This document shows, piece after piece, positions 1 to 64,000 of a stretch of 64,000 nt of DNA. The position numbers and the translations under genes are program-made. The stretch is from Spirochaetota bacterium (lineage in GTDB: Bacteria; Spirochaetota; UBA4802; JAFGJZ01), in contig JAKPJF010000053.1 of NCBI GenBank assembly GCA_029554345.1, forward strand, positions 62,001 through 126,000. The letters are read 5' to 3'. The notes beneath the pieces were generated by a model. That model worked only from the letters and a program-made list of their open reading frames with translations. It was not told where the DNA came from and did no database searches. The stretch's first letter is position 1. Each line of letters opens with the position of its first letter.

Positions 1-2
1 TC

Positions 3-887
3 AGCGCTCCCGAGACACACAAAAAACCGTACAAAGATATCATGCTTTTATATAAAGACAGCTATAACTTCATTGTCAGTTCCCCTGAAGATAAACCGCT
101 TAGATTCGTTTCAAAAGCCGGAATAAGCTATGTGCTGATTCTACGTGACGGCAACCAGGTTGAAGCGGAACTTCATCCTAACATGATGAGATTATTTTCT
201 GCAATAACTTTAAAGCCTGGGAAAGCTGCATCTTATAAATTTTACAACTCGGAGGAAAGCGGACTTGATTCTCTTGATCTTGCATACCAAAACGCCGCTC
301 CTCAGACAATATCAATTTTTTATGAGACTAAATCTGATTTCATTTTCGCGTATGTAGTTAATGAAGTCGGAAACCTTTTTATTTTCATAAAACCTAAATC
401 TCTGGAGGAAAATTTTCTTGCCCAACTTTTCATTTTCTCAAAAAATTCATTAGAAAAAGTACGCGAATTAAATAAATTTACACCGATCAGATCCGATGCC
501 ATGAACATCAAAATGATTACACGGGACAGGCTCGGAAAAATAACCTTCGTTGATAAAACCGAAAATACTTCGAATTTATATTTCGGGAAATATTCTAAAA
601 ATTCGGCTTACTCAGTATTGATAAATAAAAAGATGGGAAATGAACCTTTTTACAGTATAAAATTTCCGGACGGAATTGAATCAGGACTAATGGAAGCGGA
701 TCAGATGTATTCGGTCGCAGATAAAATACATGCACTTAAGATTTCTGGATCAAAAATAAGCAACCTCATCTGCGAAATTGACTATACGGGCATTGAATCA
801 GATAATCAAATTACAACATCAACATTTTTCGCAGATAAGTTTTCTATCGAAATGAACGTGGACAAATTCACTAAAAGCGGCGTTTAA
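3..887 (+). CDS. Protein of unknown function, 5' end outside window
   Basis: The reading frame is open to the left edge: thirteen sense codons precede the first ATG at 42, and no Shine-Dalgarno sequence stands before that ATG, so the gene most likely begins outside the window. About 294 residues are visible. No catalytic motif, signal peptide or membrane segment can be seen. The composition is mixed beta-strand-like, with many short alternating hydrophobic stretches and no low complexity. The stop overlaps the stop region of the facing gene by 4 bases (884-887), so the two transcripts converge. I do not recognise the family. Confidence 0.6.
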   Translation, partial: SAPETHKKPYKDIMLLYKDSYNFIVSSPEDKPLRFVSKAGISYVLILRDGNQVEAELHPNMMRLFSAITLKPGKAASYKFYNSEESGLDSLDLAYQNAAPQTISIFYETKSDFIFAYVVNEVGNLFIFIKPKSLEENFLAQLFIFSKNSLEKVRELNKFTPIRSDAMNIKMITRDRLGKITFVDKTENTSNLYFGKYSKNSAYSVLINKKMGNEPFYSIKFPDGIESGLMEADQMYSVADKIHALKISGSKISNLICEIDYTGIESDNQITTSTFFADKFSIEMNVDKFTKSGV

Positions 888-1486
888 TATTCACCGCCTG
901 GAAAATTATCTCTAAAAAAGCGTATTCTTCTTTTTTCTTTTTCATGCTGAACAGTCCCTTTGTCAAGTGTTCCCTTTTCAAGAGCTATATCAAGAAGCTT
1001 GACAGAAGTATCTTCGTCATCACTTTTTGAAGCCGTTACCGGCTGAGGATTTTCTTTTTTTATTTCATTAAATTTTTTATCAATAACGTCCTGAGTCATC
1101 ATCGGGACAGGAATATCATCCATATCATCATCGAAAGAATCATGTTTTTCTGTTTTAGATTCCTTTTTAGATTTTGCAGCAGTCTTTGTCTGTGCAGGCT
1201 TATTCTGCTTTTTAGGCGTTTTATTAAAAGAAAGTGCAGCCGGAGCTTCCTCTTCTACAACCGGCTCTTCTTCAATATCATTCAGAAGGGATTGAGGAGG
1301 ATTTTTAATATCGAGTTCAAGCATCTTAATTCTATCGGCAAGAAGAATATTAATCTGCTTTTCTATTGTCATGAAAATCGGAGCGGTGAATGCTTTATTG
1401 CGTTCAAGGGATTTTTCAAGTTTTCTAAGTTCCTTGATATCCTGATCTAGTGCTTCTATTTTTTTAAGTACGTGAATAACCTTCAT
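884..1486 (-). CDS. Charged coiled-coil protein of unknown function
   Basis: This is a 200-residue cytoplasmic protein. Residues 1 to about 65 are predicted helix with heptad spacing (starting MKVIHVLKKIEALDQDIKEL), which suggests a coiled coil. Residues about 70-165 are acidic and Lys/Pro rich and probably disordered. The tail (about 180-200) is basic and ends RRIRFFRDNFPGGEY, which looks like a conserved interaction peptide. The start is supported by GGGAGAT five bases before the ATG. No enzyme motif is present. The layout resembles small adaptor or scaffold proteins, but no function can be assigned. Confidence 0.7.
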   Translation of the reverse strand: MKVIHVLKKIEALDQDIKELRKLEKSLERNKAFTAPIFMTIEKQINILLADRIKMLELDIKNPPQSLLNDIEEEPVVEEEAPAALSFNKTPKKQNKPAQTKTAAKSKKESKTEKHDSFDDDMDDIPVPMMTQDVIDKKFNEIKKENPQPVTASKSDDEDTSVKLLDIALEKGTLDKGTVQHEKEKRRIRFFRDNFPGGEY

Positions 1487-1591
1487 TGACTATCTCCCAT
1501 CAATTTGGATAATCTACGAAGATAAATCCTGTAAGTCAACCATTTAAAAAAGGGGTCTTTAAGTGATAAATCGGACAAATTACAGGAATTG

Positions 1592-2149
1592 TCAGAAAAT
1601 TACAGTTCCATCACCTTCAACAGAAAACTCGGTATGGCATGATGGACAAATATAATCACCTGGTCTATGCACCCTGGTAAAGCTTGAACAGCTGGCGCAT
1701 TCTACAACAAGAGGTTCGGGAAAAGACGGCATTTCAACGTAACTATCCAGAGACTTATCGTCAATTGCGGAAATTTGATAGCTTTCATTTTTTGCTGAAG
1801 CAGATTTAGATTCAAACGAAAACGGTGAGTTTTCGGCTTGAGATAGTGATGAAATTACAAAAAGAGAATTATAAACACCTATAACTTTCAAAATTTCGGT
1901 GATCTCAGAATTCAGATTATAAATAAATAGCCTTCCTCCGAGTGATGATAATTTTTTATGCGCAAAAAGAAGAGAACCAATTCCTGATGATGAAATGAAT
2001 GTTGATTCAGAGAAATCAGCTACGACAACGCGTTCACCGGAAGAAATCATATCATTTATCTTTTCCTCAAATACAGGCGATACTTTTGAATCCAGAGGGA
2101 CTTCCAGTCTTAAAACAGAAGATTTTTCATTCTTTATTAAATCAATCAT
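1592..2149 (-). CDS. STAS-domain anti-sigma factor antagonist with C-terminal zinc ribbon
   Basis: Residues 1 to about 105 form a STAS domain of the SpoIIAA type. The segment VVVADFSESTFISSSGIGSL carries the serine normally phosphorylated by a partner-switching kinase (Ser55 by alignment with the SpoIIAA motif). A low-complexity serine-rich linker follows, and residues 151-171 hold two CxxC pairs (C151, C154, C168, C171) typical of a zinc ribbon. Antagonists of this type free a sigma factor or another effector when dephosphorylated. It is the second gene of a pair: the upstream membrane protein ends 3 bases before its start, and GGAGATAAGAG gives a strong ribosome site. The STAS plus zinc-ribbon combination is unusual. 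No kinase or phosphatase partner lies nearby. Confidence 0.85.
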   Translation of the reverse strand: MIDLIKNEKSSVLRLEVPLDSKVSPVFEEKINDMISSGERVVVADFSESTFISSSGIGSLLFAHKKLSSLGGRLFIYNLNSEITEILKVIGVYNSLFVISSLSQAENSPFSFESKSASAKNESYQISAIDDKSLDSYVEMPSFPEPLVVECASCSSFTRVHRPGDYICPSCHTEFSVEGDGTVIF

Positions 2150-2152
2150 CTC

Positions 2153-3055
2153 TTATCTCCTCTTTCTGATCGGAATTGCATCCTGAATAATGATATTTGA
2201 ATTTGAGGATTCATCATCTTCATATAAAATAATTTCATTTTGATCATTATAATCCGGTGTTTGTAAAGATGCTTTGTAATGATCGGGTTCACCGGGATAT
2301 GCGGACTCGGATATTCTGGATTTTTTACCTGATATTACAAATATAATAAGTATTATAAAAGAAACAAAAAATGCGAGGGCAAATGATACTGACAAAATAA
2401 TGAGAAGTAACTTCTTCGCACTTTTAATACTGTTATGGATTTCATCATAAATAGCCGTTTTAGAAACTATAAAGCATGAAACATAATTGATTTTTTGTCC
2501 ATTTTTTGAATTAACATCAAATACTCTTGTTACAATCCACCCGTTTCTGTCAATGCCGGGATATACATATTCTTTTATATATTTAATTTCTTTTTTTGAG
2601 AACGGTATCTCAGAACCCAATATATAATAATCATTTACCGAAACCTTTTCTGAAGTCTTGTTTAAAGCTTCAAATATAATATCAGTATTATATCTGAACT
2701 CATCAGCTGCAATATTATAATTCAGTTCTTTCGCTTCAGCTGGATTAGAATGAGAGATAATAGTTCCATTATCTGATACCAGAAAAGCTTTTTCATAAAA
2801 ATTGCTGTTGCCCTGACTAGTATAAAAAGCATCCAGACGGGTCTTTCTTTCATTATCATCGTCAATTGATGCAGCAAGAACTGTTGCATCGGCAAGAGAC
2901 TGAATTATTGAAATTTTTGAGTCTTCTATATCGCTTATATTGTTTTTAAGATCCTTATATAGATAATAACCTGCGCCTCCTACTCCAAGCGAAAATATAA
3001 TTATGAAAAAAAACCAAAATAGTAGAAAAACTGCAGCAAATCTTTTAAAGTTCAT
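2153..3055 (-). CDS. Two-TM membrane protein with extracytoplasmic sensor-like domain
   Basis: This 300-residue protein has one TM segment at residues about 6-32 and a second at about 213-242, enclosing an extracytoplasmic region of about 175 residues. That region contains a DNGTIISHSNP stretch, reminiscent of the strand-turn of Cache/PAS-like sensors, followed by an aromatic-rich second half. The cytoplasmic tail of about 55 residues is polar and has no HAMP, kinase or GGDEF domain. It is followed after 3 bases by the STAS gene, so membrane sensing feeding a partner-switch pathway is a reasonable inference. The missing output domain would have to be supplied in trans. Confidence 0.7.
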   Translation of the reverse strand: MNFKRFAAVFLLFWFFFIIIFSLGVGGAGYYLYKDLKNNISDIEDSKISIIQSLADATVLAASIDDDNERKTRLDAFYTSQGNSNFYEKAFLVSDNGTIISHSNPAEAKELNYNIAADEFRYNTDIIFEALNKTSEKVSVNDYYILGSEIPFSKKEIKYIKEYVYPGIDRNGWIVTRVFDVNSKNGQKINYVSCFIVSKTAIYDEIHNSIKSAKKLLLIILSVSFALAFFVSFIILIIFVISGKKSRISESAYPGEPDHYKASLQTPDYNDQNEIILYEDDESSNSNIIIQDAIPIRKRR

Positions 3056-3144
3056 ATTCCGTCCAAAAAGAGTTTCTCACTATATTATCGGTAATTTGAA
3101 GAATTTTATTAATATGCGGATATAAACAAACTCAAAATAACTTT

Positions 3145-3181
3145 TTGCATCTAATTAATTATAAAAAATAATTAGATGCAA
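3145..3181. repeat. 13-bp perfect inverted repeat
   Basis: The arms at 3145-3157 and 3169-3181 are exact reverse complements (TTGCATCTAATTA), separated by 11 A/T bases. It sits between the leftward acetyltransferase gene and the leftward membrane sensor gene. Neither strand has a T-run after the stem, and the stem is AT-rich, so it is not a convincing intrinsic terminator. An operator, or a structured element in the leader of the sensor-STAS pair, is equally possible. Confidence 0.6.
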
Positions 3182-3217
3182 TCTCATAAATATCACCTAT
3201 GATTGGGCTGTTATTTA

Positions 3218-3817
3218 TTATAGTTGATTTGAATTAATATGTTTTTCCTTAAAGGGAAACTTTCTATCAAAATTCTCCAATTCATTCTTATCTGAATAAA
3301 ACGCTTTATCCGGAATAAATGTACCGCGAATATTCATTAAAGAATCTTTATCTAGTTCAAGTACCATGAAAGCTTCAAAATTACCTCCATCACTGGTAGT
3401 AATTTTGAAACAAGCAGCGTTTCTAAAACCAAAACGATGGTAGTAATCAGGATTACCGAATATTACAACTGCCTTAAAACCCATTTTTCGTGCTGATTCA
3501 AGTGAACGAAGTAAAAGCGTGGAGCCAATTCCTTTTTTCTGATACTCAGGCTTTACACTAAGAGGTCCCATGCACAGAACCTCATTATATTCAGTATCTG
3601 AAATTCCGGCTTTTGAATAGATTATATTACCAACTATATCATTGCCATGAAGCGCTACAAAATCGAGCTCCGGAACAAAGGATTTACTTTTTCTGAGATT
3701 GTGAAGAACAAAATGTTCATCACATCCCGGCTTGTATAAATCCCCAAAAGCTTCTCTTGTCATTATTTCAGTTTCTCTATAGTCTTTATCAGTTTCATTT
3801 CTGATTATTATATTCAT
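3218..3817 (-). CDS. GNAT family N-acetyltransferase (YhbS-like)
   Basis: This is an acetyl-CoA dependent acyl transfer enzyme of the GNAT fold, about 199 residues. The acetyl-CoA pyrophosphate loop is visible as QKKGIGSTLL after the V-x-P-E-Y strand (LSVKPEYQKKGIG), and the following FGNPDYYHRFGF segment is characteristic of the YhbS-type subgroup. An upstream in-frame ATG at 3844 exists, but GGAGAAATGTT lies directly before the ATG at 3817, which is chosen as the start. The substrate cannot be read from sequence. The gene stands alone, with gaps of 160-210 bases on both sides. Confidence 0.88.
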   Translation of the reverse strand: MNIIIRNETDKDYRETEIMTREAFGDLYKPGCDEHFVLHNLRKSKSFVPELDFVALHGNDIVGNIIYSKAGISDTEYNEVLCMGPLSVKPEYQKKGIGSTLLLRSLESARKMGFKAVVIFGNPDYYHRFGFRNAACFKITTSDGGNFEAFMVLELDKDSLMNIRGTFIPDKAFYSDKNELENFDRKFPFKEKHINSNQL

Positions 3818-4028
3818 AACATTTCTCCATAAAAAAATCCACATGCGCCGTCATTTAACAGCGCTAAATTTTTATAATAGTAACGATCAAACTGTTTATC
3901 ATAAAAGGAAATAAACATGGGGCCGGACACAGCGGTACACCGCTTTATCCGATTTTAAACAATAGGCTTTATGAAGAATAAATGCATATCTCATTACACA
4001 TTCAAATAACTATTCAGTCAACTTATTT

Positions 4029-5789
4029 TCAGACCTCTGTCCGCAAAACCCGCAGATTTTCGATCATTTCTGATGTTTTGGGATCAAATTGACGGTGAAG
4101 ATGCTCAAGATAATTTTTAAGGTCAGAGTTCATACCGGAGTATTTTTTCATAGTTCTTTTTCGCAAAGAAAGTATTTCCTTTGTTACTAAGTCAATGTCG
4201 CGGAGAGATGCCGTTTTTGTTTTTTTAAAAGTTTCGGCCATACGGACTTTTAATTCGCTTATCCCGGATTCTGCCTGTTCACTAAAATCTTTTGCTTTTA
4301 CAATATCCTTAGTTATCTTAAAAAAGTGATATCCTTTGACAGAAATCGAAACAGATTGTGCAAAATATCCGGGATTATTAAAAAAAGTATAAATCAAAAA
4401 TTTGAAGTATCTGAATCCATATGTTGAAAAACCCTGCTTAATTAAAGAAAGAATTAGTGCTCGAATATCGGAATAAGATATAATACGGAAACTAGATAAT
4501 CTTTTTGGAGGAAGACGTTTAATAAATTCAGCCGATCTTTGGAAATATTTTTCAGGGGAATAAATCTCACGGAGAATTCTCTCATATCCGTCCACCAGTT
4601 TATTTTCATTCATCACCGGCTGAAAATTCATCTGCAAATCATGGGTATTGTTTCCGCTTGCTGCAACAGAAGCTTTCAATCTTCCTTCATCTTTCAATCT
4701 TCTATAAAGCTGAGTTCCCGGAAGTGCGGTCAAGAGTCCTACCATCGCCATTGAAACTCCTGAACGCTGAATAAACTCTATCTGTCTGTCAAAAATATCT
4801 TCCTTATCCGAATCAAATCCGACAATAAATCCGGCTGACACTTCTATTCCTTTTTTCTGAATTTTTTTAACCGACTCGATAAGATCCGTTTTCAGATTTT
4901 GGGTCTTATGACAACCGGAAAGGGATGCATAATCAGGTGTCTCAATGCCTGTAAAAACCATATCGAATCCGGCTTGATTCATAAGCCCGAGCATTTCATC
5001 ATCTGTTGCCAGATTAATGCTCGCTTCCGTAAAAAACGTAAAAGGATTATTATGGATTTTTTGCCATTTGATAATTTCCTGAAGAAGAGAAATTACCTTA
5101 CTCCGGTTTCCGATAAAATTATCATCAACAATGAAAACCGATCCTCTAAAACCAGTTTCATAAACAGCCGTTAATTCACTTGCAAACTGAGTCGGTGTTT
5201 TTAACCTTGGAACCCTTCCAAAAAGTTCAATTATATCGCAAAATTCGCAGTTAAAAGGGCAACCTCGTGAATTCTGTAAAGCAAGATTATTATACTTCTT
5301 TATCTTAAGCAGATCATAGCGCGGAACGGGAGTCCGGGAAATATCAGGTTTTTCTGTAGTTGAATAAACATGTTCAGGATTTCCTGCTTCGAAGTCCCGT
5401 ATAAATGACGGCAGTGTGATTTCTGCTTCGTTTAAAATGAAATAGTCAACATCACTTATCTGTTTGTATGATGTTGTCGGATAAGGACCGCCTGCTGCGA
5501 CTTTCACGCCGCACTCACGGCACATTTTTACAACACTTGCAAAAGAAGCACTTTGAACAATCATTGCAGATATCATAACAAGATCACATCCTGTTATGTC
5601 ATTATGTTTTAATTTTTGCACATTCATATCAATAAGCTTTAGATCATAATCCTCAGGCAAAAGCGCAGCAACTGTTATAAGACCCAGAGGAATAGTTGAT
5701 GCTTTTTTATTGATGAAAGCTAACGCATGTTTCATCCCCCAATATGTTGAAGGAATTTCGGGATAGACTAACAGAATTTTCTTTTTCAT
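4029..5789 (-). CDS. B12-binding-domain radical SAM protein
   Basis: This 586-residue enzyme has an N-terminal cobalamin-binding Rossmann-like domain (about 5-140) and then a radical SAM core. The 4Fe-4S site is CPFNCEFC (C177, C181, C184), the CxxxCxxC pattern. A helical C-terminal extension of about 190 residues resembles the one found in the hopanoid methylase/HpnJ-like group. Such enzymes usually methylate or rearrange unactivated carbons of lipids or natural products. The substrate is unknown here because the gene is not in an operon with biosynthetic partners. The start is supported by AAAGGAGCTTCT before the ATG. Confidence 0.85.
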   Translation of the reverse strand: MKKKILLVYPEIPSTYWGMKHALAFINKKASTIPLGLITVAALLPEDYDLKLIDMNVQKLKHNDITGCDLVMISAMIVQSASFASVVKMCRECGVKVAAGGPYPTTSYKQISDVDYFILNEAEITLPSFIRDFEAGNPEHVYSTTEKPDISRTPVPRYDLLKIKKYNNLALQNSRGCPFNCEFCDIIELFGRVPRLKTPTQFASELTAVYETGFRGSVFIVDDNFIGNRSKVISLLQEIIKWQKIHNNPFTFFTEASINLATDDEMLGLMNQAGFDMVFTGIETPDYASLSGCHKTQNLKTDLIESVKKIQKKGIEVSAGFIVGFDSDKEDIFDRQIEFIQRSGVSMAMVGLLTALPGTQLYRRLKDEGRLKASVAASGNNTHDLQMNFQPVMNENKLVDGYERILREIYSPEKYFQRSAEFIKRLPPKRLSSFRIISYSDIRALILSLIKQGFSTYGFRYFKFLIYTFFNNPGYFAQSVSISVKGYHFFKITKDIVKAKDFSEQAESGISELKVRMAETFKKTKTASLRDIDLVTKEILSLRKRTMKKYSGMNSDLKNYLEHLHRQFDPKTSEMIENLRVLRTEV

Positions 5790-5934
5790 AGAAGCTCCTT
5801 TTGACGAAAACGTAAAAAAGAACTAATGTCGCTTCATTTACGGGTTATAATCGCAATTCGGAACGGAAGGAAATGGACGGCGGTTATCATTCGTTAATAA
5901 TTAAGACAAAGAGAATAACCTGAAAGTTGCAAAT

Positions 5935-8724
5935 TTATTTATTTAAAACACGTTTTAAAAATTTTCCGGTATAAGATTCTTTTACTTTTATAATGTCCTC
6001 CGGTCTTCCTTCAGCTACAACGGTTCCGCCTCCGTCACCGCCTTCAGGCCCCAAATCAATTATATGATCAGAAGTTTTTATGACATCAAGATTATGCTCA
6101 ATAACTATTACAGTATTTCCCTTTTCAACAAGAGTATGAAGAACATGCAGAAGCTTTTTAACATCGGCAAAATGAAGACCGGTTGTAGGTTCATCAAGAA
6201 TATATAGTGTTTTTCCTGTTGAACGCTTTGATAATTCGGTAGCAAGTTTTATTCTTTGCGCTTCACCTCCGGAAAGAGTTGTCGCACTTTGACCTAGTTT
6301 AATATATCCTAAACCGACTTCCTGAAGTGTTTCAAGCTTCTTATAAACAGACGGAATGTTCTTAAAAAATTCAGCTGCTTCATCAACACTCATATCAAGA
6401 ATTTCAAAAATATTTTTACCTTTGAACCTGATCTCAAGAGTTTCATGATTATATCTTTTACCATGACATACTTCGCATGTGATATATACATCAGGCAGAA
6501 AATGCATTTCTATTTTCTTAACGCCATCGCCTTCACACGATTCACATCTTCCGCCGCGCACATTAAAAGAAAAACGTCCGGCAGAATATCCGCGTATTTT
6601 GGAATCCTGAAGAGAAGCAAATAAATCACGTATCGGAGTAAATATTCCGGTATAGGTTGCAGGATTGGACCTAGGAGTACGGCCTATCGGCGACTGATCT
6701 ATATCAATCACCTTATCAATTTCTTTCCATCCGATAATCTCTTTGAATTTTCCGGGATACTCTTTTGAACGCATTACTAAATTCGAAAGAGCTTTATAGA
6801 AAATTTCCATTACAAGCGTTGATTTACCGGATCCGGAAACTCCCGTTACAGATGTAAAAACACCAAGAGGAAACTTTACATCTACATTCCGAAGATTATT
6901 TTCAGATGCACCTTTTATTGTAATATAATTTACGGGCTTTCTCCGCTCGGAAAGAAAATCAATTTTTTCTTTGCCTGAAAGAAAACGTCCTGTAACGGAT
7001 TCGTTATTTTTCATTATTTCCTGTGCAGTTCCGCAGGCAATAAGATGCCCTCCCGCTTCGCCTGCACCGGGGCCGAGATCGATGATATAATCGGACGCAT
7101 GCATGGTATCTTCATCATGCTCAACAACAATAACCGTATTACCCAGCTCTTTAAGACGTTTTAGGGTCGCAATTAGTTTATCATTATCGCGCTGATGAAG
7201 TCCGATAGAAGGTTCATCAAGAACATACAGCACACCCGTAAGAGCTGAACCGATTTGAGTTGCAAGTCTGATACGCTGGGCTTCTCCGCCCGAAAGAGTT
7301 CCGGCAGCTCTATCAAGAGTCAGATAATCAAGACCGACATCATTTAAAAAATTCAGTCTTTGACGTATCTCTTTTAAAATCTGAAAAGCAATTTTTTCTT
7401 CAGTCGGAGTAAGTTTTAATCCATCAAAAAATATTTTTGAATTTTTAATAGACATTGAACTTACATCATGAATCGATCTGTCCGCGACTTTTATAGAAAG
7501 AACTTCAGGCTTGAGCCTTGCGCCGTTGCAGGAAGGGCATATCTGGTTATGCATAAAGCCTTCCATCCATCCGCGGATATCTTCACTGCTGGTCTCTTTA
7601 TATCTTCTTTCAAGATTCGGAATAACGCCTTCAAACGCACGGTTATACGGATACGGCTTTGTTCTTGCATCTGCAGTACCATGCATAATAAATTCTGTAA
7701 CATTTTTAGGAAGTTTTTTCCAAGGAACAGAAGTATCAACAGAAAATGTTCTGTTTAACAGGCGTGCCTGTTCTTCCGTCCATTGTTTTCCCCAGGCAAG
7801 GACGGCTCCATCTTCAATAGAAATAGTTTTGTCAGGTACAATTAGATCTTCGTCAAAACGCATAAGAAAACCCAGACCGCTGCACTCATCACAAGCACCA
7901 TAAGGAGCATTAAATGAAAAAAGACGCGGTGTAAGTTCCGGAATTGAAATTCCGCAATCAATACAGGATAGAAGTGACGAAAACAATTTTTCATTATCAT
8001 CAATAAGCACCGACGTAAGACCTGAACCCATATCAAGCGAGGTTTCAAGAGAGTCAGCAAGACGGGGGCGTATACCGTCTTTCATTACAATACGGTCCAC
8101 CACTATATCAATATTATGCTTTATATTTTTGCTTAGTTTTATTTCTTCTTCAAGAGACTTGATTTCACCGTCAATCCGGACTCTCGCGAATCCTTTCTTC
8201 CGTGCATTTTCAATTATGTCAGAATGCTCGCCTTTTCTTCCGCGGACAACAGGAGCCATTATAACAAGTTTGGTATTTTCCGGAACAGTCATTATATTTT
8301 CAACTATCTGATCAACAGACATCGAGGATATTTTTTTTCCGCATTTGTGACAATAAGGTATACCTATACGCGCAAAAAGTAGACGGTAATAGTCATGTAT
8401 TTCGGTAACAGTTCCGACTGTGGATCGAGGATTTCTATGACTGCTTTTCTGTTCTATTGATATAGCGGGAGATAAACCGTCAATAAAATCAACATCAGGC
8501 TTTTCCATTAATCCCAGAAACTGACGCGCGTAAGCAGAAAGCGACTCAACATAACGTCTCTGCCCTTCCGCATAGATTGTGTCAAAAGCTAGTGATGATT
8601 TTCCTGAACCTGAGAGGCCGGTAATTACGACAAGAGAATCGCGCGGTATATCAACTGATATGTTTTTGAGATTATGCTCCCGCGCTCCTCTTACCTTAAT
8701 GAAACTCTTAAATTTGTGAGACAT
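5935..8724 (-). CDS. uvrA: UvrABC excision repair subunit A
   Basis: UvrA is the damage-recognition ATPase of nucleotide excision repair; it works as a dimer and loads UvrB onto lesions. The protein is 929 residues, close to the usual 940. It has two ABC ATPase modules: the first Walker A is GLSGSGKSS (about 36-44) and the second GVSGSGKST. Each half has an LSGGEAQRI signature, and zinc-finger CxxC pairs are present ([14 protein letters not shown]). The start overlaps the end of the small acidic zinc-ribbon gene by 17 bases, so translation is probably coupled to it. uvrB and uvrC are not in the window. Confidence 0.98.
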
Positions 8725-8980
8725 TCACAGATCCGCACATAGGACAAACGACGTCAATGTCATCATCGTCTTCTGCTTCATCCGAATCTTTGGTAATATA
8801 GTCATCCCAACGGTAGTCGCAGTCTTCGCAGACAAAACTCATGCTGACAGTAACTTCACCCGAAGATTCTTCATCATCAAGATCTTTTTCATCTTCATCT
8901 TCTAATTCTTCTTCGTCATCATCGTAATAGCTGTCTTCATAAACTTCATCATCAAGATCTTTTTCAAGTTCATTGCTCAT
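8708..8980 (-). CDS. Small acidic zinc-ribbon protein upstream of uvrA
   Basis: This is a 90-residue protein. Residues 1 to about 45 are almost entirely Asp/Glu/Ser/Tyr, giving a very acidic and probably disordered tail. The second half carries CEDCDYRW and CPMCGSVNV, two CxxC knuckles that would bind one zinc. CGAGGTTTTT precedes the ATG. It overlaps uvrA by 17 bases and is probably co-transcribed with it. The acidic tail could mimic nucleic acid or recruit a basic partner, but that is a guess. No named family was recognised. Confidence 0.8.
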
Positions 8981-9065
8981 AAAAACCTCGGCTTATGTTT
9001 TTCCGTTTAAAACAGGCAAAAATGGGGTATTACTTTTGTCAACGAAATTTACGGAGTTTTTTTGC

Positions 9066-9896
9066 CTATTCCACAATATCAGGCAAGGAAGGCTCCTTCG
9101 GAGGTAAAGGCTCCAAAACATCAAAAACCTTTGTATTTTTTCCCGAATCAGGAGGTAAGTCCTTTTTAACAGATTCATTTACTGATTTTTTTATGTAGTC
9201 ATCTTCTCTCGGAGTATCAGCAGGCTTATCCTCTTTCTTTTTTACATCAGCCTGAGGGTCTTTCTTTTTTACTTCTTTTTTAAAAGTATTTTTTTTCTGC
9301 TGTATACCTGATTTTATCTCTTTTACAGGCGGCGGATTATCAGCTGAATCGATTTCAGATGAATCAGGGAAAAATGATTCTTCAGCAATTATAATATCCC
9401 ATGCCCCCCACAAACCCGGATTCAAAGAATACTCTTTAAAAGTAATAATACAGCCCCCCCTGAATGTTACATCATCAGGAATATCTATTCCTACATACTT
9501 ATCAAGAGGAAGTCTTGTAACATCAAGATCGGCGATTTTAGTTCTATCGGCGTAAATTTCTAGCCTGGAAGAAAGTCCTGATTTATCCATGTCCTTAAAA
9601 CGTACAAAATCAATCCATAGAACATATCTTACATGCTGTTTCAATCCGGTTAATTCAATTGAAGAACCGAATTTTGAAACAAAGGAAGCCGTACCGTTTG
9701 AAACAGGTGATAGATCACCTGACAGAAAAAGGTTTTTACCCCTTCCCCACCTGAATATTTCTTCGTATTTTCCGTTATTCGTCCAGCCCTTTACGGGACA
9801 ATCGGAATTTCCGCCGAAATTAACAATAAAGTACTTTTTATCTGATGCGTTAATGATAAAAGGAAGTACAAAAATAATAAATAATAACTTCTTCAT
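9066..9896 (-). CDS. Secreted protein with beta-sandwich-like domain and Lys/Pro tail
   Basis: This 276-residue protein has a cleavable signal peptide (about 1-17, MKKLLFIIFVLPFIINA). Residues about 20-175 look like an all-beta domain: NFGGNSDCPVKGW, many alternating hydrophobic strands, and GLWGAWDIII at the end, resembling carbohydrate-binding or galactose-binding-like folds. From about 185 the chain is dominated by Lys, Asp and Pro and is probably an unfolded spacer. Its start overlaps the stop of the upstream secreted protein by 4 bases (ATGA), so both are made together. A periplasmic or surface role is inferred, and the ligand is unknown. Confidence 0.75.
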   Translation of the reverse strand: MKKLLFIIFVLPFIINASDKKYFIVNFGGNSDCPVKGWTNNGKYEEIFRWGRGKNLFLSGDLSPVSNGTASFVSKFGSSIELTGLKQHVRYVLWIDFVRFKDMDKSGLSSRLEIYADRTKIADLDVTRLPLDKYVGIDIPDDVTFRGGCIITFKEYSLNPGLWGAWDIIIAEESFFPDSSEIDSADNPPPVKEIKSGIQQKKNTFKKEVKKKDPQADVKKKEDKPADTPREDDYIKKSVNESVKKDLPPDSGKNTKVFDVLEPLPPKEPSLPDIVE

Positions 9897-10390
9897 AGTT
9901 TAACTAAAATTGAAAACAAATTTTTAGGATAATAATATACTCTGATATCTTTTTTCCCTCCGCGTTCACGCACCGACAAATTAACTATTGTTTTATCATC
10001 ATAAAGATTATAGGTTGTAATATCATTTTCATTAATCAGTGACTCATTTTTATAATTTTTTCTTATCTCATTTATTTTTTTATCAGCGAGTTCCGCGCTT
10101 ATCTGATACTCCGTAGAGCAAATACAAATAAGCTTATCCTTTATAAACACATATTCAGATGCACCTTTGTTATATATAGAAACATAAGATATTACATCAG
10201 GGTGAATTGAATTTATGTGAGCGAGAATTTTGTTTGATGAAATTACATTCTGATTTATTTCAACCTGTGAAAAATCATCAGCAGAGCTATTTTGGCGTAT
10301 ATCGGAAAGCTGCGACTCCCATGAATATTCTGGTTCAGCACCTAAAAGAAAAACAAAAAGCAACGGCAAAGAAAATATAATTTTCAACAT
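9893..10390 (-). CDS. Secreted/periplasmic protein of unknown function
   Basis: The protein is 165 residues from the chosen ATG at 10390, which follows CGGGGGTTAT and begins a clean signal peptide (MLKIIFSLPLLFVFLLGAEP). An upstream ATG at 10435 would bury that signal and has no ribosome site. The mature part is strand-rich, with no motif I recognise. Its stop overlaps the next start (9893-9896), so it forms a coupled pair with the beta-sandwich protein. The region upstream is shared with a divergent small secreted gene. Confidence 0.7.
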   Translation of the reverse strand: MLKIIFSLPLLFVFLLGAEPEYSWESQLSDIRQNSSADDFSQVEINQNVISSNKILAHINSIHPDVISYVSIYNKGASEYVFIKDKLICICSTEYQISAELADKKINEIRKNYKNESLINENDITTYNLYDDKTIVNLSVRERGGKKDIRVYYYPKNLFSILVKL

Positions 10391-10468
10391 ATAACCCCCG
10401 AAGAAACCCCTATAACATACATCATCTGAAGTCAATAAAAATCCTTAGAGCTGACTTCAATTTCTATC

Positions 10469-10497
10469 TTGACAGATTCTCTTAAACAATTTATCCT
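10469..10497 (+). promoter_or_regulatory. Sigma-70 type promoter candidate for the small secreted gene
   Basis: A consensus -35 box TTGACA (10469-10474) is followed after 17 bases by TATCCT (10492-10497, four of six matches to the -10 consensus). The predicted transcript would start just before the AAGGGGA ribosome site of the gene at 10519, giving a very short leader. A second TATAAC lies six bases further on. Confidence 0.4.
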
Positions 10498-10518
10498 TAT
10501 AACAAGGGGAAACAGCAA

Positions 10519-10878
10519 ATGAAAAAATATCTGATTTTTACTGCCGTTCTTGTATTTTCATTCCAGTGTGTTTTTTCAAATACATCCCGGAATAAAACCT
10601 TCTCCGGCAGAATTATCAGCGTTAACGGTTCCGAACTAATTGTAAAAAAAGGAAAAACAGAGAAGACTTTTGTAATTAACGAAAATACAAAGATTTATGA
10701 TGAAAACGGCGATATAATATCATCCGATCTCATTTGGATAGATAAAATCGTCAAAATAACTTATAACAGAAAATCAAAAGAAATTGTTGAAATTCAGATA
10801 ATCAAACGGCTTATTAAAGAGTCAACTGAATCGACCGAAATAAAAACAGAATCTTCTTCCGACAATAAAGCAGAATAA
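10519..10878 (+). CDS. Small secreted protein
   Basis: This 119-residue protein has a signal peptide (about 1-20, ending in FQCVFS). The mature part reads FSGRIISVNGSELIVKKGK, followed by FVINENTKIYDENG, a repeated strand pattern like the small beta-barrel (OB-like, DUF5666-type) proteins that begin with G-x-V/I-x-S-V-x-G. The C-terminal 25 residues are Ser/Thr/Glu rich. AAGGGGA precedes the ATG. It is followed 23 bases later by a membrane protein on the same strand. The role is unknown. Confidence 0.7.
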   Translation: MKKYLIFTAVLVFSFQCVFSNTSRNKTFSGRIISVNGSELIVKKGKTEKTFVINENTKIYDENGDIISSDLIWIDKIVKITYNRKSKEIVEIQIIKRLIKESTESTEIKTESSSDNKAE

Positions 10879-10901
10879 TAAATCCCTAGGATAATAGAGA
10901 C

Positions 10902-11348
10902 ATGGAAAAATCACTCATTTTCAATTCAGTTTTCATTTTTATGGCTCTTTGGGGAATAGCTCTTTTCTTTATCTGGTTCAGACCAAAGCTTGAATTCTTT
11001 TGGAAAATTGCAGCAACATTAGTATTTGCATTTTATATGTACTTTTTCTTTGAAGAAATTTTTAAAGGATACACTGCATTTAAAGCCGACTGGTATACTG
11101 TAATTATGGCATTTCTAAAAGAACTCATCGTTCTGCTGTTTTATATCAACTTCATATTCTGGCCGATAGCTTTGACTTATGCTTTCTATAAAGCAGATGA
11201 TTTCGGATCGGAATTTCTTTTGAAATTTATGTGTGTATTCACCTTGGCTCTCTGGGTTACGGCTGCAATTTACGTATATAAATCAAAAACGGTTGACGAC
11301 TTCTTCCTCAACCGTTTGATCAAATCGATTCCTTTCACCGGAAAATAG
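10902..11348 (+). CDS. Small four-TM membrane protein
   Basis: This 148-residue hydrophobic protein has four predicted TM segments (about 8-25, 31-48, 63-93 and 101-122) and short polar loops. It carries no motif I recognise. It is the second gene of a short rightward unit and ends 2 bases from the stop of the facing csrA. The inverted repeat near its 3' end probably terminates the facing operon. Nothing in the context gives a function. Confidence 0.65.
   Translation: MEKSLIFNSVFIFMALWGIALFFIWFRPKLEFFWKIAATLVFAFYMYFFFEEIFKGYTAFKADWYTVIMAFLKELIVLLFYINFIFWPIALTYAFYKADDFGSEFLLKFMCVFTLALWVTAAIYVYKSKTVDDFFLNRLIKSIPFTGK
11281..11317 (-). terminator. Probable terminator of the flg-fliW-csrA operon, inside the facing gene
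   Basis: Arms 11287-11296 and 11308-11317 are perfect 10-bp complements (AAACGGTTGA) with an 11-base loop. Read leftward, the stem runs straight into a T-rich stretch (TTTTTGATTT), as expected for a rho-independent terminator. It lies within the last codons of the rightward membrane gene, about 35 bases past the csrA stop. Confidence 0.5.
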
Positions 11349-11350
11349 CT

Positions 11351-11599
11351 CTAGTCTTTTCCGTCTTTGGTTTTAAAATAATCTGATAGATCGCGAAGAG
11401 CATTCGGTGTAAACTTCTGACTCACGGCACTTATGTTGGCCTGTTTTATTTCATCAAAAATTTCTTTTCTATGAACTGCAATTTTTTTTGGGGCCTTAAT
11501 GCCGAGCTTAACCTGATCGCCTTTTACTTCAACGACAACAAGTTCAATATCATCCCCTATCATTATACTTTCATTTGTTTTACGTGCAAGAACCAGCAT
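11351..11599 (-). CDS. csrA: Carbon storage regulator CsrA
   Basis: CsrA is a homodimeric RNA-binding translational regulator that binds GGA-containing hairpins near ribosome sites. In spirochaetes and Bacillus it represses flagellin translation. The protein is 82 residues and shows the family opening MLVLARKTNESIMIGDDIE, the VKLGI strand and APKKIAVHRKEIFDEI. It is the last gene of the flagellar operon and follows fliW after 2 bases. FliW is the protein antagonist of CsrA, so the pair forms a known feedback switch tying CsrA activity to unassembled flagellin. Confidence 0.97.
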   Translation of the reverse strand: MLVLARKTNESIMIGDDIELVVVEVKGDQVKLGIKAPKKIAVHRKEIFDEIKQANISAVSQKFTPNALRDLSDYFKTKDGKD

Positions 11600-11601
11600 G
11601 A

Positions 11602-12120
11602 TTATTTACCCCGTTTATTCAGCTCTTCAAGAATGCTGTGACGGGTTTTATATTTATCAGAAAGGCTTATAGACTGTTTCCCGGTTTTTTTCTGTAAATT
11701 TAAAATGATCGGGCCCTGAAGATTAGCTGTCATATCGGAAGTCTTCTCAGGAATTGTCACAATAAAGAGTACTTTAATATTATCGATTGATTTTTCACCA
11801 ATAGAATCAATATCATTCTGTGAAACAGCAAGATCATACGAATCCATAAATGATTCAGGTTCAATAACTACAAAAGAGAGATCAGGTTCACCGATAGCCT
11901 GCATCCACATGAACGGAGACGAATCTTCCTGCAGAAAAGCAAAACTGTCTACGAAGTTAAATCCGAGAATACCTTCAGGAAAGGAGAAAATCTGCGAGGA
12001 AAAAACTTCAATTTCTCCCCATGATTTCGTCCTGATTAAAACTTTATCATCTGATTCTCTTAAAAAATTCGGGAGATGATTCTCCGAATACTGCGCCTTA
12101 GCGGCATTGGACTGAGTCAT
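11602..12120 (-). CDS. fliW: Flagellar assembly factor FliW
   Basis: FliW binds free flagellin or CsrA and relieves CsrA repression of flagellin translation when filament export is active. The protein is 172 residues (family about 130-160). It has a short extra N-terminus followed by the typical opening IFSFPEGILGFNFVDSFAFL and the segment PFMWMQAIGEPDLSFVVIEP. It lies between flgL and csrA, the arrangement in which this regulator was defined. The gap to flgL is 10 bases and to csrA 2 bases. Confidence 0.96.
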   Translation of the reverse strand: MTQSNAAKAQYSENHLPNFLRESDDKVLIRTKSWGEIEVFSSQIFSFPEGILGFNFVDSFAFLQEDSSPFMWMQAIGEPDLSFVVIEPESFMDSYDLAVSQNDIDSIGEKSIDNIKVLFIVTIPEKTSDMTANLQGPIILNLQKKTGKQSISLSDKYKTRHSILEELNKRGK

Positions 12121-12130
12121 AAAACCTCTT

Positions 12131-13393
12131 TTATCTTAAAAAATCCATTAGCGTTGATTTTATTGATTTTGCTCCGACAGCAAGCGCATACTGATGAACA
12201 GATTCAAGCCATTTAAAATTCATTATCGTCTCAGCATAATCAATGCCTTCAGTTTTAGAAAGCATTTCGGTAATATTGGCTTTTGCAAATTCACTTCTTT
12301 TAGCAAGTTCGTCAATTCTTCTTGATTTGGCGCCGATTTCTGCAAGATTTTTCAAGACATTCTCAAGACCCATGTCAAGAAGACCGATATCACGTCCGCC
12401 GACGAGCTCCTGATCTCCTGCAACAAGATCCTCGCGAAGTCTGATAACCATTTCAAAAAGACTCATTCCGTCAACTGTTACGGTCGGATCGTAGTTATTG
12501 GGCGGACTTGGAAACTGCGGATTGATAAGACCCAAATCTTTAAGAACTCTTCCGCTTCCTGAATCTTCAAGCCATGTCTGATGAGGAGTCGTTGTTTCAA
12601 TTATCAGATTATTACGTCCGCCCTTGCTTGCTTTTACGGCAAGTCCGGCATTATTGATTTTATCAATTATTATATCAAGATTATCTCCCGCACTAATTTT
12701 AATCTCAACGCCGTCAATTTTAATCGCTTGGTCCGTGTCAGACGAATAAGTTGTCGCATCCTTATTTGAAGTTAGAACTTGATTAGTCGCCCAGAAAACC
12801 TGATTACCAGGTATTCCTATATCAACATATTCTCCCTTTGAGACTTCTCTTGTCAGCCGACCGATATCACCCCTGTATTCAACACCGGTCATGGCATCAC
12901 CCTGGTTTCCGGCAGTTAAAGTCTGATAAATTGAAAGAAAAGGATTAGGATTTTTATCATCGCCGGTCATATATCCGCCGAACAGTGATCTTCCTGCTCC
13001 GTCTTTGGCATTAGCAACAGCAACAAGCTCCTCAAGAAGCTGATTTATTTCAGTAGCCATAGCTTCCTTTAATTCGAAGTTTGTATAAATACCGTTTGCA
13101 CCCTGAACGGCAAGAACTCTAAGCCGCTGAAAAATTCTTGTTACAGACTGAAGTGTAGAATCAGCCTGATTAAGATATGATTTGCTCTCATCAATATTTT
13201 TAATGAACTGATTTACTTCTGTAAGATTAGTTCTGTACAGCATCTGATTTGTTGCATTGATCGGATTATCCCGCGGAACACGGACATTCTTCCCCGTAGC
13301 GAGTGAATTGTTTATTTTATCCATTTCATACTGATGACGTTTAAGATTAAAAGTCATGTTCTGATTTATCATCTGATTTGTAATTCTATTCAT
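12131..13393 (-). CDS. flgL: Flagellar hook-associated protein 3 (FlgL)
   Basis: FlgL is the outer of the two hook-filament junction proteins; it is exported through the flagellar type III system. The protein is 420 residues. The flagellin-like N-terminal helix region has LATGKNVRVPRDNP and QRLRVLAVQGANGIY. The central part (about 150-330) is variable and contains a VDGVEIKI-type repeat. The C-terminal helix (ETIMNFKWLESVHQYALAVG) completes the coiled-coil core. The N-terminal sequence is closest in style to spirochaete FlgL. It starts 3 bases after the flgK stop. Confidence 0.96.
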   Translation of the reverse strand: MNRITNQMINQNMTFNLKRHQYEMDKINNSLATGKNVRVPRDNPINATNQMLYRTNLTEVNQFIKNIDESKSYLNQADSTLQSVTRIFQRLRVLAVQGANGIYTNFELKEAMATEINQLLEELVAVANAKDGAGRSLFGGYMTGDDKNPNPFLSIYQTLTAGNQGDAMTGVEYRGDIGRLTREVSKGEYVDIGIPGNQVFWATNQVLTSNKDATTYSSDTDQAIKIDGVEIKISAGDNLDIIIDKINNAGLAVKASKGGRNNLIIETTTPHQTWLEDSGSGRVLKDLGLINPQFPSPPNNYDPTVTVDGMSLFEMVIRLREDLVAGDQELVGGRDIGLLDMGLENVLKNLAEIGAKSRRIDELAKRSEFAKANITEMLSKTEGIDYAETIMNFKWLESVHQYALAVGAKSIKSTLMDFLR

Positions 13394-13395
13394 AA

Positions 13396-15300
13396 TTACG
13401 CTCCAAGTCTGATAATTGTTTCGAGCATTTTATCAAATGTGCTGATCATTCTGGCATTTGCATTATATGCATGCTGAAACTGAACCATATTGCTCATTTC
13501 TTCATCAAGACTGACTCCGGAAACTGATTTTCTTAGATTATTCAGATTTGCCAGAAGAGTCTCCTGATTTTTGACCCTGTCGTCTGATTCAGATCCCTGA
13601 CTTCCTATTTTCGCAACTAATGAAATATAGAAATCGTTAAAAGTTGAATTTGAATCAACCATAGCCGATTTATGCCGCAAGTTGGCAATCCTAAGCGAAT
13701 TGCTTCCGTCACCGATATTGTTGCCTTTATTAAAATCACCTGTTCCGCCGATATCTTTTCCCTGAGCCGCTGCGATTTTATCAATATCTTTCAATATGTC
13801 CGAAGAGACAGACATATAAGCCGCGGGATTATACTGTGGTGTAATTGTCACATGCTCTCTATCCGGCAGAAGTTTGGCTATATCATTAATACGCCTGTAA
13901 TCAAAGGATCCTGCTGCACCGGTTTGCTTCAGTATTCCGGCTAGACCTACGAAAAGCTGACCGGAATCTTCTATATGGCGTATCATAAAATTCTTTTTAT
14001 CGCTGTCTTTCGCAGTCGTTGCCTTCAATGCAAGATGACTGTTATGATCTATATATGCGTTTACTCCGAAATGACCGTCATTAATTTTTTTCATAACATC
14101 ATAAATGCTGTCAGTTGCAGCATAACTGATTTGTATTTCACCTTCAATTTCATCATTAGCGACAAAAGTCAGAGTGCCCGTAATGCCTATGGCCGCGGAA
14201 GCATCAACTTTATTCGCTCCGGTTACTTTAAATACAGCGGATACATCATAAACTCCGTCATTATTGAGGTCATGATTTCCTTCAACATTGTCGCTGACCA
14301 TAATCTCTTTGAAAAAATTAATGTTTGTTTCACCGTTTTTTCCGAATCCGTCACGATGAATTTCATTCGTCAGATCCATTATGTTTACAGCAAGTGAGTT
14401 AACGCTGTTTATATTATCTCTTAGAATTTTATCTCTGACTTCAACCAATCCCGCAAGTTCACCATGCGTTATTTTAACAGGTGCTTCGCTTTTTGCCCAT
14501 CTGACTCCGAAAAATCCTTTATTTTCAGGATTTAGATATGCTTCAAGTTTATGAAGAACTTCACCCTGAACAAGATTTTCTGAACCGATATAAACAATCG
14601 TTTCATCCTTATCGCTTCTTCCGACAGAAATATTTACAATAGTTGAAAGCTTTTCAATAAGCGCATCACGTTTATCTCGAAGATCATTGGGATTATCTCC
14701 AACTGCTTCGGATTTCATAATACGCTCGTTCAAATCTCTTATACTCGCAGCATAATTATTGATTTCTTCAACTTTCGCAGCGACTTGGCGGTTTGCATCC
14801 TGCTGAAGTTCATCGAGCTGACGGTATACATGCTGAATCTCATTTGAAAAGGCATTTGCTTTTTCCTTAACAACCTCCCTGGTCGCGCGCGTCTCAGGAT
14901 ATTTTGAAAGTTCCTGCCATGATTCCCAGAAAGCATCCATCTTGCTTCTTATTGACTGGTCGGAAGGTTCGTTATAGACCTGTTCTATCTGATAAATAAA
15001 ATCGTTTTTTGAATTCCAATAACCCATCGCATTCTTTTCAGAAACAATTCTATCGTCAATAAAGCTGTTTCTTACACGCTCAATCTGCGCCACAACAGAA
15101 CCCTGACCAAGCTGACCTGCAGTTTCTGCCCTGCTTAAACTTGGAACATAAATCGGATCCATTGAAGTTATCGATACACGCTGACGGGTATATTCTTCAT
15201 TTTCTGCATTAGAAATATTATGCCCCGTAACATGAAGAGCCTGCTGGTGCGACATCAGTCCCCGCCGTGATATTTCAAGTCCCATAAAAGTCGAGTTCAT
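13396..15300 (-). CDS. flgK: Flagellar hook-associated protein 1 (FlgK)
   Basis: FlgK is the inner hook-filament junction protein. The protein is 634 residues, longer than the enteric 547 because of an inserted central domain, as in other spirochaetes. The N-terminus has MGLEISRRGLMSHQQALHVT followed by the flagellar rod/hook signature GHNISNAENEEYTRQRV. The C-terminal DEEMSNMVQFQHAYNANARM is the family end. It lies 8 bases after the flgN-like gene and directly before flgL. Confidence 0.97.
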   Translation of the reverse strand: MNSTFMGLEISRRGLMSHQQALHVTGHNISNAENEEYTRQRVSITSMDPIYVPSLSRAETAGQLGQGSVVAQIERVRNSFIDDRIVSEKNAMGYWNSKNDFIYQIEQVYNEPSDQSIRSKMDAFWESWQELSKYPETRATREVVKEKANAFSNEIQHVYRQLDELQQDANRQVAAKVEEINNYAASIRDLNERIMKSEAVGDNPNDLRDKRDALIEKLSTIVNISVGRSDKDETIVYIGSENLVQGEVLHKLEAYLNPENKGFFGVRWAKSEAPVKITHGELAGLVEVRDKILRDNINSVNSLAVNIMDLTNEIHRDGFGKNGETNINFFKEIMVSDNVEGNHDLNNDGVYDVSAVFKVTGANKVDASAAIGITGTLTFVANDEIEGEIQISYAATDSIYDVMKKINDGHFGVNAYIDHNSHLALKATTAKDSDKKNFMIRHIEDSGQLFVGLAGILKQTGAAGSFDYRRINDIAKLLPDREHVTITPQYNPAAYMSVSSDILKDIDKIAAAQGKDIGGTGDFNKGNNIGDGSNSLRIANLRHKSAMVDSNSTFNDFYISLVAKIGSQGSESDDRVKNQETLLANLNNLRKSVSGVSLDEEMSNMVQFQHAYNANARMISTFDKMLETIIRLGA

Positions 15301-15308
15301 ATTGCCCC

Positions 15309-15806
15309 CTAAACTGTTCTGTTAATTAAAACAGAATTCTTTTTTACTCTTGATTCTCTTCCGGCAGAATAAGCGCTTTTATCATCAAGCGAATCTTTTA
15401 TTCCCTCGACAATTAGTGAATAAAAGTTCATGTTATCTCTGATCATTCTGGCGTTAGTTTCTAAAATTCTCTGAAGTTCGTTTGTTATTTTCTTTAATCG
15501 TTCGGCACAAAGGATCATTTCTTTTCCTGAATCATCATCAGCATATTGAGATATATCACGCAATGAAGGATTGGCTTTATTAATATAGAATTTACCTGTT
15601 ATTTTACGAACACAGCTTAAGCGGCTTGACTCAATAAGTTCAATTTGACCAATAACTTTGTCCTGATCAGAAACAATTCCCTCAAGCTCCGTAACAAGAT
15701 TTCCGGAAATGCAGTCAGTTTTTTTTCTTTCTAATCCGAGAAACTCTTCATAAAGCTCGGTCTGTCTGTCAATAATCGATATAATTTCACGAAATAAATT
15801 ACTCAT
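15309..15806 (-). CDS. flgN: FlgN-like flagellar export chaperone
   Basis: This is a 165-residue, mostly helical protein without membrane segments. Its position at the head of the operon, 8 bases before flgK, its size and its helical character match FlgN, the export chaperone that keeps FlgK and FlgL monomeric. Sequence conservation in this family is weak, so the call rests on both the helical profile (EEFLGLERKKTDCISG, ERLKKITNELQRILETN) and the context. A perfect TATAAT lies about 105 bases upstream on this strand, without a good -35 box. Confidence 0.8.
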   Translation of the reverse strand: MSNLFREIISIIDRQTELYEEFLGLERKKTDCISGNLVTELEGIVSDQDKVIGQIELIESSRLSCVRKITGKFYINKANPSLRDISQYADDDSGKEMILCAERLKKITNELQRILETNARMIRDNMNFYSLIVEGIKDSLDDKSAYSAGRESRVKKNSVLINRTV

Positions 15807-15961
15807 CTTCTACCTTCCGAAATTCACCTTATTATCAATCTCGGACGATTTTTGAAATACAATTAGGCATTTTTAATCATAATTTAAAAAAACTTACTTA
15901 ACTTCCTTATTATATCTTGGTAAACAATAACCTAATTCATAAGAAATAATGGGGTTTAGGG

Positions 15962-15991
15962 TTGATTTTCATGTTTTAACTGCTCTAAACT
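15962..15991 (+). promoter_or_regulatory. Weak sigma-70 promoter candidate
   Basis: TTGATT (15962-15967), an 18-base spacer and TAAACT (15986-15991) stand 45 bases before the rightward gene at 16036. Both boxes deviate from consensus. This is the best candidate in the divergent region shared with the flagellar operon. Confidence 0.3.
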
Positions 15992-16035
15992 TTTAAAATT
16001 CTTGAAAAAAAAACATTCTAAATCAGGCTTATCCG

Positions 16036-16557
16036 ATGATTACTCAAAGACAACTTCCTCCGGTTTCACTAAAAAGTAAAATTAGAGGTATCATATTTAT
16101 TATTTTAATTATTGGCTTAAGCATACTTGCAAGCCACATTTTCGTTCCGAAGATGATCGCTTTTACGGTCATGAATGACCGTCTATCTGCAATTACACCA
16201 GATAACTTTATTATCATAAAAAACAAGCTGATTCTACTTCCAGACTTCATTGAGCGTCATAACATTGATAAGGCTGAAGCTTTAAAATCGATTGAAGGAT
16301 TAACCTCTTCAAAAGTAAAAACCGCCGCAGAAAAAGCCTTTCCTGAAAAAGATGATTCAGAAAAGTTTATAAAAACATTTCTCAATTCAGCAGAATTGAG
16401 TCCTTTCTGCAAAGAAACAGTTTACGAAGAAGCTAGTCATGAAATTTCGAGGGAGGATATGAAAACCATAATTTCCATATACAATACATATAAAAATTCA
16501 TTAATAATGTATCTTCCGGCTCTAAAAATAATCATAAAAGACATCAATAAATATTGA
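16036..16557 (+). CDS. Membrane-anchored envelope protein of unknown function
   Basis: This 173-residue protein has one N-terminal TM segment (about 18-38, IIFIILIIGLSILASHI) and a mostly helical extracytoplasmic part of about 130 residues rich in Lys and Glu. No conserved motif was recognised. It is the first gene of a rightward group that continues with a secreted protein 54 bases on. The gap upstream is the divergent regulatory region for the flagellar genes. Confidence 0.65.
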   Translation: MITQRQLPPVSLKSKIRGIIFIILIIGLSILASHIFVPKMIAFTVMNDRLSAITPDNFIIIKNKLILLPDFIERHNIDKAEALKSIEGLTSSKVKTAAEKAFPEKDDSEKFIKTFLNSAELSPFCKETVYEEASHEISREDMKTIISIYNTYKNSLIMYLPALKIIIKDINKY

Positions 16558-16611
16558 CTCTTTACTTGATTTTTTTCAATAATTATTGATAATAAACAAA
16601 ACGGAGGAAAT

Positions 16612-17241
16612 ATGAAGACAATTATGTACATCATGTTGGCGCTTCTTTTATGTTCATATGCTTCAGCAAAGGACATAACAGCAACAACTGAAGACGGTAA
16701 AAAGATAATTCTTTCAGAGAATGGAACATGGAAATACGATAAAAAAAACGAAGATAAGAAAAATGATCAATTAATAACACAGCAGTTTACAACACCTGCA
16801 GATTCAACATCTGTTTATAATGCTAAACGCGGAAATTTTATTGTTAAATATAATCCTTCCAAATGGGAAATTTTATCAACATCATTAAATCAAATGGCAG
16901 AGGCTTCTTTCCAGCATTCTTCCGGTGACGCATATGCAATGATAATAACCGAAAGAATAAGAATACCTATGGAAAATTTTGATTCTATAGTGGTTGATAA
17001 TGCGCAAAAAGTTGCAACGAATGTTGAAATAACTAATTCGGAAGTTCGTCTGGTAAACGGAAAGCAGGTAAAATTTATTGAACTCTCTGGAGTTATCCAG
17101 GGCATCAATTTCGTTTACAATTATTATGTTTATTCCGATTCAAAGGGTTCAACTCAAATTACTCTTTTTACAAGCAAGGAACTATATCCGGAATACAAAC
17201 AGGACTTTACTGATTTTTTAAACGGTTTTAATGCTAAATAA
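16612..17241 (+). CDS. Secreted protein with DUF3157-like head and DcrB/PsbP-like domain
   Basis: This 209-residue protein has a clear signal peptide (about 1-19, LLLCSYASA). The mature N-terminus ATTEDGKKIILSENGTWKY matches the short 'EDGKxVxLxxNGTWxY' motif often found at the head of secreted proteins. Residues about 60-205 show the strand pattern of small DcrB/PsbP-like domains (FIVKYNPSKWEI, FIELSGVIQGINFVYNYYVY). GGAGGAAAT precedes the ATG. The next gene starts 11 bases before this one ends, so the ABC ATPase is translationally coupled. The ligand is unknown. Confidence 0.72.
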   Translation: MKTIMYIMLALLLCSYASAKDITATTEDGKKIILSENGTWKYDKKNEDKKNDQLITQQFTTPADSTSVYNAKRGNFIVKYNPSKWEILSTSLNQMAEASFQHSSGDAYAMIITERIRIPMENFDSIVVDNAQKVATNVEITNSEVRLVNGKQVKFIELSGVIQGINFVYNYYVYSDSKGSTQITLFTSKELYPEYKQDFTDFLNGFNAK

Positions 17242-18010
17242 TAAAAATGACATAGTTCTAAAAAATATTTTTTTTTCATATTCAGACAAAAATGTTTTTG
17301 AATCATTGTCAGCAGTTTTCCCAAAAGGCAAACTTACATCCCTGATCGGTCCCAACGGATCAGGGAAAACAACATTGCTTAAAATTATATGCGGAATTCA
17401 AAGACCTCTAAAGGGTGAAGTCCTTATAGGAAATACTTGCATCGATACGCTTGAAGTAAAGGAAAAATCATCAATTATTTCTTCGGTATTTTCATCTGAT
17501 TTTTCGGCAAAACCGATAACAGTTGATGAGTTCGTTTTACTTAACCGCTTTCCATTAAAAAAAGGCTTTGCATTTTCAAATGATGATTATGAATATAAAG
17601 ATATCGCTCTCAAAAAATGCCGAATTGAAAAATTATCCAAAAAACTTTTAAATCATTTATCAGCGGGAGAGCTTCAGCTTACACTGCTTGCCGGGTGTAT
17701 CGCAAAAAATTCTGAAATTATAATTATGGATGAACCGGTATCTCATCTTGATATCAGTCATGCATATAACATATATTCAATTTTGAGAGAAGAAGCCGAC
17801 AGAGGAAAAACTGTTATTGCTTCTGTTCACGACATAAATACCGCAATAAGATTTTCTGATATTATTACAGCAATGAAGGATTTCAGCATTTTTTTTTCAG
17901 GATCATCCGATAAATTTCTGAAAAGTGACATAGCTTCCAAATTATATAAAATTGATTTTAAAAAAGTCCGTAATTCCGGCTCTTCACTAAATTATATTTT
18001 CCCTGCATAG
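17231..18010 (+). CDS. ABC transporter ATP-binding protein, FecE/HmuV type, without partners
   Basis: This 259-residue nucleotide-binding subunit has Walker A GPNGSGKTT (about residues 38-46), signature LSAGELQL, Walker B IIIMDEP and a H-loop in SVHDINTA. It is most like the ATPases of iron-siderophore, haem and cobalamin importers (FecE/BtuD family). No BtuC-type permease or binding protein is adjacent. Its neighbours are a secreted protein and an MscS channel. The start overlaps the upstream gene and has only a weak ribosome site, consistent with coupling. The substrate cannot be assigned. Confidence 0.88.
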   Translation: MLNNKNDIVLKNIFFSYSDKNVFESLSAVFPKGKLTSLIGPNGSGKTTLLKIICGIQRPLKGEVLIGNTCIDTLEVKEKSSIISSVFSSDFSAKPITVDEFVLLNRFPLKKGFAFSNDDYEYKDIALKKCRIEKLSKKLLNHLSAGELQLTLLAGCIAKNSEIIIMDEPVSHLDISHAYNIYSILREEADRGKTVIASVHDINTAIRFSDIITAMKDFSIFFSGSSDKFLKSDIASKLYKIDFKKVRNSGSSLNYIFPA

Positions 18011-18020
18011 GAGAACGTTT

Positions 18021-19067
18021 TTGGAAACATTTGAAACAATTAAAAACTTTCTGATTGAAGAAAATAAATTCTCAAAAGCTGTTGTTTTTTTTACAGCCTC
18101 CGCTCTCATTTTCATTATACTTTCAGCAATAAAAAGCACTTTGAGGATGCGTCTCAAAAAGGCTGCTAAAAACAATAAAAAAATAAAACGAATTACTTCT
18201 TTTATTGCTGAAACACACTACATGCTCGTCTTCGCGGTATCATTTGAAATCGCCTCTATGTTAATCACTTTATCAAAAACTGAAAAAATGATTATCAACA
18301 CCTTTGTTATCGCATCGATTTTCCTTGAATTGGCATCTATTGCAGGAAAAAGTCTTAATCTGATTTTCTCCAAAATACATCACGGACAAAAATATAAATC
18401 CTCAGAAACTTTTTTTAATATTATTATTGTTCTTTCCAAGACAGCAATTTATTCAGCAGGATTAATAATAATTCTTTCAAATCTTGGTTTCAAAGTTTCA
18501 ACACTTGTTACGAGTCTTGGAATAACCAGTATTGCTTTTGCATTTGCTTTTCAAAATATTCTTTCTGATTTATTTTCTTCCTTTACTATATATGTTGATA
18601 AACCTTTCGTGCAAAATGATTTTATAAGATTCGATGACGTCGCAGGTACAATAATTAAAATAGGTATAAGAAGCACAAGAATATTGAGCTTAAACGGTGA
18701 AGAAATTATTCTCTCAAATAATCAGCTGACAAATAAGACCGTAAGAAATTATACAAAAATGAAAAAAAGAAGAGTACTCCTCTCACATTCAGTCTGTTAC
18801 GATACTGAAATCAGCAAGCTTGAAAAAATTCCGATAGAAATTAAAAAAATAATCGAGTCTCATAAAGACACAGAATACTCACGTTCAAATTTAAAAGAAT
18901 TATCAGATTATTCAATTATCTTTGAAACAGAATATTTTATTTCTTCTCCGGATTACGCATACTTTATGGAGATAAATGAACAAATAAATTTAGAAATTAT
19001 GAAATATTTCAAATCCAAAAAAATAGAGTTTGCATATCCGACGCAAAATATAAATATCAGAAAATAG
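18021..19067 (+). CDS. MscS-family mechanosensitive channel
   Basis: This 348-residue protein starts at TTG (18021), chosen because AGGAGA stands 7 bases upstream. Residues 1 to about 150 hold four predicted TM segments. The pore-lining helix and beta-domain entry are visible as TSLGITSIAFAFAFQNILSD, followed by YVDKPFVQNDFIRF, the classic MscS junction. The C-terminal cytosolic domain of about 150 residues is shorter than in E. coli MscK and similar to MscS. Such channels release solutes on hypo-osmotic shock. Its stop is immediately adjacent to the stop of the facing sigma factor gene. Confidence 0.92.
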   Translation: METFETIKNFLIEENKFSKAVVFFTASALIFIILSAIKSTLRMRLKKAAKNNKKIKRITSFIAETHYMLVFAVSFEIASMLITLSKTEKMIINTFVIASIFLELASIAGKSLNLIFSKIHHGQKYKSSETFFNIIIVLSKTAIYSAGLIIILSNLGFKVSTLVTSLGITSIAFAFAFQNILSDLFSSFTIYVDKPFVQNDFIRFDDVAGTIIKIGIRSTRILSLNGEEIILSNNQLTNKTVRNYTKMKKRRVLLSHSVCYDTEISKLEKIPIEIKKIIESHKDTEYSRSNLKELSDYSIIFETEYFISSPDYAYFMEINEQINLEIMKYFKSKKIEFAYPTQNINIRK

Positions 19068-19589
19068 TCATTTCACCATGTCTTCATATTCTGAAAGTTT
19101 TGTTCTCATTATTTCATTTATTTCATTAAGAACTTTTCTGCGGAAACGATAATATTTTTGCGTGTATTTGGTATTTTTTTCTTTTACTATACACGAAAGA
19201 TAGGCTTTTCTTTTTGATTGATTAAATGTTGATAGCGTAGAGTAGAATGTAGAAATTATTTCTTCACGGATAATCATATTCTCAAGATTAAAGTCATTCA
19301 GCTTCTCCATCTCCATGTATTCAATATTCTCTATCGGTTCAGAAATAATACTCGGTTTTCTCTGACGGTAGAAATCAATCAGTTTATTTTTTGCGCACAC
19401 AAATAAATATCTTTTAGAAATCGATGATTCCGGAGGCAATTCTTTCTTCTTTGCGAAAAGATTTAAAAATATTTCCTGAGCAATTTCTTCAGCTGTTTGT
19501 GAATTATGAATTTTCTTGCAGATGAATCCGACAATATCGCTGAAGTAATTTCGATAAAGCAGATCAAAACGTTTTTCATAGCTTTTCAA
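19068..19589 (-). CDS. Sigma-70 family (ECF-like) sigma factor with divergent region 4
   Basis: This 173-residue protein starts at TTG, preceded by AAGGGGAC. Region 2 is clear: LLYRNYFSDIVGFICKK, then TAEEIAQEIFLNLF and the DNA-melting segment RYLFVCAKNKLIDFYRQRK. The C-terminal part should contain the -35 binding helix-turn-helix, but instead of the usual 'SYKEIA...GTVKSR' pattern it reads KNTKYTQKYYRFRRKVLNEI, so promoter recognition is likely unusual. No anti-sigma factor gene is adjacent. The stop abuts the MscS gene stop with no gap. Confidence 0.82.
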   Translation of the reverse strand: MKSYEKRFDLLYRNYFSDIVGFICKKIHNSQTAEEIAQEIFLNLFAKKKELPPESSISKRYLFVCAKNKLIDFYRQRKPSIISEPIENIEYMEMEKLNDFNLENMIIREEIISTFYSTLSTFNQSKRKAYLSCIVKEKNTKYTQKYYRFRRKVLNEINEIMRTKLSEYEDMVK

Positions 19590-19805
19590 TTTAGTTGTCC
19601 CCTTTCAATACAATTTATAATATTATATACGGAAAATAAATGGGTATTTATCATCGTTTTATTAAGTTTTTTCATTTTTTTTTTAAATATGGCTTTACAT
19701 CACTCATATTTTTACATCTATGAAATACTTTTTAATTTTACTAATTACAAATCAAGATTGGAAGCAAATAGAAGGGCTTATATTTAAAATTATAGATAGA
19801 AGAAA

Positions 19806-19844
19806 TATAATAAAACACCGCCTGTAAGGCGGTGTTTTATTATA
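19806..19844 (-). terminator. Strong terminator of fusA (bidirectional)
   Basis: Arms 19806-19822 and 19828-19844 are perfect 17-bp complements around a 5-base loop, with a GC-rich core (ACCGCC/GGCGGT) flanked by A and T runs on both sides. It begins immediately after the fusA stop codon at 19845. The symmetric A/T flanks would let it work in either direction, which also insulates the region upstream of the sigma factor gene. Confidence 0.9.
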
Positions 19845-21932
19845 TCAATCGGCTTTGTTGCCTTTTGCACGTTTTTCAGCAGCAGCTTTAACTACTTTTT
19901 CCTGAACGTCTTTTGGAACCTGCTCGTAAGCATGAAATTCCATTGAATAGTTCGCTCTTCCGCTTGAAAGTGATCTGAGAGTAGTTGCATAACCGAACAT
20001 TTCAACAAGAGGTGCTTTCGCATCAACTTTCTGAGAACCTTTTCTGAATCTTCTCATGTCGCCGATCTTGCCTCTTCTTCTGTTTAGGTCTCCGATTACA
20101 TCACCGATATAATCATCCGGTGTATTTACTTCAACTTTCATTACCGGCTCAAGAAGAATCGGATCAGCTTTTAGAAAAGCCTGTTTAAAACACATTGAAG
20201 CACAAAGTCTGAACGCCATATCCGATGAATCGACTGCATGGAAACTACCGTCTATCAGAATAGCTTTAACGTCAAGAACCTGGAAGCCCGCAAGAATACC
20301 TTCATCCATAGTTGCTTCAAGACCTTTTCTAACTGAAGGAATATATTCCTGAGGAATTGCTCCTCCCTTAATCATATCAACAAACTCGAAACCCTTACCC
20401 GGATTAGGCTCAAAACGGATGGTACAGTTTGCGAACATACCTTTACCACCGGTCTGCTTAGCAAATTTATAAGAATTTTCAACAGGAGTCTTCATTGTTT
20501 CTCTGAATGCTACAGCCGGTTCTCCGACATCAACTATCAGACCATACTCTTCTTTCAGACGGTCAACCATGATCTCAAGGTGAAGCTCTCCCATACCCGC
20601 GATAACCGTTTCATTTGATTCTTCATCAACACGAGTCTTAAATGAAGGGTCTTCAGTTGAAAGTCTGTTAAGAGCAAAACCAAGCTTCTCTTCATCTTTC
20701 TTACTCTGCGGAGTAATCTTCATTTCAATAACCGCAGGCGGAATATGAATTTTTTCAAGAATTACAGGATTATCCTGATCACAAAGAGTATCGCCTGTTT
20801 TAGTGTCTTTCATACCGATAAGTGCAACGATTTCGCCGGCACCTGCAGATGTAAGTTCTTCTCTGTCTTTCGCATGAATTCTAAGAATTCGTCCTATTCT
20901 CTCTTTCTTTCCTTTTGTTGAATTAAGTACAGTTATACCGCTTTCAAGTTTTCCGGAATAAATTCGAATAAATGTCTGCTGACCAACATAAGGGTCATTT
21001 ATAAGCTTGAACGCAAGCGCACAAAAAGGATCGGACTCAACAGGATGTCTTGTATGAGATTTTGAAGGATCATTAATATCCTGTCCGTGCACAGAACCAA
21101 TATCAACAGGAGAAGGAAGATAATCAAGAACAGCATCAAGATATTCTTCTACACCTTTGTTTTTATATGAAGATGCGCAGAAAACGGGAGTAATATTCTG
21201 ATTTATAGTAACAGTTCTCGCAGCTTTTTTAAGTTCATCATATCCGATTTCTTCTTCTGCAAGATACTTTTCCATGATTGCGTCATTGAAATCTGCAATT
21301 TTTTCGATCATGTTCTTTCTTGCAGCTTCGGCTTCAGCTTTCATGTCTTCAGGAATATCTTTTTCTTCTCTTTTCAATTCAGCCGGATAATAAACAGCCT
21401 TCATTTTCATAAGGTCTATTACACCCTGAAAATTATCTTCAGCTCCGATTGGCAGCTGAAAAGGAACTGCATTGGCATCAAGATATTTATTCAGCTGGCC
21501 GACAACTTCCATAAAATCAGAACCGACACGGTCCATTTTATTGACAAGTGCTATTCTTGGAACTTTATAACGGTCAGCCTGATTCCAAACTGTTTCAGAC
21601 TGAGGCTCAACACCGCCCACTGCACAGAAAAGACCTATAAGACCGTCAATTACGCGCATTGAACGCTCAACTTCAACGGTAAAGTCAACGTGACCCGGAG
21701 TATCGATGATGTTAATCTGATGATCTTTCCACTTTGTTGTAATTGCTGCAGAAGCGATCGTAATACCTCTTTCCTGCTCCTGCTTCATGAAGTCGGTAGT
21801 TGCCGCTCCGTCATGAACTTCTCCGAGTTCTCTATTTACACCTGTGTAAAAAAGAATTCGCTCAGTAGTAGTTGTTTTTCCCGCGTCAATATGCGCGGCA
21901 ATACCGATATTTCTAAGTTTCGAAAGCGGCAT
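19845..21932 (-). CDS. fusA: Translation elongation factor G
   Basis: EF-G is the GTPase that drives ribosomal translocation. The protein is 695 residues, normal length. The GTPase motifs are [12 protein letters not shown] (G1, about 13-24), DTPGH (G3) and NKMD (G4), followed by the domain III-V order with GMGELHLEI in domain III. GTGAGGGAAAA lies before the ATG. It is monocistronic: a strong terminator follows, and the upstream membrane gene is separated by 150 bases. The str-operon neighbours rpsL, rpsG and tuf are absent, so fusA is detached from its usual operon, as happens in some spirochaetes. Confidence 0.97.
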
Positions 21933-22021
21933 TTTTCCCTCACTATTAAATGTTAATTAAAAAATTTCCTGTTTGATATTAAATCATCATAGGATATCAA
22001 CACAAAGTTGTATTCAATCTG

Positions 22022-22052
22022 ACCATACTCTTTTCGCGGCAGGGTTTGTCAA
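22022..22052 (-). promoter_or_regulatory. Promoter candidate for fusA
   Basis: Read leftward, TTGACA (22052-22047) is followed after a 19-base spacer by TATGGT (22027-22022). The -35 box is perfect, but the -10 box is weak and the spacing long. The inferred leader to fusA is about 80 bases. Confidence 0.35.
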
Positions 22053-22082
22053 TTTTTTTTTAATACCGATTCAGTGCCAAAA

Positions 22083-22850
22083 CTATTTCGCACTACTTCT
22101 TTTAGACAGCAAAAATTGTAAAAATAACATACCTGCAATTATAATAAAAACAACCGAATAAATAAAAGCAAAAGTCTCAGGGGTAAAACAATCCGGAAAT
22201 GAATAAGCATATTCATAGCGAATTACAAAGCTCTTAATTATAACCGGGATTTGATGAATAAACGCAACAAAAATTACCAATGTAAAGGAAACAGCTCTTT
22301 GAAGAAACAGAACACTTTGAAGAATTATTGATTTATTTTTACGGGGAACCTGATTCATTATGAAATATATTAAAACCGTTAAAGGGCCCAGCATTTTCCA
22401 GGCATACGCACTGAAAGAATAAATAAAAACAGAATAATTCCACAACAGCAAATTATTTAAAAATTCTATATCATACTTGTCGCCCAGATAGGCGAGAAAT
22501 CCATCTCTTGGAGAAAAAAATAAATCAAAAATAACCGCAGTAATATCAGGCGGAAGCAAAAGAGGAACAGCCGACAAACAAACAACAATAATTCCCGGCT
22601 TGATATTAAACCTATAAAAAAACAATACAGTAAAAAAGCTTAATATAAATACTATAAAGAAAAAGGTAAAGAAATATAAAGCAAATATATCAGCGTCAGA
22701 CGAAAATATACTTACAACACTGATTGTTCTCAAAGAAAAAAAGAGTCCCGCAAGAAAAACAGCAGCGCAGAGAACGGCTGTAACATTGAAAATTTTCCTT
22801 TTCAATACTGTTATCAATTTCTTTGTTTTTATAACCATAAAAGCCATCAT
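22083..22850 (-). CDS. Polytopic membrane protein of unknown function
   Basis: This 255-residue protein has about six to seven predicted TM segments (for example about 23-40, 55-80, 88-108, 139-165, 180-200 and 230-250). It has short loops and no recognisable catalytic motif. The first loop after TM3 has FSPRDGFLAYLGDKYD. It faces fusA downstream, with 150 bases between, and is divergent from the lipoprotein gene at 22966. The start is one of two adjacent ATG codons (22850 or 22847) with a poor ribosome site. Confidence 0.65.
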   Translation of the reverse strand: MMAFMVIKTKKLITVLKRKIFNVTAVLCAAVFLAGLFFSLRTISVVSIFSSDADIFALYFFTFFFIVFILSFFTVLFFYRFNIKPGIIVVCLSAVPLLLPPDITAVIFDLFFSPRDGFLAYLGDKYDIEFLNNLLLWNYSVFIYSFSAYAWKMLGPLTVLIYFIMNQVPRKNKSIILQSVLFLQRAVSFTLVIFVAFIHQIPVIIKSFVIRYEYAYSFPDCFTPETFAFIYSVVFIIIAGMLFLQFLLSKRSSAK

Positions 22851-22965
22851 TTAACCAAAATAATTGCAATCAAGAACTTTTTATCTTTACAGATTAATCA
22901 AAAGAATTATGATTTCTACGATACAGATATTTTCTGTAACTATTATAATATTAACGGCTTTACTG

Positions 22966-23751
22966 ATGTTTACAAAAACAATTATTCTATTTGTTTCTTT
23001 ATTTTCAGCTTTGTCATGCGCAGGCATTGAAAAAAAAACTAATGATGTCAATTTCGCTCTTGTCGCAAATACCCGTCCGGAATCAGCTTTTAAGACAAAT
23101 CCGGCCGAACTGGCAAAACTTATTGATTCAATCAATAAAGAAAACCCGACATTTCTGATTCATCTCGGAAATTTGATTCAGGGCGGTTTATCAAAAAGCG
23201 GAATTATAAAAAATGATGTTGAAAATCAGCTGGATTCTGCAAAAAAAGAATTCTCACGTTTCAGATCCATCGCATATTTTATACCTTCAGAACACGATAA
23301 GTTCGATGACAGTTTTGATCTTTTCAATAAAAGAGAAAATCATGGAGAATATTTTTCATTTAATTACGGAACTCTGCATTTTATCGCGCTAAACGCTTCA
23401 AATTCAGGAAGAATTATCACCGAAGACCAGTTAATCTGGCTGAAGTCAGACATTCAAAAATACAAAAATTCAAAAATAATTATATTTTCAAAAATACCTT
23501 TTTTCGCTCCGCCGAACACCAAAACACAGACTATCGCCAATCCTTCAGAAGCCCACAGTATTCTTTTAAAATATAACGTTATCGCAGTTATTTCCTCAGA
23601 ATCAGGTTCTGAATACGATATTAATAAAGACGGAGTCCGCCATATCAATCTCCCGCTTCCATCCATTGATGATAAACGTAAAAAATACGATTACTATATA
23701 ATTCAAATACTCAACGGCAAACTATCAACTGAAGGAAAAATAATAAAATGA
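22966..23751 (+). CDS. Lipoprotein with metallophosphoesterase fold but lost metal ligands
   Basis: From the ATG at 22966 the product (261 residues) opens with a lipoprotein signal (MFTKTIILFVSLFSALSC, lipid on Cys18). A TTG at 22864 and an ATG at 22909 are alternative starts, but the later one leaves room for a promoter. The chain follows a purple-acid-phosphatase-like layout: FALVANTR where DTH is expected, HLGNL for GDL, PSEHD for GNHD, FSKIP for HHP, and SSESGS for GHxH. The linking segments YFSFNYGTLHFIALNAS and EDQLIWLKSDI are well kept. It is therefore probably a non-catalytic surface or periplasmic binding protein. Its stop overlaps the next gene by 4 bases. Confidence 0.75.
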   Translation: MFTKTIILFVSLFSALSCAGIEKKTNDVNFALVANTRPESAFKTNPAELAKLIDSINKENPTFLIHLGNLIQGGLSKSGIIKNDVENQLDSAKKEFSRFRSIAYFIPSEHDKFDDSFDLFNKRENHGEYFSFNYGTLHFIALNASNSGRIITEDQLIWLKSDIQKYKNSKIIIFSKIPFFAPPNTKTQTIANPSEAHSILLKYNVIAVISSESGSEYDINKDGVRHINLPLPSIDDKRKKYDYYIIQILNGKLSTEGKIIK

Positions 23752-24704
23752 GTCTTCTTGAAGTCAAATCACTTTATGCAGGTTTCAGAATAAGAGACAA
23801 ACTGTATCCCGCGGCCAGAGATATCTCTTTTACTCTTGATAAAGGTCACGCGTTGGGTCTAATCGGAGAAAGCGGATGCGGAAAAACAGTTACAGCTTAT
23901 TCTATTATGCGGCTTCTTCAGAATCCCGGTGAAATAATATCCGGATCGGTATATTATAAAGATGAGGACCTTCTGCAATGCAGCGAAGCTGAGATGCGCC
24001 TGAAAAGAGGAAAAGAAATTTCAATGATATTTCAGGAGCCGTCAACAGCTCTTGATCCCTGCTACACAGCAGGATATCAAATATCTGAAACAATTCTCGC
24101 CCATCAGAATATTTCAAAAAAAGAAGCACGTAACAAAGCCATAGAACTTATTGACAGCATGAAAATTCCTGATCCCGTAAAAATATACTCATGCTATCCG
24201 CACGAACTATCCGGCGGCATGCAGCAGAGAATTATGATTGCATCAGCACTTGCTTCCGGCTCTTCCCTTATGATTGCAGATGAACCTACAACAGCACTGG
24301 ATGTAACCGTTCAGTCGCAAATATTATCAATATTAAAAAGCAAGGTTAAAAACGAAGGGCTTTCATTGATATTTATTTCACACGATCTCGGCATTACGGC
24401 AAATCTTTGTGAACGTACTGCTGTTTTATATGCCGGCGAAATCGTTGAAATTGGATATTCAGAAACAATTTTCTCTGATCCGATGCACCCTTACACACAA
24501 GCTCTCATCGAATCAATTCCTGCACAAAACTGCAAAGAAAAACTCTTGAATCCTATACAGGGAAACGTTCCGCCTATAGACTATGAAACAATGGGCTGCC
24601 GTTTTTACGACAGATGCAGAGAACGCAGTCAGGAATGTCTCGAAAAAAAGGTTTTGCTTGAAGAAAAGAAAAAAAATCATTCGGCAAGATGCATAAAAAA
24701 ATGA
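23748..24704 (+). CDS. Oligopeptide/dipeptide-type ABC transporter ATPase, unpaired
   Basis: This 318-residue subunit is of the OppD/DppD type: Walker A GESGCGKT, signature LSGGMQQRI, Walker B LMIADEPTTALD, and the C-terminal oligopeptide-transporter extension with CRFYDRCRERSQEC. These residues place it as an importer ATPase for peptides or nickel. The second ATPase (OppF), both permeases and the binding protein are not adjacent. It is coupled by a 4-base overlap to the dead-phosphoesterase lipoprotein gene, which may be its substrate-handling partner. That link is inferred from the overlap only. Confidence 0.92.
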   Translation: MSLLEVKSLYAGFRIRDKLYPAARDISFTLDKGHALGLIGESGCGKTVTAYSIMRLLQNPGEIISGSVYYKDEDLLQCSEAEMRLKRGKEISMIFQEPSTALDPCYTAGYQISETILAHQNISKKEARNKAIELIDSMKIPDPVKIYSCYPHELSGGMQQRIMIASALASGSSLMIADEPTTALDVTVQSQILSILKSKVKNEGLSLIFISHDLGITANLCERTAVLYAGEIVEIGYSETIFSDPMHPYTQALIESIPAQNCKEKLLNPIQGNVPPIDYETMGCRFYDRCRERSQECLEKKVLLEEKKKNHSARCIKK

Positions 24705-24726
24705 GAGGAAGCATGGGCTTCCTCTC
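24695..24726 (-). terminator. Intrinsic terminator of the small cysteine-rich gene
   Basis: The perfect 10-bp stem at 24703-24712 and 24717-24726 (GAGAGGAAGC with loop ATGG) is followed, reading leftward, by seven T residues (24701-24695). This is a textbook rho-independent terminator for the leftward gene at 24750-24944. It overlaps the stop codon of the rightward ABC ATPase gene. On the plus strand the stem has no T-run. Confidence 0.8.
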
Positions 24727-24749
24727 TAAGTAAAAGGTCTATTGGAATA

Positions 24750-24944
24750 TTAGTAGGCCAACTTAATTTTATAGACGCTTTCAACAGCAGAAAGAATTGC
24801 CTTACGGCTGTTATCATCTGCGCTTGTAAGCATGTCAAACACTTCTGATCTAGTATAAGAAATATCAAAGTGCTCGCAATTTCCGAGTCCTTTATCTCCG
24901 CAGAAGCTTCTATTGCAACAGTCTTTACAAAGTGATTTATTCAT
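24750..24944 (-). CDS. Small cysteine-rich protein under a sigma-54 promoter
   Basis: The protein is 64 residues from the ATG at 24944, which has GGAGGAAAAT directly before it; an ATG four codons upstream is rejected. The N-terminal third has C-x2-CC-x4-C-x7-C (Cys6, 9, 10, 15, 23), suggestive of a metal or Fe-S site. The remainder is a soluble helical tail (SEVFDMLTSADDNSRKAILS). The gene is monocistronic: sigma-54 promoter 25 bases upstream, intrinsic terminator 24 bases downstream. I do not recognise the family. Separate control by sigma-54 suggests a specific stress or nutrient condition. Confidence 0.75.
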   Translation of the reverse strand: MNKSLCKDCCNRSFCGDKGLGNCEHFDISYTRSEVFDMLTSADDNSRKAILSAVESVYKIKLAY

Positions 24945-24979
24945 ATTTTCCTCCAATTTCTTAAGTACACTTAATATAA

Positions 24980-24996
24980 AGCAATATTCGTGCCAA
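24980..24996 (-). promoter_or_regulatory. Sigma-54 (RpoN) promoter
   Basis: Reading leftward the sequence is TTGGCACGAATATTGCT, which matches the YTGGCACGrNNNTTGCW consensus at every fixed position, with GG at -24 and GC at -12 in correct spacing. Transcription should begin near 24969, placing the small cysteine-rich gene (ATG at 24944) on a 25-base leader that contains its ribosome site. A palindrome TGCCAA-CTT-TTGGCA (24991-25005) overlaps the -24 element. No enhancer-binding protein gene lies in the window. Confidence 0.85.
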
Positions 24997-25155
24997 CTTT
25001 TGGCAATTTAAGCTTAGCAAAAATTATGCGTTTAGGAGGTTGTTTATGAACATTTTATATTATTTGAATATTTTTTATCATTATTTTTAACAATATGTGA
25101 ACACATTTCATTTTTTGTTAATTTATTTACAATTCTATTAACGTGTGAATTAATA

Positions 25156-26448
25156 TCATTGTATCTTTTTTGCAACACAATCCGGCAGTTGCGCTTTAAC
25201 ATCTTTCTCAACGCAGTCTTCAATCTCTTTTATGGATGACTGAATTTCTTTTTGCAAAAAATGATTTCTATAAAGAGTCGGAGTCATACCAAACTTCTTT
25301 TTAAATGCCGTATTGAACACAGACTTGGAATTAAAACCCGAATCAAGACTCGCATGAAGAATATTTAATTCTTTTTCAGTATTCGAAATAATCCCCGCAG
25401 CAAAGTCTATTCTGTAATCATTAACAAAATTAAAGAAATTCTTACCGAAAGTATCATTTATTATTTGTGAAATGTTATGTGTTGACACATCTATTTTTCG
25501 GGAAAAGTCTTTTATAGAAAAATCAGGATCAAGATAAGGTTTTTCCACATCCATGCAGTGATTTATACGCTTCAGATATTCTTCTTTAAGAGATTCGGAT
25601 ATCACATTTTTCCGGTATTTCGCATACCCATGCACTTCTCCTGCATAATCCGGATTTATTAGTCCGTTTGGATAATTATCAGGTGAAACTTTTCCAAGAA
25701 TATAATAACCGGCCGAATAGATAGAAATTACAGTAATAAATGAATTAACCAGGGACAATATCTCCGGAAAAAAAGGTATCTTTATTATATGGAAAAAAGT
25801 CCAGAAATGAGCAAATGATTCTATATAATAGAAATTAAGGGAAAGGAATGGAAGAAGCCAAAGAATAAAAACTGCAAACAAAAAAACAAGAAGCCAAGTT
25901 GTCGAAGCCCTTTTCATCCCAGGAAAAATTATTTTTTGTCTGCTTCGGTATCTAAAGACTTCCTTTAGAGAAAAAGCAAGATAACTGAATATAATTACAT
26001 ACTTTATATTCTGTGAATAAAACCTGAAACGAGTGATACCGCTTTCATCAAAATCAATAATAGAGTATGTTCCATATCCAAGATAGTGAGTGTTAAAAAA
26101 CAAACTGATGCCGAAAAAGACAAGTGCCGGAACGAAATGAATTAAATCTACGGATCTTAATCGTATATTCTTGCCAAAAAGAAAGCGTACATATAGGAGA
26201 ATCAGATATCCGTATAAAAATCCTAGTGTATCTTTCACTAAAAACAAAGGAAGATAATCAGACCACATGTGAGCCTTATAAACATAATGAAGTGCAAGCT
26301 CATAAGAAATAAACAGTATCAAAAAGGAAAAAACCCTGTCGGATCTCGACCTGCGAAAGAGCAGAAAAAATAAAAAAATACCCTGGGCTGAACCCAAAAG
26401 ACAGAATTGAGTAATTATACCATTTATTAATACAAATCTTTCAAACAT
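25156..26448 (-). CDS. Membrane-bound AraC-family transcription regulator
   Basis: This 430-residue protein has residues 1 to about 245 forming seven or eight TM segments (first about 9-28). Residues about 305-410 form an AraC double helix-turn-helix: FSIKDFSRKIDVSTHNISQI, then LHASLDSGFNSKSVFNTAFK followed by FGMTPTLYRNHF, the second-HTH signature. Membrane-anchored AraC regulators of this layout are common in Leptospira and Bacteroidetes and are thought to sense envelope or extracellular signals. It is divergent from the carbohydrate locus at 26.6 kb, across about 145 bases, and is its most likely regulator. Confidence 0.88.
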   Translation of the reverse strand: MFERFVLINGIITQFCLLGSAQGIFLFFLLFRRSRSDRVFSFLILFISYELALHYVYKAHMWSDYLPLFLVKDTLGFLYGYLILLYVRFLFGKNIRLRSVDLIHFVPALVFFGISLFFNTHYLGYGTYSIIDFDESGITRFRFYSQNIKYVIIFSYLAFSLKEVFRYRSRQKIIFPGMKRASTTWLLVFLFAVFILWLLPFLSLNFYYIESFAHFWTFFHIIKIPFFPEILSLVNSFITVISIYSAGYYILGKVSPDNYPNGLINPDYAGEVHGYAKYRKNVISESLKEEYLKRINHCMDVEKPYLDPDFSIKDFSRKIDVSTHNISQIINDTFGKNFFNFVNDYRIDFAAGIISNTEKELNILHASLDSGFNSKSVFNTAFKKKFGMTPTLYRNHFLQKEIQSSIKEIEDCVEKDVKAQLPDCVAKKIQ

Positions 26449-26592
26449 ATCTACAACTAAACTGGACTATATTTATTAAATAAAGCATTTTATATAATTT
26501 TCATTTCTAACAGGGCAGAATAATCCTATTTTTTAAAAATATCTAAAAAAAGCCATATTTTAACGTTTACTTATGAATGGTCGGAGTACTTT

Positions 26593-26703
26593 ATGGCACA
26601 TGATCCTTTTTTTTCGTTCTGTCTTATAAGATTGAACGACAAATTTTTTAAAATAAGTATGCTTAGACAGATTAAGCTCACAACCCGAGGAAATTGCCGA
26701 TGA
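26593..26703 (+). CDS. 36-residue ORF coupled to the ABC permease gene
   Basis: An ATG at 26593 follows GGAG at six bases. The 36-codon frame ends in TGA at 26701-26703, overlapping the permease ATG at 26700 (ATGA). The peptide contains two Cys and several Phe and basic residues (MAHDPFFSFCLIRLNDKFF at its start) and has no obvious TM helix. The good ribosome site plus exact stop-start overlap suggest a translated leader or small protein that couples translation into the permease gene. It could still be a chance frame. Confidence 0.45.
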   Translation: MAHDPFFSFCLIRLNDKFFKISMLRQIKLTTRGNCR

Positions 26704-27593
26704 TAAAGCTTACAGATAAAAATGAACGCCAGGCTCTCCGCTTTATGGCGCCTTTTCTGATTCTAATGCTGGTTTTTACAGTTATAGTTTTCGGAATAGG
26801 TTTCCTGACAAGTCTTACCGATGCCCAGGGGATTAATCCGGGAAAAAACATCGGGCTACTGAACTTTAAAAACATTCTCAAAGACCCATATTTCTGGAAC
26901 TCCGTTTATGTTTCATTTAAATTTGCAGCAGTATCAGTTGCAATTCAGATACCTGCTGCGTTTTTAATTTCTTTATGGATTGAAAGCCTCCCCTACAAGA
27001 AAACACAGAGTTTCCTTAAAGCCGCTTTTTTCATCCCTTCCCTGATTAATACTCTTGTAGCAGGAATACTATTCAGGCTGTTATTTTATGGAGAACAATG
27101 CATCGCCAATATTGTCATCGGATTTTTCGGAGGAAATCCTAACATGAACTGGCTTGATGATAAAACACTCGCCTTTCCGCTTCTTGTAATTGTTTCTTTC
27201 TGGCAATGTATCGGATTTCAAATTATATATTTTTCTGCCAATCTCAGATCACTTGATCAATCGCCTTATGAAGCTGCCAGAATAGACGGAGCCGGAAGAA
27301 TAAGTATTCTGAAGAACATCACTCTGCCGCTTATGAAACCCGCTTTGATTTTCATGACGATAACATCTGCAGTATCATCACTTCTGGTTTTTGACCTTAT
27401 ACTCGGTCTTTTCCAATACAATATTTACGACAATGTCACCGGAATCATTCTCTATATCTACCTAAGAGCTTTTCAATGGGATCTCGAAATCGGTGCTGCA
27501 AGCGCAGCTGGATGGATTGCTTTTTTTCTTATTCTTGCAGTGAGCCTGCTTCAGCTTAAATTTCTCGGACTCGGTGAAAAACATGAAGATTGA
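26700..27593 (+). CDS. Sugar ABC transporter permease, MalF/UgpA type
   Basis: This 297-residue inner-membrane subunit has six predicted TM segments. The EAA loop that docks to the ATPase reads YEAARIDGAGRISILKNITL. The family is the CUT1 oligosaccharide importers. The ATG at 26700 is chosen over a TTG at 26694 because GAGG lies nine bases upstream of the ATG and only three from the TTG. The next gene starts 11 bases before this one ends and carries the partner permease. The substrate is probably the product of the nearby GH5 enzyme, an inference from context. Confidence 0.9.
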   Translation: MIKLTDKNERQALRFMAPFLILMLVFTVIVFGIGFLTSLTDAQGINPGKNIGLLNFKNILKDPYFWNSVYVSFKFAAVSVAIQIPAAFLISLWIESLPYKKTQSFLKAAFFIPSLINTLVAGILFRLLFYGEQCIANIVIGFFGGNPNMNWLDDKTLAFPLLVIVSFWQCIGFQIIYFSANLRSLDQSPYEAARIDGAGRISILKNITLPLMKPALIFMTITSAVSSLLVFDLILGLFQYNIYDNVTGIILYIYLRAFQWDLEIGAASAAGWIAFFLILAVSLLQLKFLGLGEKHED

Positions 27594-29631
27594 AAACAGA
27601 TTTTCAGGATTGGACGGGTTGCGCGCCGCAGCATGTCTATTGGTAATATTACATCATGTCGCTCAGAGACTGGACATATATTCTCAGCATTTCATTCTTC
27701 AGCATATACAGCTCTTCTTTCTGATGGGAAACACCGGTGTAAGCTTTTTTTTCGTACTCAGCGGATTTCTCCTTTCCTATCCGTTCTGGAAAAACTATAT
27801 TTCAAATCTTGATTTTCCTGACATATCAAATTATGCTAAAAGAAGAGCTGCACGCATAATTCCGGGCTATTACGCTTCATTCGCAGTAAGTATAATTCTT
27901 GCGCTGCTCTTTATTCCTGACATGGATTATTTTGCAAGAAGGCTTATCACGGGATTAACTTTCACTGCAGGATTTCATTACACAACTCTTTTTCCGTCAT
28001 TCGTAAATTCACCTCTTTGGTCAATCAGCTTTGAAGTTTTTTCTTATTTGCTGATGCCCCTTTTTATGTTTGGTCTGTTCCGTCTTGCAGGAAAAAAAAG
28101 ATCTTTCAAAAAAGGAATTATTTATTGGATATTTGCATTAATTCTGATAATCGGAATAAATCAGCTGATACACATGTATCTTACTCCGGATAATGTCAAA
28201 CGCGGCTGGGAATTCGGGGTCACAGGCGGATCTAAATGGTGGATGCCGAATTATAATCCTATAGGTTTTTTCGGACATTTCGCATTCGGAATAATTGCAA
28301 GCGGAATATCCGCTTACTTCATAAAGAATAAAAAGCTCAGAGACAGAATCGCCGATAAAAACATTTTCGACATTGCCTCAATAATAAGCTCCGCAGCCAT
28401 AATAGGACTTTTATGCTATGTGCGCACCGAGGAAGAATTCACTCACAGCATTCAGAAACAGCCTTATTACTTTCCATATCTGACAGCATTGATAGCAATA
28501 CTCTCTGTTTCGCTCGTAAATTCAAGATTTACAGGAAAGTTATTTGATTCACGCTTTATGCGCTTTACAGCAAAAATATCTTTCGGACTTTACATCTGGC
28601 ACTATGTAATAATAGCTTTGATTTCTTTCTATGTTCTTCCCGAATACATGAATTACATGGCAATTAAAGACTGGCGACTCTGGGCAGGTGCATCATTGTT
28701 GATGATTGTAATTTCATACGGTGCGGCAACACTTTCTTTTCATTTCATCGAAAAACCCTTTATCGATAGAATTCAAAATGTACGGGAAAAAGTATTTAAG
28801 TCCAAAAGAAAAATCAGGCCCGGGAAGCTTCTGAGTGCATTTTTACTTTGCGTTCTCGCTCTCCTCTTCATTTTTCCGCTTTTATGGCTGCTTGACGCAT
28901 CTCTTCGTCCGCCTCTCGAAGTAATGCAATCGCCTCCTGCAATTTTTCAGCAGTCTATATGGAAATCAATTGAAAGCTATACCAGAGATTCCTATCTGGC
29001 GGCATTCTGGCATTTTGATGTCGGCCGAGCTCTTTTCAATTCAATAATTGTGTCTTCAGGAACAATTTTTTTAACGGCAATTGTGGTATCTTTATACGCA
29101 TATGCTTTAGTGTTTATGGAATTCAAGCATAAGAAGTTTTTCCTGATTATTGCACTTTCGACTATGATGATACCTGCTAACGCGCTTATGATTCCGATGT
29201 ACAAAGTCGCAAAAAATCTTCATCTTCTTAACAGCTGGTTCGGCCTGATACTTCCCGGTGCCGTCAGCGGATTCGGTGTATTTCTTTTACGGCAGTATTT
29301 TCTGAAAATTCCGTTAGCAGTAATCGAAGCAGCTCGTATGGACGGAGCAGGACATTTGAGAATCTGGTGGCATATTATTCTTCCTCTTGCAAGACCCGCG
29401 CTTGCGGCACTTGCAATAATTCAGTTCAGAATAGTCTGGAATGATTTTCTAAATCCTGTAATAATCATGCGCGATGAAAAACTCATGACTCTTCCCGTCA
29501 GAATTCTATTGATAAACGACACCGGATCGGTCCTTGCGGCAGGTTTTATTTCAATAATAATACCATTGATTCTATTTTTAAAATTTCACAGACAGTTTAC
29601 AGAAGGACTAACAGAAGGACTGCGCAAATGA
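27583..29631 (+). CDS. Fusion of acyltransferase-3 domain and MalG-type ABC permease
   Basis: A single uninterrupted frame of 682 codons runs from the ATG at 27583 (GGTG seven bases before; a GTG at 27574 is possible). Residues about 5-395 are an acyltransferase-3/OafA domain: GLDGLRAAACLLVILHH with the catalytic His pair at 24-25, FFFVLSGFLLSYPFW, SPLWSISFEVFSYLL, and FHFIEKPF at the end. Residues about 412-682 are a complete CUT1 permease: LLFIFPLLWLLDASLRPPLE, and EAA loop EAARMDGAGHLRIWWHIILP (582-601). AT3 proteins move acyl groups across the membrane onto sugars. Joining one to an importer subunit suggests acylation or deacylation linked to sugar uptake. The ATPase is not encoded nearby. 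Confidence 0.9.
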   Translation: MKIENRFSGLDGLRAAACLLVILHHVAQRLDIYSQHFILQHIQLFFLMGNTGVSFFFVLSGFLLSYPFWKNYISNLDFPDISNYAKRRAARIIPGYYASFAVSIILALLFIPDMDYFARRLITGLTFTAGFHYTTLFPSFVNSPLWSISFEVFSYLLMPLFMFGLFRLAGKKRSFKKGIIYWIFALILIIGINQLIHMYLTPDNVKRGWEFGVTGGSKWWMPNYNPIGFFGHFAFGIIASGISAYFIKNKKLRDRIADKNIFDIASIISSAAIIGLLCYVRTEEEFTHSIQKQPYYFPYLTALIAILSVSLVNSRFTGKLFDSRFMRFTAKISFGLYIWHYVIIALISFYVLPEYMNYMAIKDWRLWAGASLLMIVISYGAATLSFHFIEKPFIDRIQNVREKVFKSKRKIRPGKLLSAFLLCVLALLFIFPLLWLLDASLRPPLEVMQSPPAIFQQSIWKSIESYTRDSYLAAFWHFDVGRALFNSIIVSSGTIFLTAIVVSLYAYALVFMEFKHKKFFLIIALSTMMIPANALMIPMYKVAKNLHLLNSWFGLILPGAVSGFGVFLLRQYFLKIPLAVIEAARMDGAGHLRIWWHIILPLARPALAALAIIQFRIVWNDFLNPVIIMRDEKLMTLPVRILLINDTGSVLAAGFISIIIPLILFLKFHRQFTEGLTEGLRK

Positions 29632-29648
29632 CTTACAAAGGAGATAAT

Positions 29649-31184
29649 ATGAAAACAAGAAAAATTGCACTGCTTCTCTTAGCGGCTGGATGCTTTTTTA
29701 CAGCCTGCACAAAATACCCGGCAGAATACAAAACTAAAGACATGTATTCTATAATGCTGAAAAACCCGGATAAAGCGATAGATTTCGCACGTTCCAGTGC
29801 AGAATTCTGGACTAAAACATATGACGATAAAAACGGCGGCTTCTTCACAATGGTTGCGCGAAACGGTGATGTTCTAGGCAATAATTACAAGTCTACATTA
29901 TCTCAAAGCAGAATAATGTACGCCTTCTCTCGCGCTTATATGCTGACAGGTGATAAAAAGTTTCTAAAGTACGCTAATTTTGCTGAAGATTTTATCAGAA
30001 CAAAGTGTTATGACAAAGAACACGGCGGTTTTTATACTACCGTTGATACAACCGGAAGAAATATCGATTTTACTTATGATATTCTTCTGAGTCAAAACAA
30101 CAGACAGAGAGAGAAATGGTCATTCATGCAGCACTATGCTCTCTTAGGATATTCAGCACTTGTAGATGCTACCCGCAACGAAAAACATTTTGATTTTCTG
30201 ATAAAATCACGCGCACTGCTCGACGAAAAACTATATGACAATAGAAAAGGATACGAAGGATATTACGAATCAGCAGATTATGACTGGAGAAATCCGAGAG
30301 GTAAAGGATTTACCCCGACCATGGATTGCGTAACAACACACGGTCTGTCTCTTTATCTTCTTACTAATGATGAGAAATATAAAGAAAGACTGATTTCCCT
30401 TGCGGATAATGTTATTAATCATATGTATCCTACGTCTCAATCAAGAAAAATCGGTTATGAAGAACAATATGATTCTGAATGGAGACCCAGAGATGAATCT
30501 TTCATTTTCATCGGCCATATGCTTAAAACTGCATGGTGTCTTCAGCGAGCGAATCTGATAAGTCCGAAAAATGAATATTCGGAAACAGCAGAAATAATTC
30601 TTCACAACATCAACGAAAAAGCATGGGACAACTCAAACGGCGGACCATACAATTTCGCAGACAGCTTCGAAGGAGTTATTACCAATGATAATAAAAACTA
30701 TTGGACTCTTGAGCAGGCAATCACCAGCGGACTTATCAATTATTATGTGACGGGAAACACCTTGTACCTTAAAATGGCAGATGAGGCATGCGGATTTTTC
30801 GAGCGTTATACAATAGATAAGGAATACGGAGACATCTTTGATGAAGTTAAACCTGACGGGAAAAGACTTAAAACAGATGAAGATGAATATAAAGGGTCTT
30901 ACTGGAAAAGCGCATATCATTCACTTGAAACAGCATATTATATTTATCTGTACGGGAATCTTTATTTCCACAGGAAAAATGCAACACTGTATTATAACAT
31001 CGAGAAATCTTCAAAGAAACGCGAGTTTCCGATGAATCCTGTTGAAGAAATTCAAAATCTCATTATCACAAAAGTCGAACACAATGGAAAAGATTACACT
31101 GATTATGATTCTAAAAAAAGAATTCTCAGAGTACCTGCGAACACTGAAGGCGAATTCAAAGTAACTTATTCGATTTCAAAATAA
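29649..31184 (+). CDS. Lipoprotein of the N-acylglucosamine/cellobiose 2-epimerase family
   Basis: The start at 29649 follows AAAGGAGATAAT; an ATG at 29628 lacks a site. The 511-residue product has a lipoprotein signal with candidate lipid Cys20 (FTAC). The (alpha/alpha)6-barrel family is recognised by ESFIFIGHMLKTAWCLQRA and SYWKSAYHSLETAY, whose His290 and His424 match the two catalytic His of cellobiose and mannobiose 2-epimerases. MDCVTTHGLSLYL gives a third conserved His. Known members are mostly cytosolic, so an exported form is unusual. It follows the permease fusion by 17 bases and ends at a shared terminator. Confidence 0.82.
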   Translation: MKTRKIALLLLAAGCFFTACTKYPAEYKTKDMYSIMLKNPDKAIDFARSSAEFWTKTYDDKNGGFFTMVARNGDVLGNNYKSTLSQSRIMYAFSRAYMLTGDKKFLKYANFAEDFIRTKCYDKEHGGFYTTVDTTGRNIDFTYDILLSQNNRQREKWSFMQHYALLGYSALVDATRNEKHFDFLIKSRALLDEKLYDNRKGYEGYYESADYDWRNPRGKGFTPTMDCVTTHGLSLYLLTNDEKYKERLISLADNVINHMYPTSQSRKIGYEEQYDSEWRPRDESFIFIGHMLKTAWCLQRANLISPKNEYSETAEIILHNINEKAWDNSNGGPYNFADSFEGVITNDNKNYWTLEQAITSGLINYYVTGNTLYLKMADEACGFFERYTIDKEYGDIFDEVKPDGKRLKTDEDEYKGSYWKSAYHSLETAYYIYLYGNLYFHRKNATLYYNIEKSSKKREFPMNPVEEIQNLIITKVEHNGKDYTDYDSKKRILRVPANTEGEFKVTYSISK

Positions 31185-31226
31185 GAGAAATAAGCAATAG
31201 AACACCTTGATTACTCTTCATAATAA

Positions 31227-31260
31227 AATAAAAAACGGGCATTTAAGCCCGTTTTTTATT
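31227..31260. terminator. Bidirectional terminator between epimerase and endoglucanase genes
   Basis: Perfect 14-bp arms 31227-31240 and 31247-31260, with GC core CGGGC/GCCCG, loop ATTTAA, and A and T runs on both sides. It lies 43 bases past the epimerase stop and overlaps the stop codon of the facing GH5 gene (31256-31258), so it serves both. Confidence 0.9.
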
Positions 31261-32293
31261 CTGCTATTTTCTTTTTAACAAATCTTCCGGATTCAGTAAG
31301 AAGTGAATTATTCCACTTTCCTGTAGGCTTTGCCTCAACTTTCAAAGCAGATGCAGATTCCATTTTATTAAACAAAGACCAGTTGCACCAGCTAAGCTTG
31401 TGCTTATTCATAAAATCAATCCATATCAGGCTTTCTTCAATGTCAACAAAACCGTCGCCGTTATTTTCACACGTTCCCCATTCTGAAACAAAAATAGGAA
31501 GACCTTTTGAAATAGCACTTTCAGCTCTGTCTCTAAATGTTTTTTTATGAGTCGCTGCATAAAAATGAAGAGCATATGCGACATTCTTTCCGTTTTTTAC
31601 AGGAAACTCCGCTGCAATATCAACATCCTGTGACCATGATGTAGTTCCGACGATTATTATATTGTCTGACCCATTTGCACGTATCGTTTCAATTACAGAT
31701 TCGGAATATTTTCTTACATCCAACCATTGATCGTTTATAGGTTCATTAAATATTTCAAAAATAACATTTGGGTATTGCCCGTATCCGGCAGCCATTTCAG
31801 CGAAAAATTTCTTGGATTCTTCGGTGTGACTGATAGCATCATGATCATGCCAGTCGATAATTACGTAAATACCCTTTTCAATTGCCGCATCAAGAACTGT
31901 TTTCAGCTTATCAATTTCCCCGGAATTTTCAAGATAACCGCCTTTGCTAACACCCATTGCAGCACGTATTACCGAGCATTTCCAATCATCAGCGAGAGTA
32001 TTTACAACATCCTTATTCCAAAATCCGTTTGACCATTGACTCCAAAACAAACTCATTCCCTTTAATTGAACGATGTTTCCGTTCTCATCACAAAGATTGA
32101 CTCCTTTTATCTGAAGTTTTCCATATTTGGCCACAGGAGATCCCGCAGGAGGTTGAGGAATCTGAATAATACTCCTTTCCACAATCGGAATATTCTCTTT
32201 CTTTGGTTCATTTTCCTTTTTACATGATAAAAGCATAACTACAGGCAAAAGCGAGCAGACAATTATAAATCGCTTTTTTAATGGAAATATCAT
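31256..32293 (-). CDS. GH5 endoglucanase (cellulase) lipoprotein
   Basis: This 345-residue protein has a lipoprotein signal (residues 1-24, LLSC with lipid Cys24) and a Lys/Pro linker. Residues about 55-340 form a glycoside hydrolase family 5 barrel, most like the bacterial endoglucanase subfamily GH5_2. Acid/base Glu184 is in IFEIFNEP, nucleophile Glu271 in IFVSEWGTC, and VIIDWHDHDAISH marks the substrate cleft. The expected activity is internal cleavage of beta-1,4-glucan or mannan on the cell surface or in the periplasm. It faces the epimerase-permease operon, sharing only a terminator, with its own promoter region to the right. Confidence 0.93.
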   Translation of the reverse strand: MIFPLKKRFIIVCSLLPVVMLLSCKKENEPKKENIPIVERSIIQIPQPPAGSPVAKYGKLQIKGVNLCDENGNIVQLKGMSLFWSQWSNGFWNKDVVNTLADDWKCSVIRAAMGVSKGGYLENSGEIDKLKTVLDAAIEKGIYVIIDWHDHDAISHTEESKKFFAEMAAGYGQYPNVIFEIFNEPINDQWLDVRKYSESVIETIRANGSDNIIIVGTTSWSQDVDIAAEFPVKNGKNVAYALHFYAATHKKTFRDRAESAISKGLPIFVSEWGTCENNGDGFVDIEESLIWIDFMNKHKLSWCNWSLFNKMESASALKVEAKPTGKWNNSLLTESGRFVKKKIAE

Positions 32294-32487
32294 ATCAACC
32301 TTTATTTATTATATAACTAGTAATCACATAAAGAAGATGCTTGTCAACGATTTTACCGTCCAGCCATACTGTATATTCTTTTAATAATTAATATAGAACA
32401 AATATAGTGATTTTGTTTAAGATAACTCAATCAAGTTTGAAGGCATTGATGCCGATAATAGTATAAGACATTTTTTACGGTAAAAAT

Positions 32488-33546
32488 ATGCGTTTTGTTC
32501 TTCTTTCTGATTTAGATCTTGGTTTATCAGATGATTTTCTTCCAGTATCGGATGAAGACCGTCTCAACACGCTCGAAAACTCTATCAAAGATTCATCTGA
32601 TGCAGATGCAATACTTATTTCCGGCAATATTTTCACCAACATTTCCAGTGAGTTAATAGATAAATTAAACAAAATTTTTGCAAATAGAAACGGAATAAAC
32701 ACTAAAATCATCATCCTTCTTACGGAAAAAGAAAGAAGAATGATGGAAGAATTTAATTTAAATATTGAATCGGTTGATAAGATATTCACAAAAGATAATG
32801 AACCTTTTCTAATTGAAAAAGGTAATGAAAAAATATATTTTTACGGATCTTCCAGAAAAGATGATATTTTTCTAACAGATAAATGCGCAGATGACGGTTT
32901 TCATATCGGGTTGTTCAATTTAAACATTGAAGAATATGCAGAAAATGAAATCGAAATGAAAACATTTTTCAAAAAACTGCCACTTGATTTTTACGCACTC
33001 GGCGGAATCAGCACACCAAAAATATTTAAAGTTTCCGGCAAAATAATAGCGGCTTATCCGGGTCACGCCGAAGCTTCCTCAGCCGAAGAAAATTCTACAA
33101 AATATTCTTTAAACTTAGTGACATCAGATGATTCAATTTATGAAATAAAAAGATTACCCCTGAAAAGTACAAATTTTATATCATTAATCATTGATTGCGA
33201 CAGCACTAATTTAAATGAAATCGAAACCATTGTCAATGAAGCAAAAAACACCGAAACACGCCTTTATATCAGATTTGACGGAATGAGAAATTTTCCATTA
33301 GATAAATTAAATCTGGGAGAAAAATATAAATCAGTCAAAATTGACGACAATTCTTTTCCATCATTAAAGCAGTTATCATCGGAAATTGAAACCAGCGGTA
33401 TGTGGAAAGATTTTTTCGACTTGCTAAATTCAAAGCAAATACCGGAAGATGTGGATATAAAAGAATTATCACGGATGATTTTTTGCATTATTAAAAACGG
33501 ATCAATAATTTCGGAGGACTGGATTTGCGCTTTACTCAATGCATAG
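32488..33546 (+). CDS. SbcD/YhaO-like protein with degenerate nuclease site
   Basis: This 352-residue protein has the calcineurin-like fold order of SbcD/Mre11/YhaO but not its metal site: SDLDLG in place of SDxHLG (His replaced by Asp10), SGNIF for SGDIF (Asn47), LLTEKE where GNHE is expected, HIGLFN for LLH, and ALGGISTPK in place of GHxH. Only Asp8 remains. It is followed, with a 22-base overlap, by a YhaN-like SMC ATPase. The natural reading is an inactive partner subunit of an SbcCD/YhaON-like complex. The upstream region holds a GGCATTGATGCC palindrome (32442-32453). Confidence 0.78.
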   Translation: MRFVLLSDLDLGLSDDFLPVSDEDRLNTLENSIKDSSDADAILISGNIFTNISSELIDKLNKIFANRNGINTKIIILLTEKERRMMEEFNLNIESVDKIFTKDNEPFLIEKGNEKIYFYGSSRKDDIFLTDKCADDGFHIGLFNLNIEEYAENEIEMKTFFKKLPLDFYALGGISTPKIFKVSGKIIAAYPGHAEASSAEENSTKYSLNLVTSDDSIYEIKRLPLKSTNFISLIIDCDSTNLNEIETIVNEAKNTETRLYIRFDGMRNFPLDKLNLGEKYKSVKIDDNSFPSLKQLSSEIETSGMWKDFFDLLNSKQIPEDVDIKELSRMIFCIIKNGSIISEDWICALLNA

Positions 33547-35648
33547 CTGCCAAAACCGGTGTTCTTGAAAATAAGATCATCAATTTTGACAATCCAATTA
33601 CAATAATATACGGCGGAAATGAATCAGGAAAATCGCTTTTCGCAAAAGCTATGATAGATTCTGCCTTCGCAATACAAAAAGAAAACCGAATTTTATCCGA
33701 GGATATGTGGAGCAATCTTTATGTGAATATGACACTTGCGGGTGAAAATGAAAAAATGACTATTATCCGGAATGGAAGCAGTCTTATAACATTCGCAGAT
33801 GTATCATCGGGCACCGGAAAAGAAGTTTATGCCGGTGAAACCGACATTACAAGGTTTTCAGATAAAATAAAATCACAGCAGAATCTTTCGGACTCCATGA
33901 TTTGCCGCTTGATAACAACAATAACTCCGCAGATTTTTATTGATGCTTCATTTATCTCTTCTCCATTCGAATCATTTCTTGAACCCTACTATAGCTACGA
34001 CAATATTAACAAAATTGTATCCTTTTCTGAAGATAAATTCATAGATATACACTCAAAACTAAAACGCAGTATTTATTCTGACCAAATTTCAACCAGAATA
34101 AACAACTCTTTTCTTTCTAATATCTTTTATCATGAAAATGAAATTCAGAAAATAAAGAAAGAACTTCAGATATTTGATGTTCATTTTTCAAAGATTGATA
34201 AATTATCACAGGAATTATCAGAAATTAAAAACCGCAATCAAAGTATTGAAAATGAACTTATTGAGATTGAAAGCAGAACAGCTTTTCTTCATAAATCCCA
34301 GGAAGCTCTAGCAAATGTTTTCATAATAGAAAGCAAACTCAACGGACTTAAGAATTTTGTTGCATCCGAAGAAAGCAAAGTTTCATCAATAGAAGCAAAA
34401 AAACAAAAACTCAATGACAGATTTTCAAAATTTATAAATCTGTCAGAAACACAAAGAAATAATCTCAATAACATTCAGCTTGCTTACAAGTATGCGATTG
34501 ACGCAAAAGATTCATTGATCAAAAGATTAAAAACAATCGGAATACTGAAAAATTTGTGCTATGCGGCAACTGCTTCCTTTTTCTGCGCTTCACTGGCTTT
34601 TCCTCTAGCAGTCCATTTTTTTCATCAATATTTTGAACAAATCAAGACACTTCATAAAATTCTAATTCCATCATCAGGATTATTTATATCTATACTTTCT
34701 ATTGCAATACTGAAGTTCAGATTAAAAAAAGATATCAGCATTAAACTGGAAGAACTCTTCAATCAAAGAGTTGCGGAACTTAAAGAGATATTATCAAAAA
34801 GCGATATACCTGTATCATCGGAGCATTTCGAAGACATGTTTGAGTTTCTTCTTCAGTATTTCGAAGAATATTCGGAATTTCTTGAAAATGAAAATGAAAT
34901 AGAAGACATTGAAAATTCCTTATTTCCTGAAGAAAAAATTAACAGCGTCAGACAGGAAATTCTTGATCTTGAGAAAAACAGAACTGCACTCCTGAAGTCT
35001 CTCGAAAGCATAAACGGTGAAAGAAACTCGAAAAATACCGCAATCAATAAACAGATCGAGGGAAATGCAGAGAAAGTTTCAGTATTAAAAGATGAACTTG
35101 AAAGGAATATTGAAATTCTCAAAAGAATGAATGACGAACTTCAGGCCAGAGGCAAAGAAAGCAGTCAGAGCGAATCTCTAAATCAAAGAAAACTTTTTCA
35201 CGAACAAAAACTTAAAAGTTTAAAATCATCACACCGAAGTGCTTCTTTTATACTTACAAACATGACTCAGGCAAGAGCCGAATTTGAAAATAGAGCTTTC
35301 TCGCAAATTTCAGAAGATACCTTTTCTATTTTTTCAGAAATAACGACTTCAAACTCTATAAATAAACAAGATACGGATATGCTGATAAAAGGCGACATTA
35401 GCTCAATAAAAAACACATCGCTCAGATACTCCGCACTTCTGTCTTTCAAACTTGCAATGGGGAGATCAATGAAAAATTCGAACATTTCACTTCCTTTAAT
35501 AATTGACGAACCCGCATCATATCTGGATAAGGGAAAAATTGATAAATTTTTCAGCATATTGTCGGAATTTTCATCTGAAAGGCAGATTATAATACTTACA
35601 TGCGATGATAAACTCTTTTCCGGCATAGGTCAAACGGTCAAATTCTGA
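33525..35648 (+). CDS. YhaN-like SMC/Rad50-type ATPase with internal TM segments
   Basis: This 707-residue protein starts at TTG, with CGGAGGACTGGA upstream. Walker A is IIYGGNESGKS (Lys36). Residues about 200-330 and 400-560 are coiled coil. Between them lie two strong TM segments (about 345-366 and 379-398), as in Bacillus YhaN, and the Walker B LIIDEPASYLDKG is near the C-terminus. It is a membrane-tethered DNA-processing ATPase of the SbcC/Rad50 group. Its upstream partner is the degenerate YhaO-like gene (22-base overlap), and the TPR gene downstream overlaps by one base (TGATG), so all three are one unit. Confidence 0.85.
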   Translation: MRFTQCIAAKTGVLENKIINFDNPITIIYGGNESGKSLFAKAMIDSAFAIQKENRILSEDMWSNLYVNMTLAGENEKMTIIRNGSSLITFADVSSGTGKEVYAGETDITRFSDKIKSQQNLSDSMICRLITTITPQIFIDASFISSPFESFLEPYYSYDNINKIVSFSEDKFIDIHSKLKRSIYSDQISTRINNSFLSNIFYHENEIQKIKKELQIFDVHFSKIDKLSQELSEIKNRNQSIENELIEIESRTAFLHKSQEALANVFIIESKLNGLKNFVASEESKVSSIEAKKQKLNDRFSKFINLSETQRNNLNNIQLAYKYAIDAKDSLIKRLKTIGILKNLCYAATASFFCASLAFPLAVHFFHQYFEQIKTLHKILIPSSGLFISILSIAILKFRLKKDISIKLEELFNQRVAELKEILSKSDIPVSSEHFEDMFEFLLQYFEEYSEFLENENEIEDIENSLFPEEKINSVRQEILDLEKNRTALLKSLESINGERNSKNTAINKQIEGNAEKVSVLKDELERNIEILKRMNDELQARGKESSQSESLNQRKLFHEQKLKSLKSSHRSASFILTNMTQARAEFENRAFSQISEDTFSIFSEITTSNSINKQDTDMLIKGDISSIKNTSLRYSALLSFKLAMGRSMKNSNISLPLIIDEPASYLDKGKIDKFFSILSEFSSERQIIILTCDDKLFSGIGQTVKF

Positions 35649-36628
35649 TGAACAATGGTGATCAATTAACTTTTTCGGATGATAAAACTGTTGAATCTGT
35701 GAACCGCGGTCTTGATTTTCTTGAAAACGGCGATTTCATGAACGCATTTTCGGTTTTTGATTCCATCATGAACAACAAACCCGATTATCCCGGAGTTGAA
35801 GCGGGATACCGCACGTCACGTTACTGGCTTAACCGTGTTCCGGGCCTGGCATCTCTGAACAACGGAAAGGAAAGTGCGGATTTTTTGATGAGCCAGTGGA
35901 ATGAATTTGAAAATTATTCCAGAGAAAAGAATTTTTTCGGCGGAAGCGCATTCAAGGCCGTTCAAAAATATATTTACTATAATTCAAGCGAGCATTACAA
36001 AACAGCATTTGCTAACCAGGAATCACCTGCGGATAATTTCAGCCTTCTTATGAATCTTGCCGTATGCTTTCTGACGCTTGAAGACTATCCGAAAACAATT
36101 GAAACACTGGAATATGCAAAAAGCTTTTTCAAAAATGATCCTAAACTGCTTTCGATCCTTGCGGCCGCATATTTTAAAACAGGAGAAGCTCCAAAATCGC
36201 TTCTTTTATTCAGAGAAGCATTTTTTATCAATCCGTCGGTAATTGACATTGAACTCATCAAATGTGAACCGATAAACGAACTCACAAGCGCTTCCAAAGA
36301 AGCACACCCTGATGAGGATATCAGGGAATGGGTTCCTGTTTACGGATTTCTCATGGATATTTTTTATGTAAAAGGCAAGATCAGCCAGCAAACTGCAGAA
36401 CTTATTACAAAAGACATAGCATCTCTTGAGAAATCTTATCAGTCAATGACAAGAGAGAAACTCAAAAAATCAAATGTACTTCCCCGCCTAATCAACAAAT
36501 ACTTATGGCTTTATGATTACTATCATTTCCAGAATTATGACCTATCCATATTATCCCAGATATCTCAAAGACTTATTGAAATAGATAAATCACTGTTCGG
36601 ATCATATTTCTCCAAAAATAAACCCTAA
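35648..36628 (+). CDS. TPR-containing protein coupled to the YhaON-like pair
   Basis: This is a 326-residue soluble protein. Residues about 15-45 and 130-215 show helix pairs of TPR type (GLDFLENGDFMNAFSVFDSI; MNLAVCFLTLEDYPKTIETL; LAAAYFKTGEAPKSLLLFRE). No signal peptide or catalytic motif is present. Its ATG overlaps the stop of the ATPase gene by one base. A scaffold or adaptor for the YhaN-like complex is inferred from this coupling. No enzymatic function is claimed. Confidence 0.78.
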   Translation: MNNGDQLTFSDDKTVESVNRGLDFLENGDFMNAFSVFDSIMNNKPDYPGVEAGYRTSRYWLNRVPGLASLNNGKESADFLMSQWNEFENYSREKNFFGGSAFKAVQKYIYYNSSEHYKTAFANQESPADNFSLLMNLAVCFLTLEDYPKTIETLEYAKSFFKNDPKLLSILAAAYFKTGEAPKSLLLFREAFFINPSVIDIELIKCEPINELTSASKEAHPDEDIREWVPVYGFLMDIFYVKGKISQQTAELITKDIASLEKSYQSMTREKLKKSNVLPRLINKYLWLYDYYHFQNYDLSILSQISQRLIEIDKSLFGSYFSKNKP

Positions 36629-36634
36629 AAACTG

Positions 36635-36663
36635 TTGACAGCGGCACCTTGCAAAATTTCAAT
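36635..36663 (+). promoter_or_regulatory. Promoter candidate for valS
   Basis: Perfect TTGACA (36635-36640), a 17-base spacer and TTCAAT (36658-36663, four of six). The valS start is 36 bases beyond the -10 box. No T-box-like leader fits in the 70-base gap. Confidence 0.45.
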
Positions 36664-36698
36664 TTTTAAATTGATTGCTATATCATATTGAGGAAATT

Positions 36699-39344
36699 AT
36701 GCAGTTATCGACATCTTACGAACCTAAAGAAACAGAAGAAAAATGGCTTAAAGCGTGGAATGAAGGAAATTTTTACCACGCCGATGAAAAAGACAATAAA
36801 GACGCATATTGCATAGTCATTCCTCCGCCGAATGTAACAGGCTCTCTTCATATGGGCCATGCCCTGAATAATACCCTTCAGGATATTTTAACAAGATGGA
36901 ACCGCATGAAAGGGAAATCAGTTCTCTGGATGCCGGGCATGGATCATGCGGGGATAGCAACGCAGAATGTCGTTGAAAGACTTCTCGCAAAAGAAGGAAA
37001 ATCGCGCCACGATATGGGACGCGAAGCTTTCGAAAAAAAAGTATGGGAATGGAAAGCGGAATCAGGCGGAATGATACAGAGTCAGCTAAAACGCCTCGGC
37101 GCAAGCCTTGACTGGGAAAGAGAAAGATTCACTCTCGATGAAGGACTTTCCAAAGCCGTACGCAAAGTTTTTGTTACTCTATACAAAGAAGGACTCATCT
37201 ACCGCGGAGAAAGAATAATCAACTGGTGCCCTAGATGCGAAACCGCCCTTTCTGACATTGAAACAGAATACAAAGACCTTAATGGAAAACTTTATCATTT
37301 GAAATATCCGTATGCCGACGGAAGCGGACATATAACAGTTGCTACAACACGACCTGAAACAATGCTTGGAGATACGGCAGTCGCGGTTAATCCCGATGAT
37401 GAAAGATACAAAAACGTAATCGGCAAAAAACTGATTCTTCCCCTAATTAACCGTGAAATTCCTATCATCGCGGATTCTTATGTTGATAAGGACTTCGGAA
37501 CGGGTATGGTTAAAATAACTCCTGCTCATGATCCGAACGATTTTGAGATGGGAAAGCGTCATTCTCTCGAAGAAATCAATGTTCTTACTCCAAAAGGCTT
37601 TATCAATGAAAACGGCGGAACTTATAACGGTCTCGACAGATTTGACGCCCGCAAAAAAATAATTGAAGACCTCGAAAAGCTCGGTCTGGTTGAAAAGATA
37701 GAAGATAATCCTCATTCAGTCGGGCATTGCTACAGATGCTCTACAATAGTAGAACCATATATAAGCAGTCAGTGGTTCGTAAAAATTAAACCGCTTGCAG
37801 ATGAAGCAATAAAAGCTGTCGAAGACGAACGCATTAAATTCGTTCCTAAAAACTGGGAAAAAACTTACTTCGAATGGATGAGAAATATCCGCGACTGGTG
37901 TATTTCACGTCAGCTCTGGTGGGGGCACAGAATTCCGGCGTTTTACTGTGAAGATTGCGGTCATATAACTGTCGAAATGGAAGATCCGAGCAAATGTTCA
38001 AAATGTTCATCAACTAATATCAAACAGGATGAAGATGTTCTCGATACATGGTTCAGTTCCGGATTATGGCCGTTTTCAACTCTCGGCTGGCCTGATGAAA
38101 CGGCAGAACTCAAGAAATATTATCCGACTTCAGTGCTTGTAACGGGTTTTGACATCATATTCTTCTGGGTTGCCAGAATGATCATGATGGGCTTGAAATT
38201 TATGGGAGATGTTCCTTTCAAGGATGTGTATATTCATGCGCTTGTACGCGATGAACACGGTCACAAAATGAGCAAATCAAGAGGAAACGTAATTGATCCG
38301 TTGATAATGATGGATAAATTCGGTACGGATGCGTTTAGATTTACTCTGGCGATGTTTGCAGCACAGGGCCGCGATGTAATAATGTCTGAAAAACGAATCG
38401 AAGGCTACAGGGCGTTTTCTAATAAAATATGGAATTCGACCCGTTTCGTTCTCATGAACCTCGGTGAGGATTTTTCTTCAAAAGGAATCAATGAAGCGGC
38501 ACTCGAACGTTTCGATAAATGGATTCTTTTCCGTCTCAACTGCGCAATAAATGAAATTTCAAAAGCATTAAGCGAATACAGATTCAATGATGCGGCCCAA
38601 TCTGTTTATTCATTCTTCTGGAATGAATTCTGCGACTGGTATCTTGAACTTACCAAACCCCGTCTATACGGTCATTCGGGTGAAGAATCCGCAAACTGCG
38701 CCAAAGAAGTTCTTTTTCATGTTCTAAAAGAATCGGTTAAACTCCTCCATCCGTTCATGCCTTTTATCACAGAAGAAATATGGAGTAAAATCAAGGATAA
38801 GAATCAGAATCTGCTGATTGTAACCGAATATCCTGAAACCGATCCGAACTACAATTTCTCAAAAGAAGCTGATGAAACCGCTGTATTTCAGGAAATCATT
38901 TATAAGATAAGAAATATACGCGGTGAGATGAATATTGCGCCTGACAGAAAGGCTGATCTGATAATCAAGACAGAAAGTCCGCTTGTCAGAGAAATCGTCG
39001 ATAAGGAATCTGCCCAGCTGAAATCGCTTGCGAAGATTGAGTCGATTAAAGTCGACGCGTCTTATAAACCTGAAAAAAGCGATTGTTCCGCAGTTATTAA
39101 GGATGCTGAAATTTATCTTCCTCTTAAAGGTCTGATTGATGTCGAGAAAGAACTTGAAAGGCTCAATAAAGAATTATCCAAAATTGAAGCGGATCTTTCA
39201 CGTGTTGAAGGCAAACTTTCAAATGATAAATTCATATCATCGGCACCTGAAGATATCGTGGCAAAAGAAAAATCAAAACGTGATGAATTCGTTGAACTGA
39301 AAATTAAAATCACCGAAAGCATCAATAATCTAAAAAAATTGTAA
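36699..39344 (+). CDS. valS: Valyl-tRNA synthetase
   Basis: ValS charges tRNA-Val with valine, a class I synthetase with an editing domain. The start is the ATG at 36699, preceded by TTGAGGAAATT; a TTG at 36675 has no site. This gives 881 residues, normal length. The HIGH region reads PPPNVTGSLHMGHAL, and the KMSKS loop is GHKMSKSRGNVIDP. The CP1 editing domain has TTRPETMLGDTAVAVNP. The C-terminal coiled-coil arm (VEKELERLNKELSKIE and following) is present. It faces comM across a palindromic terminator. Confidence 0.98.
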   Translation: MQLSTSYEPKETEEKWLKAWNEGNFYHADEKDNKDAYCIVIPPPNVTGSLHMGHALNNTLQDILTRWNRMKGKSVLWMPGMDHAGIATQNVVERLLAKEGKSRHDMGREAFEKKVWEWKAESGGMIQSQLKRLGASLDWERERFTLDEGLSKAVRKVFVTLYKEGLIYRGERIINWCPRCETALSDIETEYKDLNGKLYHLKYPYADGSGHITVATTRPETMLGDTAVAVNPDDERYKNVIGKKLILPLINREIPIIADSYVDKDFGTGMVKITPAHDPNDFEMGKRHSLEEINVLTPKGFINENGGTYNGLDRFDARKKIIEDLEKLGLVEKIEDNPHSVGHCYRCSTIVEPYISSQWFVKIKPLADEAIKAVEDERIKFVPKNWEKTYFEWMRNIRDWCISRQLWWGHRIPAFYCEDCGHITVEMEDPSKCSKCSSTNIKQDEDVLDTWFSSGLWPFSTLGWPDETAELKKYYPTSVLVTGFDIIFFWVARMIMMGLKFMGDVPFKDVYIHALVRDEHGHKMSKSRGNVIDPLIMMDKFGTDAFRFTLAMFAAQGRDVIMSEKRIEGYRAFSNKIWNSTRFVLMNLGEDFSSKGINEAALERFDKWILFRLNCAINEISKALSEYRFNDAAQSVYSFFWNEFCDWYLELTKPRLYGHSGEESANCAKEVLFHVLKESVKLLHPFMPFITEEIWSKIKDKNQNLLIVTEYPETDPNYNFSKEADETAVFQEIIYKIRNIRGEMNIAPDRKADLIIKTESPLVREIVDKESAQLKSLAKIESIKVDASYKPEKSDCSAVIKDAEIYLPLKGLIDVEKELERLNKELSKIEADLSRVEGKLSNDKFISSAPEDIVAKEKSKRDEFVELKIKITESINNLKKL

Positions 39345-39350
39345 ACCGGA

Positions 39351-39383
39351 TACGATGTATAAAATAACATTTTATACATCGTA
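39351..39383. terminator. Palindrome between valS and comM, probable bidirectional terminator
   Basis: Perfect 14-bp arms 39351-39364 and 39370-39383 (TACGATGTATAAAA) with loop TAACA. It starts 6 bases past the valS stop and overlaps the comM stop. It is AT-rich with no long T-run outside the stem, so termination strength is uncertain. Confidence 0.55.
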
Positions 39384-40889
39384 AAATTTCTGAAGATTTT
39401 TAAATGATAAAGCTTCTGCCAGATGCTTCTTCTTTATGTTATCGCATTTATCAAGATCGGCGATTGTTCTTGCAACTTTCAAAACTCGAAAAAGCGAACG
39501 AGTCGAAAGATTTAATGATATCGAAGCTTTTTCGAGAAAATCCGAAGAGTCAGAATCAAGCTTACAGTGTTTTTTCGTCTGCGAACTTGTCATACGTGAA
39601 TTGAATTCATGAGAATCGGATTCAAATCTTCCGCGCTGAATTATCCGCGCCGAGTTAACTCTTTCTTTGACAGAATCTGAATGCTCGGATTCAGAAATAC
39701 TCATAAGCTCCCTGTAATTGATACGCGGAACATAAACTTCAATATCTATTCTGTCAAGAATCGGTCCTGCAATTTTTCTGAAATAGTTTTTAATAATATG
39801 AGGCGGGCACTTGCACTTTATCTTATCATCAAAAAGATATCCGCACGGGCACGGATTGCTCGATGCAACTAGCATGAAATCCGCCGGGAATGTCACGGAA
39901 CCGGATGCACGAGAAACAGTAATTTCATAATCTTCAAGCGGCTGACGCAATGACTGAAGAACATTATTCTTAAATTCTGAAAATTCATCCAGAAAAAGTA
40001 CACCGTTATGAGCCAGCGAAATCTCGCCTGCTCCGGGGATCTTTCCGCCGCCGACTAATGCAGCATCGGATGATGTATGGTGCGGTGTTCGAAACGGCGG
40101 TATTTTTTTCAGGCCTATTCCGCATGGAAGAACCCCTGAAACTGAATGAATCATGGTTGTTACTATCGATTGCTGTTTTGATAGATTAGGAAGAATCGAC
40201 GGAAGCGATTTTGCAATCATTGTTTTTCCGCTTCCCGGCGGGCCGTACATTAAGATATTATGATTTCCGGCTGCAGCAATTTCAAGAGCACGTTTTACCG
40301 TTTCGTGTCCGTAAACATGTTTAAAATCATAAAGGCATTCTTCACTTTCAAAATTCTGTTCTTCATAAACATATTTTTCACTTTCACCATTAATTGCATC
40401 TACTGCTTCACGAAGATTTTTTACAGCGTAAATATCAATCAGTCCCGGCGATGAAGCTTCTATTCGATTATAGTACGGAAGAATTATTTCTTTGTATCCG
40501 AGATCATAAAGGGCTATGACCATCGAGATTACACCGTTTACGCCTCTTATATCACCATCGAGTGAAACCTCACCGACAACAGGTAGCGGTTTTTCAGGCA
40601 GTGAAATCTGACCGGTTATATTTAAAATCGCAAGTGCTATTGCCAGATCATAATTCGAACCCTGCTTCCTGAATGTTGCCGGCGCAAGATTAACAATATA
40701 ATTGTGCGGTGGAAATATGTATCCGGAATTTTCAATGGCGCTTCGTATTCTGTCCTTCGATTCCTTTATAACGGAGTCAGGAAGTCCGATTATTGTAAAA
40801 CCCGGAAGACCTTTAATGAGATCTATTTCGATTTCGACAATCTGTGAAGTAATCCCGTTAATGCCGAGGGATAGAGTTTTGGCAAGCAT
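39372..40889 (-). CDS. comM: YifB/ComM family Mg-chelatase-like AAA+ ATPase
   Basis: ComM is a hexameric helicase that promotes branch migration during recombination and natural transformation. This 505-residue protein has the N-terminal ChlI-like domain (GLPGFTIIGLPDSVIKES, FPPHNYIVNLAPA), Walker A MYGPPGSGKTMIAKS, sensor FRTPHHTSSDAALVGGG, Walker B NGVLFLDEFSEF, a zinc-like cluster (NPCPCG; CKCPPH) and the C-terminal helical lid LNLSTRSLFRVLKVARTIAD. The start is supported by GAGGAGAAACGA. With comF elsewhere in the window it hints at DNA uptake ability, though the core uptake genes are not here. Confidence 0.93.
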   Translation of the reverse strand: MLAKTLSLGINGITSQIVEIEIDLIKGLPGFTIIGLPDSVIKESKDRIRSAIENSGYIFPPHNYIVNLAPATFRKQGSNYDLAIALAILNITGQISLPEKPLPVVGEVSLDGDIRGVNGVISMVIALYDLGYKEIILPYYNRIEASSPGLIDIYAVKNLREAVDAINGESEKYVYEEQNFESEECLYDFKHVYGHETVKRALEIAAAGNHNILMYGPPGSGKTMIAKSLPSILPNLSKQQSIVTTMIHSVSGVLPCGIGLKKIPPFRTPHHTSSDAALVGGGKIPGAGEISLAHNGVLFLDEFSEFKNNVLQSLRQPLEDYEITVSRASGSVTFPADFMLVASSNPCPCGYLFDDKIKCKCPPHIIKNYFRKIAGPILDRIDIEVYVPRINYRELMSISESEHSDSVKERVNSARIIQRGRFESDSHEFNSRMTSSQTKKHCKLDSDSSDFLEKASISLNLSTRSLFRVLKVARTIADLDKCDNIKKKHLAEALSFKNLQKFYDV

Positions 40890-40949
40890 TCGTTTCTCCT
40901 CAGTAATTAATACGGATTTGAAACTGAAATTTTCCCTAAAAAATGATTT

Positions 40950-41480
40950 CTATGAATTTTTTTTAATATCCATGAGCATCGTCAGATAAGATCTTTTCTC
41001 AAGACGGGTGATTCCCAGCTTTTGCGCTATTAAAAGTATTTCCTGTTCTATAACAGCTTTATCAGAACCGATTTTTTCGATCTCAATAAACTTGCCGACT
41101 TCCTCAACATCATCAAGGCAAATTGTGATATCAGAATAAGCGAATATTTCTCTGACCTTTTTAACTCTGCCCCGCGGTATAAAAGAAAGCTTTTCAAGCA
41201 TCGAATAAGCTGCGGAATAATCTCCGACAGAAAACTCAATCTCTTCACGTATTTTTATTCCGGACGAGTATCTTGGTCCTTTGTAAGTAAAACAAAAATC
41301 GTGACCGCTTTTTCTAAGCCGGAATGCTTCTCCTGTTTCAGCAAAATTCCTTGAAGGATGAGAAAAATATACATCCTCTTCTTCCAATTTTGAAACCGAT
41401 GCAGCACCTAAAGATTCAAGTCTTTTACGAAGCTCATCCTCATCATCGTAATATGCTTTTAATTCAATTTCAAAATTCAA
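40950..41480 (-). CDS. CYTH-domain protein (CyaB/ThTPase-like)
   Basis: From a TTG start at 41480 (176 residues; AAGGA seven bases upstream), overlapping the GerMN stop as TTGA. A TTG at 41501 is the alternative. The N-terminus gives the CYTH signature ExExK as NFEIELKAY (Glu4, Glu6, Lys8), followed by basic and acidic tunnel residues: FRLRKSGHDFCFTYKGP, REEIEF, ICLDDVEEVGKFIEIE. Proteins of this class hydrolyse triphosphates or make cAMP (class IV cyclase). Which of these is not decided by sequence. It ends the his-linked operon. Confidence 0.85.
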   Translation of the reverse strand: MNFEIELKAYYDDEDELRKRLESLGAASVSKLEEEDVYFSHPSRNFAETGEAFRLRKSGHDFCFTYKGPRYSSGIKIREEIEFSVGDYSAAYSMLEKLSFIPRGRVKKVREIFAYSDITICLDDVEEVGKFIEIEKIGSDKAVIEQEILLIAQKLGITRLEKRSYLTMLMDIKKNS

Positions 41481-42199
41481 AGAGGATTCCTTATCGGCCA
41501 ATGTATTATACGTCCGTCCTGGCCTATGGAATTAACTTTTTTACCATTGATAGTAATGGCTATTCCTTTAACCCCGGGGAACTGTCTGGCTGTATGATAT
41601 ATTTGGTTAACACGGCTGAGAGCGATATCTCCGAATGCCTCATGAGAGATGTCCGAAGATACATCGATATATGCAATTCCGCCGCGTATTACTGCCGAAT
41701 GTACTTTCATTGATTTAGGTATACTTGAAAGAAATCCCTTTTTCTCTTCATCGCGCGTAAGCCCCTTTGACAAGACTGTTAGAGCTTCACGCAGATCATT
41801 TCCTGCCGGAACTGTGCGCTCAAACGGAATATATTTTATCTTTCCGCTTTCCTCATTCACAGAAATAAAAAAACTTTTTACCTTCACCTGTTTTTGAATA
41901 ATTTCTTCAGAGTTATCTTTTTTATCATCATCTTTATTTTCTTTTATTTCATCAGCAATCTCTGGTTTATCATCTGAAGTTTTGTCATCTGACTTAACCG
42001 TGTCTTCATGGAAAAAATTTTTATTAGCGTTAGATGTTGACGGATTATAATCAATAAGATTAACTGCAAGAACGGCGATTACAGCGATAAGAATCATTAT
42101 TATCAAAACATAATGAGCGCTTGAATTTTTCTTCTTGGCTCTGGTTGATGTTTTTTTGGGAAGAACAGTTTTTAATGGATCTTTCTTAACGCGGGGCAT
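41477..42199 (-). CDS. Membrane-anchored GerMN-domain protein
   Basis: From the ATG at 42199 (CGGAGATATCA upstream; a start at 42268 would overlap far into the cyclase gene), 240 residues. There is a basic cytosolic head, one TM segment at about 29-50 (YVLIIMILIAVIAVLAVNL), a long acidic Lys/Asp linker, and a C-terminal GerMN domain of about 110 residues (LREALTVLSKGLTRDEEKKG; GGIAYIDVSSDISHEAFG; VNQIYHTARQFPGVKGIAIT). GerMN domains occur in spore-germination and envelope proteins and are thought to bind cell-wall or lipid ligands. It overlaps the cyclase by 14 bases. Confidence 0.85.
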   Translation of the reverse strand: MPRVKKDPLKTVLPKKTSTRAKKKNSSAHYVLIIMILIAVIAVLAVNLIDYNPSTSNANKNFFHEDTVKSDDKTSDDKPEIADEIKENKDDDKKDNSEEIIQKQVKVKSFFISVNEESGKIKYIPFERTVPAGNDLREALTVLSKGLTRDEEKKGFLSSIPKSMKVHSAVIRGGIAYIDVSSDISHEAFGDIALSRVNQIYHTARQFPGVKGIAITINGKKVNSIGQDGRIIHWPIRNPL

Positions 42200-43274
42200 T
42201 GATATCTCCGGTTTTTCCGCCAGATGTATAAAAAGAGACACGGTTTTTTCCGGATCTTTTAGAATCATAAAGCGCCGAATCTGCTCTGGCTATCATTGTA
42301 TTGTTATTTTCTTTAATAGATCTATCAAACTCGGTAACGCCTATTGAAACAGTTGTTTTAAGTTCTTTCCCCTCATGAGTTACTCTGCTGTTTGCAATCT
42401 GGTCACGTATTCTTTCTGCGACATTCAAAGCATCATCAAGATTGGTTCTGGTTAAAATTACTGCTATTTCTTCACCGCCGTATCTTGCAGCAGTATCAAT
42501 CTGACGGCAGTTCTTTTTTACAAGAGATGAAACATTCTTTAAAACAATATCGCCGCAGAGATGCCCATAGGTATCGTTGAATTCCTTAAAGTTATCGATA
42601 TCAATCATCAGAAGTGAAATAGGCGTCAGTATCTGATATGCAAGTTTAATTTCTTCTGTTAGAACAGTCTGAAAATAATGGTGGATTTTGAGCTTAGTCA
42701 TCATGTCTGTAGTTGCGACTTCATAAAGGTATGCATTTTCTATTGCAATACCGGCAAGGGAAGCTATATCAAGAAGATACTCTTTTTCTTCATCAGAAAA
42801 TTCGCAATTTCTGATTCTGTCACCTAAAAGTATTATACCGTGAAACTTCCCCTTACCCTTAAGAGGAACAAGAAGAGTAGGATTAATACTCGAAAGCATA
42901 TCCTTCTCCGCCGGTGATACTTTTGAATCGGCATATATTTCACTAGCTGTAAAACAACGGTCATTTCCGGCAAGAAGACCGGCAAGATATGAATCGTTCG
43001 GAATTACGTAATCAGTATCTCTATTCAGATCAATCCCTTTATGGTTTCTGTGCAGAGAAAAATAATTATCATCAAAATTCTTTTTAAAAAAAATTCCGGC
43101 CTTCACAAGCTGCATCTGCCCCATGCAGGTAAGCAGAATTGAGTCGATGAGAACATTGTACTCCAATGTCGAATTAAGACCCTTGCTTATCTCAATGAGC
43201 TGCTTTAAATCGAATATCTTTCTTTCAAAATATTCAAGTTGAGCTTTATCGTTTTTTTCAGAGCTCTTAGCCAT
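42186..43274 (-). CDS. GAF-GGDEF diguanylate cyclase
   Basis: This 362-residue soluble protein has a GAF-like sensor domain at about 25-180 (NPTLLVPLKGKGKFHGIILLGD) and a GGDEF domain at about 190-350. The catalytic loop reads GGEEI (266-270), with Ile instead of the usual Phe. Metal-binding Asp residues are in LLMIDIDNFKEFND. RxxD (Arg257-Asp260) lies exactly five residues upstream, the c-di-GMP inhibitory I-site. It should make c-di-GMP under feedback control. It lies in the his operon, overlapping hisA by 8 bases, an odd place for a signalling enzyme. Confidence 0.93.
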   Translation of the reverse strand: MAKSSEKNDKAQLEYFERKIFDLKQLIEISKGLNSTLEYNVLIDSILLTCMGQMQLVKAGIFFKKNFDDNYFSLHRNHKGIDLNRDTDYVIPNDSYLAGLLAGNDRCFTASEIYADSKVSPAEKDMLSSINPTLLVPLKGKGKFHGIILLGDRIRNCEFSDEEKEYLLDIASLAGIAIENAYLYEVATTDMMTKLKIHHYFQTVLTEEIKLAYQILTPISLLMIDIDNFKEFNDTYGHLCGDIVLKNVSSLVKKNCRQIDTAARYGGEEIAVILTRTNLDDALNVAERIRDQIANSRVTHEGKELKTTVSIGVTEFDRSIKENNNTMIARADSALYDSKRSGKNRVSFYTSGGKTGDINAPR

Positions 43275-43989
43275 TCGCTATTCTGACCGCCTCTTTTAGG
43301 TCTATCATACCGTCGTATATAGCCTTCCCTATAATACAGCCGAAAAGCCCGTTTTTTTCAAGCATTTTAAGTTTTTTTACATCATCAACGGACGAAACAC
43401 CGCCGCTTGCAACCAGTGCGACACCCGGGATATTATCAAGAATCTGCTTTAAGGAATCATAATTAGGTCCCTGCATCATTCCGTCTGTAGCTATATCCGT
43501 AAAAATTATACGGTTAACTCCCTGTGAACAAAGGTTTCTGATAACATCAAGAGCATTATGCTCAGAAACATTAACCCATCCATGTGTGGCAACCTTGCCG
43601 TCTTTAGCGTCAATCCCCGCAACAATAGAGTTTTTATACTTAGAAATCGTTTCTGAAAAATCAGGATTTAAAATCTTGGTTCCGATGATGATTCTTGTTA
43701 TTCCGGCTTCCGCATAAAGACATATGTCTTTTTCAGTGCGGATGCCGCCTCCGATTTCAACTTCAACATTTACTTTTGAACGTATTTCACAGACTAGATC
43801 CGAATTTACCGGATGTCCTTCTTTTGCACCGTCAAGATCTACCACGTGAATTATTTCAGCACCGCAGTCCTCAAAAAACATCGCTTGAGAAACAGGATCA
43901 TTCTCATAGTTTATCTGACGTGAATAATCACCCTGAACAAGACGGACGCATTTTCCATTTCTTATATCTATTGCCGGTATTATCTGCAT
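43267..43989 (-). CDS. hisA: ProFAR isomerase
   Basis: HisA catalyses the fourth step of histidine biosynthesis, the Amadori rearrangement of ProFAR to PRFAR. The 240-residue (beta/alpha)8 barrel has catalytic Asp8 in IIPAIDIRNGKCVRL and the second-half Asp in FTDIATDGMMQGPN. The phosphate loops are VEVEIGGGIRTEKDI and ALVASGGVSSVDDVKKL. It overlaps hisH by 10 bases and the cyclase by 8. hisF, the usual next gene, is replaced here by the diguanylate cyclase. Confidence 0.97.
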   Translation of the reverse strand: MQIIPAIDIRNGKCVRLVQGDYSRQINYENDPVSQAMFFEDCGAEIIHVVDLDGAKEGHPVNSDLVCEIRSKVNVEVEIGGGIRTEKDICLYAEAGITRIIIGTKILNPDFSETISKYKNSIVAGIDAKDGKVATHGWVNVSEHNALDVIRNLCSQGVNRIIFTDIATDGMMQGPNYDSLKQILDNIPGVALVASGGVSSVDDVKKLKMLEKNGLFGCIIGKAIYDGMIDLKEAVRIANG

Positions 43990-44591
43990 GATTCCTCAAC
44001 AAAATTCTTAATAATTTTAAGCCCTGCTTCGTGACTTTTTTCAGGATGAAACTGTGATGCTATCAAATTGCCGTGTCCTGCTACACAGGTAAAACGGCCG
44101 CCGTAATCTGCTGTGGCTATTACGGATGAAGACTCAACATCAACGGGATAAAAAGAATGTATAAAATAAAAATATGTTCCGCTATCAATTCCTTTTAAAA
44201 ATTTATTGTCAGATTTAAAATCAACCCTGTTCCAGCCCATATGCGGGACTTTGAGCGAAGAATCGCTGAATCTGACAACTCTGCCTTTTATCACATCCAA
44301 TCCTTCATTATACGAAAACTCTTCGCTTGATGAAAATAAAATCTGAAAACCAAGACATATCCCCAGACAATATCCGTCAGATTCGATATGCTCACGGAGA
44401 GGTTCTATCCAGCCGCCGCTTGAAAGATTTTTCATTGCGGCAGGGAAAGCCCCGTCACCGGGTATAATTATAGCAGATGATTTACGTATCTCTTCAGGAT
44501 CTCTTATTATCTGAACATCTTTTGTAAAAAGCTCAACGGCTTTTGCAACAGAACGGAGATTGCCCATGCCGTAATCAATTATAGATATCAT
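43980..44591 (-). CDS. hisH: Imidazole glycerol phosphate synthase glutaminase subunit
   Basis: HisH supplies ammonia from glutamine to HisF. The protein is 203 residues. Nucleophile Cys79 is in GYCLGICLGFQIL, and the His/Glu of the triad are in ASQFHPEKSHEAG. The oxyanion-hole region PGDGAFPAAM is present. It overlaps hisB by 4 bases (ATGA) and hisA by 10. Its partner hisF is not in the window. Confidence 0.97.
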   Translation of the reverse strand: MISIIDYGMGNLRSVAKAVELFTKDVQIIRDPEEIRKSSAIIIPGDGAFPAAMKNLSSGGWIEPLREHIESDGYCLGICLGFQILFSSSEEFSYNEGLDVIKGRVVRFSDSSLKVPHMGWNRVDFKSDNKFLKGIDSGTYFYFIHSFYPVDVESSSVIATADYGGRFTCVAGHGNLIASQFHPEKSHEAGLKIIKNFVEESCR

Positions 44592-45169
44592 ATAACTCCC
44601 TTTGTTGAAGGAATTTCATCGGAAACAATTTTCTTTGCTTCACGAACGGCTACCGCAAGAGCCTTGAACAATGCCTCATGTATATGATGACGGTTTTGTC
44701 CGTAAATAAGATTGGCATGAAGATTCATTCCGGCATTTGCCGCAAACGCATAAAAGAATTCATTGGTCAGTTCTTCCGCATAATCAGAAATATATCCGCT
44801 TAGTTCACATCCGGTATATTTATAGAAAGCACGCCCTGAAAAATCCACAGAAACCTGCGCCAAAGAATCATCCATTGGAACAGAGGCAAAACCGAACCGT
44901 GAAATACCTTTTTTATCACCAAGCGCTTTTTTAAAAGCAAGCCCCATAACAATTCCTATATCTTCGACTGAATGATGGTCATCAATCTGAGTATCTCCAT
45001 CGCATCTTATTTCAAGATAAAACTGTCCATGTTTTGCGAATGCATTTAGCATATGATCAAAAAATGGAACTCCAGTAGAAATTTCCGAAGGAGAAATATC
45101 ATCAAGATTAATTTTCAGCGATATATCAGTTTCGCTGGTTTTACGCTTAATATCAGCCTTACGTTCCAT
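44588..45169 (-). CDS. hisB: Imidazoleglycerol-phosphate dehydratase
   Basis: HisB removes water from imidazoleglycerol phosphate in histidine biosynthesis. Taken from the ATG at 45169, preceded by AGGAGTTACC, the protein is 193 residues, the usual length of the monofunctional enzyme (no phosphatase domain). The Mn-binding motifs are DDHHSVEDIGIVMG and NRHHIHEALFKALA, with GVPFFDHMLNAFAKH at the N-terminus. It is the first his gene here and follows the large peptidase-barrel gene after 13 bases, so it may be read from that transcript. Confidence 0.97.
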   Translation of the reverse strand: MERKADIKRKTSETDISLKINLDDISPSEISTGVPFFDHMLNAFAKHGQFYLEIRCDGDTQIDDHHSVEDIGIVMGLAFKKALGDKKGISRFGFASVPMDDSLAQVSVDFSGRAFYKYTGCELSGYISDYAEELTNEFFYAFAANAGMNLHANLIYGQNRHHIHEALFKALAVAVREAKKIVSDEIPSTKGVI

Positions 45170-45182
45170 GGTAACTCCTGTA

Positions 45183-47705
45183 TCATATTGAAAAAGAGGC
45201 GCCGAAAGAAACACCTCCGCCGCTCAAGCCTTCCCTGTACCGGTAAGTCTTTCCGCAGTCAAGATATAAAAAAAGACCATTTGAATTTTCAACAAAAACA
45301 GTAAATCCCGTCTCGTTAAAACAATTTATTTTATCTGAATTTCCGAAATGATATCTAGACCAGAATACTCCGGCACTGAGCGGAACATCAAAATAATTCC
45401 TCCATGAATTTATTTCATTGAAATCGAAAGTTATGGAAAATTTATTCTTCTGCATGATTTCAGAAGATATTTCAAGATCTTCTTTTGTTAGAAATTCCAT
45501 GTAGGATGATTTATACTTTAACCGGCTCTTATAAAATGATCCTCTATAATAAAGCGAAAAAGGAGAAATATCTGCATAAATATCCAAAAGTAAATCATAA
45601 GACATGAAAGTACTTTTTGAAAAAGTATATAGGAAATCGCTTTTAAATGAAATACCGGATTTTTCTGAAGCAATTACATTATCGCATGTATCATACTGAA
45701 TAGATGCGGTAGCCGTTTTATAATATTCATCATCGCTGTGCTGAAAATAAAAAGCTGAACCGATAGAGATATAACCAGTCAATGGAAGAAAGGCCCTTGC
45801 ATATAAAGTATCCTGCTTTTCAAAAGCTAATGAAAAAGGAACATTAACCGACAATCCGTCATTAAATTCAGGATTCTTCAAATGATAAAATCCCGCCTGA
45901 TAATTTAAAATTCCGTTGTCTGAATTAAAAAACATACCCGCGGAAGTGTCTTTCTCTTTATTTTTTCTATACTTATACCCTGCTTTAATATTAAAGGAAT
46001 TTTGATTAGTGATTCCCGAAATTGCAGCAGTGAACATTCCCGAATAACGATAATTAAAGACAGATACATTTAAATCGAAAATAGGAATAATACGGTTTTC
46101 AAAATCCGAAAAATCCGAATCCCTGAAATCATAATATGATTTTGACTGTACAACCGGTGGTACAAGAGGATTATAGCTCGTGCCCTGAATCAGCTTCTCG
46201 GATATATGCCAATTCATGTTTCTGAAAACAGAAAAATAAAGCTTTTCTCCGGAAACAAACGGCATCTTCGCAGAGGTAGATGAATTTGTGTGTCGCAGAA
46301 TGCTGAAATTTTCTGTGTCAATGCTGTAAATCTGAAACGTCCCGTCATTATCCGACGAAAAATACAAATATCGGCCGCTAATTGACAAATCAAAGGCCTT
46401 AATATGTGCAATTGTTTTATCTGTCTTTGCGGAATAATTTATTTTTTTTATTGCTCCCGAACCGTTCGTATCTTCAGATACAAATATATTTTTTTCCGAA
46501 AGGATATAGTCATAAATATGATTTCCGGTACTATACAATATCTTTGTAGCATTTGAATTAACACTGAATTCTGTAATAATATTTGAAGAAGATGATCTTA
46601 TTACATAATATAAATAATTGCCGCATTTTGAAATTTTAACCAAATCAGAATTTTTGACGGGAATCTCCATATATTTTTCACCGTCATTTAAATCAAAAAC
46701 AACGGCATATCGTTTTCCGTTTTTCAACACAGAATAAACGATTCGGCCTGACGACATGCTGATATCGTTTAAAACCAATGTTCTTCCGCTGATACTCAGA
46801 CCTTTTGAATACACTTTCTTTCCGTTCTTATATAGAACGATTGATCTACCGTAATTTATTCCGATCATACCTTCTTCAGAAATGCAATAATCTGATATGG
46901 ATTTATTCTGCGGTATTATTTCTGAATATGTGAAGTCCATTTCAGAATCATCATGTACCGCTTTTTTTTCAAGAAATCCCGAAAGCTCTCCGTCACCGCC
47001 GGTTAATTTTTCAATAAGATCGCGGTAATTATCTCCGGATAGTACGTCAGAAATAATTTTAATTACTGCATCTTCTCCATGTCTTTCTGCAACAAGATAC
47101 AATGCAAAAGCTGATATTATCGATGAATCCGGGAAATAAGAAGCGTGATATTTTTTAAAACTGTTATTTATCTGATTTTTAGAAAGTATCATGTCCCGAA
47201 GAATCATAGTCTCACGTGAGTCGACGCCTGAAAAATATTCACAAAAAGCTTCTTCTAACTCTGATGGAATTTTTTTATAAAAACTTCTCTGCTTTATATA
47301 TTTATGGATGAAAAAATGCGTCATCTCATGAAATATAATTTTTTTAAGTGTTTTTCTTTCTGAATAGAAAGGCAAAACGATATATTTATTTTCCGGTGAC
47401 GAAAAGGCCAATATTGAATCATCATAATTAATATCGATAATCCTTGTATTTAAGTAATCACAATAATCCTGATAAAGAATTATATCAGTAACATAGTCTA
47501 TTCTTATCCGGAATTTTTCGGATAGTTGTTCATACGCCAGTTCGGCATATTCAGCTGTTCTTGCAGCGTTCGCCTCATACCCTTTTTCATAATGAACATT
47601 AAAATGAAGAGTTCTCAGGGTAGAATCAATTTTCTCTGAAGTAATCCTGTATGAAAACAAGGAAGTACTCAGTAACAATGAAAGGGCTGATATAATTCTT
47701 ATCAT
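45183..47705 (-). CDS. Secreted metallopeptidase-propeller-barrel protein
   Basis: The start at 47705 gives a signal peptide (MIRIISALSLLLSTSLFS), 840 residues in all; an ATG at 47741 would hide it. Residues about 20-215 look like an M1/MA-type gluzincin: IIFHEMTHFFIH with HExxH (His126, Glu127, His130) and ELEEAFCEYFSG with the third ligand Glu152. About 230-520 is a beta-propeller-like region of repeated strands (KYAVVFDLNDGEKYM, LYFSSDNDGTFQIYSIDT). About 530-840 is a series of amphipathic aromatic strands ending FGASFSI, typical of an outer-membrane barrel. Surface proteolysis or envelope processing is inferred. Confidence 0.75.
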   Translation of the reverse strand: MIRIISALSLLLSTSLFSYRITSEKIDSTLRTLHFNVHYEKGYEANAARTAEYAELAYEQLSEKFRIRIDYVTDIILYQDYCDYLNTRIIDINYDDSILAFSSPENKYIVLPFYSERKTLKKIIFHEMTHFFIHKYIKQRSFYKKIPSELEEAFCEYFSGVDSRETMILRDMILSKNQINNSFKKYHASYFPDSSIISAFALYLVAERHGEDAVIKIISDVLSGDNYRDLIEKLTGGDGELSGFLEKKAVHDDSEMDFTYSEIIPQNKSISDYCISEEGMIGINYGRSIVLYKNGKKVYSKGLSISGRTLVLNDISMSSGRIVYSVLKNGKRYAVVFDLNDGEKYMEIPVKNSDLVKISKCGNYLYYVIRSSSSNIITEFSVNSNATKILYSTGNHIYDYILSEKNIFVSEDTNGSGAIKKINYSAKTDKTIAHIKAFDLSISGRYLYFSSDNDGTFQIYSIDTENFSILRHTNSSTSAKMPFVSGEKLYFSVFRNMNWHISEKLIQGTSYNPLVPPVVQSKSYYDFRDSDFSDFENRIIPIFDLNVSVFNYRYSGMFTAAISGITNQNSFNIKAGYKYRKNKEKDTSAGMFFNSDNGILNYQAGFYHLKNPEFNDGLSVNVPFSLAFEKQDTLYARAFLPLTGYISIGSAFYFQHSDDEYYKTATASIQYDTCDNVIASEKSGISFKSDFLYTFSKSTFMSYDLLLDIYADISPFSLYYRGSFYKSRLKYKSSYMEFLTKEDLEISSEIMQKNKFSITFDFNEINSWRNYFDVPLSAGVFWSRYHFGNSDKINCFNETGFTVFVENSNGLFLYLDCGKTYRYREGLSGGGVSFGASFSI

Positions 47706-47721
47706 AATTTGCGAAATTTGC

Positions 47722-47750
47722 TTGCCCGTTAAACCTTGCATCCTTATATT
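47722..47750 (+). promoter_or_regulatory. Sigma-70 promoter of the 6S RNA gene
   Basis: TTGCCC (47722-47727), a 17-base spacer and TATATT (47745-47750) place the transcription start at or near G47757, exactly at the base of the predicted closing stem of the RNA. The promoter overlaps the 5' end of the divergent peptidase gene. Confidence 0.75.
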
Positions 47751-47756
47751 GATTAT

Positions 47757-47927
47757 GCCTGCGTTGTTCGCGAAGGGTCAATGCTCTTGAACCTAATTCT
47801 TTAGAGGGATTTTTATATCCGGGTCTGTAGGTCATGCTTCTTCGGAAGAAGACCAAGTTGCCCGTGCGAGAACCCACGTTTACCGTGGTTCTAAGCGCTT
47901 CTCCCAGACGGCAAACGCGGGTATTTT
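47757..47927 (+). ncRNA. ssrS: 6S RNA
   Basis: 6S RNA mimics an open promoter and binds sigma-70 RNA polymerase. The approximately 170-nt transcript has a closing stem CCTGCGTT (47758-47765) pairing with AACGCGGG (47914-47921), including one U-G pair that is only possible on this strand. TGTTCG pairs with CGGCA through tandem U-G pairs, as in E. coli 6S. A large central bubble follows, with a small hairpin in its 3' strand (GAACCCACG/CGTGGTTC), and a terminal stem is capped by C(UUCG)G. A T-rich stretch ends it on the folD stop codon. The promoter is present upstream. E. coli ssrS likewise sits beside a folate gene. Confidence 0.85.
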
Positions 47928-48816
47928 ATTCTTCAATCCCGTTTTGAATACAAAATGCCTTTACAGTATTTTTCATGAGCATGGCGATAGTAACAGGTCC
48001 TACACCCCCCGGAACAGGAGATATGGCTTTTACTTTCTTACTCACATTCTCAAAATCAACATCTCCGACAAGTTTAGTTTTTCCTGCTTCATCTGAAGGA
48101 ATTCTGTTTACTCCGACATCGATAACAACCGCACCTTCTTTAACCATATCCGCTTTTATCATTTCAGGAACACCGACTGCAGCGATTAGAATATCAGCCT
48201 GAAGTGTATACTTGGAAATATCCTTCGAAGCGGAATGACACACTGTAACGATACAGTTCGCACCTTTGTTTTTCTGCACCATTATATTCGCCATCGGTTT
48301 TCCGACGATGTTGCTTCTTCCTACAACCACAACATGAAGTCCGTCAGTGTTCGGAACATATTTCTTGATCAGTTCATGACAGCCGTGCGGTGTACACGGC
48401 ATGAAAGCCGTATCATCACCTATAACAACTTTTCCTATATTCACAGGGTGAAAACCATCCACATCCTTTTCGGGAGAAATAGCATTTATTACTTTCTTTT
48501 CATTGATACCTTTAGGAAGCGGAAGCTGTACAAGTATTCCGTTTACATCATCATCATTATTCAAATCATCAATTATTGCCAACAATTCATTCTCTGTAAT
48601 GGATGCCTCTTTAATATATTCCCTGCTTACAACACCTATTTCCGCACATGCTTTAATCTTGTTCTTAACATATACCTGGGAAGCAGGATCCTCCCCGATC
48701 AAAACGACAGCAAGAACCGGCCGTTTGGCAGTTTTTTTAAATAGAGACTCGAGTTTAAGCTTTAATCCATCTCTTACTTCTTTAGAAAATACCTTTCCGT
48801 CGATTATCTCAGCCAT
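47926..48816 (-). CDS. folD: Methylenetetrahydrofolate dehydrogenase/cyclohydrolase
   Basis: FolD interconverts 5,10-methylene-THF and 10-formyl-THF in one-carbon metabolism. The protein is 296 residues. Catalytic Lys53 and Tyr49 are in SQVYVKNKIKACAEIG. The dinucleotide site is VVVGRSNIVGKPMANIM, and the family signature PVPGGVGPVTIAMLM is near the C-terminus. It overlaps the upstream AmrS-type gene by 8 bases. Its stop touches the 3' end of the 6S RNA gene on the other strand, so read-through would make antisense 6S RNA. Confidence 0.97.
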   Translation of the reverse strand: MAEIIDGKVFSKEVRDGLKLKLESLFKKTAKRPVLAVVLIGEDPASQVYVKNKIKACAEIGVVSREYIKEASITENELLAIIDDLNNDDDVNGILVQLPLPKGINEKKVINAISPEKDVDGFHPVNIGKVVIGDDTAFMPCTPHGCHELIKKYVPNTDGLHVVVVGRSNIVGKPMANIMVQKNKGANCIVTVCHSASKDISKYTLQADILIAAVGVPEMIKADMVKEGAVVIDVGVNRIPSDEAGKTKLVGDVDFENVSKKVKAISPVPGGVGPVTIAMLMKNTVKAFCIQNGIEE

Positions 48817-49801
48817 TTGTTCCTCCGAAAATGATATTTAGGTTATGACCGCATTTCGCGCATAGGCCGCCGTCAACAGAACAAATTTCAACAGAGTAGC
48901 CTTTTCTTTCAATAACAATATTTCCGCAATCAGGACATTTAGTATCGCTGCCAATACCATCACGGGTATTTCCAAGATAAACATAATTTAACATGGAAGA
49001 AAATTTTGAATAAAGATGATGTAAATATTCTTCGCCGGTCGGGGGAGCCGATGATTTATATGCAGGAAAATAACGCGACAAATGCCATGGAATATTTTCA
49101 TTTATTGAAGCTATCCATTCAGCCATTTCTGTTAGTTCAGAAAAAGAATCGTTAAATCCGGGAACGACCAGTGTAGTAAGCTCAAGATGTGTCTTGCCGG
49201 ATAAAAAAGCTATGGTATTTTTTACAATATCAAGTTGTCCGCCGAGTGTTTGATAAGATTTCACATTAAAAGCTTTAAGATCAATATTCCATGCATCAAC
49301 AAGCGGATAAAGTTTTTCCAATGGCTTTTCATTAATAAATCCGTTTGAAACCATCACTGTTTTAATATTTTCTTCTTTTGCCGCCGATGCACAATCATAT
49401 ACATAATCATACCACACAACCGGTTCGGAATATGTAAAAGCAATCATCGGTATTTGCCGTGATACAGCGGATTTAACCAAATCATGGGGCGGAATTTCTT
49501 TTAAACCGGAAGGAACAGTCTGGCTTATCTGCCAATTCTGACAAAAAAAGCATTTCATATTGCAGCCGAAAGTTCCGACTGATAATATCTTTTCAGAAGG
49601 ATGAAAATGGTAAAGCGGTTTTTTCTCAACGGGATCAACCGCTATTGAAGAAACTATCGCATAATTAGATGAATAAACAGAGCCTCCGATTAATTCCCTT
49701 CCGCCGCATATCCCCTTAAATTTATCGCCGATAACGCAAAAGTGCGGGCAAATCCCGCACTTGTTATCAGATGAAAAACCTGTTAAAACTTTATCATGCA
49801 T
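48809..49801 (-). CDS. amrS: AmmeMemoRadiSam-type radical SAM enzyme (AmrS)
   Basis: This 330-residue protein starts at the ATG 49801; a TTG at 49804 precedes it. The radical SAM cluster is FGCNMKCFFCQNWQIS (Cys80, 84, 87). An extra N-terminal Cys set (CGICPHFC, GICG) and a C-terminal zinc ribbon (CPDCG, CAKCG) are typical of this PflA-related family. The core continues FTYSEPVVWYDYVYD and LTTLVVPGFNDS. The substrate is unproven in this family. The usual partner genes AMMECR1 and Memo are not adjacent; it sits between bactofilin and folD. Confidence 0.9.
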   Translation of the reverse strand: MHDKVLTGFSSDNKCGICPHFCVIGDKFKGICGGRELIGGSVYSSNYAIVSSIAVDPVEKKPLYHFHPSEKILSVGTFGCNMKCFFCQNWQISQTVPSGLKEIPPHDLVKSAVSRQIPMIAFTYSEPVVWYDYVYDCASAAKEENIKTVMVSNGFINEKPLEKLYPLVDAWNIDLKAFNVKSYQTLGGQLDIVKNTIAFLSGKTHLELTTLVVPGFNDSFSELTEMAEWIASINENIPWHLSRYFPAYKSSAPPTGEEYLHHLYSKFSSMLNYVYLGNTRDGIGSDTKCPDCGNIVIERKGYSVEICSVDGGLCAKCGHNLNIIFGGTNG

Positions 49802-50216
49802 CAATCGCTTCCGCTTCGCCTTTTTTCTTAGGAAGTTCAGCGCGCTTCTGCTCCTTGATCATTTCACAATTCCCTTCGAAAACAACACCGTCCGCTATTT
49901 TAAGTTTAGCGGTTCTAATGTTTCCGTAAAGCTTGCCGCTGGGCATTATTTCAAGTTTAGAATCAGCTTCAATATTGCCGTAAACAGTGCCGCTTATCAC
50001 AACACTCTTTGCCTTAATGTTTGCCTTTACAACGGCTCCTTCTCCAACTACCATGAAACCCTTTGCGATAATCTCTCCTTCAAAAAAACCATTTATCTGG
50101 AGTGATTTTGAAAAGGACAAATCACCGTAAAATTCAGTATCCTTTCCGAAAACCGTAGATACCATTCCGTTTTCATAAACCGGATTTTTATTAACCTGTA
50201 TAACTTTTCTGCTCAT
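49794..50216 (-). CDS. Bactofilin
   Basis: This is a cytoskeletal protein that polymerises without nucleotide and often organises cell-wall or flagellar sites. The protein is 140 residues. The short repeated beta-helix turns are visible: VFGKDTEFYGDLSFSKSLQI, GFFEGEIIAKGFMVVGEGAV, KANIKAKSVVISGTVYGNIE, LEIMPSGKLYGNIRTAKLKI. The C-terminal tail is Lys/Glu rich. AGGGGAAAT precedes the ATG. The neighbouring TPR and STAS genes and the elongasome nearby fit a morphogenetic role. Confidence 0.94.
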   Translation of the reverse strand: MSRKVIQVNKNPVYENGMVSTVFGKDTEFYGDLSFSKSLQINGFFEGEIIAKGFMVVGEGAVVKANIKAKSVVISGTVYGNIEADSKLEIMPSGKLYGNIRTAKLKIADGVVFEGNCEMIKEQKRAELPKKKGEAEAIDA

Positions 50217-50223
50217 ATTTCCC

Positions 50224-50445
50224 CTACTTCGTTGTCATAACAAAAACGCCATCCCAATCTTCAGAAGGGGGGTTTTGCATAAAATTTCGGCTTCTATCAA
50301 GATATAATTTTGACGGTCCGTCAGACGGAATAACAGAAAGTGCCTTCTCGAACATTTTTTCAGCTTCGCTCCATTTACGGAGCTTATACAGCATCAAACC
50401 CTCATTATAATATCTCAAAAGCTCTTCTTTTTCACGCGTAATCAT
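50224..50445 (-). CDS. Small TPR protein ending in the DWDGVFVMTTK motif
   Basis: The ATG at 50445 is supported by GGAGATTAT; a TTG at 50478 is less likely. The 73 residues hold one and a half TPR units (LRYYNEGLMLYKLRKWSEAE, MFEKALSVIPSDGPSKLYLD) and end with NPPSEDWDGVFVMTTK. I know this ending from the C-terminus of larger spirochaete adenylate/guanylate cyclases with TPRs, so this looks like that module standing alone. It lies between the STAS and bactofilin genes. Confidence 0.8.
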   Translation of the reverse strand: MITREKEELLRYYNEGLMLYKLRKWSEAEKMFEKALSVIPSDGPSKLYLDRSRNFMQNPPSEDWDGVFVMTTK

Positions 50446-50474
50446 ATAATCTCCGGCAACTTTCTTTATTGCAA

Positions 50475-50804
50475 TCAATCAAAAGAATTTCTGCATTCGC
50501 GTACAGACTCGTATATTTCAAAAACCTTATCCAGCATAGTAGTCTGAAAAAGCTTCAAAAGATTATCGTTTGACAGGACGAGTTTTATATCTCCCTCGTG
50601 ATCCTTTATACGTCTCTTCACAGCAACAAGAACACCAAGAGCCGAACTGCAGATATGCTTAACCTCTATCATGTCGATACATATATTCTTTACATTGTCT
50701 TTAACGCACTCGTCAAGAAGAGTCTCAAGCTCTTCACTCATATCCTGATCAATTCTTCCGTCCAAAACAATTATATCAAGACCTTCTTCGCGCTGTCTTT
50801 TCAT
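50475..50804 (-). CDS. STAS-domain anti-sigma factor antagonist
   Basis: This is a 109-residue single STAS domain. The strand-loop-helix NICIDMIEVKHICSSALGVL carries the phosphorylatable Ser (the SSALG position). It belongs to the SpoIIAA/RsbV group, acting by binding an anti-sigma kinase. TTGAGGTAAT precedes the ATG. It heads the run STAS-TPR-bactofilin-AmrS-folD, so the partner switch may control morphogenesis rather than a sigma factor. No kinase gene is nearby. Confidence 0.9.
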   Translation of the reverse strand: MKRQREEGLDIIVLDGRIDQDMSEELETLLDECVKDNVKNICIDMIEVKHICSSALGVLVAVKRRIKDHEGDIKLVLSNDNLLKLFQTTMLDKVFEIYESVRECRNSFD

Positions 50805-50897
50805 ATTACCTCAATTATTGAAAAACTGATTCAAAAGAACATAAAATGGAAATAATGTCAACTTTTATACAATGAAAAGACATTTTTTATATGCCGT

Positions 50898-51575
50898 TCA
50901 GACTGATTCGTACACAAAAGGTTCAACCTTTGCCATTGTGAAGACAGATATATTTACAGCGCCTCCGTTCTTCATTATTCTTGCTGCTTCATTAATTGTC
51001 GCACCTGTTGTTACGACATCATCTATCAAACCGATCGCCTTCCCGCAAACATTTTCTGTGAGCACAAATTTGCCAAGTGTATTGAGGAACCTGCCGTTAT
51101 AATCCAAAAGCTTCTGCTCTGAACCAATGTTAGATATTTTCAGGGTTTCGAGATACGGGATGCCGCAATTCTTTGATATTTTTTTGGCAAGATGCTCCGC
51201 CTGATTGTAACCGCGCTTTCTAAGCTTTGAGCGTGAAATAGGGATAGAGGTTAACGCATCAATCGCTAAACATTCATTTTTAATAATACGGGCAATTGCA
51301 CTTGATGAATTTTCTGAGATTGACAAATTGTTTTTATTTTTAAATTCAGAAACAAGCATTCTGGAATAACGGTTATATTTCCACAAAGAATATATCCTGT
51401 CATAATATATTCTTTTAAAATCACCGGCAACACTGCTTTCCGCGCACATTTCGTAGGGTATGAGTTTATCCGAACAATTCATACATACACCGGATGATTC
51501 GTATTGGATCATGCATCCGCAAAATGAACAAAATGACGGGGATATAACATCAAGCAGGCAATTAAATATTTTCAT
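50898..51575 (-). CDS. comF: ComF family phosphoribosyltransferase-like protein
   Basis: This 225-residue protein has an N-terminal zinc finger (CSFCGCMIQY and CMNCSDKLIPYEMC) followed by a type I PRTase domain with the PRPP loop IGLIDDVVTTGATINEA and the family segment PISRSKLRKRGYNQAEHLAK. ComF proteins aid processing of DNA taken up during competence. CGGAGGCTTT precedes the ATG. It lies 40 bases past rodA on the same strand. Confidence 0.95.
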   Translation of the reverse strand: MKIFNCLLDVISPSFCSFCGCMIQYESSGVCMNCSDKLIPYEMCAESSVAGDFKRIYYDRIYSLWKYNRYSRMLVSEFKNKNNLSISENSSSAIARIIKNECLAIDALTSIPISRSKLRKRGYNQAEHLAKKISKNCGIPYLETLKISNIGSEQKLLDYNGRFLNTLGKFVLTENVCGKAIGLIDDVVTTGATINEAARIMKNGGAVNISVFTMAKVEPFVYESV

Positions 51576-51615
51576 AAAGCCTCCGTATAAGTATATACGG
51601 ATTTATTTAAATATT

Positions 51616-52929
51616 TTATGCGCTTTTTGACATTTTTATAGAAAGTAGAATTCCTACAGCAATCATACACATAATTAAATTAGTTCCGCCGTATGAAACG
51701 AAACAAAGAGGAATACCTGTAACAGGAGTCAATCCGATTACCATACCGATATTTATTATAGCATGAAATAAGAATAGTGATGACAGACCAAAAGCAAGCA
51801 AAGAAGAAAACTTATCTTTGGCTTCAAGAGCAACTTTGAGCCCTTGATAAATAATTCCGAACATAAGCAGAATAACAACTAATGCACCAAAGAAACCCCA
51901 CTCTTCCGCAATTACAGGAAAAACAAAATCTGAGGTTTTCTCAGGTAAAAATCCGTATTGAGTCTGGGTTCCGGACAAATAACCCTTGCCGAAAAATCCG
52001 CCTGAACCGATTGCGATCTTAGCCTGAATAACATTATAGCCTGCACCCTTCGGATCAAGATCAGGATTAAGATAAACAAGAATTCGGTTCTTCTGGTAAT
52101 CACGCAAAGATCTCTGAAGAATTACGGCCAGAACAAGACCAATCGACAATACAGTTGCAGGAATATAAATTCTCCTGTATGACTTCTTCGCAAAAATAAA
52201 CCGGAAGGCAAAAAATATAACTGAAATAAAAATCAATACAGCAATAAGAATAAAAACACCCGATCCCTTCTTAAAAAAAGAAATCAGCGGATTATAAGCT
52301 TCTGTATGAAGCCACTCGTGATGGGTTATATAAGTAGGTATGAGAAGTGCAATAAGGGCGATTGAGGCAACTGAAACAAGATGTGTTATGTCTGCACCTG
52401 CCGCAAAAAGCATCACAAAAAGAACAGGAATAAAAATCATTGCCGTTCCGAAATCCGGCTGAAGCATTATAAAAAATACAGGAACTAAAGTGATAATTGC
52501 CGGAACAAAAAGTTCCCTGAAATTCTGGATATCCCGTTCACGAAGTTCGAGATATTTAGCAAGCATTACTATTGTAGCAATCTTCATAAATTCCGACGGC
52601 TGAATCGAGAAAAAACCAAAATCAATCCATGCGCGTGTACCGCGTATAGACGGAGCTAGAAATGAAGTCAGAATAACAACAAAAAGGAGACCGATATATA
52701 TATAAAAACAATTTTGTTCGATAATTCTGAAATTAATAACCATGATACCGAACATAAAAACCAAACCTATCACAAAGGATATTATCTGTTTTCTATACAT
52801 TCCATTGTTAATCTTTGTTACTACATCAAAACCTGCGCTGTATATAGTAAATATACCGATCACTGAAAGAATCACGACAAAAACTATGAGCCATAGATCA
52901 AATTTTGAGAAATCACTTCTGCGTATCAT
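51616..52929 (-). CDS. rodA: Rod-shape SEDS glycosyltransferase RodA
   Basis: RodA polymerises peptidoglycan glycan strands in the elongasome together with PBP2. The 437-residue polytopic protein has about ten TM segments, longer than usual because of an extended basic/aromatic region after TM6 (about 200-245). Family features are FFSIQPSEFMKIATIVMLAKY, LQPDFGTAMIFIPVLFVM, AKIAIGSGGFFGKGY, and PVTGIPLCFVSYGGTNLI near the end. Its start overlaps the PBP2 gene by 17 bases, so the two are made together. Confidence 0.96.
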   Translation of the reverse strand: MIRRSDFSKFDLWLIVFVVILSVIGIFTIYSAGFDVVTKINNGMYRKQIISFVIGLVFMFGIMVINFRIIEQNCFYIYIGLLFVVILTSFLAPSIRGTRAWIDFGFFSIQPSEFMKIATIVMLAKYLELRERDIQNFRELFVPAIITLVPVFFIMLQPDFGTAMIFIPVLFVMLFAAGADITHLVSVASIALIALLIPTYITHHEWLHTEAYNPLISFFKKGSGVFILIAVLIFISVIFFAFRFIFAKKSYRRIYIPATVLSIGLVLAVILQRSLRDYQKNRILVYLNPDLDPKGAGYNVIQAKIAIGSGGFFGKGYLSGTQTQYGFLPEKTSDFVFPVIAEEWGFFGALVVILLMFGIIYQGLKVALEAKDKFSSLLAFGLSSLFLFHAIINIGMVIGLTPVTGIPLCFVSYGGTNLIMCMIAVGILLSIKMSKSA

Positions 52930-54763
52930 TAAAATATCCCATAGAAATCATCTTAGAAAAAATAGCTTCACCAACCGGAACTGCAGCAATCGCCCCCGCA
53001 ACACCATATTCAACCATAACTACAACAACAACCGAATCATCCGGAGTTCCCCCGAATGGTGCAAAACCGACAAACCAAGCATGCTGAGTATTATCCGATT
53101 TTACAACTGATCTGGTCTGAACAGTACCTGTTTTCGCTGCAATCGGCACCTTGAGATAATTCAGTCTTGCAGAAGTTCCGTTGGTTACACCGAATCGCAT
53201 CCCTGAAGTAACTGTTTCAATTGTACGCGCTGAAAGCGGAATCTCAAACAATTTTTCGCGTTCGATTCTCTTAATGACTGTCGCGTTATCCTGCGAACGA
53301 ACTTCGCGAACAAGATGAGGCTTATATACAATACCTCTATTGACTATTGCAGAAACAAGGTCACAAAGAGCAACTGGAGTTATTGATGTGAAACCCTGAC
53401 CGATAGCCAGATTTATCGTATCACCGTCAAACCAACCCTGTCCGAAAGTTTTCATTTTCCATTGTTTAGAAGGAACAAAACCGGAAATTTCGCCCGGCAA
53501 ATCAATGCCGGTAACCTTATCCATACATAAATACTTTGCATAATTTATGATTGAAGTCGGTCCGATTTTATATCCAAGATTATAAAAATATACGTTACAA
53601 GACATACCAATCGCACCGATCATATCGAGATTTCCGTGTGATTGTCCCTTATAACACTGGTATGATCTGTCTTGTAATCCCTTTAAAATATAGTGACCCG
53701 AACAGAAGTATCTCCAATCCGGCTGCCATTTTTCATCTTCCAGTGCTGCAATACTTGTAATAAGTTTAAACGTTGATGCCGGCGGATACTTTGATTGGAT
53801 TGCTCTATTTAGGAACGGTTTCTGTTCATCGTTTTGCAGAGAAGCAAGAATATCAGAGGCGTTTTTCGAAGTAATCAGATTCGGATCAAAATCCGGTTTA
53901 GACAAAAGTACAAGAATCTCTCCGGTCGAAGGTTTCACTGCTATAACAGAACCCATCTTATCCTGCATCGCAGTGTACGCTACATTTTGAAGCTCATAAT
54001 CAAGTGAAAGAACCAGATTATTACCTGATACCGGCTCATCACCGAGCTCTTCTCCTTCAGTTCGGTTATGAACGTCTACAATTCTTTTTACACTGCCGTC
54101 TGTTCCGCGCAGAAAATTATCATATTGTTTTTCAATTCCGTTTTTACCGATTTTCTGATAATACTTATAACCTTGATCTTTAAGCTTATCATACTCTCCG
54201 GGATCAATGCTTCCGATATAACCCATCACATGTGAAAAAACGGGACCATAATTATATACACGTACCGGTGCATCTTCCCACATTATATGCTCATAAAGCT
54301 CTTCATGAGATGCAATTGAAACTACTACATCAAAAGAAACGTCTTCTTTAATTACAATTCTTTGCCATGGATTAGCTTTATCCATTTCTCTTAACAATTC
54401 GAATGAATCAACACCGAGTAGCACAGCTACTCGCTGAACGATTTCAGCCATCTGCTTTTTGTTTTCAAATTTAGCCGGTACGGTTGTTATATTGAATGAA
54501 GGTCTGTTGGACGCTATTACCTTGTTTGATGAAGATTTAATATCATAATGTCTGTCATAAACCTCACCGCGGCTAGCCGGAACAGGAACATTATCTTCAA
54601 TATTACTTCTCGCTCTTGTAGAATAATAACTACCTTGGATAAACTGAAGATTTATCAGCTGAAAAATAAATATAATGAAAATTCCGCCGGTAACAGACAT
54701 AAACAAAAAAACTTTCCCTCGGAAAGCTTCAAGCATTCTGCCGCGCAAAGAGGTAACAGACAT
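52913..54763 (-). CDS. mrdA: Penicillin-binding protein 2
   Basis: PBP2 is the transpeptidase of the elongation complex. The 616-residue protein has one N-terminal TM (about 20-42), a pedestal/dimerisation domain, and a transpeptidase domain with the active-site tetrad PPASTFK (Ser330, Lys333), SCN (388-390) and KTGT. The YNYGPVFSHVMGYIGSI segment is typical of PBP2. AGAGGTACTAG precedes the ATG. It stands directly after mreD with no gap and overlaps rodA by 17 bases. Confidence 0.96.
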   Translation of the reverse strand: MSVTSLRGRMLEAFRGKVFLFMSVTGGIFIIFIFQLINLQFIQGSYYSTRARSNIEDNVPVPASRGEVYDRHYDIKSSSNKVIASNRPSFNITTVPAKFENKKQMAEIVQRVAVLLGVDSFELLREMDKANPWQRIVIKEDVSFDVVVSIASHEELYEHIMWEDAPVRVYNYGPVFSHVMGYIGSIDPGEYDKLKDQGYKYYQKIGKNGIEKQYDNFLRGTDGSVKRIVDVHNRTEGEELGDEPVSGNNLVLSLDYELQNVAYTAMQDKMGSVIAVKPSTGEILVLLSKPDFDPNLITSKNASDILASLQNDEQKPFLNRAIQSKYPPASTFKLITSIAALEDEKWQPDWRYFCSGHYILKGLQDRSYQCYKGQSHGNLDMIGAIGMSCNVYFYNLGYKIGPTSIINYAKYLCMDKVTGIDLPGEISGFVPSKQWKMKTFGQGWFDGDTINLAIGQGFTSITPVALCDLVSAIVNRGIVYKPHLVREVRSQDNATVIKRIEREKLFEIPLSARTIETVTSGMRFGVTNGTSARLNYLKVPIAAKTGTVQTRSVVKSDNTQHAWFVGFAPFGGTPDDSVVVVVMVEYGVAGAIAAVPVGEAIFSKMISMGYFNDTQK

Positions 54764-55264
54764 CTAGTACCTCTCTTTTGAAAGTTCAAATTCAAAAATT
54801 TTATCATAAATAAAGAAAAGAGGCATAGCGATTACTGCATTATAGACAGATTCAGGAAGAACAATATGCAAAAGAGATGCGACAGAGGCATCATTGAAAA
54901 TCAGCGCAAATATCAGAGTTAAACCGCCCTTTAAAAGCGATGCAACAAAAATGATCAATATAATAGTAAATGAACTTCCCTGAAAAACAGACCTTCCGAC
55001 AAAACCGGCAAAAAAGGCGATAAGCACCTTTGGTAAAGTCATTAATCCCAGCGGGCTATTGGAATTAGCATCCTGGAAAATACCTGTAATGAAAGCACAT
55101 GTTTGACCGTAAAACGAACCGAAAGAATATGAAAAATAGATAATCGCTATAAAAGAAAGGTCTGGCTTAACACCTGCAAAACGTATTGCATCGAAGGAAG
55201 GATGAGATTGAAGAATCAACGAAACCGCCAGAATAACCGCGGATAAGATGTATACAAGAATCAT
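54764..55264 (-). CDS. mreD: Rod shape-determining protein MreD
   Basis: This 166-residue inner-membrane protein has about five TM segments (about 5-22, 35-60, 70-98, 105-122 and 135-155). It has the family pattern around PDLSFIAIIYFSYSFGSFYG followed by GIFQDANSNSPLGLMTLPK. The MreD family is weakly conserved, but its place between mreC (4-base overlap) and mrdA is diagnostic. MreD links MreC to the rest of the elongasome. Confidence 0.92.
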   Translation of the reverse strand: MILVYILSAVILAVSLILQSHPSFDAIRFAGVKPDLSFIAIIYFSYSFGSFYGQTCAFITGIFQDANSNSPLGLMTLPKVLIAFFAGFVGRSVFQGSSFTIILIIFVASLLKGGLTLIFALIFNDASVASLLHIVLPESVYNAVIAMPLFFIYDKIFEFELSKERY

Positions 55265-56133
55265 TTTTTCTGCTCTTCCTTTTGAGTTAACTCTACAAGT
55301 TCCTGACCCGGAACGTATTTTATAACATAAACTTCTTCAACTTTATTGTAATCTATAATCGGAGTCACAATGGCTCTTTGAAACGCACTTGATTTGGTGA
55401 CAACAGTCTGCGAAACCCTGCCGACAAGCAGACCCTGCGGAAAAACACCGCCCTGTCCGGAAGTCACAACATATACATTTGACGGAATCTGAACTGATTT
55501 TGACAGATAATCAATTTGCGCAAGTCCTGGACGCGAAGAACTTCCCTGCATCAAACCAGGTGATCTTGAATCCTGAAGCATAACACCTATTTTCAAATCA
55601 GAGCTGATAACGGGAAGAATCCTCGACACGGAGCCTCTGACTTCAATTACTTTACCGACAACAGCTTTCTCATCTGCGTTAAAGGCAACGACAGGCATGT
55701 TGATTTTTATTCCGTCATTTGATCCGCGGTTTATTATAATGGTGCGGAACCAGTTATCAGGATCCTTTGATATTACCATCGCAGGAACATTGTCATAACC
55801 GACCTTATCACCGAAGTTTAGTAAACGGCGGAGCTTCTCGTTTTCTGATTTAATTTCAGTGAGATCTTCTGCTGTTCTCTCATAACTCTGGAGCTTCTCT
55901 CTGGTAAGACGAAGTTCCTCATTGAGAGTATTCAAATCGGTGAAACCAGCCCATATCTTACGTACATTATTCTGAGAATACCAATACAGCTTCTGAAACG
56001 GAGTCATGAAAGCACTTGCAACACCTTCTATCGACAGAGTAAAAGACGTCGACTGAAGAGACATTGATATAATACAGAATAGAATATAAAAGACCAGTGA
56101 TGCACCGGTCTTATTTCTTATAAAAAAATCCAC
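55261..56133 (-). CDS. mreC: Rod shape-determining protein MreC
   Basis: The start is the GTG at 56133, seven bases after AAGG, rather than the TTG at 56139. The product is 290 residues with one TM (about 11-30), a coiled coil (about 50-85, TREKLQSYERTAEDLTEIKS) and the beta-rich periplasmic domain with VISKDPDNWFRTIIINRGSNDGI-type residues and QGGVFPQGLLVG. MreC activates PBP2. Its neighbours, mreB 9 bases upstream and mreD overlapping, confirm the call. Confidence 0.96.
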   Translation of the reverse strand: MDFFIRNKTGASLVFYILFCIISMSLQSTSFTLSIEGVASAFMTPFQKLYWYSQNNVRKIWAGFTDLNTLNEELRLTREKLQSYERTAEDLTEIKSENEKLRRLLNFGDKVGYDNVPAMVISKDPDNWFRTIIINRGSNDGIKINMPVVAFNADEKAVVGKVIEVRGSVSRILPVISSDLKIGVMLQDSRSPGLMQGSSSRPGLAQIDYLSKSVQIPSNVYVVTSGQGGVFPQGLLVGRVSQTVVTKSSAFQRAIVTPIIDYNKVEEVYVIKYVPGQELVELTQKEEQKK

Positions 56134-56142
56134 TGGCAAACC

Positions 56143-57168
56143 TTATTTCAAATTCGATTTATAAAGGTTCTTAACCTCGTCAAGAAACTTCCCTGCACCA
56201 AGAACAACACAAGTCAAAGGATTCTCAGCTCTGATAACAGGAACCCCTGTTTCTTTGCTTATATATTTATCCAAACCTTTTAACAATGATCCGCCGCCGC
56301 TCATTACAATACCGCGTTCAACGATATCAGCAGCAAGTTCAGGAGGAGTTCTCTCAAGAGCATGTTTGATTCCGTCAAGAATCTGTTCAGTCGGCTCTTT
56401 GAGAGCTTTTCTGACTTCTGAAGAATCCATTTCAAGAGTTCTAGGAAGACCCGATATTGCATCACGGCCTTTGAGCTCCATAGTATCAACTTTCTTCTCA
56501 GGAAATACATTGCCGAGACGGAATTTTACTTCTTCCGCCATTCTTTCTCCGATAACAAGGTTATACTGATTTCTCATATATTTTACGATTGCTTCGTCGA
56601 ACTCATCTCCCGCGATACGCAAAGAGTCGGAAATAACCATTCCACCGAGAGAGATAACGGCGATTTCAGTAGTACCGCCGCCGATATCAACGATCATATG
56701 ACCAGCCGGCTCATGAATCGGAATATTTGCCCCTATTGCCGAAGCAAGAGCTTCTTCAATAAGATAAATCTCACGCGCTCCTGCCTGTTCAGCAGATTCA
56801 CGCACGGCACGTTTTTCAACTTCGGTTATTCCGGAAGGAACACCTATAACAACTCTTGGTCTAACAAGAGCTTTATGCTTATGAACCTTATTTATGAAAT
56901 AGCGGATCATTTTTTCAACGGTTTCGAAATCAGCAATAACACCGTCTTCCATAGGTCTTATCGCAACTATATCGCCGGGAGTTCTTCCGAGCATTCGCTT
57001 AGCTTCGTGACCAACGGCTCTCACTTTTCCGGTACTCGTCTGAACGGCTACAACCGACGGTTCGGAAAGCACAATCCCCTGACCTTTTACATGAACAAGC
57101 GTATTAGCGGTACCAAGATCGATACCCATATCATTTGAGAAAAGACCGTAAAGTGAATTGAACAACAT
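56143..57168 (-). CDS. mreB: Rod shape-determining actin homologue MreB
   Basis: MreB forms short filaments on the inner membrane that orient cell-wall synthesis. The ATG at 57168 (GGGAGCTAAA upstream) gives 341 residues; a TTG at 57180 is rejected. Phosphate-1 loop [14 protein letters not shown], phosphate-2 [20 protein letters not shown], and the adenosine loop [14 protein letters not shown] are all visible. It heads the mreB-mreC-mreD-mrdA-rodA operon, with a candidate promoter about 80 bases upstream. Confidence 0.98.
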
Positions 57169-57243
57169 TTTAGCTCCCAAAGAATTCTATGATTTGCGTG
57201 AGAATCAATGCCGAATTTAAACAGAAACTCTCTTTTTGCTTAC

Positions 57244-57272
57244 CTATTATTTTCGCTTTTCGCTTTTGTCAA
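57244..57272 (-). promoter_or_regulatory. Promoter candidate for the mre operon
   Basis: Reading leftward: TTGACA (57272-57267), a 17-base spacer, then TAATAG (57249-57244). The -35 box is perfect and the -10 box weak. It would give a leader of about 70 bases to mreB. An imperfect palindrome CAAGT...ACTTG overlaps the -35 box. Confidence 0.35.
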
Positions 57273-57306
57273 GTTATAATGACTTGTTACAAAAAAATTT
57301 CAGAAT

Positions 57307-58257
57307 TTATTTATTTTCTGTCACTGCGTAAAGTTTTGCTTTTACCGGATCCTTCAATTCAATGAACAACTTCTCCATAACCGCCTTCAAATCGGCATCT
57401 TCAGACTGAGGAAGAACAAACGGTTCAAGAATATCGGCGGCTTCACGGTAAAGTGACTGTGAAAAATAAAGCAAACCTAAATTAACCGATGCCGTCTTCT
57501 TTAACTCCGAATCGGAAGTTTCCGAAATAACCTCTTTGTAAGCTGAAATAGCATCCGTGAACTGTTTTCCTTCCGCAAAAGATTTTGCAATTACCAGTTT
57601 AGAAAATGGATCTTTCATATTCATTTTAACGAGATAATCCATTCCACGCTGAACTGCACCATTTACCACAAGAGTCTGAGCATAAAAATATATATCATCC
57701 GTATATCTGATCATCAAAGGTTCATTTATCGAATCAACGAGAAGAAAAATCTGGTTTGCCGGATAATAATCCGAATAGTATGAGGCTTTTGCGAGCATTA
57801 TCCTCGATTCATCATCAAGAGCTTTCTTTCCGCCCAACGCTTCAGCTTTTCTGAAATATTTAATGGCTGCAATAAATCCCGAAGCCGCTTCAGGAGAAAG
57901 CGTGTCCTTTTTTGAATTTACGAACATTGCCCCGAATTTTCTCGGAAGCAGGGACTCTGAAACGATAAAAGACAATTTTGCGGAAACAATGAATGCTTCC
58001 GGATTCATCGGGTCATCCTCGCGGAATTTAGCGGCTTTCTGAAGAGCCGACTGTATTCCGCCGTTTTTTTCATAAGCAGAAGTGTCCCTCTCGCTGACAG
58101 ATACTATTTCAGTAAGTTTATTAAAGCCCGATTTCCAGAACATCAATTGAGTTCTGTATTTGTATGCGGAAAATACAGCCGCGGATACAAAAAAAAGAAC
58201 CAACAGCACTTTAAACGTCCTGTTGGATTTATTCTTGGTTCTATACTTATAATACAT
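57307..58257 (-). CDS. Membrane-anchored TPR protein
   Basis: This 316-residue protein has a basic N-terminus, one TM segment (about 15-33, FKVLLVLFFVSAAVFSAY), then helical repeats through the rest: AIKYFRKAEALGGKKALDDE, KLVIAKSFAEGKQFTDAISA, ASVNLGLLYFSQSLYREAAD. These fit TPR packing. It precedes the mre operon on the same strand and follows a PH-like membrane protein after 7 bases. A scaffold role at the envelope is inferred. Confidence 0.8.
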   Translation of the reverse strand: MYYKYRTKNKSNRTFKVLLVLFFVSAAVFSAYKYRTQLMFWKSGFNKLTEIVSVSERDTSAYEKNGGIQSALQKAAKFREDDPMNPEAFIVSAKLSFIVSESLLPRKFGAMFVNSKKDTLSPEAASGFIAAIKYFRKAEALGGKKALDDESRIMLAKASYYSDYYPANQIFLLVDSINEPLMIRYTDDIYFYAQTLVVNGAVQRGMDYLVKMNMKDPFSKLVIAKSFAEGKQFTDAISAYKEVISETSDSELKKTASVNLGLLYFSQSLYREAADILEPFVLPQSEDADLKAVMEKLFIELKDPVKAKLYAVTENK

Positions 58258-58264
58258 GACAACC

Positions 58265-58798
58265 TTACTTTTTTAATAAATATTCAATCTTTGCCGCGAA
58301 TCCTGAATCATCACAGACAAACAGAAGCGGATATGTTAATGAGTCAATATAAATCAGAGCCGATTTCTCAAGAGAAATAATATTTTTAATTTTATGAAGA
58401 TCATATCTGAAAAGTTTTTTAGAATCACGCAGAGTAAGTGATGCAGAAGACAAGACAAGATCCCCTGATGCAAGTCTGCGAAGCGACTTATACTTTCCAA
58501 TTTCAGAATATTCAATTGCTTTTTCGGTTCCCGGAGAAATAACACTGTCACGGTCTTCATAAATGGAAACATTTGAAATGACATTATCTTCCGGAGTTGC
58601 CGACAATGATGCCGCCGGAGATGATTCAGCATTTATTTCTTTTGTGGATGTTTCGGCATCACCGGGCGTATCATCAAATAATAATTCTTCATTATCCCGG
58701 TATACAGACAAAGTCTTTTTTTCAAGCGATGAAAAGGATATAACTACAAGTAATATTCCAAGTAGAGCAAGAAGCACCGAAAGAAATAGTATCAGCAT
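58265..58798 (-). CDS. Membrane-anchored protein with a PH-like C-terminal domain
   Basis: The protein is 177 residues, with one N-terminal TM (about 2-24), an acidic Ser/Thr/Glu linker (about 30-105), and a C-terminal domain of about 65 residues (SLRRLASGDLVLSSASLTLR, then KIKNIISLEKSALIYIDS). Its run of strands and final helix resembles bacterial PH/GRAM-like folds. GGGGGATGT precedes the ATG. It is paired with the TPR protein 7 bases downstream. The fold call is tentative. Confidence 0.6.
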   Translation of the reverse strand: MLILFLSVLLALLGILLVVISFSSLEKKTLSVYRDNEELLFDDTPGDAETSTKEINAESSPAASLSATPEDNVISNVSIYEDRDSVISPGTEKAIEYSEIGKYKSLRRLASGDLVLSSASLTLRDSKKLFRYDLHKIKNIISLEKSALIYIDSLTYPLLFVCDDSGFAAKIEYLLKK

Positions 58799-58850
58799 AC
58801 ATCCCCCTTGACTCTGTTATGTCTCCAATGAATAAAGCGTCAAGAAGAAA

Positions 58851-59792
58851 TTACTTTCGTATTTTCCAAAGTGCTGTTTTGAGATAAGGATTTTCGAAAT
58901 ACGGAAAATCAACAGACTCATTTGCCGAAAAAACCAGTTCAAAATTATCAGGATGCATTGAAAGAAAAGTTTTCATATCGGTCTTATGAGTATTAACTGC
59001 GCTGAAAACATAATCAGATATTTGAGACAAGTCGCGGAGATAAGAACTTAAATCCCTTTCTGCAGAAAAAGAACCTTTCTGACTTCTGGCAAAAGTCGGA
59101 GGATCAATAATAGACAGAGAAAAACTGATTCCTTTTTTTTTATAGTATTTAATCAGATCTGAGCTCTTACCTTTAACAAAATCTCTTGAATCGACATTTA
59201 AACCGTTCAATTCATAGTTTCTCATTCCGCGCGAAAGAACTGGCTTTGATATATCGACGTTAACTGCACGATGCACGGAATTTTTTAGCGCATGAAGAGA
59301 AAAAACGCATGTGTAACTGAAAAGATTAAGCATTGACTCGAAATTTGAATAATATTTCAGAAGCTCACTCCTTGCAGAGCGCATATCAAAAAAAAGACCT
59401 GTGTTTTGAGAATTGATAATATCGACTGAAACATCAAGACCCATGTGCCTTACAATAATTTCTTCTGCCGGGATATCTCCATCGAGAATTATACTCTTTC
59501 GTTTTGCTTCTATATCGTCGCCCTGCGAAAGACGTCCCCTGTTTTTAAGAAGAATTCCTCTGACCGGAAGTGAAAATTCTGAACATACATCAGGAATAAA
59601 TTTAAGCAGTTCAGCAGGAAGACCCGAGCTTCCCTCAAAATCCTGAATAAGTATAAATCCGGCATAATAATCCGCGGTACACGGATATAATCCGTCACCG
59701 TCTCCATTAATAAGACGGAAAACCGTTTCTTCTGATGAAAAAAAACCAAGGCGTCTTTCAAACGCCTTTTTTACAAGTTCCTGTGTTTTCAT
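58851..59792 (-). CDS. SAM-dependent methyltransferase, RlmI/RlmK-like
   Basis: This 313-residue protein has the layout of 23S rRNA cytosine-5 methyltransferases (RlmI) without the PUA head. An N-terminal strand region FRLINGDGDGLYPCTADYYA is typical of the group. The SAM-binding motifs are NTGLFFDMRSAR, MLNLFSYTCVFSLHA and VNVDISKPVLSRG, and the catalytic motif IV reads IIDPPTFARSQKGSF. The target nucleotide is not certain. A GGGGG/CCCCC hairpin (59803-59816) lies just before the start, and no clear ribosome site is seen. Confidence 0.88.
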   Translation of the reverse strand: MKTQELVKKAFERRLGFFSSEETVFRLINGDGDGLYPCTADYYAGFILIQDFEGSSGLPAELLKFIPDVCSEFSLPVRGILLKNRGRLSQGDDIEAKRKSIILDGDIPAEEIIVRHMGLDVSVDIINSQNTGLFFDMRSARSELLKYYSNFESMLNLFSYTCVFSLHALKNSVHRAVNVDISKPVLSRGMRNYELNGLNVDSRDFVKGKSSDLIKYYKKKGISFSLSIIDPPTFARSQKGSFSAERDLSSYLRDLSQISDYVFSAVNTHKTDMKTFLSMHPDNFELVFSANESVDFPYFENPYLKTALWKIRK

Positions 59793-59820
59793 TATTATTG
59801 AAGGGGGAAATCCCCCGTAA

Positions 59821-60174
59821 TCATTCTTTGTAGCTTATTGCAAATTTATTGCCGTCTGGATCGGAGAAAACTATTTTAGGCCCGTCTTCCTTGTCTTCAA
59901 TTTCCTGAAAATCAATCTTCTTGTCTTCAAGCTCATCAGCAACATCATCAAAGTCCTGCATGTCTATGTTGAAAGAAACATAAGTGTCCGGGTTTGGATT
60001 AACATCCGCGCTTTCTTTCAAGCGAAGCTTGATATCGCCTATCATAAGATAAGCTTCAGTCTTGTCCTTTTTTTCTACTGTATCGAAATAGAAAACATCT
60101 CTGAAAAATTCAAGAGACTTTTCAAGATTTGATACCGCCAGACTGATATGATTTATTTCTTCAACTATTATCAT
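59821..60174 (-). CDS. VOC (glyoxalase-fold) protein
   Basis: From the ATG at 60174 (GAGAGGAAATT upstream; an ATG at 60201 is rejected), 117 residues. It has two beta-alpha-beta-beta-beta units: INHISLAVSNLEKSLEFFRD with the usual first metal His, and KIVFSDPDGNKFAISYKE with the family DPDGN signature. Members bind metals and small molecules or act as lyases, dioxygenases or resistance proteins. The exact role cannot be read here. It lies 80 bases past glmS on the same strand. Confidence 0.9.
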   Translation of the reverse strand: MIIVEEINHISLAVSNLEKSLEFFRDVFYFDTVEKKDKTEAYLMIGDIKLRLKESADVNPNPDTYVSFNIDMQDFDDVADELEDKKIDFQEIEDKEDGPKIVFSDPDGNKFAISYKE

Positions 60175-60255
60175 AATTTCCTCTCCAAAATGACTCCGCA
60201 TATTGTCTCAAAAACGCGCCCTTAATGTCAATAAATAAAAACAGGCTCCATGAAT

Positions 60256-62094
60256 TTATTCAACCGTTACGCTTTTAGCAAGATTTCTCGGCTGATCTAC
60301 ATCGCATCCGCGCGCAACCGCAATATAATATGCCAGAAGCTGAAGCGGAACTGCCGAAAGAACCGGTGAAACTGCCCGTGAAACTTCCGGCAAATAGATA
60401 ACATGGTCAGCATGCCTTTTTATATCCTCATCGCCTTCAGTCGCAATGGCAACAATACGTCCGCCTCTTGCCTTTACTTCCTGCATGTTTGATATAACTT
60501 TATGATAAACTTCATCTTTGAGCGCAATAAATACTACAGGCATTTCATTATCAATCAGGGCAATCGGACCGTGTTTCATTTCTGCGGCAGGATATCCCTC
60601 TGCATGAATATATGAAATCTCTTTCAGCTTAAGCGCACCTTCAAGGGCAACCGGGAACTGGATACCACGTCCGAGATAAAGAAAATTTTTAGCGTCTTTA
60701 TACTGACAGGCTATATTTTTAATCTCTTCTTTTTTATCGAGAACTTTTTCAATCAAAGCAGGGAGATTTTCAATGTCGCGGATAATACACTGACCTTCTT
60801 CACGGGTCATATTTCCTCTTCGAGATAAAAGAAGAGTGAGAAGAATCAGAACCGAAACCTGAGAAGTAAATGCTTTAGTCGAAGCAACTCCTATCTCGTG
60901 ACCCGCATGAATATAAACTCCTCCGTCACTTTCCCTCGCGATAGTACTTCCGACAACATTTGTTATTCCAAGAACCCTGATGCCTTTTGATTTGGTCTCA
61001 CGCAATGCGGCAAGAGTATCTGCGGTTTCTCCGGACTGACTTATTACAATAACAAGATCATCCTTAAAAAGAATAGGTCTTCTATATCTGAATTCAGAGG
61101 CATATTCGACTTCAACCGGTATGCGGGCAAATTCTTCAATGAGATATTCTCCGATTAATCCCGCATGCCACGATGTTCCGCATGCTATAAAAATAATTCT
61201 TCCGATCTTCGAAATATCCTCCGGAGAAAGATTCAATCCGTCAAGCCTTGAATTTCCGGCATCCATAATAATACGGCCGCGAACGGCGTTTTTAACTGTT
61301 TCTACCTGCTCGTGAATTTCCTTGAGCATAAAATGCTCATAACCGTTCTTTTCAATTCCGACAAGGTCCCATTCTATTTTTTCTACATTCTTGACAATCG
61401 CGTTACGTTCTATATCAAATGTCTCAAAAGTTCCGTTTTTTATATCAACAATTTCGCCGTCTTCAAGATAAACAACTTTACGGGTATGCTCTATGACAGC
61501 AGAACAGTCAGATGCAAGCATAATTTCACCGTCACCGATACCTATTACGAGCGGTGAACCTTTTCTTGCTGCCAGAATTCTTCCGGGATTATCTTCGGAT
61601 ACAAGCGCAATACCGTAAGTTCCTTCCACCTGTTTCAGTGCAAGTATAAACGACTCCAAAAGATCATTTCCCTTTTTCATGTAATGATCAACCAGATGAA
61701 CAACGACTTCCGTATCAGTTTGTGTTTTGAAAACATGACCGAATTCAGTCAGTTTCTTTCTGAGAATTTCATAATTTTCAATAATACCATTGTGCACTAA
61801 TGCAAGCTTCCCGTCACATGATGTGTGCGGATGGGAATTTACATCGGAAGGAACACCATGAGTCGCCCATCTCGTATGGGCTATTCCCGCAGATCCCTTC
61901 ATTTGATTGATATCCACATAACTTTCTAGTTCGGATATTTTACCCTTTTTTTTACTCACCTTTAATGATCCGTCAACAACGGCAATACCGCTTGAATCAT
62001 ATCCCCTGTATTCGAGACGTTTAAGTCCGTTTATAAGAATCTTACCTATATCCGTATTTTCTTTATTTCCGACATAACCGACAATACCGCACAT
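60256..62094 (-). CDS. glmS: Glutamine-fructose-6-phosphate aminotransferase
   Basis: GlmS makes glucosamine-6-phosphate from fructose-6-phosphate and glutamine, the first step to peptidoglycan amino sugars. The protein is 612 residues, normal length. Catalytic Cys2 is in MCGIVGYVGN, and the glutaminase site includes AHTRWATHG and ALVHNGIIENY. The isomerase half has two SIS domains (FIACGTSWHAGLIGEY; SQSGETADTLAALRE) and the conserved ending NLAKSVTVE. GGGGGATTT precedes the ATG. No glmS-ribozyme-like leader could be recognised. Confidence 0.98.
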   Translation of the reverse strand: MCGIVGYVGNKENTDIGKILINGLKRLEYRGYDSSGIAVVDGSLKVSKKKGKISELESYVDINQMKGSAGIAHTRWATHGVPSDVNSHPHTSCDGKLALVHNGIIENYEILRKKLTEFGHVFKTQTDTEVVVHLVDHYMKKGNDLLESFILALKQVEGTYGIALVSEDNPGRILAARKGSPLVIGIGDGEIMLASDCSAVIEHTRKVVYLEDGEIVDIKNGTFETFDIERNAIVKNVEKIEWDLVGIEKNGYEHFMLKEIHEQVETVKNAVRGRIIMDAGNSRLDGLNLSPEDISKIGRIIFIACGTSWHAGLIGEYLIEEFARIPVEVEYASEFRYRRPILFKDDLVIVISQSGETADTLAALRETKSKGIRVLGITNVVGSTIARESDGGVYIHAGHEIGVASTKAFTSQVSVLILLTLLLSRRGNMTREEGQCIIRDIENLPALIEKVLDKKEEIKNIACQYKDAKNFLYLGRGIQFPVALEGALKLKEISYIHAEGYPAAEMKHGPIALIDNEMPVVFIALKDEVYHKVISNMQEVKARGGRIVAIATEGDEDIKRHADHVIYLPEVSRAVSPVLSAVPLQLLAYYIAVARGCDVDQPRNLAKSVTVE

Positions 62095-62184
62095 AAATCC
62101 CCCTTCGGACTAATAAGCATATATTCTGCAAAAAAACCAGTTCAAAAGCAAGGCGCTTTCTAAAAACCGCAAATCGTTCACTTC

Positions 62185-62208
62185 TGTCAGATATGCATTT
62201 ATCTGACA
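62185..62208. repeat. 9-bp inverted repeat upstream of glmS
   Basis: TGTCAGATA (62185-62193) and TATCTGACA (62200-62208) are perfect complements with loop TGCATT. It lies about 90 bases upstream of the glmS start, without a T-run on the glmS strand. It may be an operator or a weak terminator of the upstream unit read rightward; the evidence does not decide. Confidence 0.4.
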
Positions 62209-62293
62209 AACAAAAAATGCACTAAATAAACAGATCATAATTCTGTATACTCATATTTTTAAAATGGGGAAGGTGCTGCAGGAAAAACCTAAT

Positions 62294-62776
62294 CTACTTA
62301 TGTTCAAATATAATAATTTCAGCAGAATCAAAAAAAAGAATGAGGTCGTCCTTACCCGGAGAATCGGCAAGATAAAACTTGCGGAGTCTGCCTTTAACGG
62401 CGGAAATTTTCCCTCCGAACCACATGACTCCGGTTTTATCAATTTTAAAATCTTTAAGCAAATCCGCATTTATCTCAGCATCAATTACAAGACCTGATTT
62501 GTAGCCGAATCTGACTTTTATTCTCTTATCAATTCCGGTTTTCTCCTTTATAACGGCAAAATCAGGAGTTGTTTCAATATCAAGCTTGTAAACCGAACTT
62601 AAAAAAGAAAGAAGTTCGCGCCTTCTGTAATTTCTGCTTCCGAAAAGGCCGTCTTTCCATTCAAAATATCTTTTTTCAATTTCAATATATCTTTCAACCG
62701 GCGGCATGGAATTCGGCTGAGAGAAAATCGGAAAAACCGCAAACAAAAATATTATAAATATTTTACTGATTCTCAT
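62294..62776 (-). CDS. Small secreted protein of unknown function
   Basis: This 160-residue protein has a signal peptide (about 1-19, FIIFLFAVFPIFSQ). The mature part has a basic helical stretch (WKDGLFGSRNYRRRELLSFL) and a strand-rich C-terminus with FDSAEIIIFEHK. Its ATG overlaps the stop of the upstream gene by 4 bases, so it is co-translated with the tail-anchored protein at the right edge. It has no family I recognise. Confidence 0.68.
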   Translation of the reverse strand: MRISKIFIIFLFAVFPIFSQPNSMPPVERYIEIEKRYFEWKDGLFGSRNYRRRELLSFLSSVYKLDIETTPDFAVIKEKTGIDKRIKVRFGYKSGLVIDAEINADLLKDFKIDKTGVMWFGGKISAVKGRLRKFYLADSPGKDDLILFFDSAEIIIFEHK

Positions 62777-64000
62777 ATGACAAAAATCAAAAATAGAACA
62801 ATAATAATTATAACAGCTGCTCCGGCCGCAATACCGATCAGCAAGGAACGCGGTGAATTAGTTTTAACATCATGACTCAATGAATCTGAAGTCTTTATGC
62901 GGATATCCTCTTCCTCATAGGTTTTGCCGAACAAATCCTTTGTGATTTTAACATATACTGTAAAACCGTTCTTAATATCTCTTTTAACGGAATATATTTC
63001 GGCCGAAAGAGGACTTATTGTTCCGTCATCCTTCATCAAACCGAGATTATTGATAAACTTCATTCCTACAGGAGAGTTTTTATCCAGCATGACATTAATC
63101 ATATCTCCCGGAAGGAGCTCTGATATTTTCTTTCCCTTTGTCGGAGAAAGAATAAGTGAAACATCAATCGTTTTACGGTAATTCTTATCATCGGCAGATG
63201 ATTCGCTTTTTTTTCCGGTGAAAAGCGGTATCATAGAATTCAGAACAATCGAATTAATTTTTCCGAAACGGATACGGCATCCGTCAGCAGATTTATTCAG
63301 AAACGGAGATAAACATTCAATAAAACCTTTTTCTGATTCCTCAACTACAGACGCGCACAAAGAAGATACGTCACCGGAAGCGAAGGGACGGGATTTCGCA
63401 TCTTCGTTTTTTTTGATAGCCGAATAAAAATCCGCAAAAAAATCTCCCGTAGAAACTGAAGCAAGATCCGGAGAATCTGCCGACAGTGCTGATGCAATCA
63501 TCTTCTTATTCTGATTGCTCACAAAAAATGCCGCGGCAAAAGTCTTTGAATCCGTTGCCAGTGCATATGAAATATCCTGAATGCCGTTTTTGACGATCTG
63601 ATCGATTACAGAATTATCCATACCGTATATATTACGCAAAACGGCTGTTTTGGAAGTCACTGTCATGGCTTCAGACTGGTGAATCGCATCAATTTCGAGA
63701 AACTCCGAAACTGATACGGTTTTGAACTCTGCATTGATTTTGATGTCATCGGAATTAAGCACATTTGCGATTATACGCCTGAATTCAAAAGCAACCGCGC
63801 CGGTGTCTTTATTGGAAATTTTTGATTTTATATTTCCTATTTCTTCTTCATGGAATGCGGACATAAAGGCATCGTGAATTTTTTTATCATTTCCAGGAAC
63901 TATGTCAAAATCCCTTTTTGCTTTCTGCATCATATAATAGTTCTTTTCAACGGATGAATCAAACTCAAATTTATAAAGTGCATCTCCTACAATATTCACG
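62773..64000 (-). CDS. C-terminally anchored membrane protein, 5' end probably outside window
   Basis: At least 408 residues are visible. The frame is open to the right edge; a GTG at 63999 is possible but cannot be judged, since the upstream bases are missing. The body is helical and soluble (residues about 20-240), followed by a strand-rich region (LILSPTKGKKISELLPGDMI, then DKNSPVGMKFINNLG) and a final TM segment (about 385-407, LLIGIAAGAAVIIIIVLFLI) ending at the C-terminus. This is a tail-anchor layout with no signal peptide visible. No catalytic motif was recognised. The function is unknown. Confidence 0.65.
   Translation of the reverse strand, partial: VNIVGDALYKFEFDSSVEKNYYMMQKAKRDFDIVPGNDKKIHDAFMSAFHEEEIGNIKSKISNKDTGAVAFEFRRIIANVLNSDDIKINAEFKTVSVSEFLEIDAIHQSEAMTVTSKTAVLRNIYGMDNSVIDQIVKNGIQDISYALATDSKTFAAAFFVSNQNKKMIASALSADSPDLASVSTGDFFADFYSAIKKNEDAKSRPFASGDVSSLCASVVEESEKGFIECLSPFLNKSADGCRIRFGKINSIVLNSMIPLFTGKKSESSADDKNYRKTIDVSLILSPTKGKKISELLPGDMINVMLDKNSPVGMKFINNLGLMKDDGTISPLSAEIYSVKRDIKNGFTVYVKITKDLFGKTYEEEDIRIKTSDSLSHDVKTNSPRSLLIGIAAGAAVIIIIVLFLIFVI

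Follow-up and report, generated by a model that had tools for sequence, protein, structure and literature searches.

A spirochaete genome encodes an acyltransferase domain of the AT3 type and a MalG-type sugar permease in one protein, and this fusion is real and under strong purifying selection. The source is a 3.03-Mb metagenome-assembled genome (MAG; G000, 96% complete), and the window we analyzed is a stretch of 64,000 nucleotides, positions 62001-126000 of its contig C15. The AT3::MalG fusion is a single ORF of 685 aa (27574..29631, + strand) with ATG 27583 as the likely start. The Acyl_transf_3 domain (PF01757) is detected at residues 11-383 (E 5e-31; 108 bits vs. a cut-off of 31) and BPD_transp_1 (PF00528) at residues 503-668 of the same ORF (E 8.5e-14). 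The permease part, which spans residues 419-685 approximately, also matches the solved importer proteins SugB (E 1e-25) and MalG (E 2e-6), and a lysine- and arginine-rich linker (approximately residues 388-418, 10 K/R) joins the two parts. The AT3 motifs R-X10-H in helix 1, whose histidine is residue 28, and RXXR in the first cytoplasmic loop are intact, as are the EAA coupling loops of the fused MalG and of the neighboring MalF. The hydropathy profile gives 16 hydrophobic segments, ten from AT3 and six from MalG. As positive charge is concentrated in the odd loops and the linker, the N-terminus, linker, and C-terminus of the fusion should be cytoplasmic, and a 16-helix protein would be topologically sound because the C-terminus of AT3 and the linker should both be on the cytoplasmic side. 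C-terminal to the AT3 domain, only BPD_transp_1 was found, and not the SGNH domain after the 11th helix that defines the AT3-SGNH fusion class. AlphaFold models, built on alignments of two sequences, were of poor confidence (pLDDT 34 and 42).

A congener (G003, 'Spirochaetes bacterium isolate UR.bin167'; locus L015, JAKJGA010000001.1) shares this gene order and encodes the fusion in full length (94% identity). As order and fused frame recur in this independent assembly of a second species of the genus at a dS of about 0.64, the fusion is neither a chance product nor an assembly artefact. The dN/dS ratio between the two species was 0.044 both for the complete fusion and for its AT3 part, 0.029 for MalG, 0.219 for the linker, and 0.028 for MalF. 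The preliminary description had read this ORF as an AT3-MalG fusion and had suggested a comparison of locus conservation in related genomes, which bears that reading out. Both genomes are MAGs, and absences at 96% completeness are provisional. A separately translated MalG was also considered: the fusion has no in-frame ATG, GTG, or TTG in codons 378-450, the first MalG helix lies at residues 419-437 approximately, and the start at codon 377 sits inside the last AT3 helix, so that a usable start for a separate, complete MalG appears disfavored.

The fusion gene is part of a locus whose gene order and identities (malF, fusion, epimerase, and convergent GH5 gene) had been read correctly beforehand, as Pfam and ORF reading confirmed, and the gene content supports the proposed relation to beta-glycans. 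The CUT1-type permease MalF (26700..27593, +; 297 aa from ATG 26700; PF00528, BPD_transp_1, E 4e-12) is encoded by an ORF that overlaps that of the fusion. It is followed by the gene of a 2-epimerase lipoprotein of the AGE/cellobiose-2-epimerase superfamily (29628..31184, +; PF07221, E 5e-29), whose likely start, ATG 29649, lies 18 bases past the stop codon of the fusion and has a good ribosome-binding site (AAAGGAG, 29637-29648) ahead of it. Because of the overlap, the short spacing, and this ribosome-binding site, malF, the fusion gene, and the epimerase gene look like one operon. A convergent gene encodes a GH5 endoglucanase lipoprotein of 345 aa (31256..32293, -; PF00150, E 2e-61), and the terminator that it was thought to share with the epimerase gene is indeed seen as a terminator-like stem-loop with a 14-pair stem (31227..31260).

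On the other side, a divergent gene encodes a membrane-anchored AraC-type regulator of 430 aa (25156..26448, -; HTH_18, E 1e-12 at residues 316-395), which is kept in the congener (dN/dS 0.121) and, judged by its position, may control the malF/fusion operon. The intergenic region (26449..26699) contains a block immediately 5' of malF that is conserved in the alignment with the congener. A 36-codon ORF at 26593-26703 had been counted among the genes of the locus; it is neither a gene nor the remnant of a binding-protein gene, as the counterpart in the congener ends after 11 codons, and the stretch at 26593 thus rather represents a leader or regulatory sequence. Beyond the GH5 gene, the locus is flanked by SbcCD-like genes; the segment 32488-36628 (+) of the window contains an SbcD-like gene (recognized by reading, with no Pfam match), an AAA_27 ATPase gene, and a gene for a TPR-like protein. 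A lone OppD/DppD-type ATPase gene (ABC_tran and oligo_HPY; 23748-24704, +) lies beside a metallophosphatase gene, with no peptide permeases in the neighboring ORFs.

The fusion is rare within the phylum. Among 392 genomes of the Spirochaetota, with three candidates scored per genome, both halves were matched in at least two, namely the two congeners, and an order-level search found the fusion in 2 of 46 genomes, again this pair. The AT3 subtype alone (E 1e-20) occurs in three of the 392 genomes, and in the third (G313) it is a stand-alone gene of 450 aa with 39% identity, flanked by mnmE and a gene for a nucleoside kinase. A search of genome contigs, which reaches close relatives only, gave one fused stretch among 66 candidates, the congener, and the fusion was found in none of 11 viral contigs. 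The plasmid search returned one stand-alone AT3 of the same subtype (37% identity), near a sugar transferase gene on a Rhizobium plasmid (NZ_CP072868.1; L101 6001-7170); the PLSDB table gives no feature beneath this match. Long open frames at other MalG matches were plain MalG genes of 282-284 aa in two cases (L005 and L047), and no AT3 was seen in the ORF starts, read without Pfam, of two others (L048 and L049). The two other AT3 genes of the same genome are only about 19% identical to the fusion AT3. This distance and the rarity in the phylum suggest that the AT3 domain was probably gained and fused inside this genus.

No binding-protein (SBP) or ATPase gene adjoins the permease genes of the locus. 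The importer is thus incomplete locally, as had been described, but not on the scale of the genome, where an unlinked ATPase and orphan SBPs are present. In addition, the genome encodes a complete paralogous importer operon of the order SBP-MalF-MalG-GH94-epimerase, which is split in our assembly, with the SBP gene at the end of contig C88 and the other four genes on contig C105, and contiguous in the congener (G003:C318). By sequence, its GH94 enzyme is a cellobiose phosphorylase (3qde, 1321 bits), and the order SBP-MalF-MalG-GH94 also occurs in a genome of another family (G056). The preliminary description had named a full importer operon elsewhere, with a sugar specificity of its own, as an observation that would refute it, and this complete operon with its cellobiose phosphorylase partly corresponds to that. 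The MalF of the locus is 44% identical to the MalF encoded on C105, and the fused MalG is 50% identical to the C105 MalG and 48% to the G056 MalG. In the MalG tree, the fused, C105, and G056 proteins form one clade (100/97 support), with the fused pair placed just outside the two GH94-operon lineages, although the tree gave long-branch warnings. Among the proteins sampled, the MalF and MalG of the locus were shown at the level of sequence to be the nearest relatives of the cellobiose-operon MalF and MalG.

One OB_MalK ATPase was found in the genome (UgpC, 487 bits), encoded on contig C131 without a permease neighbor, and the genome holds several sugar importers that have no ATPase of their own. 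The earlier proposal of a shared MsmX-type ATPase is plausible in view of this single UgpC/MsmX-like protein, which would resemble MsmX and MsmK in being an orphan; such sharing is known mainly from Firmicutes, where the excerpts consulted of PMC7658222 describe it as established. Searches with SBP_bac_1 and SBP_bac_8 gave matches on contigs C2, C25, C32, C54, and C88. The match on C54 (L079, 1-546) represents the 3' part of a gene paralogous to the C88 SBP gene, truncated by the contig start and located beside pckG, and at the same pckG site the congener has two tandem SBP paralogues without permeases (G003:C158 4268-6994, L096). These orphan SBPs are at most 55% identical between the congeners vs. 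95% for the operon SBP, and they are candidate partners of the locus permeases. The check for a binding protein and an ATPase elsewhere in the genome thus yielded candidates, none of which is linked to the permease genes of the locus.

The epimerase had been described as an exported lipoprotein with two catalytic histidines, and both aspects were confirmed. It matches cellobiose 2-epimerases of the PDB (best E 1.5e-20, about 27% identity) and keeps H297 and H431, the equivalents of H247 and H377 of CsCE, as well as R95, W359, and W426; the roles of the two essential histidines are described in the parts consulted of PMC5726027. Candidate lipoboxes can be read from its sequence. Unlike the cellobiose 2-epimerases, with which it shares PF07221, the two essential histidines, and the conserved arginine and tryptophan residues, it is a lipoprotein extended by about 70 aa at its C-terminus, the acidic residues that follow the first catalytic histidine are lost (GHMLK instead of GHD-x-E), and the third histidine (H188 of CsCE) with its neighboring asparagine is uncertain, as the nearest candidate, H238, is offset and the alignments disagree. 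It scores 78.6 bits against the NF041848 equivalog, below the cut-off of 800. With the acidic residues lost and the third histidine uncertain, we regard it as a divergent member whose substrate is not readable from the sequence. It is nevertheless constrained (dN/dS 0.042), whereas the cytosolic C105 paralogue, which resembles cellobiose epimerases more closely (4z4j, 171 bits), is less so (dN/dS 0.151) and has a leucine in place of the first essential histidine in both species (L020 4434-5618, -; L021 5824-7002, +).

A search for lipoprotein epimerases matched 14 of 392 genomes, and among the neighborhoods inspected in G057, G310, G070, and G164, only that of G164, from another family, has a lipoprotein-type start together with GH5 neighbors. 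This NF041848-like epimerase has all three histidines, and its gene and two GH5 genes form a row, which indicates that export of the epimerase is not unique to this genus. The segment in G164 (L075, C16 7267-15294, -) comprises the epimerase-like gene, the two GH5 genes, and a gene for a protein of 951 aa that weakly matches DUF5060. An exported cellobiose epimerase is not reported in the literature listings we searched; in the parts consulted, PMC6643232 marks signal peptides in a figure only.

The GH5 enzyme, which we take to be of subfamily GH5_2, matches characterized Cel5 endoglucanases across the entire catalytic domain (5ihs, E 4e-91; 6gjf, E 1e-90) and has a dN/dS of 0.115. With this Cel5-type GH5, a sister operon for cellobiose, and no GH130 mannoside phosphorylase found in the genome (0 matches at 96% completeness), beta-1,4-glucan is most likely the source of the imported sugar; xyloglucan or mixed-linkage glucan would be possible, and mannan unlikely. 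The idea, already implied in the preliminary description, of a locus for mannan or acetylated mannan is disfavored by the same data. We consider it very unlikely that a GH5 mannanase releases mannobiose that is epimerized outside and then imported. An AGE-superfamily protein does adjoin the GH5 gene, and known mannan loci combine an epimerase with an importer, according to the parts consulted of PMC6385246, but the match to the beta-mannanase 1bqc reaches only E 7e-5, GH130 is missing from the search results, and the related importer operon has a cellobiose phosphorylase.

Taken at sequence level, the locus has about an even chance of being a second, diverged CUT1 importer of the cello-oligosaccharide type together with its outside enzymes, the MalG of which carries an acyltransferase. 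In such a system, the GH5 lipoprotein would act as an extracellular beta-1,4-glucanase, the epimerase lipoprotein would modify a sugar at the reducing end, either at the cell surface or within the periplasm, an orphan binding protein or the SBP of the cellobiose operon would hand over the sugar, and the single UgpC/MsmX-type ATPase would power the MalF/AT3-MalG pump. The AT3 domain would draw on cytosolic acyl-CoA and acylate an extracytoplasmic sugar near the mouth of the permease; no acyl acceptor or cytosolic de-acylating enzyme was identified in the locus. Acylation may be linked to import, as proposed beforehand, or simply take place beside it; the strict form of the link, in which the incoming beta-glucan oligosaccharide or its epimerized product is acylated and import is restricted to, or favors, the acylated sugar, appears unlikely. 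If true, it would be a CoA-driven counterpart of group translocation. The AGE superfamily includes enzymes active on acylated sugars, and in a variant of this reading, acylation may make the substrate for the periplasmic AGE-family epimerase.

A serious, though rather less than even, alternative is that AT3 acylates an envelope glycan or a lipid-linked sugar, with the fusion to MalG being incidental or serving membrane placement or dosage. The nearest AT3 relatives, in G313 and on the Rhizobium plasmid, are stand-alone and outside sugar-import operons, and the well-studied AT3 proteins modify surface glycans, as set out in the parts consulted of PMC9558356; on the other hand, the fusion, the linker frame, and both domains are constrained in two species and within a carbohydrate operon. 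That the importer is dying or repurposed, with transport lost and the fused protein acting as a sensor or scaffold, would agree with a locus without SBP and with the low identity of the orphan SBPs between the congeners, yet it is quite improbable, as the EAA loops are intact in both permeases and their dN/dS is about 0.03. To our knowledge, no AT3 protein runs in reverse. A de-acetylating importer, in which AT3 strips incoming oligosaccharides of their acetyl groups and conserves these within the cell as acetyl-CoA, therefore seems far-fetched, even though the locus is one for plant polysaccharides and natural hemicelluloses are acetylated; the GH5 matches are endoglucanases acting on unacetylated glucans, and the word 'reverse' does not occur in the 2025 superfamily paper (PMC12423673).

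Compared with known systems, the locus shares with the CUT1 importers MalFGK2, SugABC, and UgpABCE a MalF and a MalG half, both with EAA loops, but differs from them in the N-terminal AT3 domain of MalG and in the position of SBP and ATPase genes outside the operon. Its MalG falls into one permease clade with those of the cellobiose operons in this genome and in G056; these operons, however, have an unfused MalG, their own SBP, a cytosolic phosphorylase, and a cytosolic epimerase paralogue. With PF01757, R-X10-H, RXXR, and ten hydrophobic segments, the AT3 part resembles the AT3/TmAT proteins OafA, OafB, Oac, and OatA. In the parts consulted of PMC9558356, PMC7448272, PMC12423673, and PMC9833829, AT3 proteins are described as passing acyl groups outward to extracytoplasmic sugars, and the fusions listed are those with SGNH, with a racemase, and, in eukaryotes, with NRF. 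The bacterial partners given there are thus SGNH and the alanine/serine racemase (VanT), whereas here the partner is an ABC permease. The terms 'permease' and 'ABC transporter' or 'ABC' are absent from the first three papers, as are 'permease' and 'transporter' from the fourth. No AT3-permease fusion came up in the literature searched or in the parts consulted of these four papers, and the only paper retrieved that mentions both Pfam families is a table of genes. AT3::MalG is a new domain architecture built from known parts.

The active site is preserved in the exported epimerase, whereas one essential histidine has been lost from the cytosolic paralogue, which suggests that this lineage may have shifted the epimerization of the reducing end of cello-oligosaccharides to the cell exterior. 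AT3 enzymes are known for building surface glycans, and ABC sugar permeases for import. The fusion offers a compact test system for the acceptor choice of AT3 proteins, and its conservation would be the first sign, in the literature consulted, that transmembrane acylation can be linked to nutrient uptake.

Follow-up and report, generated by a model that had tools for sequence, protein, structure and literature searches.

An acyltransferase-3 domain fused to a MalG-type sugar importer permease in a single spirochaete genus

Results

Gene organization of the locus

We analysed a 64-kb stretch of DNA from a Spirochaetota bacterium (hereafter called “the window”). Its central feature is a single open frame of 682 codons plus a stop codon, as an earlier note on this DNA had read it, in which two Pfam domains exceed the curated cut-offs. 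PF01757 (Acyl_transf_3, hereafter AT3) matches residues 8–380 with 108.4 bits against a cut-off of 31 (E 5e-31), and the alignment spans positions 2–323 of the 326 positions in the profile, corresponding to a full AT3 domain. PF00528 (BPD_transp_1) matches residues 500–665 (52 bits, E 9e-14), and the solved SugB, AlgM2, and MalG align over residues 415–680 in a sequence search of the structure database. Together with the intact EAA loop, these matches agree with the previous description of the C-terminal half as a complete CUT1 permease. In the Pfam search, the fusion has no SGNH match, and the C-terminus is PF00528 instead; an esterase domain is also absent.

The preceding gene encodes a PF00528 permease and is the MalF partner, as had been proposed. 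Its start codon is either TTG 26694 or ATG 26700, the latter being more likely, and its 3′ end overlaps the start of the fusion gene by 11 bases (Table 1). The last gene of the operon encodes an AGE-family predicted lipoprotein, which matches the cellobiose 2-epimerases in the PDB; it starts at ATG 29649 behind AAAGGAG, while the listed frame starts at 29628. This AGE-like protein carries GHMLK in place of the GHDIE of cellobiose 2-epimerase (Glu to Lys) in both the window and the second species described below (L007:10380-11915), and an extracytoplasmic AGE-like protein with an altered active site is unusual. The operon is closed by a terminator-like hairpin, from a pattern scan whose matches were, overall, no more numerous than in shuffled sequences. 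Neither a binding-protein gene nor an ATPase gene is present in the operon, and the scan of the flanking genes revealed no gene for an envelope glycan.

Two other observations were made in the window. An EF-G-like gene (19845-21932; L007:573-2660) has a dS of 0.08 between the two species, as compared to 0.5–0.8 for its neighbours, which indicates either strong codon constraint or a recent exchange. On the other side, 32488-35648 contains two overlapping genes resembling an SbcD/SbcC-type pair, the second with an AAA_27 match and the first with no Pfam match.

Table 1. Features of the fusion operon and its neighbours (positions in the window; L007 is the corresponding locus of the second species)
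Feature	Position	Strand	Basis
Divergent AraC-type regulator with hydrophobic N-terminal half, candidate operon regulator	25156..26448	-	PF12833; conserved in L007
MalF-type partner permease	26694..27593	+	PF00528; L007 orthologue 95% identical
AT3::MalG fusion gene	27583..29631	+	Open frame; two Pfam domains; equal-length orthologue in the second species
AT3 domain, codons 1-384	27583..28734	+	PF01757; hydropathy; positive-inside pattern; residues common to both species
R14-X10-H25 motif, AT3 membrane helix 1	27622..27657	+	Sequence; motif per PMC7448272, PMC9833829
Predicted cytoplasmic linker, codons 385-415	28735..28827	+	10 K/R vs 3 D/E; fastest-evolving part
MalG-type CUT1 permease domain, codons 416-682	28828..29628	+	PF00528; solved homologues; free MalG paralogue
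EAA loop of the MalG domain, EAARMDGAGHLRIWWHIILP	29326..29385	+	Sequence; aligns with ESARVDGAGHLKIWWNIILP of the C105 paralogue
AGE-family (GlcNAc/cellobiose 2-epimerase-like) predicted lipoprotein, last operon gene	29649..31184	+	PF07221 5e-29
Terminator-like hairpin closing the operon	31227..31260	+	Pattern scan; exactly between convergent genes
GH5 glycosidase, convergent neighbour, probable lipoprotein	31256..32293	-	PF00150 2e-61; L007 orthologue shows lipobox

Conservation of the fused frame

The same 682-codon fusion is present in the only other species available for the genus, represented by a Spirochaetes metagenome-assembled genome (contig JAKJGA010000001.1; L007:8314-10362). The two orthologues are 95% identical in protein and 88% identical in DNA, with no indel, and the 244 differing bases are distributed over codon positions 1, 2, and 3 as 39, 7, and 198, respectively. 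For the whole gene, dS is 0.64 and dN/dS is 0.044, and the neighbouring MalF and AGE genes show similar values. The dN/dS is 0.046 in the AT3 part, 0.028 in the MalG part, and 0.18 in a 35-codon stretch around the linker. At this dS, the values for the AT3 and MalG halves show that both are under strong purifying selection.

Could MalG also be produced on its own from within the fusion gene? In-frame ATG, GTG, and TTG codons are absent from both species between codons 375 and 447, a range that includes the whole of MalG helix 1, as is a Shine-Dalgarno-like motif at the junction. A complete, separately made MalG is therefore very unlikely, with the rare starts ATT, ATC, and CTG as the possible routes to it.

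The equal length, the lack of indels, the codon-position pattern, the dS, and the dN/dS argue against chance, sequencing error, or a remnant, and thus the locus is very unlikely to be broken, artefactual, or made up of two genes. Both genomes are drafts, the window’s own being in 214 contigs, and an assembly or sequencing step could in principle have joined two genes. However, both assemblies contain the same junction, with the DNA 88% identical, well inside contigs of 133 kb and 41 kb, and we give this explanation practically no weight. The statement that the gene is not a broken remnant thus holds, with the orthologue conserved, both halves under selection, the key residues intact, and no start at the junction. 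A stop or frameshift near the junction, which the earlier note had named as a possible refutation, is not seen in the second species, where the frame is the same.

The acyltransferase half

Several elements are functionally important in AT3 proteins: the R-X10-H motif, the RXXR motif, a Trp/Glu pair, a Tyr in the loop between helices 5 and 6, and a Glu after helix 10 (PMC7448272, PMC9833829). In the fusion, the two species share R14-X10-H25, FFVLSG (56–61), R88-X2-R91, W146, E151, Y224, G236, and E390, with W146/E151, Y224, and E390 equated with the OafB residues by motif rather than by direct alignment. The conserved E390 is located just past the AT3 domain, within the linker. Most of these residues are also invariant in an alignment with two free AT3 relatives. 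Together with the full-length profile match, they are consistent with the complete and intact AT3 domain that had been claimed. The same claim named His24-His25 as catalytic. H25 is the probable catalytic histidine, because R14-X10-H25 is the conserved AT3 motif, while H24, invariant among four relatives, is not the motif residue.

Hydropathy predicts ten hydrophobic segments in the AT3 half, with the K/R-rich loops being the even-numbered ones in the positive-inside manner, and the basic linker, with its ten K/R residues, leads directly into MalG helix 1. The topology of Oac-type AT3 proteins has been reported as N-in/C-in, and that of MalG is N-in. The pattern of the basic loops and linker thus points to an N-in/C-in AT3 half, a cytoplasmic linker, and an N-in MalG half, so that the chain would enter MalG helix 1 in the correct orientation without an added helix. 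Among the solved structures, the AT3 half has no sequence match, and an AlphaFold prediction of the full chain from a three-row alignment was discarded (pLDDT 33).

The nearest AT3 found belongs to a distant spirochaete (G314, L049:8352-9704), where it is free-standing, and shows 38–39% identity. Its gene lies between trmE- and mnmG-like (tRNA-modification) genes with no transporter nearby, and the protein has its own eleventh helix after the AT3 core, where the fusion has MalG helix 1. The other free relative is encoded on plasmid p3 of Rhizobium sp. NLR16a (34.5% identity), near a sugar transferase gene. Over the AT3 domain, the two free relatives are 37–39% identical to the fusion, and a GGxKxWMPxYNPxGFF block is common to all three.

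In the genome of the window, three AT3 genes were found, each near an AraC-family regulator gene (window 25156-26448, L090:5324-7673, and L091:5208-7176), which is adjacent in two cases and one gene away in the window. The regulators in the window and at L090 both have a hydrophobic N-terminal half.

Origin of the MalG half and candidates for the other importer components

A tree of 44 rows places the MalG half as sister to the MalG proteins of GH94 phosphorylase operons (support 100/98). One of these sisters lies in the same genome, on contig C105, with MalF, GH94, and a cellobiose 2-epimerase-like gene, and it is 50–51% identical to the MalG half; the second species has a binding protein upstream in the operon of this type. 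On this basis, the MalG half and the MalG of the cellobiose-phosphorylase-linked importer in the same genome are diverged paralogues. The cellobiose-type operon (L051, L052; the binding protein in the second species, MalF, MalG, GH94, and AGE) adjoins a FapA-like flagellar assembly gene.

Which proteins could complete the importer? Each of the two genomes has a single OB_MalK ATPase gene. Both species also possess orphan CUT1 binding proteins that are 51–57% identical to the cellobiose binding protein and have no permease nearby (L088:4268-6994, L103:5361-5449, and L104:1-546). They are located between hom/thrC and the next gene. In the second species they stand in tandem (contig C158), and in the genome of the window a contig break divides them between C153 and C54. 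The simplest assembly would consist of MalF, AT3::MalG, the shared MalK-type ATPase, and an orphan binding protein, the last paired with the fusion importer by elimination only.

Distribution

The fusion is present in both genomes of the genus, in neither of two further genomes of the family, and in none of 44 other genomes of the class, which equals the order in the genome set used. Among 393 evenly drawn Spirochaetota genomes, it was found only in the same two. Long frames of about 590–710 codons at the MalG matches of other spirochaetes proved, in the loci checked (L009, L037, and L039), to be ordinary MalF and MalG genes. Of the plasmid records, 2,247 match one or the other half and none covers 80% of the query; viral contigs gave 11 pattern matches, none of them a relative, and the phage records contain no AT3 match. 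Other phyla were covered by one pattern scan of genome contigs, which detects close relatives only and would miss distant independent fusions.

Discussion

Comparison with known systems

As a domain architecture, AT3::MalG is new and confined to a single genus. The fusion partners named in the AT3 reviews and structural papers are SGNH, alanine/serine racemase, and the eukaryotic NRF, with no ABC importer permease among them, and our search of the open-access literature found no paper on an AT3 or other acyltransferase fused to an ABC permease. The AT3-SGNH fusions OafA, OafB, and OatA have in common with our protein the N-terminal AT3, the R-X10-H and RXXR motifs, and a helix that begins the C-terminal partner, but their partner is a periplasmic SGNH esterase domain instead of a six-helix ABC permease. 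In the VanT-type AT3–alanine racemase, the C-terminal partner likewise begins on the cytoplasmic side, although it is a soluble racemase (PMC9558356, PMC12423673). The AT3-only O-acyltransferases of the Shigella Oac type, and the nearest relatives described above, are free-standing proteins without a CUT1 permease. As compared to the CUT1 permeases MalG, SugB, and UgpE, the fusion shares the complete MalG domain, the EAA loop, and the upstream MalF partner, while it adds an N-terminal AT3 of about 385 residues and lies in an operon without a binding protein.

Proposed function

We propose, with a probability of roughly 0.6, that the fusion is coupled to the importer, and that its AT3 half acylates an extracytoplasmic saccharide at the mouth of a cello-type importer. 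The product would be one polytopic protein, in which the short basic cytoplasmic linker runs from an N-terminal ten-helix AT3, with both ends in the cytoplasm, into helix 1 of a complete MalG-type permease. Together with MalF, the single MalK-type ATPase of the genome, and an orphan binding protein, the MalG half would make up a type-I sugar importer derived from one for cellobiose/cello-oligosaccharides. In the AT3 half, an acyl group from cytoplasmic acyl-CoA would be transferred to an extracytoplasmic saccharide at the importer mouth, and the fusion would set a ratio of one AT3 per importer and keep the AT3 in position. AT3 proteins use cytoplasmic acyl-CoA as the donor and transfer the acyl group to an acceptor outside the cytoplasm, so the most likely substrate of the AT3 half is a saccharide at the outer face, beside the importer. 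We infer the assembly with MalF, the ATPase, and the binding protein, the acyl transfer, and the saccharide nature of the acceptor. The acceptor may be either an envelope glycan or the imported sugar, and none of the operon genes names it.

That acyl transfer is tied to sugar supply, as the earlier note had suggested, is reasonable because the surroundings are sugar-uptake genes, namely the importer paralogue, the AGE lipoprotein, and the GH5 lipoprotein. The other part of that suggestion, de-acylation of a sugar during uptake, is rejected: the AT3 proteins described in the cited papers add acyl groups, and de-acylation by the AT3 half has neither a precedent nor an esterase domain to perform it. 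Counting against the coupling, the fusion occurs in only two genomes of one genus, and might be a young peculiarity.

This narrow distribution would also suit a fortuitous fusion, in which neighbouring operon genes lost the intervening stop codon, and the AT3, acting on an envelope glycan, and MalG work independently. The free relative in G314 (38%), with its own eleventh helix and no nearby transporter, fits such an origin. However, the fused form has been conserved over a dS of 0.64 without an internal start, and the expected ancestor, with AT3 and MalG as separate neighbours, was found in no genome. On balance, we regard an accidental union as doubtful. The independent function of the AT3 half may also have been lost, leaving an acyl-CoA-sensing or structural module that no longer acylates a saccharide and tunes the importer. 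AT3 domains of unclear role are fused to other proteins elsewhere (VanT, with a C-terminal racemase; PMC9558356), but both species retain every acyl-CoA and catalytic-motif residue that was tested, and with an AT3 dN/dS of 0.046 such a module seems quite improbable.

Alternatively, the cargo itself could be modified: the AT3 half would acylate an oligosaccharide bound at the outer gate, and import would then carry the acylated form, as in group translocation. The covalent join to the importer is easiest to explain if both halves act on the same sugar, and the locus otherwise consists entirely of saccharide handling (importer, AGE-like lipoprotein, and GH5), with no envelope-glycan gene identified in the scanned flanks. 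Human HGSNAT provides a precedent, as it acetylates a sugar outside the cytosol to permit its degradation. This acetylation is required for heparan sulfate breakdown (PMC11357348), and HGSNAT and the AT3 proteins have a common superfamily fold (PMC12423673). Nevertheless, neither a matching deacylase nor a dedicated catabolic enzyme could be recognized among the operon genes, and the expenditure of acyl-CoA on a carbon source has no bacterial precedent in the cited literature, which leaves cargo acylation unlikely. A full group-translocating ABC importer, which would import its sugar as the acyl derivative and in which the acyl-CoA level would set the uptake, is improbable.

The fusion bears on a wider problem, as the AT3 reviews and structural papers call the way in which free AT3 proteins find their acceptors an open question. 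With an AT3 naturally tied to a single defined importer, fewer acceptors come into question, and the coupling between acylation and sugar uptake becomes testable with one small operon.
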